From a virus: 22,840 bases of DNA. Of this stretch, positions 1-22,840 are shown piece after piece. Position numbers and translations under genes: made by a program. The notes under the pieces are model-generated. The model saw only the letters and a list, made by a program, of their open reading frames with translations, was not told the origin of the DNA and did no database searches. Within the stretch, counting starts at the first letter, position 1. Every line of letters starts with the position of its first letter. The stretch lies in the IMG/VR virus record IMGVR_UViG_3300030419_002852, positions 1 to 22,840 of that record; one strand, written 5' to 3'.

Positions 1-360
1 TGCACCATGTGCACCTTTTGCATCACATGCGCCTCTTTTAATAGCGTTATCCGTCAACGCGTGAGCTGTTTCATGTAACACTGTACTTTTATCCTTATAG
101 CTGTAAAGATTGCCTCTACCTCTTAGAATTATTTCATTTGTATGCCTATACCAAATCCCGCCTGTACGGGTCATTCTGGTACTAGCTGAAACATTAGGCA
201 GCTTTCCTTCTTTTTTGCCGTTCCATTTTTGGTATGCCTCGTGAACAATCTTTGTTGCGCCGTTAATATCCTCAATAACATTATTATTTGTTACTCGTTT
301 TCTAACTACATCATATGCCCACGAATAAACTTTGCTTTTTTGTGCGTCTTTAGTTCTCAT
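1..360 (-). CDS. Putative zinc metallopeptidase (HExxH), partial at window edge
   Basis: Reading frame on the minus strand that starts with ATG at 360 and runs off the left edge after 120 codons without a stop. A strong Shine-Dalgarno (GGAGGT, minus strand of 367-372) sits a few bases before the start. Residues 96-100 are HETAH in the context TVLHETAHALTD, the HExxH zinc-binding helix of zincin metallopeptidases. GAHGA at 116-120 places a histidine where a third zinc ligand often lies in SprT-like or related phage zincins, but the sequence ends there. The N-terminal 60 residues are basic and unrecognised. It is the most distal visible gene of a leftward group with the two genes at 395-598 and 668-1003. 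Substrate and role are unknown. The HExxH motif is seen directly; peptidase activity is inferred. Confidence 0.75.
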   Translation of the reverse strand, partial: MRTKDAQKSKVYSWAYDVVRKRVTNNNVIEDINGATKIVHEAYQKWNGKKEGKLPNVSASTRMTRTGGIWYRHTNEIILRGRGNLYSYKDKSTVLHETAHALTDNAIKRGACDAKGAHGA

Positions 361-394
361 TATAAGACCTCCAATAATCTTGTTTAGTTTTTAG

Positions 395-598
395 TTAGTA
401 TCGTAAATTTGCAAAATAGGCGTTTTCTTGTGCTGTATCAACACCGCCTATTATTGAGTATTTGCTACAGTCAATGCATTTAATCCGTTTTAAGCTAGGT
501 ATGTATAAAGCCCGCTCTTTTTTGTTTACTTGTTGTTTGCAATCTACACAAGTTATATCAAACTTATTTGTTATGTAGATATAATTTTCAATGCTCAT
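395..598 (-). CDS. Small zinc-ribbon protein, unknown function
   Basis: A 67-residue protein read leftward from ATG at 598, with an AAAGGA ribosome-binding site about 10 bases upstream. Two CxxC knuckles (CVDC at 17-20 and CIDC at 41-44) spaced by about 20 residues make a compact treble-clef or zinc-ribbon-like site. The segment between them is basic. Such small zinc ribbons are common in phage early regions, as DNA- or RNA-binding or host-modulating factors, but I do not recognise a specific family. It lies between the conserved 111-aa protein and the metallopeptidase, and a perfect 8-bp hairpin (613-637) sits just upstream of its ribosome-binding site. Confidence 0.7.
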   Translation of the reverse strand: MSIENYIYITNKFDITCVDCKQQVNKKERALYIPSLKRIKCIDCSKYSIIGGVDTAQENAYFANLRY

Positions 599-612
599 TT
601 TGTTAGTTCCTT

Positions 613-637
613 TGGTAGCGTTTTTTGACCGCTACCA
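613..637 (-). promoter_or_regulatory. Intergenic hairpin upstream of zinc-ribbon gene
   Basis: TGGTAGCG (613-620) pairs perfectly with CGCTACCA (630-637) around a 9-nt loop. On the minus strand the hairpin lies between the stop of the 111-aa gene and the AAAGGA ribosome-binding site of the 67-aa gene, with no gap before that site. It is not followed by a T-run in either direction, so it does not look like an intrinsic terminator. It may be an mRNA processing or stability element, or may control translation. The pairing is seen directly; the role is inferred. Confidence 0.45.
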
Positions 638-667
638 CGTCATAAGGTGTTAATAATCCGTTTGTAT

Positions 668-1003
668 TTAATATGCTTGTATTATGAATCCTTTAAATAG
701 ATATTTACAATCAGGATAATATATTGGTATAACTATCGTTTCGTTTTCTATTTGTTCAATAGTTTTAAAGTTTTTGCCGTAGTCTCTGTTGAACTCGTCA
801 ATACTTTCGTACTCAGTAAAATCGCAACAAATAGCGACTCTATCAAATTGTATGGGTTCGCCTGTATCGTCTTCTAAATCTTCTAGCCATTCATACAGTG
901 CTTTTAATCCGTGATAACTAAAGTTATTTTTATAAGTGTCTGACCATTCGCCGATACCCATAAAGGCATCAACAAAATCTGTTTCTGTTACGTTTGCAAT
1001 CAT
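668..1003 (-). CDS. Conserved small phage protein of unknown function
   Basis: A 111-residue acidic protein starting at ATG 1003 (minus strand), with an AAGGA ribosome-binding site about 10 bases upstream. The layout 'DFVDAFM ... FSYHGLKALYEWLED', then 'DTGEPIQFDRVAICCDFTEYES' and 'EFNRDYG', resembles a short protein I recall in many unrelated phages and prophages with no established function. It is the first gene of the leftward group and borders the long structured intergenic region. It may be an early or host-takeover protein, but that rests only on its position in a small divergent block away from the virion genes. Confidence 0.8.
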   Translation of the reverse strand: MIANVTETDFVDAFMGIGEWSDTYKNNFSYHGLKALYEWLEDLEDDTGEPIQFDRVAICCDFTEYESIDEFNRDYGKNFKTIEQIENETIVIPIYYPDCKYLFKGFIIQAY

Positions 1004-1055
1004 TTTAGTAATTCCTTTTCTTTTAAAGTTTTGTTTTAAGATGTCTATAGATTAA

Positions 1056-1073
1056 CATAGTTGATGTACTATG
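1056..1073. promoter_or_regulatory. Short inverted repeat, possible operator for leftward genes
   Basis: CATAGT (1056-1061) and ACTATG (1068-1073) form a perfect inverted repeat with a 6-base centre, about 55 bases upstream of the leftward start at 1003. On the minus strand a TTGCTA / TACATT pair with 17-base spacing (complement of 1112-1140) could be a sigma70-like promoter just upstream of it, though each hexamer matches only 4 of 6. Placement between promoter and gene would suit an operator. Weak evidence. Confidence 0.2.
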
Positions 1074-1189
1074 ACAACAATAGCAAGCGGTATTTCAAGG
1101 AATTAACAGCAAATGTAGTCATTTTACAACAATATAGCAATATTTAGGGCAAAGTGCGACACAAAAGCGGGAATATTCGGGATTTTAGC

Positions 1190-1438
1190 GGGCAAAGTTT
1201 TGGCGGTTCGGAAGATCTGAGCGGGCCCGAAAGCATCGAAAAAAGTTAACCGCAATTGCCCTGTTGCGTAAAAAGAACATTGTTCTGTTGCTAGCAGCCC
1301 TACAACGCGAACATATGAGCTATTAAGCCCGCCTTAACGGCTAACTGTTCGCACCCCACCCAAAAAGTATCTAGCCCGCAAGCGTCAAGAGCACCAACTG
1401 TCAGCGCTCGGGTTCTGGTGGATGTGGTGGGCTGGGTG
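1190..1438. ncRNA. Candidate structured RNA or replication element (GC-richer, multi-stem)
   Basis: This non-coding block is visibly GC-richer than its surroundings and has several non-trivial stems. Stem 1: GGGCAA (1190-1195) with TTGCCC (1256-1261), continued inward by GCGGTT (1203-1208) with AACCGC (1248-1253). Stem 2: GCGAACA (1307-1313) with TGTTCGC (1346-1352), then AGC/GCT and TTAAG/CTTAA around a 5-nt loop, 15 bp in all. Stem 3: CACCC and CCCA (1352-1362) with TGGG and GGGTG (1428-1438) across a 2x2 internal loop, enclosing CACCA/TGGTG (1392-1396/1416-1420). Alternative pairs (AGAACA/TGTTCT at 1274-1286; TGTTC/GAACA at 1281-1313) compete with stem 2. Strand cannot be decided. An origin of replication is the main alternative to a functional RNA. 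Confidence 0.35.
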
Positions 1439-1488
1439 AGCTAGAGAGTGGTTGGCAGGGGGTGTGTCTTGGCGGTTGGCATTGTATT

Positions 1489-1516
1489 CGGTCTATACCG
1501 GTGACCTTTTAATTTT
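1489..1516 (+). terminator. Weak terminator-like hairpin with T-tract
   Basis: GGTC (1490-1493) pairs with GACC (1503-1506), and an alternative CGGT/ACCG pairing lies inside it. The hairpin is followed by TTTTAATTTTT. It could mark the 3' end of a rightward transcript covering the structured block at 1190-1438. The stem is short, so confidence is low. Confidence 0.22.
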
Positions 1517-1537
1517 TGCAAAAAGGCTCATTTAGAT

Positions 1538-1610
1538 CTCTAGTGCACTAGTGCTCTAGCTCTCTAGTATACTTTAGTAGTTCTCTATGTTGGGTATACT
1601 AGTATGCTAT
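1538..1610. promoter_or_regulatory. Palindrome cluster, candidate operator/promoter region
   Basis: Four perfect palindromes fall in about 70 bases: CTAGTGCACTAG (1540-1551), GCACTAGTGC (1545-1554, overlapping the first), AGTATACT (1566-1573) and ATACTAGTAT (1596-1605). CTCTAG occurs three times (1538, 1554, 1562), with CTCTAT at 1583. TATACT at 1568 and 1595 matches five of six positions of a sigma70 -10 box, but no good -35 is visible. The position between the leftward genes and the long rightward leader fits a control region for the rightward operon, or a binding site for a phage regulator or replication protein. Confidence 0.4.
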
Positions 1611-1647
1611 CGCGCGTGAGGAAAGTCAAGAGGTTTTAAGAGGGAGT

Positions 1648-1720
1648 TGGGGATAGTTTTGTTTTATGAAGATTGGAGGTCTTATAAATTGAGATGGTTT
1701 TAGTGGTCTCGCTATCCCCA
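1648..1720 (+). ncRNA. Leader domain 1: closed stem with two arms, tRNA-like outline
   Basis: TGGGGATAG (1648-1656) pairs perfectly with CTATCCCCA (1712-1720), closing a 73-base domain. Inside, AAGA (1669-1672) and TCTT (1680-1683) frame a 7-nt loop, TTGGAGG. GAGAT (1691-1695) pairs with GTCTC (1706-1710) with one wobble. The outline (7-bp closing stem plus A, a 7-nt loop with T in the second position, a 3' arm) recalls a tRNA, but a D arm cannot be fitted and the 3' loop is not a canonical T loop. I therefore do not call a tRNA. It may instead be a regulatory leader structure presenting a GGAGGT ribosome-binding site. Confidence 0.35.
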
Positions 1721-1759
1721 TTACATTATATCACAAAAAAAGACACCACCAAAGGGTAA
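1694..1759 (+). other. Possible 21-codon leader ORF
   Basis: ATG at 1694 opens a short frame (MVLVVSLSPLHYITKKDTTKG) ending at TAA 1757-1759. GGAGGT at 1675-1680 could serve as its ribosome-binding site, although 13 bases of spacing is long. Its last codons overlap the 5' arm of the strong hairpin at 1747-1796, so translation could alter folding as in attenuation. Chance occurrence is quite possible. Confidence 0.2.
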
Positions 1760-1796
1760 AAATTGTGCATCGTAGTTGTTTTATGAACCTTTGGTG
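1747..1796 (+). promoter_or_regulatory. Leader domain 2: strong hairpin
   Basis: CACCAAAGG (1747-1755) pairs with CCTTTGGTG (1788-1796). After a 3-nt bulge the helix continues with a G-T wobble and TAAAA/TTTTA (1756-1761/1779-1784), about 15 bp in total around a 17-nt loop. A competing pair exists between TTGTTTTA (1776-1783) and TAAAACAA just downstream (1802-1809), so the element could switch between two folds. No T-run follows, so it is not a simple terminator. Confidence 0.5.
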
Positions 1797-1827
1797 ATGC
1801 CTAAAACAATTCATTAGAAAGGAACAA

Positions 1828-1878
1828 ATGAATATGTATATTGTATCAAATATGTCAAGGCAAGGGTACCTAGTTTAG
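1828..1878 (+). other. Possible 16-codon leader ORF
   Basis: ATG 1828 follows an AGAAAGGA ribosome-binding site (1816-1823) and encodes MNMYIVSNMSRQGYLV, ending at TAG 1876-1878. The initiation signal is better than that of the next full-size gene at 1968. The stop lies inside the third leader domain, so ribosomes on this ORF would disrupt that fold. It may be a leader peptide, a tiny real gene, or chance. Confidence 0.3.
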
Positions 1879-1945
1879 TACAAAAGAACATTACTAGACG
1901 CACGATGAGTACCGACAGGCTCGGACTTTTGTTTACGACCCTTGC
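1860..1945 (+). ncRNA. Leader domain 3: closed multi-arm RNA structure
   Basis: GCAAGGGT (1860-1867) pairs perfectly with ACCCTTGC (1938-1945), closing an 86-base domain. Inside are CCGA/TCGG (1912-1915/1921-1924, loop CAGGC) and two mutually exclusive helices: CTAGT/ACTAG (1870-1874/1893-1897) and ACAAAAG/CTTTTGT (1880-1886/1926-1932). Length and closing stem recall a long-arm tRNA, but no canonical T arm precedes the closing strand, so tRNA was rejected. The domain ends 22 bases before the first operon gene and could control its expression. Confidence 0.4.
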
Positions 1946-1956
1946 ATATCTATGTT
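1929..1956 (+). promoter_or_regulatory. Possible promoter just upstream of first late gene
   Basis: TTGTTT (1929-1934) and TATGTT (1951-1956) are spaced by 16 bases. If used, transcription would start a few bases before the ATG at 1968, which lacks a Shine-Dalgarno, giving a nearly leaderless mRNA. The 9-mer TATGTTAGC is repeated at 1951-1959 and 1967-1975, the second copy containing the start codon. Hexamer matches are only moderate. Confidence 0.22.
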
Positions 1957-1967
1957 AGCATATTGGT

Positions 1968-2411
1968 ATGTTAGCGAAGATAGAGGTTTGTCCTAGGTGT
2001 TCTGGGCAAATTAGCAATTTTGGTGCTATTTTTGGGTATTCAGGGTACACAGAGATTTGCTGCATACATTGTGGATGGGCTGAATATAAGTACGAAGAAG
2101 ATAAAAGCAAGAGGCCTAGGGAGTTTTTTGATAGACAGATAGTGCCTTATGATGAGACTTTGATTGCAGAAAGGCGTAAAGACAGGCCGAAGCAAGGGTA
2201 TCCGGATATAGAAGTATATACAGATTTTAAAATTTTTAAGTCTGGTTTCGAGAAAATATTGCTTTCTAGTAGGTGTCCTTTCTGCGATAGGAGTAGAAAA
2301 ACTTACAAATCGAAGAAAACCAGAAGGCTTAATTTACACAGAAGTGTTTGCGAAAATAGACATGTGTGGTATTTTATGATAGAGGACAGGAAACCAGTCT
2401 CATGGAGGTGA
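1968..2411 (+). CDS. Zinc-ribbon protein, unknown function
   Basis: A 147-residue protein with paired zinc knuckles: CPRC (8-11) with CCIHC (31-35) in the N-terminal half, and CPFC (103-106) with C121/H125 in the C-terminal half. These suggest two small zinc-binding folds in a basic protein. ATG 1968 is the first possible ATG, since an in-frame stop lies at 1956-1958, yet there is no recognisable ribosome-binding site. That is unlike every other gene here. It opens the rightward operon and is followed after 5 bases by the next gene, whose GGAGGTGA ribosome-binding site overlaps its stop. I do not recognise the family. DNA or RNA binding, perhaps linked to packaging or late transcription, is only a guess from the zinc sites and position. 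Confidence 0.75.
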   Translation: MLAKIEVCPRCSGQISNFGAIFGYSGYTEICCIHCGWAEYKYEEDKSKRPREFFDRQIVPYDETLIAERRKDRPKQGYPDIEVYTDFKIFKSGFEKILLSSRCPFCDRSRKTYKSKKTRRLNLHRSVCENRHVWYFMIEDRKPVSWR

Positions 2412-2416
2412 TATAA

Positions 2417-2833
2417 ATGGTTATGCGAAATAATATAGATCCTGTAATAGGAGAGATGGATGCATTTTCTAGATATGCGCCACAACCTGCACCTGTAGCG
2501 ATGCAAAGAGTTCATGGTCAGCTTAGGCCTTTTGATCCAAGAACAAGGACTCCCAGGAATCTTCCTAAACAGTATCCTCCAGGTCATGATGTGAGGGAGT
2601 TTTATCCACCTCAAACACATCCTGAGTTTTATGATGGTACAAGTGGATTCAGTATAGACTATATCCAGGACATCTGGAACATGTATTTGAATGCTGATGA
2701 AAAAACCAGGAGAGAGTTGAGAGATCCGAATACTCCATATTCTGATTATTTCCCTGCGTTTTATGAGGATATGATTAAAAAAAGTAATATGATGACACAA
2801 CAAAGAAGTCCACAAGCATTTCGTGGATTTTAG
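2417..2833 (+). CDS. Small protein sharing a module with the giant virion protein
   Basis: A 138-residue protein with an excellent ribosome-binding site (GGAGGTGA, 2404-2411). The N-terminal half is Pro/Arg/Gln-rich and probably disordered. Residues 58-126 match the C-terminal part of the 1855-aa protein encoded at 9343-14910. Both have DVREFY followed by PQ-x-HP-xx-Y, then a G-rich step, SID-x-IQ-xx-W-xx-YL-x-A, and DMIKK near the end. The shared segment therefore looks like a portable module, perhaps a docking or encapsidation signal for virion proteins. Function is unknown; a minor virion protein is the likeliest role given the shared module and the operon. Confidence 0.8.
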   Translation: MVMRNNIDPVIGEMDAFSRYAPQPAPVAMQRVHGQLRPFDPRTRTPRNLPKQYPPGHDVREFYPPQTHPEFYDGTSGFSIDYIQDIWNMYLNADEKTRRELRDPNTPYSDYFPAFYEDMIKKSNMMTQQRSPQAFRGF

Positions 2834-2842
2834 GAGGTAATT

Positions 2843-2950
2843 ATGCCTAAAGTAGGTAAGAAGAAGTTTCCGTATAGTAAGGCTGGTATGGCAAAAGCTA
2901 AAAACTATGCTAAGAAAACTGGCAAAAAGATGAAGAAGAGAAAGTATTAA
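2843..2950 (+). CDS. 35-aa very basic phage protein
   Basis: ATG 2843 follows GGAGGTAA at 2833-2840 and encodes 35 residues starting MPKVGKKKFPYSKAG, almost half of them Lys or Arg, ending in TAA 2948-2950. The start pattern (MPKVGKKKFPY, then KxGxxxAK and KKTGKK) resembles a tiny basic protein I recall beside packaging and head genes in many podoviruses, probably DNA-binding and possibly in the virion. The stop overlaps the next start as TAATG, implying translational coupling. The good ribosome-binding site, the overlap and the familiar sequence support it as real. Confidence 0.8.
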   Translation: MPKVGKKKFPYSKAGMAKAKNYAKKTGKKMKKRKY

Positions 2951-3225
2951 TGCCTAAGAAGGGTCAGTACAAAGCTAACGCTTCGAAGGAAACAGTCAGG
3001 CAACGCAAGAAGAATCAGACACCTAGTCAGATGAAGAAAAGAGTTGCCAGGAATACTGCCAGGCGTAGAGCAGTTAAAGCTGGCAAGGTTACTAGAACTC
3101 CTGGAGCAGCTGGTAATCCTGGACGAAAACCAGAGATTGATCATTACAAAGGTGGCACTAGGGTTATATCTCATAAGAAAAATCGTAGTCGAGATAATAA
3201 TAAAAATCACAAAAGGAAGAAGTGA
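2950..3225 (+). CDS. HNH-like basic protein, apparently reduced
   Basis: A 91-residue strongly basic protein, translationally coupled (TAATG) to the 35-aa gene. The order 'MKKRVARNTARRRAVKAGKV' (28-47), 'EIDHYKGGTRVISHKKNRSRD' with D64-H65, then N78, follows the pattern of short phage HNH proteins, in which a xDH motif precedes '...NLRVVSRKxNR'. The usual spacer between the DH pair and the RVxS segment is shortened to about five residues, and no zinc cysteines are seen. HNH proteins next to terminase genes assist DNA cleavage at packaging in several phages. Whether this shortened version is still catalytic is doubtful; it may only bind DNA. Confidence 0.7.
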   Translation: MPKKGQYKANASKETVRQRKKNQTPSQMKKRVARNTARRRAVKAGKVTRTPGAAGNPGRKPEIDHYKGGTRVISHKKNRSRDNNKNHKRKK

Positions 3226-3692
3226 TGGTAAGTATAGCTAACAATAATACTAGGCCTGAGTCTGTTATGAAGCGCCAGAAGAGATTTTTGAAAATGTATT
3301 CTGAGATGGGTAGTATACGAGGTGCATGCAAGGCGATAAATGTCAACAGAGAGACAGTTAGGTTGTGGAAGAATAGTAACATGAATAATTTCAATGAAGC
3401 TTTCGAGGAAGCAGAGTTAGAATTTGCTGATTATTTGAATGATATTACTTTGGAAAGAATAAAGTTGCAGAAACCTTCAGACAATCCGGCGTTATTGATA
3501 GCTGCTTTAAATGCTAGGCATCCAAAATATAATGCTGATTCTAAGCAGGATGATGACAATAAAATAAATGTTTTGGCTACACTGAGTGCTATGATGGAAA
3601 AGGCTGTAGAAGAAGACAAAACAATAATTGACGGAGAGGTTAAGGTAGTTGATGAAGATGTGACCCAGTTATTACAATCCAAAAAGGGATAG
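3225..3692 (+). CDS. terS: Putative small terminase subunit
   Basis: A 155-residue protein from ATG 3225, which overlaps the previous stop as TGATG. A GTG one codon upstream is possible, but the AAAAGGAAG ribosome-binding site suits the ATG. Residues about 28-49 (GSIRGACKAINVNRETVRLWK) form a helix-turn-helix like the N-terminal DNA-binding domain of small terminases. The following 60 residues are helical and acidic, matching the usual oligomerisation core, and the C-terminal tail is acidic. It sits directly before the large terminase. In this role it recognises the packaging site on the concatemer and loads the motor. The assignment rests on HTH, size and position rather than on a specific family signature. 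Confidence 0.8.
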   Translation: MVSIANNNTRPESVMKRQKRFLKMYSEMGSIRGACKAINVNRETVRLWKNSNMNNFNEAFEEAELEFADYLNDITLERIKLQKPSDNPALLIAALNARHPKYNADSKQDDDNKINVLATLSAMMEKAVEEDKTIIDGEVKVVDEDVTQLLQSKKG

Positions 3693-3694
3693 TA

Positions 3695-5074
3695 ATGGTC
3701 ACGGGTCTCAGGAGCAGTCAGATACCTACAAAGCTGAGAAGGCAGTTCGATGCTATTTATTCTAAAATAGATTTTAGTCCTACAGAGTTACAGAAAGAAA
3801 TTTTAAATTCCGACAATAGATTTACGTTGGTAGCTGGAGGTGAACAGGCTGGCAAGTCTATGGTTGCGTCTAAGTATTTATTGACAAGGTTGATAAAAGA
3901 GGCGAAGAATGACAATAATTTATATTGGTTGGTAGCAGCTGACTATGAAAGGACTAAGGCAGAGTTCGAGTATATTGTTCAGGATATCGCTTCGTTAGAG
4001 TCATTAAGGCATTCGACTAAGAGGGTAGATCCAGGGAGGATAGAGCTTGATAATGGTACTGTGATAGAAACAAAGTCTGCTAAAGACCCCAGGACTCTAG
4101 CTATGAGAGCGCCGAATGGCATAATAGGTTGTGAGGCTTCACAGTTAGACCTAGATACTTTCCATAGATTACGAGGCAGATGTGCGCCAAAAAGAGGATG
4201 GATGTTTTTGTCCGGCACTTTTGAGGGATCATTGGGTTGGTATCCACAGATGTTTGAATCGTGGAAATATTCAGAGAATCCTGATGAGAAGTCGTTTTCA
4301 TTACCTAGTTATTCAAATAATCATTTGTACCCAGGTGGAAGAGAGGATCCTGAAATTCTGGCATTAGAGAAAGCGTCATCTGATGATTTCTTTATGGAGA
4401 GAATTGAAGGTATACCATCACCTCCTAAAGGTTTAGTGTTCTCTGAGATGAGGCCTGATATACATTTACAGGATGTGGAATATGAGCCGGATGTTCCAGT
4501 TCATATCTGGATAGATCCTGGTTATTCTGAGGCGTATGCTTGTGAGGTGGTTCAGGTAGTCAATGATCAAGTGCGTGTTATAGACGAGATATATGAGAGG
4601 GATTTAGTGACTGACGAGATTATAGATATCGCTCAATCTAAGCCTTGGTGGCGAGATGTGAGGCATGGGGTCATTGATATAGCAGGATTTCAGCATCAGG
4701 CGATGGCAGCTCCGGCTGAGGTGTGGATGGACAGAACAGGTGTATATTTGGATTCTGAGAAAATCAGAATAAATGAAGGTACAGAAAGATTAAAAGCTTT
4801 TTTAAAGACTGATCCTGTACAACAGAGAGAACCAAGAATTGTGTTCAATCCCAGGTGTAAAGGGATATTATCAGAGTTCGGTATTCAACCAAACCCTTTT
4901 GATGGACAGTCAAGAGCTTATAGATGGAAAATGGATAGAGATGGTACAATAGTGGGGCAAACACCTGAAGACAAGTATAATCATGGTATAAAGGCAGTGA
5001 TTTATGGTCTGATTAACAGGTATGGCTATGGTTATATTAGTGAAAGTAAAACTATAAAGGTTAGAAGGTGGTAA
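3695..5074 (+). CDS. terL: Large terminase subunit (packaging ATPase/nuclease)
   Basis: A 459-residue protein that pumps DNA into the prohead and cuts it. The ATPase domain has Walker A GGEQAGKS at 48-55, an adenine-binding-like Q33 region before it, a Walker B-like GIIGCEA at 142-148 with E147 as candidate catalytic acid, and the coupling motif FLSGTFEG at 171-178. The C-terminal RNase H-like nuclease has D274 (HIWIDPGY) and D328 (GVIDIAG). The third acidic position is unclear: the segment EDKYNHGIKAVIYGL (425-439) has His430 where many terminases have Asp, leaving D426 as a candidate. Length is normal for the family. It lies two bases after the small subunit and directly abuts the portal. 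Confidence 0.95.
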   Translation: MVTGLRSSQIPTKLRRQFDAIYSKIDFSPTELQKEILNSDNRFTLVAGGEQAGKSMVASKYLLTRLIKEAKNDNNLYWLVAADYERTKAEFEYIVQDIASLESLRHSTKRVDPGRIELDNGTVIETKSAKDPRTLAMRAPNGIIGCEASQLDLDTFHRLRGRCAPKRGWMFLSGTFEGSLGWYPQMFESWKYSENPDEKSFSLPSYSNNHLYPGGREDPEILALEKASSDDFFMERIEGIPSPPKGLVFSEMRPDIHLQDVEYEPDVPVHIWIDPGYSEAYACEVVQVVNDQVRVIDEIYERDLVTDEIIDIAQSKPWWRDVRHGVIDIAGFQHQAMAAPAEVWMDRTGVYLDSEKIRINEGTERLKAFLKTDPVQQREPRIVFNPRCKGILSEFGIQPNPFDGQSRAYRWKMDRDGTIVGQTPEDKYNHGIKAVIYGLINRYGYGYISESKTIKVRRW

Positions 5075-6940
5075 ATGGCTAACTATAAACCAGAAGAAAT
5101 CATTGCATTAGTCGATAATCATTATGATTTGACTGAGCCTTTGCGCACCAGGATGGATGACGATCACAAGCTTTATCGTTTAGAGGAGTTTGATGCAGGT
5201 GAAGGATTTCAGTCATACACTTCTAATGAGCCACAGGTATATGCAGACAAGTTAATATCATGGTTATCCTCAGCTGAAATGGTAGTAAGAATACCTTATG
5301 GTAATTCCGACAGGGAGCAAAGAGAGAATAACGATGCTAAAGAAAAGTTTCTGATAGGATTGATCAAAGCTGCTGATGACAGATTGATAAACAAGTTTCA
5401 GCCAGCTGTGCGTCAGCAAATGGCTTGGTTTATAACTTTACGTGGGTGGTATGCAGCAAGGGCTTTGCTTGTGAAAGATGAGGATGGGGATACTCATGTA
5501 GAAATACAACCCTGGGATCCTCTTCATACATATTGGGGTGAAGGTAAAAATGGCTTGTCCTGGGCTTGTTATAAAACAAAGAGAACTCCTACTGAGATAG
5601 AAGCTCTTTGGGGAGTAAAACTCCAAAGTGAAGGCAAGGGGCCTGATGATGACGATGGTATAGATGTCTATGACTTCTATGATTCAGAAGATAATATTGT
5701 ATGTACTGATGACACAGTTTTAAAGAAAAGAACTAAGCACGGAGCAAAAGGTGTTCCAGTAGCGTTAGGGCCTGTAGGAGCTAATCCACTTGTTCAGGCT
5801 ATTACAGATACAGGTAATTTAGATACAGTAGAAGATTATGGCGAGTCTTGTTATAAGTCTTCCAGGGATTTATTTGAAAAGCATAACTTCATGATGAGTG
5901 TTATGCTTGAGCTGACTGCACGATCAAGGAAACAGGGATTAAAGGTAAAGTCCAGAGATGGAAATAAAACACTAGAAGAAGATCCGTATGTAGAGGGGTC
6001 AGAGATTGCTTTGGGGCAAGGGGAAGATGTAGAGCCATTAGGGTTGTTAGAGATGGCTAAAGAGTCTGGTGTGTTTATGGGGTTGGTTTCTGGAGAGATG
6101 CAACGAGGTGGTTTGCCTCATTCTATTTATGGCCAGTTAGAATTTCAATTATCAGGATTTGCCATAAACACATTGAGACAAGGCGTGGAAACTGTGCTTG
6201 TTCCAAGGCTTCAGGCTATGGAAAAAGCTTATAAATCTATATTTCAGTTGTTGTGTGACCAGTATATAACTGGTGCATTTAAATCATTTGAGGTTAGTGG
6301 GCAAGATAAAAATAGGATGTATTTTAGTGAAGAAGTAACTTCAGATGTTATAAAGAATGCTGGTGATGTAGAAGTCAGCTTTATAGGGCAGTTACCTCAA
6401 GACGAGATGGGTAAGATGTCTATGGCTCAAATTGCCAGAGAAGGAGATAATCCTTTATTGTCAGATTCGTATATTAGGGATAATATCCTGGGGTTACAAT
6501 CAGCTGACAAGATGGAAGATGCTATAAAGACACAAGTTGCAGAAAGAACTTTACCTGAAGCTACTTTATGGTCGTTGTTACAATCGGCTAATCGCCAGGG
6601 AAGAGAAGATCTTGCTGAATTATATCAGGCAGAATTAAGAAGATTATTTATGTCTAAGAGTATGGAGGAAATGCAGATGGTGCAGCAATTTGCTCAGGCA
6701 CAAGCGCCTCCACCTCCACCAGCTGCTCAAGCGCCTATGGCTCCAGGAGGAATGCCACCACAAGGTGGAGTAGGGTTACCCCCTACAGTGATGCCTAATG
6801 CAGCATTAGGGGTTCCACCTCCAGTGCCTGTAGCTCCTGTTGGCCCTATGGTCGCACCAGGAACACCAAGACCAGGCGCACAAAGTACAGAAAATAGATT
6901 AACCAATTTAGGTTTAATACCACCAGTAGGAGGTAATTAG
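5075..6940 (+). CDS. Portal protein
   Basis: A 621-residue protein forming the dodecameric ring at the capsid vertex through which DNA passes and on which the motor docks. Typical portal features are the N-terminal '[21 protein letters not shown]' segment, the '[23 protein letters not shown]' block followed by '[14 protein letters not shown]', and a helical '[21 protein letters not shown]' segment. After about residue 540 the tail becomes low-complexity Pro/Ala/Gly/Gln-rich, ending in GLIPPVGGN; this extension is probably disordered and may contact other inner head proteins. The ATG directly follows the terminase stop. Assignment is by sequence style, size and position immediately after terL. 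Confidence 0.92.
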
Positions 6941-6942
6941 TT

Positions 6943-8889
6943 ATGAGATCAATGCAAGAGATTAGAGAAGCTTATTTGAATGGAAGTATAGATTTCGATA
7001 TGGCTCAAAGTTATATGGAAGCTTTGGGGTATAGTCCAGATGATTCGTTGAGCATGGTCAGTAACTGGGTACAAACTGATATGGGGCAATTACCCCAGGA
7101 ATTGACTACTGCATCTGATGTAGAAGCAACTGCACGTCCAAGAGCTGCTGATAGAAGGCAGGTGTGGAATCCGGACACTCTAAGGTACGAGAGTATCCCA
7201 GCAGGGCCTAGCCCAGAGCGATTACAGGAAGAGTTGGAGTCAGCACAGAGGCGTGGTAAAGATTTTACTGTTCCAATAGGTTTCGATCCGGATAATTATG
7301 TCAGGCAGTCATTGCGAGGTGGTGTGCCGGTGAGAACTATGGCTGCTTTAGATGATCCAAGTTTGAGGACAACTTTTGATGCATTCATTGACAGAGTTGG
7401 TTCAAGTCAGCCTGATCCAAGTTTTTATAAAAGACAACAAGAGTTACAGGACTTAATAAATAAGCATGTAGTTGGGATTGACAATGTTCCAACTACTACG
7501 TTCACATCAGGTGTCGATCCTAGTTTACAAGACCTGGTTGTTAATAGGCCTCCTCCTTACGTACCGGATATGGTGGATCGTGCGAGAATTAGGCAAAGTA
7601 ATGAAGATTACCTGTATGACGATTCGGCTATGTATCAAAGCCCACAAGGTATCGTGCCACCTAAAGCTCCAATTGCAATAGCACCATCACTTACTGAAAT
7701 GATGCCTGGTGGAGTAAGTACTGGTTTTGCAGTACAAGATGTAGCAAGGGCGTTGAATCCTGGTATGACAACAGAGCCTTTAATTGTCAATTATGATGCG
7801 CCTTCTACCCAGACGGAATTTGTTGGAGGTGTGGGCGAAGATGTCAAAAAAATAATACCTCCAGCTTATACGCCACCAGAATTTCCAGAATCGCCATCGT
7901 CTATAGAAAAAGTACATAACGATTTAATTGAAAATGTAAAAAATGCGAAAACTGCTGCAGAAATAGAGAAGGCTAAAACGGCGTTGAATAAGTTCAGAAT
8001 TATCCAAGGTAATAAACTCAAAGGTTATACTGGAGCTACCGGAGCTACCGGAACTACTGGTACTACCGGAACTACTGGTACTACCGGAACTACCGGAACT
8101 ACTGGTACTACTGGTACTACTGGTACTACTGGTACTACTGGCACTACTGGTACTACTGGTACTACTGGTACTACTGGCACTACTGGTACTACTGGTACTA
8201 CTGGTACTGGTGCTAGTGGTGGTGATCAACCTGGTGCTGGTAGTCAACCTGGTGCTGGTAGTCAACCTGGTGCTGGTAGTCAACCTTCATTACCTTCAGA
8301 GGTATATAAACAACCGGTTATACAGCCAAGTCATCCTTATGCTTCCTATGGTGAATATACTTCACCTGCTTATGCAGATTGGAGGAGAAACCTTTATCGT
8401 GATGCTTCTCTGGCAGAACGAGCGAGACTTGAACAAACTGGCATGCCTTTAAGAGGTTACGACAGGGCGTTGGGGTCATTCTTATTAGATCCTACTACAG
8501 CAGAAACTTTAGGTAGGGAACCAGGTGAAGCTGAAGCATTCATAGATTACCTACAAGGTGGAAAGTATCTACCTCAAGAAGATCTTAGGGCAAGATTCGC
8601 TGGATTAACAGATTACTTGAAGAATGTAAGGGCGTATCAAGAAGAAGGTGGTGCTATGCCTATTGATAGTGGTGGTGGATATTTCGGTGTATTTGGTCAT
8701 GATCCTACTAAGGCAGATATCATTGGTGCAGGTACAGCAGCGTTGGGTTATTCTCGTGGTATGGGGGCAAGGGCAAGGAGGAACTTAATTAAAGCTTATG
8801 ATGCTTTAGGTAAGCAAAGATTTGCACCTGGTTTGACTGAGCCTTCAGGTTCAAGGTTCGCTGATTGGCTAAGCACGGCATTTAAGTAA
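6943..8889 (+). CDS. Probable virion protein with collagen-like Gly-Thr-Thr tract
   Basis: A 648-residue protein starting two bases after the portal stop. Residues 1-45 form a small helical motif ([22 protein letters not shown]). A long, polar, Pro-rich middle follows. Residues 364-420 are collagen-like Gly-X-Y repeats, two GAT and then seventeen GTT triplets, followed by three PGAGSQ units (430-447). The C-terminal 190 residues are more ordered, with a [25 protein letters not shown] segment that may insert into or contact membrane. Position between portal and the giant protein suggests an inner-head, vertex or ejected protein rather than a tail fibre. Family not recognised. The collagen-like tract could trimerise it or act as a flexible spacer. 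Confidence 0.85.
8032..8202 (+). repeat. 9-base tandem repeat coding Gly-Thr-Thr (19 units)
   Basis: Nineteen in-frame 9-base units run from 8032 to 8202: two GGAGCTACC units (Gly-Ala-Thr), then seventeen Gly-Thr-Thr units. The 5' units mix GGA/GGT and ACC/ACT codons. From 8104 on they are nearly uniform GGTACTACT, with GGCACTACT at 8140 and 8176. Because the unit is a multiple of three, gain or loss by slippage would change protein length without breaking the frame. Confidence 0.97.
8230..8283 (+). repeat. 18-base tandem repeat, three identical copies
   Basis: CCTGGTGCTGGTAGTCAA occurs three times in tandem (8230-8247, 8248-8265, 8266-8283) with no differences, coding three PGAGSQ units right after the Gly-Thr-Thr tract. 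Perfect identity indicates recent duplication or ongoing slippage. Confidence 0.97.
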
Positions 8890-8905
8890 TATATAGGAGA
8901 TAATA

Positions 8906-9343
8906 ATGGCAACAAATAATAACAATCCATTTGGTGACTTCTATTCTGATATGCTGGAGATGGATCCTCAGATGGCTTATATGGCTAAGTTAAGTTCACA
9001 AACATTTGGTTATAATCCTTTGACGTTTGCAGGGGAAACCTCTACTCGTCAACCTGCTGAGTGGGGTGGTAAGTGGGGTTCATCATCGTTTGCTGGAGAA
9101 GCACCTGTTCAACAAAAAAGAGCTAGGGATTACTTTGCTAATCAATACTCAAATATATACAACGAGTATATGGCTAAGAAAGGTAGAGAATATCAACAAA
9201 AGGTAGATCCTGCCGAAATGACTACATTCTCTGACTTTTTATCTGACATACCTTTTACTACTAGGTATGCTCAATTAACCCCTTATCAAAGAGGCATGTC
9301 TTCGCAAAGATTTGCTCCTAGTACCAGGTATATATTTTACTAA
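8906..9343 (+). CDS. Unknown protein between repeat protein and giant protein
   Basis: A 145-residue protein with a clear ribosome-binding site (TAGGAGA) before ATG 8906. Its stop overlaps the start of the giant gene as TAATG, so the two are probably translationally coupled and made in a fixed ratio. The N-terminus is Asn/Met-rich and polar and the rest is rich in aromatic residues (many Tyr, Phe, Trp). No signal peptide, membrane segment or known motif is visible. The coupling suggests a partner or minor virion component assembled with the 1855-aa protein. I do not recognise a family. Confidence 0.75.
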   Translation: MATNNNNPFGDFYSDMLEMDPQMAYMAKLSSQTFGYNPLTFAGETSTRQPAEWGGKWGSSSFAGEAPVQQKRARDYFANQYSNIYNEYMAKKGREYQQKVDPAEMTTFSDFLSDIPFTTRYAQLTPYQRGMSSQRFAPSTRYIFY

Positions 9344-12300
9344 TGACTACTCCTAATAGAGATAGGGATATATGGGCGAGGTTTAGGCCTGCATTACAAC
9401 AGGCTGGGAGGACATTAGGTCAAGCTGCTGGGGATTTTGCTCAGTTACCTGGGGTTAAACAAGTGATAGGCGCTGTTGCTCCGGTGGTCACTGCAGCTTC
9501 TGAAAAAGTTGTTAATCCTTTTATGAGTCAGGTTATAGCTGGTTCTCCTCTTCAGGGTATTACTAAAGATCCTGATAGAAGGTGGGAGGCATTTAAAACC
9601 CCTGATGGTGATGTATCTTGGGGTGCAATCGTCCAGGCTAATCCAATATCTTTGCTTGCTAGAGGAACTATGGGTCTAGCTAGAGAGCATATTCCTGGAT
9701 TACATGATTTTAGGATAGCTCCTCAAGGCACAATGAAGGCACAAAGGTTACGAGCTGAAGAGGCTAGGCGTGAAGCTGAATTAGGCAGGCAGTTGACTGG
9801 CAGAGAGTTGAGGCTGATGGAGCAGGAGATGTATGCACTTCCTAAACATTTCAGAGGCGCTATACAGGAAGCTCCGTTTTTTGCATTACCATCCACTGGT
9901 GCTATAAGAGCTGCCTCAGCAGCTGCTAGAGGTGGTGCTGCATTGAGTGCAGCTGGAAGATTAGGTAGAGCTGCTCCACTAGCACGTGGAGGATTACGTG
10001 CTGCTGAAGTAGCTTTAAAACCATTAGAGGTTGCAGAAACTGCAGCTGCCAAGGCTATTGCTGCTCCATTCAAAGGTGCTGCTAGGGGTGTAGGTGCTAT
10101 GTCATCTACTGCTAGAGGGGCTATGGCTGGAGCTGCCAGGGGTGTTAGGGCTGGTACTCCAGGGAAATCTACTATACCCAGGAGGGTATTTGAGAGAGAA
10201 ACTGATTTAGCAGCTGATATTAAAAGGCCTGGGTCATCTGACATCAGGTATACAGTTGGAGTTGACGATACAAGGCCTCCTAAAGTTTCTAGTAGATTTA
10301 TCAGAGATGAAGCTAAGGCTATGTATAAACGAGATAATAATATAAGTATGAATGATGCTTTTGATAGAAGTCAGTCTAAGAACTATGGTGATTGGGCTGA
10401 AAAATTATTTAAAGAAGAATTAGCTGTACAGCAAGCACCTAAAATATCTGATTTGAGTTTAAGGGCTTTTAGGAACATGAGACAGGGATGGAGTAAAGGC
10501 AGGGTTCCTCTTGAGTCAGGAGCTAACATCGTGGCAAGAGATATTGAAGGGATCGAAAGAGTTATAAGAAGTGGGTATATCAAAACGGCAGCTGCGAGAC
10601 AAGCTATGGGTAAGCATGGTAAAGCTTTAGCTAAGAAGGCTTTAGGTGAGGGTCATACCAAAACTATCGAAAGAGTTCTTGCAGAGCGATTGTCTAGATT
10701 TCCTCTTCATAGAGCTGATTTTTATGTGTATATGTATGAAAAGTTAGGTGATGCTACTTTCGGTCTGAGGACGTTTGAGGATTATGGGGCATGGAAGGCT
10801 GTTCATGCTGGTGCTAATTTCGACAAGAATTATCTTAGTGAGGAGTTAGCAGCGAAAGCTAAAAAATATGTTCCATTAGCAGATAAACTCGTAAGGTCTA
10901 TTGGTAATGCTGTGAACAGGGGTGGAGCATTGTTCATGAATTTCCACAGAAAAGACTTACAACCTGTTCTACAAAAGTTTTCTTTTGAAAATAAACCTGA
11001 TGGTTTCAATCAATCAAGTATAATCGATGATATAGAAAAATATGTTCAGGCTATGGGTTGGCTTAATTTAAAGAAATTAGGTAGGACTACTACTACTAAG
11101 GGTGTGGGTAAAGACTGGAGGCCTAAACATTTTGACAGGGTTAAGGCTGAGGAATTAGGTGTAGATCCATCTAAGACTGATGGTGTATATGGTATAGATC
11201 ATGCTTATATGGATGTGACGGAAGACATGTTGACTGAGTGGGGAGATATGACAAGTGCCAATTTTGCTAAGTACTCAGATGCAGAGAAGGATGCTATATT
11301 AGAAGGCGCAGAAAAGATTGCTGATGTATATAAACATGATAGATTAAGATTGTTCAAGGAAGGTATTTTAAGCCAAGAAGAGTTTGATCTGTTTAGTAGA
11401 GAATATAAATGGTATAACCCTGTTGAGTATGCTGAGGGGAAAGATACTGGTGGATTGATGAAGGCTGGCAGAAGGCTGGAAGACAGGAATGTCATTCATA
11501 ATTCAGTGTTCGAGCTAGCTGAAAAGGCTAATTTCTCAGCGTTTCCACCAACAGGTGAGGCTATGGCACATCGGTTGATACAAACGCAAATAAAGCTAAA
11601 TAAGAATCAAGTTACTAAGGCTTTTGTTGATTTAGGTATTCCCCAGGAGATGGGCTTAAGAGATGTTAGTGATCAATTCGTTAAATATAGGGTGTACTTA
11701 AAGAGAGGTAGAGGTAAGGGGTTCTGGGATAAGGGCGCTAAAGATGGCTTTGTGGATTTAAGTCAGGCAGATATAGAAAAGATGTTCCCCAATTACAGGC
11801 AATGGGGGCCTGTGAAACCAGGGCAAAGTGTAGGGCATTTGGAAAATGTGTCGAGGCAGATCAAAACAGGCCCTAATGCTGGCCAATATAAGACAGAAAA
11901 GTTGAGACAGGTAGGTAAGGGCAAGGCTAGATATAATGTAGATGTTACACAGAGAGTCGATAAAATATATACTAATCCTGCTTATGATGAAAAGTTAAAT
12001 AGTGGTTATCTATCCTTTTTCCGTAATGGTGAGCGAGTCGTGTATGGTTCTCAAGATGGTGGCGTTGTTCCTAAACAATTATGGGATATGATTAATGGTC
12101 GTGAGGGGTTAGGACTTAGAGGACATAAAGCTATGATTCCTGCCTTGAAAGCTGCCAATGGATTTGTAAGGTCTATGTATACAGAACAGAATCCGGTGTT
12201 TGCTGTAAGGAATGGAATAATTGACATGTTTACTGTTCAGATGAAGGCTGGTGTAGGCATGCATAAATCTGGAGCCAGGGTCATGAGGAGTTTATGGAGT

Positions 12301-14910
12301 GCGACTACAGGTGCTGAGGACAGGATGAAAGAGCTGATAGCAGAGTCCGGAGGATGGGATAATAGATTTTATAATGCTGATAAAAACATAGCTCGTGTTG
12401 AGCAAGAAATAAAAAAAGCTGGGCATAAGGCTCATGTACTTACAGGCACAGATCAGGCTAAGTTAAGAAAATCTCTGGAGAAAATAACTGAGGATAATTT
12501 AAAAAGTAAGATTAAGACTATAATACCTACGTTTGGTACAGCTATAGAACAGGCTCCCAGGTTGGCAGTCTCGGAGAAGTCTTTAAGAAAGCAAATAGGG
12601 GATGCTGAGTTAAACAGGATATTAAAGTTAAGTAGAAAAGAATTTGAGAAAGAAATGAATGAGGACTGGGTAAGGGTCTTTGATGCTAAGGGTAATCGTA
12701 TAAGGAATCCTCAGTCCACAGGGAAAGGATTCTCTCAGGCTATGGAGTTCCAGAAGGCAGCTTCAAATGGAATAGAGGCTACGCTTGACTTCTCCAGGGG
12801 TGGGCAACTGATACGCAATATGAATCAATACTTCTTGTTTTTCAATGCAGCTATGGAGGCTGTCAAGTTGCCATTTAGGACATTAGGAATTAATTTGCAT
12901 CCGGTAATCAGGCCTGTGAATTATGCTGGTAGGGTTAGAAACCCTGGCGATCCTGTATATGAATGGGGTACGACTAGTGAGCAGATAAAACGATATTTGA
13001 CTCTTGGAATGGCTGACAGGGGTGTTACAGGAAGGTCTTTTGATGTGGTTGCTGGTGGGCCTAAGACAGCTGCTTTACGAATGGGAGCTGCTGTTTCTAC
13101 TTATATGGTTCTTCAGAATGTTTGGAACAAACAGTTTAAGTATAACGGAACTTCTATGTATTATGATGTTCCTCCGTATATAAGATACAACTCTTTTGTG
13201 ATGATGATGGATTCTGAAAAAGATGAGAATGGTGATTATATTATAGATCCAAGAACTGGCAGGCCTAAGCCTGAGTATATAGTAATACCACATAAGTTAC
13301 GTGAATGGAATCTTTTGGCTCAATCAGTCACGTATTTTGATGAGGCTACAGATGAAGAAGTTCCTATGGATAAGCAGAGGTGGTTTAATGAATTTAAGAA
13401 GTCGTTCTCACCTATAGAAGGTAGGTTCTTAGTGCCAGAGCCAATTGATATAGCTTGGGAGGAATTGACTAATAGAGATCATTATAGGGGTACAGATATT
13501 ATTGATCCAGAATATCAGCAATTACCACCTAATGAACAGTACAATAGGTATACTAGTTTGTCTGCTAGGAAAGTGGCAGGCATCTTTGATAAAGCTGAAT
13601 TTCCAGAGTTTGTAGACGATGTTGTTAGTAGTCCAGAGAGACTTGATCATTTGGTAGAGAATGTTTTCGGAACTCTTGGCAGAGAATCTTTACGTATGGC
13701 TGACGCAGCTATTATCTTTTCGAGGGAATTAAGGCGATTAGAGCCGAGGCCTATGAAAGAGTGGGTTAAGGAATATCGAGAGGACATGGATCCTACTGAA
13801 CGCAAAGAGTTCATGGTCAGCTTGGATGAAGAAGAATATGCAGAGTTTCAGAAAGAATTAAAAGAAACAGAGTTACAAACACCATTTCTTGCAGTATTAA
13901 AAAGATCTTTCTTACCTTCCAGGGGTGGAGGAATACGAGAGATTCAGAGAAAAGAAACTGAAAAAGCGTTTCCGGAGATAGATCCTAAACAGAATTATAA
14001 GGCAGGAATCCAGGCTGCTAAAGATAGGCAGTCGCTGAAGTTTAAGCAGGATAAAGATGATCAGGCATTGAATAACTGGAGGACAAATTCTGCTGGCACT
14101 CAACTCACGCCTAGTGAATGGATTGATAGTCATGAAAATAAATGGGATTTATATGCCAGAGATATAGAGAAATTAGCTGAAGCTTTTCCAGGTTCTATAT
14201 ATGCACAACCAGCTGAAGTAAGAGATGCTTATTATCAGGCTTACCATACAGCTGCTGGCAAGATGAAAGATCAGAGAGATGGGGCTGACTTTCTTATTGC
14301 AGGTTACAGGGCTATACAAAGGCCTTCAGGTGACCCAGGGTCTTCTGATTGGTCAGAGTACTATAGGGCTAGAGATGAGTTCGTAGTCAATATTAAAAAA
14401 GCATCAGAATCAGCTGGTGATAATTTATATAATGAGTTCTTGAGAAGGCTAGAGGCTAATTATACAGAGACTGAGAAGGCTTATTATAAGGCGATGAAAA
14501 CTATATCCCCTTATTGGGGTGCAGGCCAGGATGTAAGAGAGTTTTACACACCACAGTCTCATCCACAATATTACCAGGGGTCAGGTATTAGTATAGATGA
14601 TATCCAGGCGTTATGGGGTATATATCTCAAGGCTAGTGTCCACAAGAAAGAGGCTATGCGTTTTGCCCAGGACAAAGATCCTAGGAAAAGGAATTATGTA
14701 CCTAATGCTGGTAATCATCCTGCGTTGCTAAAAGATATGATCAAAAAGCGTAGTGATATGAGAAGACGAATGATCTTGAATGATCAAATCGCTAATAATG
14801 GGAAGTCTGTATTAGAAAGTGCTTTGGTTTTCTGGTATGGTGGTACATATTACAAGTATCCTGTTACTAAGGAGGGCAAAGCTTTTTGGAAACAATTATA
14901 TTTAAGGTAA
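9343..14910 (+). CDS. Giant (1855-aa) probable internal virion protein, LPD38-like core
   Basis: The largest gene in the window. Residues about 1-300 are rich in Ala, Gly and Arg with amphipathic stretches (for example 190-270), as in proteins ejected with DNA. The middle part has long helical blocks. Residues 950-960 (NPVFAVRNGIID), 1164-1175 (FLFFNAAMEAVK) and 1273-1282 (YYDVPPYIRY), followed by an 'EYIVIPHKLREWN' step, resemble the conserved motifs of LPD38-type domains in phage polyvalent proteins (recalled, not searched). Residues 1727-1805 repeat the module of the protein at 2417-2833. No polymerase, lysozyme or protease motif was recognised. The likely role is capsid-packaged and injected with the genome. 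Its place between portal and scaffold, rather than after the tail genes as in T7, is notable. Confidence 0.85.
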   Translation: MTTPNRDRDIWARFRPALQQAGRTLGQAAGDFAQLPGVKQVIGAVAPVVTAASEKVVNPFMSQVIAGSPLQGITKDPDRRWEAFKTPDGDVSWGAIVQANPISLLARGTMGLAREHIPGLHDFRIAPQGTMKAQRLRAEEARREAELGRQLTGRELRLMEQEMYALPKHFRGAIQEAPFFALPSTGAIRAASAAARGGAALSAAGRLGRAAPLARGGLRAAEVALKPLEVAETAAAKAIAAPFKGAARGVGAMSSTARGAMAGAARGVRAGTPGKSTIPRRVFERETDLAADIKRPGSSDIRYTVGVDDTRPPKVSSRFIRDEAKAMYKRDNNISMNDAFDRSQSKNYGDWAEKLFKEELAVQQAPKISDLSLRAFRNMRQGWSKGRVPLESGANIVARDIEGIERVIRSGYIKTAAARQAMGKHGKALAKKALGEGHTKTIERVLAERLSRFPLHRADFYVYMYEKLGDATFGLRTFEDYGAWKAVHAGANFDKNYLSEELAAKAKKYVPLADKLVRSIGNAVNRGGALFMNFHRKDLQPVLQKFSFENKPDGFNQSSIIDDIEKYVQAMGWLNLKKLGRTTTTKGVGKDWRPKHFDRVKAEELGVDPSKTDGVYGIDHAYMDVTEDMLTEWGDMTSANFAKYSDAEKDAILEGAEKIADVYKHDRLRLFKEGILSQEEFDLFSREYKWYNPVEYAEGKDTGGLMKAGRRLEDRNVIHNSVFELAEKANFSAFPPTGEAMAHRLIQTQIKLNKNQVTKAFVDLGIPQEMGLRDVSDQFVKYRVYLKRGRGKGFWDKGAKDGFVDLSQADIEKMFPNYRQWGPVKPGQSVGHLENVSRQIKTGPNAGQYKTEKLRQVGKGKARYNVDVTQRVDKIYTNPAYDEKLNSGYLSFFRNGERVVYGSQDGGVVPKQLWDMINGREGLGLRGHKAMIPALKAANGFVRSMYTEQNPVFAVRNGIIDMFTVQMKAGVGMHKSGARVMRSLWSATTGAEDRMKELIAESGGWDNRFYNADKNIARVEQEIKKAGHKAHVLTGTDQAKLRKSLEKITEDNLKSKIKTIIPTFGTAIEQAPRLAVSEKSLRKQIGDAELNRILKLSRKEFEKEMNEDWVRVFDAKGNRIRNPQSTGKGFSQAMEFQKAASNGIEATLDFSRGGQLIRNMNQYFLFFNAAMEAVKLPFRTLGINLHPVIRPVNYAGRVRNPGDPVYEWGTTSEQIKRYLTLGMADRGVTGRSFDVVAGGPKTAALRMGAAVSTYMVLQNVWNKQFKYNGTSMYYDVPPYIRYNSFVMMMDSEKDENGDYIIDPRTGRPKPEYIVIPHKLREWNLLAQSVTYFDEATDEEVPMDKQRWFNEFKKSFSPIEGRFLVPEPIDIAWEELTNRDHYRGTDIIDPEYQQLPPNEQYNRYTSLSARKVAGIFDKAEFPEFVDDVVSSPERLDHLVENVFGTLGRESLRMADAAIIFSRELRRLEPRPMKEWVKEYREDMDPTERKEFMVSLDEEEYAEFQKELKETELQTPFLAVLKRSFLPSRGGGIREIQRKETEKAFPEIDPKQNYKAGIQAAKDRQSLKFKQDKDDQALNNWRTNSAGTQLTPSEWIDSHENKWDLYARDIEKLAEAFPGSIYAQPAEVRDAYYQAYHTAAGKMKDQRDGADFLIAGYRAIQRPSGDPGSSDWSEYYRARDEFVVNIKKASESAGDNLYNEFLRRLEANYTETEKAYYKAMKTISPYWGAGQDVREFYTPQSHPQYYQGSGISIDDIQALWGIYLKASVHKKEAMRFAQDKDPRKRNYVPNAGNHPALLKDMIKKRSDMRRRMILNDQIANNGKSVLESALVFWYGGTYYKYPVTKEGKAFWKQLYLR

Positions 14911-14931
14911 CATTCAATTCTAAACTTATTG

Positions 14932-14969
14932 TATAATAATAAATATTTCATAACAGGAAGGTAAGAATA
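14932..14969 (+). promoter_or_regulatory. Candidate promoter -10 and ribosome-binding site for scaffold/capsid block
   Basis: The 59-base gap after the giant gene is AT-rich and contains a perfect TATAAT at 14932-14937, but no recognisable -35 at the usual distance. AGGAAGG (14955-14961) serves as ribosome-binding site for ATG 14970. A local promoter here would let scaffold and capsid be made in excess, which virion stoichiometry requires. AT-rich sequence yields such boxes by chance, so this is tentative. Confidence 0.35.
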
Positions 14970-15776
14970 ATGGTAAATAAGGCAGAACAACCAGAACAAC
15001 CTATACAAGATGCAGTAGGTACAACTACTGATATAACTGAAGATTTCGTTGGAGTAGACACTCCTCCTGATGGTACTACTACGCAAGAAGATACCACACA
15101 GGTCGATGCTCCAGTTGAAGGTACTCAGTCAGAGGGTGGTGATCAACTACCTGCTGACGCAGACACACCTGCCGTAACAATTCCTCCGGCAGCTGAGGCT
15201 CCTACAGAAGGAGCTGAAACAGCACCACGTCCTCAAGATGAACTGGACAGGCGTGTACAACAATTAGAGAGGGATAAATTACAGTTGCAATCGCAACAAG
15301 GCCAGGCTGAGTTATTAAGGCAACGAGATGTTTATGCTCAACAGCTGGAAACTCAGAATGGTTATTTGCCAGAACAGGCACAATATATTGCTGATAGCTG
15401 GGCTGCAGCACAGGCTGAGAAGCAACAGTTACAGCAAGAGCTTGTTAGTCGTGAACAATTCATACAAGGGCAAGCGAATGCAGCAGAACATTTTGCAAAA
15501 ACATATGGTCTGCAATTAGCAGACTTATCTGAGTTGCGTAAACACTCTACTCCTGAAAGTATGGAAGAAGCTGCAAAGCGCATCAAGTCTGATAGAGACA
15601 AAGATGCAGAAATAGCAGAGCTGAGGGCTAAGCTAGTTCCTTCGCAGACTTTTGACGATAGTCAAAGTACGCCAGCTGCTTCCAATGATGAGGATAGATG
15701 GCTCGAAAGGTACAATCAAGGTGATCGTTCCGAGCGAGCATCAGCTGCAGCACGAAGGGCTGCTGGTTTAGGTTAA
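14970..15776 (+). CDS. Probable capsid scaffold protein
   Basis: A 268-residue protein directly before the major capsid gene, the usual place for scaffold. Residues 1-95 are acidic, Thr/Pro/Glu/Asp-rich and probably disordered. Residues 90-165 are Gln/Glu/Leu-rich and predicted by eye to form a long coiled coil (LDRRVQQLERDKLQLQSQQ and onward). The C-terminus has a basic, Ala/Arg-rich end (RSERASAAARRAAGLG) like the capsid-binding helix of other scaffolds. Scaffolds direct procapsid assembly and then leave the shell or are degraded; no protease is visible nearby. Assignment rests on composition and position, not on a sequence family. Confidence 0.85.
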   Translation: MVNKAEQPEQPIQDAVGTTTDITEDFVGVDTPPDGTTTQEDTTQVDAPVEGTQSEGGDQLPADADTPAVTIPPAAEAPTEGAETAPRPQDELDRRVQQLERDKLQLQSQQGQAELLRQRDVYAQQLETQNGYLPEQAQYIADSWAAAQAEKQQLQQELVSREQFIQGQANAAEHFAKTYGLQLADLSELRKHSTPESMEEAAKRIKSDRDKDAEIAELRAKLVPSQTFDDSQSTPAASNDEDRWLERYNQGDRSERASAAARRAAGLG

Positions 15777-15804
15777 TAAAAAATTTAAACAAGTGAGGTA
15801 AATT

Positions 15805-16680
15805 ATGGCACAGACGGCCACAACTGGGAATTTAGAAAATGCCCAGAAAATAATAATTAGTGCTGCTCGATATACTGAGGAGCATAATGCACCAGCTATG
15901 GCACTTACAGAGAAGTTTACTCTTCCTAAAGGTGCAAAGCAGGTAACAGTTCCTAAAGTAGGACAAATGTCAATGTCTGACTTAGTTGATGGACAAGACA
16001 TCATTGATGAAGAAGAAATCGGAATGACCACTGTAGACTTAACAGCATCAGAAGTTGGAGCTAAAGTTATATTAACTGACAAGTTAGTACGACAATCAGC
16101 ACCAAATGTTTTCTCCATTATTGGTAGACAGCTTGGTGATGGTATGGCTCGAAAGAAGGACAAAGACGTTCTTGCTTTATACACAAACTTAAATGGTGGA
16201 ACTAATTTAGGTACTGCTGGTACTTCTTTCAAGGTTACAAACGTACAAGCTATTATAGCTTATGCGAAAGCTAACAAGTTTGGATCGCAGTTATACATAT
16301 TGCACCATCCAAACGCAATAGCTTATCTTTCTAAAGAAGCTGCGACAGTTGGTACTACGGCTGGTGGAGCAATTCCTGAAGGTTGGACTGCCGACTTACT
16401 CAAGAATTTCTTTAGTGGGTTACGACCATTGAATAATGTTCCTATCTTTGAAGATGGAAACATTACTGTAGATAGTAATGACGATGGTATTGGTGTTATA
16501 GCTGACAAGTCAGCGATGGCAACATTGACAAGCGTTGATACTAGAACTGAACGTCAAAGAGACGCATCACTCAGGGCAACTGAGGTAGTTATGACAGCAG
16601 ACTATGGTGTATTCGAGTTAGATGACACCAAGGGAGCTGGATTGACTTATGATTGTGCTACTTTGTCACATACAGGGTAA
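15805..16680 (+). CDS. Major capsid protein (HK97-fold)
   Basis: A 291-residue protein forming the head shell. Layout fits an HK97-fold subunit without a delta domain: short N-arm (1-35), an extended E-loop-like region with 'TLPKGAKQVTVPKVGQMSMSDLVDGQDI' (39-66), a spine-helix candidate NVFSIIGRQLGDGMARKKDKDVLAL (101-125), and a P/A-domain part with 'SQLYILHHPNAIAYLSKEA'. The C-terminal segment 'RATEVVMTADYGVFELDD' is typical of capsid subunits. No N-terminal cleavage site is obvious. It has a GAGGT ribosome-binding site (15796-15800) and follows the scaffold after 28 bases. Confidence 0.9.
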   Translation: MAQTATTGNLENAQKIIISAARYTEEHNAPAMALTEKFTLPKGAKQVTVPKVGQMSMSDLVDGQDIIDEEEIGMTTVDLTASEVGAKVILTDKLVRQSAPNVFSIIGRQLGDGMARKKDKDVLALYTNLNGGTNLGTAGTSFKVTNVQAIIAYAKANKFGSQLYILHHPNAIAYLSKEAATVGTTAGGAIPEGWTADLLKNFFSGLRPLNNVPIFEDGNITVDSNDDGIGVIADKSAMATLTSVDTRTERQRDASLRATEVVMTADYGVFELDDTKGAGLTYDCATLSHTG

Positions 16681-16705
16681 ATAATTAATTAAGGCAGGTT
16701 AATTT

Positions 16706-17107
16706 ATGGCAACAGGCATAACTGAAAGAAACAAGTTAAAACAAGAATTAGCTGGTTTAGGCTATTCTTTAAAATACATAGATGAGTGGACTCCTAAAAC
16801 TAGGTTGTATAGGCATAAGCCTTCATATAATGTAGATGGAGATATACTCAAGGAGGTGGGTACTTATGTGGATAATGTACCTGGTAATCCTGACTATGTT
16901 CAAAGGAAAGCTAAGATAGGTTTGTTTACATGGAAACCTGGTCCTGAGTGTGAGTGCAAGTGGTGTGGTGAGTCTTTTAAACAGGATAACGAAAAGCCAG
17001 AGGTTTTTCAGGAATCTTGTAGCATATGTGGTGTTGTTTTTGAAGCTAAGGCTAAATCTGGTGTTATTTCAAAGCTAAAAGCACATAAGTCGAAGACTCA
17101 TTCGTAA
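16706..17107 (+). CDS. Zinc-finger protein downstream of capsid gene
   Basis: A 133-residue protein with an AAGGCAGG ribosome-binding site before ATG 16706. The C-terminal half has a dense set of candidate zinc ligands: C82, C84, C87 (ECECKWCGESF), C105 and C108 (SCSICGVVFEA), and H127 and H132 (KAHKSKTH). The pairs CxxC...CxxC could form a ribbon, or the last CxxC...HxxxxH a C2H2-like finger with a long 18-residue linker. The N-terminal 75 residues are basic and contain no recognised domain. It lies between the major capsid protein and another structural gene, so a head accessory, connector or virion-packaged DNA-binding role is possible. Family not recognised. Confidence 0.75.
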   Translation: MATGITERNKLKQELAGLGYSLKYIDEWTPKTRLYRHKPSYNVDGDILKEVGTYVDNVPGNPDYVQRKAKIGLFTWKPGPECECKWCGESFKQDNEKPEVFQESCSICGVVFEAKAKSGVISKLKAHKSKTHS

Positions 17108-17121
17108 AATAATAGCTTAAT

Positions 17122-17165
17122 AGGGTTCTGGAAGTTGTAAAGATTTCCGTGGCTTCCAGAACTCT
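17122..17165 (+). promoter_or_regulatory. Strong intergenic hairpin
   Basis: GTTCTGGAAG (17125-17134) pairs perfectly with CTTCCAGAAC (17153-17162) and extends outward by G-T, G-C and A-T pairs, 13 bp in all, around an 18-nt loop. It stands alone in the 128-base gap after the zinc-finger gene. No T-run follows on either strand, so an mRNA processing or stability element is more likely than an intrinsic terminator. Confidence 0.6.
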
Positions 17166-17213
17166 TAACTAACTAACGGAGGTCGCAGGACTTTGAGCCT
17201 GTTCAAAAAATAT

Positions 17214-17232
17214 AAACCTTAAAAGGAGGTTT
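17214..17232 (+). promoter_or_regulatory. Small hairpin containing the ribosome-binding site of the next gene
   Basis: AAACCT (17214-17219) pairs with AGGTTT (17227-17232), so the AAGGAGG ribosome-binding site for ATG 17236 lies partly in the loop and partly in the 3' arm. Opening and closing of this short stem could tune translation of the downstream protein. A TATAAA at 17211-17216 lacks a well-placed -35. Confidence 0.35.
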
Positions 17233-17235
17233 AAA

Positions 17236-18009
17236 ATGGCATTTCCATATACAGTAAACTTATCCTATGGAATGGAAAAAGTGGAAACTGAAGAACAAAA
17301 ACAAAAGTTAGGTACAAGGGCAACTACTCCAGATGGTAGGGTGTTTTATTATGCTCAGTGTGCTAGTGGTGCTGCAATTTCAACTGCTGGAATGATAGTT
17401 GATGGTAAAGCATTACAGGGCGATCATGACATGGATGTTCCACCTACAGCAGCCCAAGCTGTTGGAACTACTGCTGTTAGCTTAGAAGTTCCTACTACTG
17501 ACTTAACTGCGAATGAATACGCAGATGGCTACTTAGTGTTTAATGACGGAGCTGGAGAAGGAGAGGTTTATAGAATTAAATCTCATCCTGCTCATGATGC
17601 TTCTGATGACCCAACTGTTCTAATTACGATTGATGAGCCAGATGGAATAAGGACAGCAATTACTACTGATACTGAAGCACAGTTAGTTTATAATCCTTAC
17701 AAAGATATAAAACTCATTGATGGTGATGGTACGCAAACAACAGGACCTCTTGGTGTAACAACTATACCTGTAACAGCTAGTTATTACTGTTGGTTGCAAA
17801 CATCAGGTCCTTCTTCTGTTGCAGTAAGTGGCACTACAGCACTCACTCTTGGCGATTCTATTGAAGTGTCACAAGTGTCAGGGCAATCTGGTACGGCTAC
17901 TTTATGCGATAGTTCTGGAGCAACTGACCTTATGCCTATTGGAACTGCTATGGGAGTTGCTTCCATATCTGGTGACAAGGGTTTGGTTATGTTAAGCATT
18001 AGGGATTAA
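17236..18009 (+). CDS. Beta-rich virion structural protein (probable head decoration)
   Basis: A 257-residue protein with a very strong ribosome-binding site (AAGGAGG) and its own long leader with two hairpins, which suggests high expression. The N-terminal segment (7-42, ending LGTRATTPDGRVFYYAQC) recalls a pattern I know from structural proteins of marine podoviruses, where a 'LGT...DGRVFxYA' step begins a beta domain. The rest is Thr/Gly/Val-rich with alternating hydrophobics, consistent with beta-sandwich domains, and no long helices. Placed between capsid and connector genes, it is most simply a decoration or head fibre protein, though another virion role is possible. Confidence 0.75.
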   Translation: MAFPYTVNLSYGMEKVETEEQKQKLGTRATTPDGRVFYYAQCASGAAISTAGMIVDGKALQGDHDMDVPPTAAQAVGTTAVSLEVPTTDLTANEYADGYLVFNDGAGEGEVYRIKSHPAHDASDDPTVLITIDEPDGIRTAITTDTEAQLVYNPYKDIKLIDGDGTQTTGPLGVTTIPVTASYYCWLQTSGPSSVAVSGTTALTLGDSIEVSQVSGQSGTATLCDSSGATDLMPIGTAMGVASISGDKGLVMLSIRD

Positions 18010-18013
18010 CGAA

Positions 18014-18367
18014 ATGGTTGAACTATGGACGCCTCAAGGCTCTACTTATATTGGCGAAGAACTTGCTGGTTATAATGGCGAGACTGCTGCGTCCATAGTT
18101 GTCCACACTTTCCAGTTCCATGATCCTGTGACAGACAGAAGGCAAATGGTTAAGATACCTGCTGACCCTGGTGTGTCTAGGGATCACGTAGAAGATATGG
18201 CAGCTCAAGCTCTGGAGAACTTTTTACTGGAATGTAAAGGGTTAACTAAAAAGAATCAAACAGAAGCCCAAAAGAAAGAAATAGGCAAACAGTTAGAGGA
18301 ATTTAGGAAATATAACTCTAAACGAAAAGAGAGTACGAATAACAGAATATATTATAGAGGTACATAA
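18014..18367 (+). CDS. Small protein of unknown function with basic C-terminus
   Basis: A 117-residue protein starting four bases after the previous stop. The first 60 residues look like a small mixed domain (VVHTFQFHDPVTDRRQMVKIPADPGVSR). The second half is helical and rich in Lys, Glu and Gln (TKKNQTEAQKKEIGKQLEEFRK), ending in a basic tail. The stop overlaps the next start as TAATG, suggesting coupled translation with the 58-aa gene. No known motif was recognised. Its position in the head-tail block suggests a minor structural or assembly role. Confidence 0.7.
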   Translation: MVELWTPQGSTYIGEELAGYNGETAASIVVHTFQFHDPVTDRRQMVKIPADPGVSRDHVEDMAAQALENFLLECKGLTKKNQTEAQKKEIGKQLEEFRKYNSKRKESTNNRIYYRGT

Positions 18368-18543
18368 TGGTCGCAAATAATACTGAAATTAATATTACAC
18401 AAGATGATTATGCTGAATTACTTAGAGGCGAGATAGCTGTAAATACTAATCTCAAACTCCAGGTAGCAGCTTTAAAAAGAACTGTAATAGAATTGCAGGA
18501 GATTAATAATGCCAGTACAAGCAAGGACAAGAAAGCAACTTAG
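18367..18543 (+). CDS. 58-aa coiled-coil protein overlapping the connector gene
   Basis: ATG 18367 overlaps the previous stop (TAATG) and the frame runs 58 codons to TAG 18541-18543, crossing the connector start at 18509 by 35 bases. The sequence ITQDDYAELLRGEIAVNT followed by LKLQVAALKRTVIELQEI has a heptad-like helical pattern. Short proteins with a 'TQEEYxxLL' start followed by a helix are common in phage structural operons. The connector's own ribosome-binding site (CAGGAG) lies inside this frame. Overlaps on both sides support a real, translationally coupled gene. Confidence 0.65.
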   Translation: MVANNTEINITQDDYAELLRGEIAVNTNLKLQVAALKRTVIELQEINNASTSKDKKAT

Positions 18544-19780
18544 GCAATCTATAGGATATAACTTAGGTGCGTTGAAGGTTGGCACAGCTACAGGAGGTAC
18601 TAATAATACCCTGATAGATGTTAATACTTTTAGAGGTGGAGATGATGAGTATATTGGTAAACTAGCCTTAGTTACTGATGCTGATGACAGTTCTCAAACT
18701 ACACAATATGTTAATGATTATACAGCTAGTAATAATACTATTCAGTTTCAACAAAATGCTAGTTTCACAGTAGCTAGTGGCGATGAATATGAATTATGGA
18801 GTGAGCCTTATACACCTACAAGAATACATGATTTTATTAATCAGGCAATCATAGATGTTACTGGCCATGCATATGATCCAATAGAAAGTGTTGCGTTGCA
18901 TGCTGATGGAGCTAGTATGCGATATGATATTCCTGCTAATATTTCTGTTGTAAATAATCTTTATTATAGAAGTTCAGTATCTTTTACAGAGTTACATAGT
19001 TGCAACTCAGTATTTGACAGTAACCTAACAGGAACTATAGTAGCTAGTGTGGATACTCAAGATAAGAAAAAGGGAACAGGAAGCCTGAAGCTTATAACTA
19101 CATCTGCTGATGCAGGAGATATAGCAGGTGACACTTTTGCCTCTAAAGATATTTCTAAGTATGATTATTTGGAATGTTGGATTAAAAGCACAATAGATAC
19201 ATCTTCTGGTAATTTAAAAATCCATTTACATAGTGCTGCTATCACAGAAAGCATAGCTAATAGTGGTAGCTTAGAGTCATTAAACGTTCCAGCTTTAAGT
19301 GCAGATACTTGGACATATGTAAGGTTACAACTTGCAAATCCAGAAAAAGATACTGCAATAATCGCCATAGCATTAGAACATGATTCTAATTTAGATGATT
19401 GCCAGATTAGACTAGATGATATCAAGGTAGTACAAAGCGATACTGCTGTATGGGAAAAATTTGGAAGACATTTATGGAGCATTGATAAAGAATCAAGGGA
19501 TTTGGTTTTAACGCAGTCAGGCAAATATGAAGCTGGTTATGCTTTAATAAAGATAGTTGGTGGAGATAAACCAGCTTTACTTTCAGCAGAAACAGGCACT
19601 AGTGAAATAGATGATTCATACATAATAGCAAAAGCAACTGCTTTAGCGTTTGCATCTGCTTCTGGTGGAGCTGGCACAGATCCAGATACACTTAGGCAAC
19701 AATCTGCGTTCTGGTTTGGTATGGCAGAACAGTCTAAAAGGGCATTTCCTTTATTGGTTAATTCCAGGGTCGTGGATTAA
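18509..19780 (+). CDS. Head-tail connector/adaptor with inserted beta-sandwich domain
   Basis: A 423-residue protein. The N-terminal part (1-155: RTRKQLRQSIGYNLGAL ... TPTRIHDFINQAIIDVTGHAYDP) and the last 100 residues ('GYALIKIVGG ... AFWFGMAEQSKRAFPLL') have the helical, tail-tubular-A-like character of podovirus adaptors that sit under the portal. Between them, residues about 160-310 look like a carbohydrate-binding-type or lectin-type beta sandwich: a 'VASVDTQDKKKGTGSLKL' start, 'KYDYLECWIKSTIDTSSGNLKIHL', 'PALSADTWTYVRLQLANP', and 'CQIRLDDIKVV' as the last strand. Its stop overlaps the next start (TAATG). The adaptor call rests on this layout and on position before the probable nozzle gene. 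Confidence 0.78.
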   Translation: MPVQARTRKQLRQSIGYNLGALKVGTATGGTNNTLIDVNTFRGGDDEYIGKLALVTDADDSSQTTQYVNDYTASNNTIQFQQNASFTVASGDEYELWSEPYTPTRIHDFINQAIIDVTGHAYDPIESVALHADGASMRYDIPANISVVNNLYYRSSVSFTELHSCNSVFDSNLTGTIVASVDTQDKKKGTGSLKLITTSADAGDIAGDTFASKDISKYDYLECWIKSTIDTSSGNLKIHLHSAAITESIANSGSLESLNVPALSADTWTYVRLQLANPEKDTAIIAIALEHDSNLDDCQIRLDDIKVVQSDTAVWEKFGRHLWSIDKESRDLVLTQSGKYEAGYALIKIVGGDKPALLSAETGTSEIDDSYIIAKATALAFASASGGAGTDPDTLRQQSAFWFGMAEQSKRAFPLLVNSRVVD

Positions 19781-21738
19781 TGGCAAATAAGGTTGTACAA
19801 AAAAATGAAATATATCTTGGTGGAACATATTATCCATTAAGTAGGCCGGTACAAAGTGTATTGGCTTCTATATATCCATCTAAGATAGTTATAGGCGATA
19901 CTACTAAAGACTCTAATATACGCACTTCTGTTATTGCCTGGAGTGACTGGAGAGGTGGAATTGGTGTAGAGAGAATGCAAGGCCCTGCTGATGTGGATAG
20001 AGCATGGTATTCAACTTGTAACTTGAGGCATAGACATCATTTGGTGTTACCTGCTAAGTCTACAGCTACCACAGCTCAAGATACCAGTAATACAAATATC
20101 AATGGCATTATAACTTTCATACAAGATTTAGGTAATGTTTTATATGCAGGATGGAATCAAGCTCCATATTATTACTCAGAAGCTAGTGACAGATGGACTA
20201 GGGTTACTCATGTAGTTGATGATGTTACTGTTGCTTATTCTTTTCCTAGTACACCTAGTGATTCAATTACTGTTCGTGTAGGTACTACAGATTATATAGT
20301 GGTAGCACATACTACAGGATATAGTTATTTTTCTAGTGCAACTACTGTTACTGATAAAACCACAGATGTAAAGTATCTTGCTTTTTGGGATGATAGATTA
20401 TGGGGAATAGATAAGTCAGGTCAATTATGGTATACACTTACTATAGATGGAACACCTGTTAATGACGCTAAATTGCCTGTACAGGACGATTTTGTCACTG
20501 ATCTATTCGTTGGTAGGGATGCGACCGGAGAACAGATTCTATATGCTGCTACTAAAGTTGGCTTATATGCGCATGATATGGCAAACCAAAGGTTTGTAGA
20601 AACACAGTTTCAGTTGCCTTTTCATAAGTTTAACGGCGTAGGTTCAGCTCGGTGGAGAGATGCTGTCTACAATCCTAGTGGACTAGGTATCTATAAGTAC
20701 ATCAATGGTAATAATAATGCTGTTGTGACAGTTATGGGGCCAGACAGAGATGATGGTTTGCCTGCTACTTACAGGGGTACTGTTAAGCAATTAATAGGAA
20801 CACATACAGAATTGTTAGCTGCAGTAGATGCAACTACATCACCTGGGGCTGTTTCTAGTACAAGTATTCCCTGGGAATATGGTATGTCGGCAGGTATGAG
20901 TGGGCATAGTTCTCCAGTTATAGTTGCAAGTAGTGGTCAGTCTTCAATAGTAGCCTGGAATGACACAGGCTGGGAAACTAAATGGGTTGCTGGGTCAACT
21001 AATATTGGGAAAGCTATCAATACAATGTTAGTTACAAATGCTGGTAAAGGTGATTATAGGTTATGGTGGGGATTTGATGGGAAGGTATATCATCAATTAA
21101 TTCCTTTCGATGTTACTAATCCTTCGCAGTTAAGTGCTAAAGATGGTACAGATTATCAATATGAAGAAACTGGCTTCCATGAAACTCCTTGGTTTGATGC
21201 ACAGCAATCTGATGTAGATAAGTTGGCATTAAAATTGAAGGTGGAAGTAGAAGATGCAAGTTCTAACGAAACTGTGGCAGTACAATATGCTACAGATTAT
21301 AGCGATAGTTATACTACTATGGGTACTATCACTTCGAGTGGTACTACTACGTATACATTTGGAAGTAGTCTTGGTACTGGATTCAGATCAATCAAGTTTA
21401 AGTTAACATTGTCTAGGGAGTCTGGCACTACGGCAGCTATTATGAAGAAAACTCCTGATGTAGTTTCATTGTCTTTGGAATATAGGAAGAAGCTAGATGC
21501 TAAATATGGGCATTCAGTAGAAGTGAATATAAACAAGACATATAAAGGTAAATCTCCTAAACAATTACGAGCTGCGCTAGTAGCTGCAATAGAGTCTAAT
21601 ACGTTAAATGAGTTCACGTTCAGGGATGACAGTGGTGGTACTCGTAATTATTATGTAGATGTTACATCTGCAACAGGCGTAGAGTATACAGGATATGATG
21701 AACGAGGAACTTCAAGGATTACGTTGGTGGAACCATGA
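19780..21738 (+). CDS. Probable tail nozzle/tubular protein B, beta-propeller-like
   Basis: A 652-residue protein coupled to the connector by TAATG. It is rich in aromatic residues and beta strands, with repeated blade-like segments, for example 'LGNVLYAGWNQAPYYYSE', 'VKYLAFWDDRLWGIDKSGQLWY' and 'GEQILYAATKVGLYAHD'. This is the pattern of beta-propeller-containing nozzle proteins in short-tailed phages. The C-terminal 130 residues form a separate beta region ('KLALKLKVEVEDASSNETVAVQYATDYSD') and end in a small domain with 'RTYK'-type basic strands. It probably forms the tail tube end through which DNA exits and to which fibres attach. Confidence 0.78.
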   Translation: MANKVVQKNEIYLGGTYYPLSRPVQSVLASIYPSKIVIGDTTKDSNIRTSVIAWSDWRGGIGVERMQGPADVDRAWYSTCNLRHRHHLVLPAKSTATTAQDTSNTNINGIITFIQDLGNVLYAGWNQAPYYYSEASDRWTRVTHVVDDVTVAYSFPSTPSDSITVRVGTTDYIVVAHTTGYSYFSSATTVTDKTTDVKYLAFWDDRLWGIDKSGQLWYTLTIDGTPVNDAKLPVQDDFVTDLFVGRDATGEQILYAATKVGLYAHDMANQRFVETQFQLPFHKFNGVGSARWRDAVYNPSGLGIYKYINGNNNAVVTVMGPDRDDGLPATYRGTVKQLIGTHTELLAAVDATTSPGAVSSTSIPWEYGMSAGMSGHSSPVIVASSGQSSIVAWNDTGWETKWVAGSTNIGKAINTMLVTNAGKGDYRLWWGFDGKVYHQLIPFDVTNPSQLSAKDGTDYQYEETGFHETPWFDAQQSDVDKLALKLKVEVEDASSNETVAVQYATDYSDSYTTMGTITSSGTTTYTFGSSLGTGFRSIKFKLTLSRESGTTAAIMKKTPDVVSLSLEYRKKLDAKYGHSVEVNINKTYKGKSPKQLRAALVAAIESNTLNEFTFRDDSGGTRNYYVDVTSATGVEYTGYDERGTSRITLVEP

Positions 21739-22028
21739 TATATGATGCAGGTACTACAAATGTTGCTACAGCAGGTACGGAAGTTCAGCTTTCTAATACT
21801 GCTAACAGGGTACGTTGGATAAAGGTAAAAGCATTAGCTGGTAATTCTAATAAGGTTTATTTAGGTGTTAGTGATGTTACAGCTAGCAATGGATATGAGT
21901 TGTCTGCTGGTAACGAGATAGAAATAAGTTTTGCAGACCAGGGAGGAACAGTTGCATTTAGCACGTTTTATGTAGACGCAGCTGCCAATAACGACAAGGT
22001 TTGCTGGTCAGTAATATTGGATGGATAA
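21735..22028 (+). CDS. Small beta-rich tail-associated protein
   Basis: A 97-residue protein whose ATG overlaps the nozzle stop as ATGA. The sequence 'GTEVQLSNTANRVRWIKVKALAGNSNKVYLGVSDVTASNGYELSAGNEIEISF' then 'FYVDAAANNDKVCWSVIL' is a recurrent small beta-sandwich type in phage tail operons, where a quantity such as VYLG-x-SxVT-AS-GYEL follows a hydrophobic strand. The function in the family is unknown; a minor tail or adaptor component is likely. The next gene starts on its stop codon (TAATG). Confidence 0.8.
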   Translation: MIYDAGTTNVATAGTEVQLSNTANRVRWIKVKALAGNSNKVYLGVSDVTASNGYELSAGNEIEISFADQGGTVAFSTFYVDAAANNDKVCWSVILDG

Positions 22029-22426
22029 TGGTTACTCAGGCAGAAATATTCAATCCACCAGCTGACTGGGCTGGGTCTAGGCCAGAGTGGATGTTTTATG
22101 CCAGCTTGTTGCGATTAGGCTATCTGCCAGGCGATGACTTTGTGTATCAATCCCCATTACTTGGTGGTAGACTAGATAAAGGTGGATGGATTATTGATTT
22201 TGTATTTGATAATCCCCCAGGACTTGCAGTGAATGTTCAGGGGATATATTATCATTATGAGTTAGGATCTGATAATAGATCTAGGGATGTGTTTGCTAGA
22301 GAAGCTTTAGCAGGACAAGGAATAACATTAATATTTGTAGATGAAGATGACCTAGAGCAAGACCCTAGGGGGGTAACAGAAGCAGCATTACAATTTAGAG
22401 ACAGTTCTCGATTAGGAGGAAGATAA
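22028..22426 (+). CDS. VSR/PD-(D/E)xK-like nuclease-fold protein in tail cluster
   Basis: Translation from ATG 22028, which overlaps the previous stop, gives 132 residues; an upstream in-frame ATG at 22001 would overlap the previous gene needlessly. The layout is restriction-endonuclease-like: E20 in the first helix (RPEWMFYASLLRLGY), 'VYQSPLLGGRLDKGGWIIDFVF' with D57, a strand 'AVNVQGIYYHY' with Q71 and H76, D87 in the next helix, and a final strand and acidic turn 'ITLIFVDEDDL'. This matches very-short-patch-repair-type folds, where an Asp is followed by a V-x-G-x-x-x-H segment. The classical E-x-K is replaced by N-x-Q. It may be an active or decayed nuclease; no target is evident. Confidence 0.75.
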   Translation: MVTQAEIFNPPADWAGSRPEWMFYASLLRLGYLPGDDFVYQSPLLGGRLDKGGWIIDFVFDNPPGLAVNVQGIYYHYELGSDNRSRDVFAREALAGQGITLIFVDEDDLEQDPRGVTEAALQFRDSSRLGGR

Positions 22427-22840
22427 TGGCAAAACCAGGTTTAACTTTTGCAGGCTTTTTATATGATGATGCAGGAGATGCAATTAATGGAGCTACCATT
22501 AACTTGTATGAAAAGAATGGTACATCCACTTCTGTAGCAAATACAACGACTAACTCATCTGGTTATTGGACTATAAGTCATACTCCAGGGTCAGGAGAAG
22601 CTGGTGAATATGACGTTCAGATCACTTCAGGAGCTTCAAAGAGGCGTTTAAAGTTTGATGATGCAGTCCAATTAGCATCTCTTGACGCAGAGACTCTCTC
22701 TGTGAGAGCTAATGAGGGAGCAGCAGCAGCTTATTATATGTTTGCTGATGAAGGTGAGGATGCTGGTGATAGGTGGAAGGTTAATGTTGCTGATGGTGGT
22801 GTGATGACATTTGGTAATGATATTGCTTCTCAGGACACAT
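22426..22840 (+). CDS. Tail fibre or tailspike N-terminal region, partial
   Basis: ATG 22426 overlaps the previous stop (TAATG), and the frame continues past the window end (138 full codons seen). Residues 1-75 look like an immunoglobulin-like or carboxypeptidase-regulatory-like beta domain ('FLYDDAGDAINGATINLYEKNG ... TNSSGYWTISHTPGSGEAGEYDVQI'). Next come a helical linker and a repeat-like beta part (YYMFADEGEDAGDRWKVNVADGG) typical of trimeric fibre shafts. Position after the nozzle and small tail genes fits the host-recognition fibre, with the N-terminus binding the tail. The receptor-binding end lies beyond the window. Confidence 0.8.
   Translation, partial: MAKPGLTFAGFLYDDAGDAINGATINLYEKNGTSTSVANTTTNSSGYWTISHTPGSGEAGEYDVQITSGASKRRLKFDDAVQLASLDAETLSVRANEGAAAAYYMFADEGEDAGDRWKVNVADGGVMTFGNDIASQDT

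Follow-up and report, generated by a model that had tools for sequence, protein, structure and literature searches.

A predicted Vsr-type nuclease fold encoded at a constant position in the putative tail module of uncultured phages

The Vsr-type fold is already known, as is the occurrence of nucleases among structural genes, exemplified by gp4 of T4-like phages. The Vsr endonuclease carries an F-x-H half-motif, while T4 gp4 belongs to the TnsA/T7 endonuclease I type (PMC1189080) and, according to PMC7824862, which cites Benler 2020, is a virion-associated nuclease on whose DNase activity packaging depends. A Vsr-like fold also occurs without nuclease activity in FASTKD4, in which the equivalent of Vsr H69 is replaced by N and mutation of the D51 equivalent has no effect (PMC11879112). 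In the literature searched, no established tail role was encountered for any Vsr-type protein, in agreement with the preliminary description of the locus presented here, which knew of none.

The locus lies in a stretch of 22,840 bases (the window) that represents one whole IMG/VR virus record, with a gene order of terminase, portal, scaffold and capsid genes, followed by genes for proteins of 423 aa and 652 aa. The genes surrounding the one under study are:

18509–19780, plus strand: gene for a 423-aa protein, an adaptor or tail candidate (one relative matches a PHROG tail protein, 7e-5)
19780–21738, plus strand: gene for a 652-aa protein, the constant upstream partner and a nozzle or tail-hub candidate
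21735–22028, plus strand: gene for a 97-aa protein directly upstream with a one-base overlap, optional and mobile within the module
22028–22426, plus strand: gene for the 132-aa Vsr/EDxHD-like protein, based on the open reading frame, predicted fold and profile comparison
22426–22840, plus strand: start of a downstream fibre-like gene with a CarboxypepD_reg-like N-terminus, cut by the end of the window

The gene for the Vsr-like protein extends from an ATG at 22028 to a stop codon at 22424–22426 and encodes 132 aa, confirming the open reading frame first delineated. Both ends carry the sequence TAATG, such that the ATG overlaps by one base with the stop of the 97-aa gene (21735–22028) and the stop by one base with the start codon of the following gene, at 22426. 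The preliminary description had placed the gene in translational coupling between two tail genes; the overlaps on both sides bear out the coupling, while the tail identity of the neighbouring proteins, judged from gene order and weak profile matches, is likely. Comparison of the 652-aa protein with profiles from PDB, Pfam and PHROG yielded no useful match. Neither tRNAs nor Rfam RNA families were identified in the window, and scans for promoters and terminators returned signals no better than chance.

Several other features of the window are of separate interest. A 147-aa zinc-finger-like ORF (1968–2411) weakly matches Lar, a restriction alleviation protein (E 0.0098), and a 138-aa ORF (2417–2833) resembles the C-terminal part of a 1855-aa LPD38 protein (9343–14910), the two having in common the pattern DVREFY..PQ.HP...SID.IQ..W..YL, as in a duplicated or split module. 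Directly after the portal gene, a 648-aa protein (6943–8889) contains a collagen-like GTTGTT repeat (PF01391, E 0.00055), and a 133-aa ORF after the capsid gene (16706–17107) has two close cysteine pairs and is zinc-ribbon-like. A close relative (L028) possesses a staphylococcal-nuclease-like gene in its late region (13097–13549; PF00565, 2.5e-11), a second nuclease near tail genes.

As a single sequence, the Vsr-like protein matched Pfam families only below their cut-offs (MTES_1575, E 0.032, 14.7 of 38.2 bits; DUF559, E 0.25, 11.7 of 20.6 bits) and had no match to the Pfam Vsr family profile (PF03852) or in a sequence search of the PDB. An AlphaFold (AF2) model built from a 76-sequence alignment (A4; pLDDT 81.6, pTM 0.79) was used in place of an earlier, poor model from 17 sequences (pLDDT 66). 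The predicted order of a helix, three strands, a helix, a strand and two C-terminal helices includes the alpha-beta-beta-beta-alpha-beta core of PD-(D/E)xK enzymes; a fold unlike PD-(D/E)xK, named beforehand as a finding that would count against a VSR-like nuclease, was not predicted. In a Foldseek comparison with the PDB, the top-ranked structure was the I-Bth0305I catalytic domain (probability 0.99) and E. coli Vsr ranked fourth (probability 0.94), with ranks two and three occupied by Toxoplasma mitoribosome chains, which may be Vsr-like RAP proteins. Matches in a viral structure library were DUF559, homing and Vsr-type proteins. The Foldseek E-values were modest (0.03–0.08), and the fold assignment consequently leans on agreement between methods. 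An hmmsearch of A4 against PDB sequences had 3r3p as its best match (E 0.36); weak matches to RbcX in the same search were judged to be chance. Profile comparison by hhalign with six phage EDxHD homing endonucleases, retrieved by sequence, aligned residues 56–113 with a probability of 92% (E 5e-7, score 45.6), compared to scores of ≤20.1 for 60 column-shuffled profiles and 11.3 for the reversed profile, indicating that the similarity is not due to chance. In this alignment, D57 is paired with the D of the EDxHD enzymes, and their E-x-N-G and Y-W-H segments correspond to N69-V-Q71-G and Y74-Y-H76, respectively. A Vsr/EDxHD-type PD-(D/E)xK fold is therefore supported for the modelled protein, which consists of the 132-aa domain without a tethered DNA-binding region.

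Relatives were collected by a protein search of IMG/VR viral contigs (about 180), and a search with the 652-aa neighbour added divergent homologues not recovered in this way. The resulting alignment held 150 distinct sequences, seven of which were partial, and 144 near-complete sequences were used for site counts. The positions relevant to the predicted active site are:

22085–22087, plus strand: codon for E20, the first acidic residue of Vsr/EDxHD enzymes, invariant in 123 homologues and lost in clade X
22163–22186, plus strand: GGRLDKGG loop (residues 46–53), family-specific, between the first strand and D57
22196–22198, plus strand: codon for D57, the central metal-site aspartate of PD-(D/E)xK/Vsr enzymes by EDxHD alignment, lost in clade Y and L244
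22232–22240, plus strand: codons for N69-V70-Q71, in place of the (D/E)-x-K half-motif and aligned to the EDxHD E-x-N
22253–22255, plus strand: codon for H76, the equivalent of Vsr H69, aligned to the H of the EDxHD YWH
22286–22288, plus strand: codon for D87, present in 99% of the 123 homologues

The residues singled out from the sequence (E20, D57, N69-V-Q71, H76 and D87) all occur at the places first assigned to them. In 123 of the 144 near-complete distinct homologues, including relatives at 48–52% identity, there is no variation at E20, D57, N69, Q71 or H76, and at the rounding used the same is true of G52, G53, G72 and D105 in these intact-site sequences. The constellation of E, D, H and D of the EDxHD enzymes is complete in the window protein and in nearly all of the 123. 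The canonical (D/E)-x-K half-motif is absent, with N-x-Q in its place, as had been noted for the window protein, in all 123 intact-site members. Among characterised nucleases, none with N-x-Q was encountered; this half-motif alone does not signify inactivity, as Vsr possesses F-x-H and the EDxHD enzymes E-x-N.

An altered site occurs in 21 distinct sequences from three separate lineages. Clade Y (L272, L288, L291, L308 and L374) lacks D57, Q71 and H76, with N in place of the histidine in some members, and D87 is mostly gone. D57, Q71 and H76 are likewise missing from L244, which belongs to the window's own clade. In the 15 sequences of clade X, P19, E20, N69 and G72 are lost, D87 is retained and D57 is mostly kept or replaced by E; every member has a histidine one position after the H76 column, such that the site may be remodelled rather than dead. 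The H76 column contains no histidine in any of the three lineages, and G52 and G53 of the GGRLDKGG loop are mostly gone from them. Homologues in which D57 and H76 are not conserved, proposed at the outset as a finding that would speak against the nuclease reading, occur only in clade Y and L244; the site of clade X is modified, and 123 of 144 sequences keep both residues. In the protein tree, clades X and Y each form one clade (support 100) and L244 is placed in the window's clade (97/92), and an AU test rejected the grouping of clade Y with L244 (p = 0.012). The tree of the 652-aa neighbour needs at least four changes of site state and splits clade Y in two, which fits recombination moving the gene for the Vsr-like protein. 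No second copy of this gene was identified in 13 site-altered records, none of which is known to be complete; as the records are metagenomic fragments, these phages may carry a compensating nuclease elsewhere.

The neighbourhood survey indicated a fixed position. The 652-aa gene was present in 367 loci, of which 356 carry the gene for the Vsr-like protein; the remaining 11 end too early to judge, and no locus lacks it, equal to 356 of 356 loci with ≥900 bases after the 652-aa gene. The count includes loci that overlap on contigs and many that were retrieved with the Vsr-like protein itself; the fair sample comprises two scans driven by the neighbour, each of 80 rows. In all loci of sufficient length, including those of the three site-altered lineages, the gene comes right after the 652-aa or the 97-aa gene, and in the loci checked a fibre-like gene with a CarboxypepD_reg-type N-terminus is next downstream. 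Starts and stops on both sides of the gene overlap or are within a few bases of each other in most loci. Unlike the gene for the Vsr-like protein, the 97-aa gene can be absent or change position: in L024 (3765–4067) it is flanked by the 423-aa gene and the 652-aa gene, and it was not found in L071, L088, L112, L130 and L144.

Searches by tblastn with the Vsr-like protein and a divergent relative had no match in 50,697 phage genomes, nor did the 652-aa and 423-aa neighbours, and no relative of the Vsr-like protein or the 652-aa gene was present in GTDB genomes. The phage group is large, uncultured and seen only in metagenomes. The capsid protein of the window (15805–16680) is 30–33% related to those of Pelagibacter phages HTVC026P, 111P, 112P and 202P, whose tail modules, as annotated, belong to another type (tape-measure), pointing to an exchange of head and tail modules.

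For pairs matched at 80–85% identity of the neighbour, the mean identity of the Vsr-like protein was 78.7% amongst intact-site pairs (n = 91), compared to 60.9% amongst clade X pairs (n = 33) and 60.4% amongst clade Y pairs (n = 4), and in the site-altered lineages the gene evolves faster than its neighbours. Values of dN/dS were generally <0.25 in diverged site-lost pairs within clades X and Y, where computable. Combined with the lower identity, this indicates that purifying selection persists but relaxes on loss of the site. Residues conserved in all groups (P11, G16, G31, D37-F38, F58, P63, G80, L101, A120-L121, D125 and S127) plausibly represent the structural core and C-terminus. In L289 and L290 compared to L292, the DNA is almost identical up to the gene for the Vsr-like protein, protein identity within it is 75% and no match follows it, placing a recombination junction at the gene.

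The locus is read here, with about an even chance of being correct, as a stand-alone, domesticated EDxHD/Vsr-type nuclease domain that has become fixed within the tail-assembly cassette of these uncultured phages. Based on residue conservation, the protein probably still cuts DNA in most lineages, and the loss or rebuilding of the site with the gene retained suggests a second, probably structural, job. A tentative version of this reading, with somewhat less than an even chance, is a dual-role tail-module nuclease, of which three lineages gave up or rebuilt the cutting site but could not dispense with the protein, a mobile-element nuclease turning structural. The protein would be made with the tail proteins and probably be built into, or act on, the tail or neck. 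In most lineages, D57 and the backbone at residue 70 would form the metal site, with E20, Q71 and H76 assisting as in Vsr, and the cutting would most likely be a DNA-processing step at virion completion, analogous but not homologous to that of T4 gp4. The role in tail assembly would be independent of catalysis, which is proposed to explain retention of the gene after decay of the site. The main rival, which is unlikely but carries appreciable weight, is pure structural reuse, in which no lineage cuts DNA and N-x-Q is the sign of an inactive site. The conserved polar residues would then contribute to fold stability or to DNA binding without cleavage, and the protein would be a piece of the tail or of the fibre attachment, or a chaperone. 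This rival draws on the acid of the half-motif missing everywhere, with N at position 69 of all intact members, and on the Toxoplasma mitoribosome chains amongst the fold matches; FASTKD4 provides a precedent for the fold without activity (PMC11879112), although Vsr itself is active without the acid (PMC1189080). Structural reuse had been raised in the preliminary description, and the loss of D57 and H76 in clade Y and L244, which kept the gene, accords with it, while retention of both residues in 123 of 144 sequences does not. The invariance of E20, D57, Q71, H76 and the G52-G53 loop in those 123 sequences, and faster evolution only where site residues were lost, point instead to a function tied to the site.

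Two further explanations were also raised in the preliminary description. A DNA weapon that travels with the virion into the cell to cut host or competing phage DNA, its expression from the tail operon serving only to have it packaged, is consistent with the late structural operon, the intact site of most lineages and the single recombination junction at the gene (L289/L290 compared to L292), but appears improbable considering that no separate DNA-recognition domain or immunity-like partner gene was noticed and that presence is universal, rather than patchy as in typical competition genes. A free-standing homing endonuclease or its remnant is very improbable, despite phage EDxHD homing endonucleases being the closest relatives by solved fold and profile. 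The gene is obligate at one position and coupled to neighbours on both sides, purifying selection continues after site loss, and there is neither an Rfam intron match nor a DNA-binding module; with no empty alleles among the loci examined, homing as a current function was rejected.

For the reading as a domesticated nuclease domain of the tail cassette, the new elements are the combination of this fold with a tail module, its obligate status and the repeated loss of the site, presenting a case of a mobile-nuclease fold domesticated within one phage group. Natural intact-site and broken-site versions at the same position make the choice between catalysis and structure directly testable by comparing variants.

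Amongst known systems, T4 gp4 is alike in being a small restriction-endonuclease-fold protein encoded among structural genes, but is not of the Vsr type and differs in position and phage type, with TnsA only 48th among the Foldseek PDB matches (E 5.1). FASTK/RAP proteins such as FASTKD4 have the same H to N replacement as some clade Y members, but are eukaryotic mitochondrial RNA-binding proteins. The DUF559 and MTES_1575 families (PF04480 and PF18741), which have an E-x-D half-motif, match weakly by profile from D57 to about residue 120. Vsr (PDB 1vsr) has the fold in common and also lacks a canonical (D/E)xK, and its D51/H69 pair (described in PMC11879112) corresponds to D57/H76; it differs in its F-x-H compared to N-x-Q and in genomic role, the gene described here having no dcm-type partner. 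The EDxHD enzymes I-Bth0305I (PDB 3r3p), Hef-like and F-LimVII share the catalytic fold, the order of E...D...H and a G-x-Y-[YW]-H turn, and the phage EDxHD homing endonucleases are the best profile match of all. Those homing enzymes have E-x-N where the Vsr-like protein has N-x-Q, are about 460–525 aa with long DNA-binding regions compared to 132 aa, and are sporadic and mobile, whereas the gene described here is fixed in a late operon.
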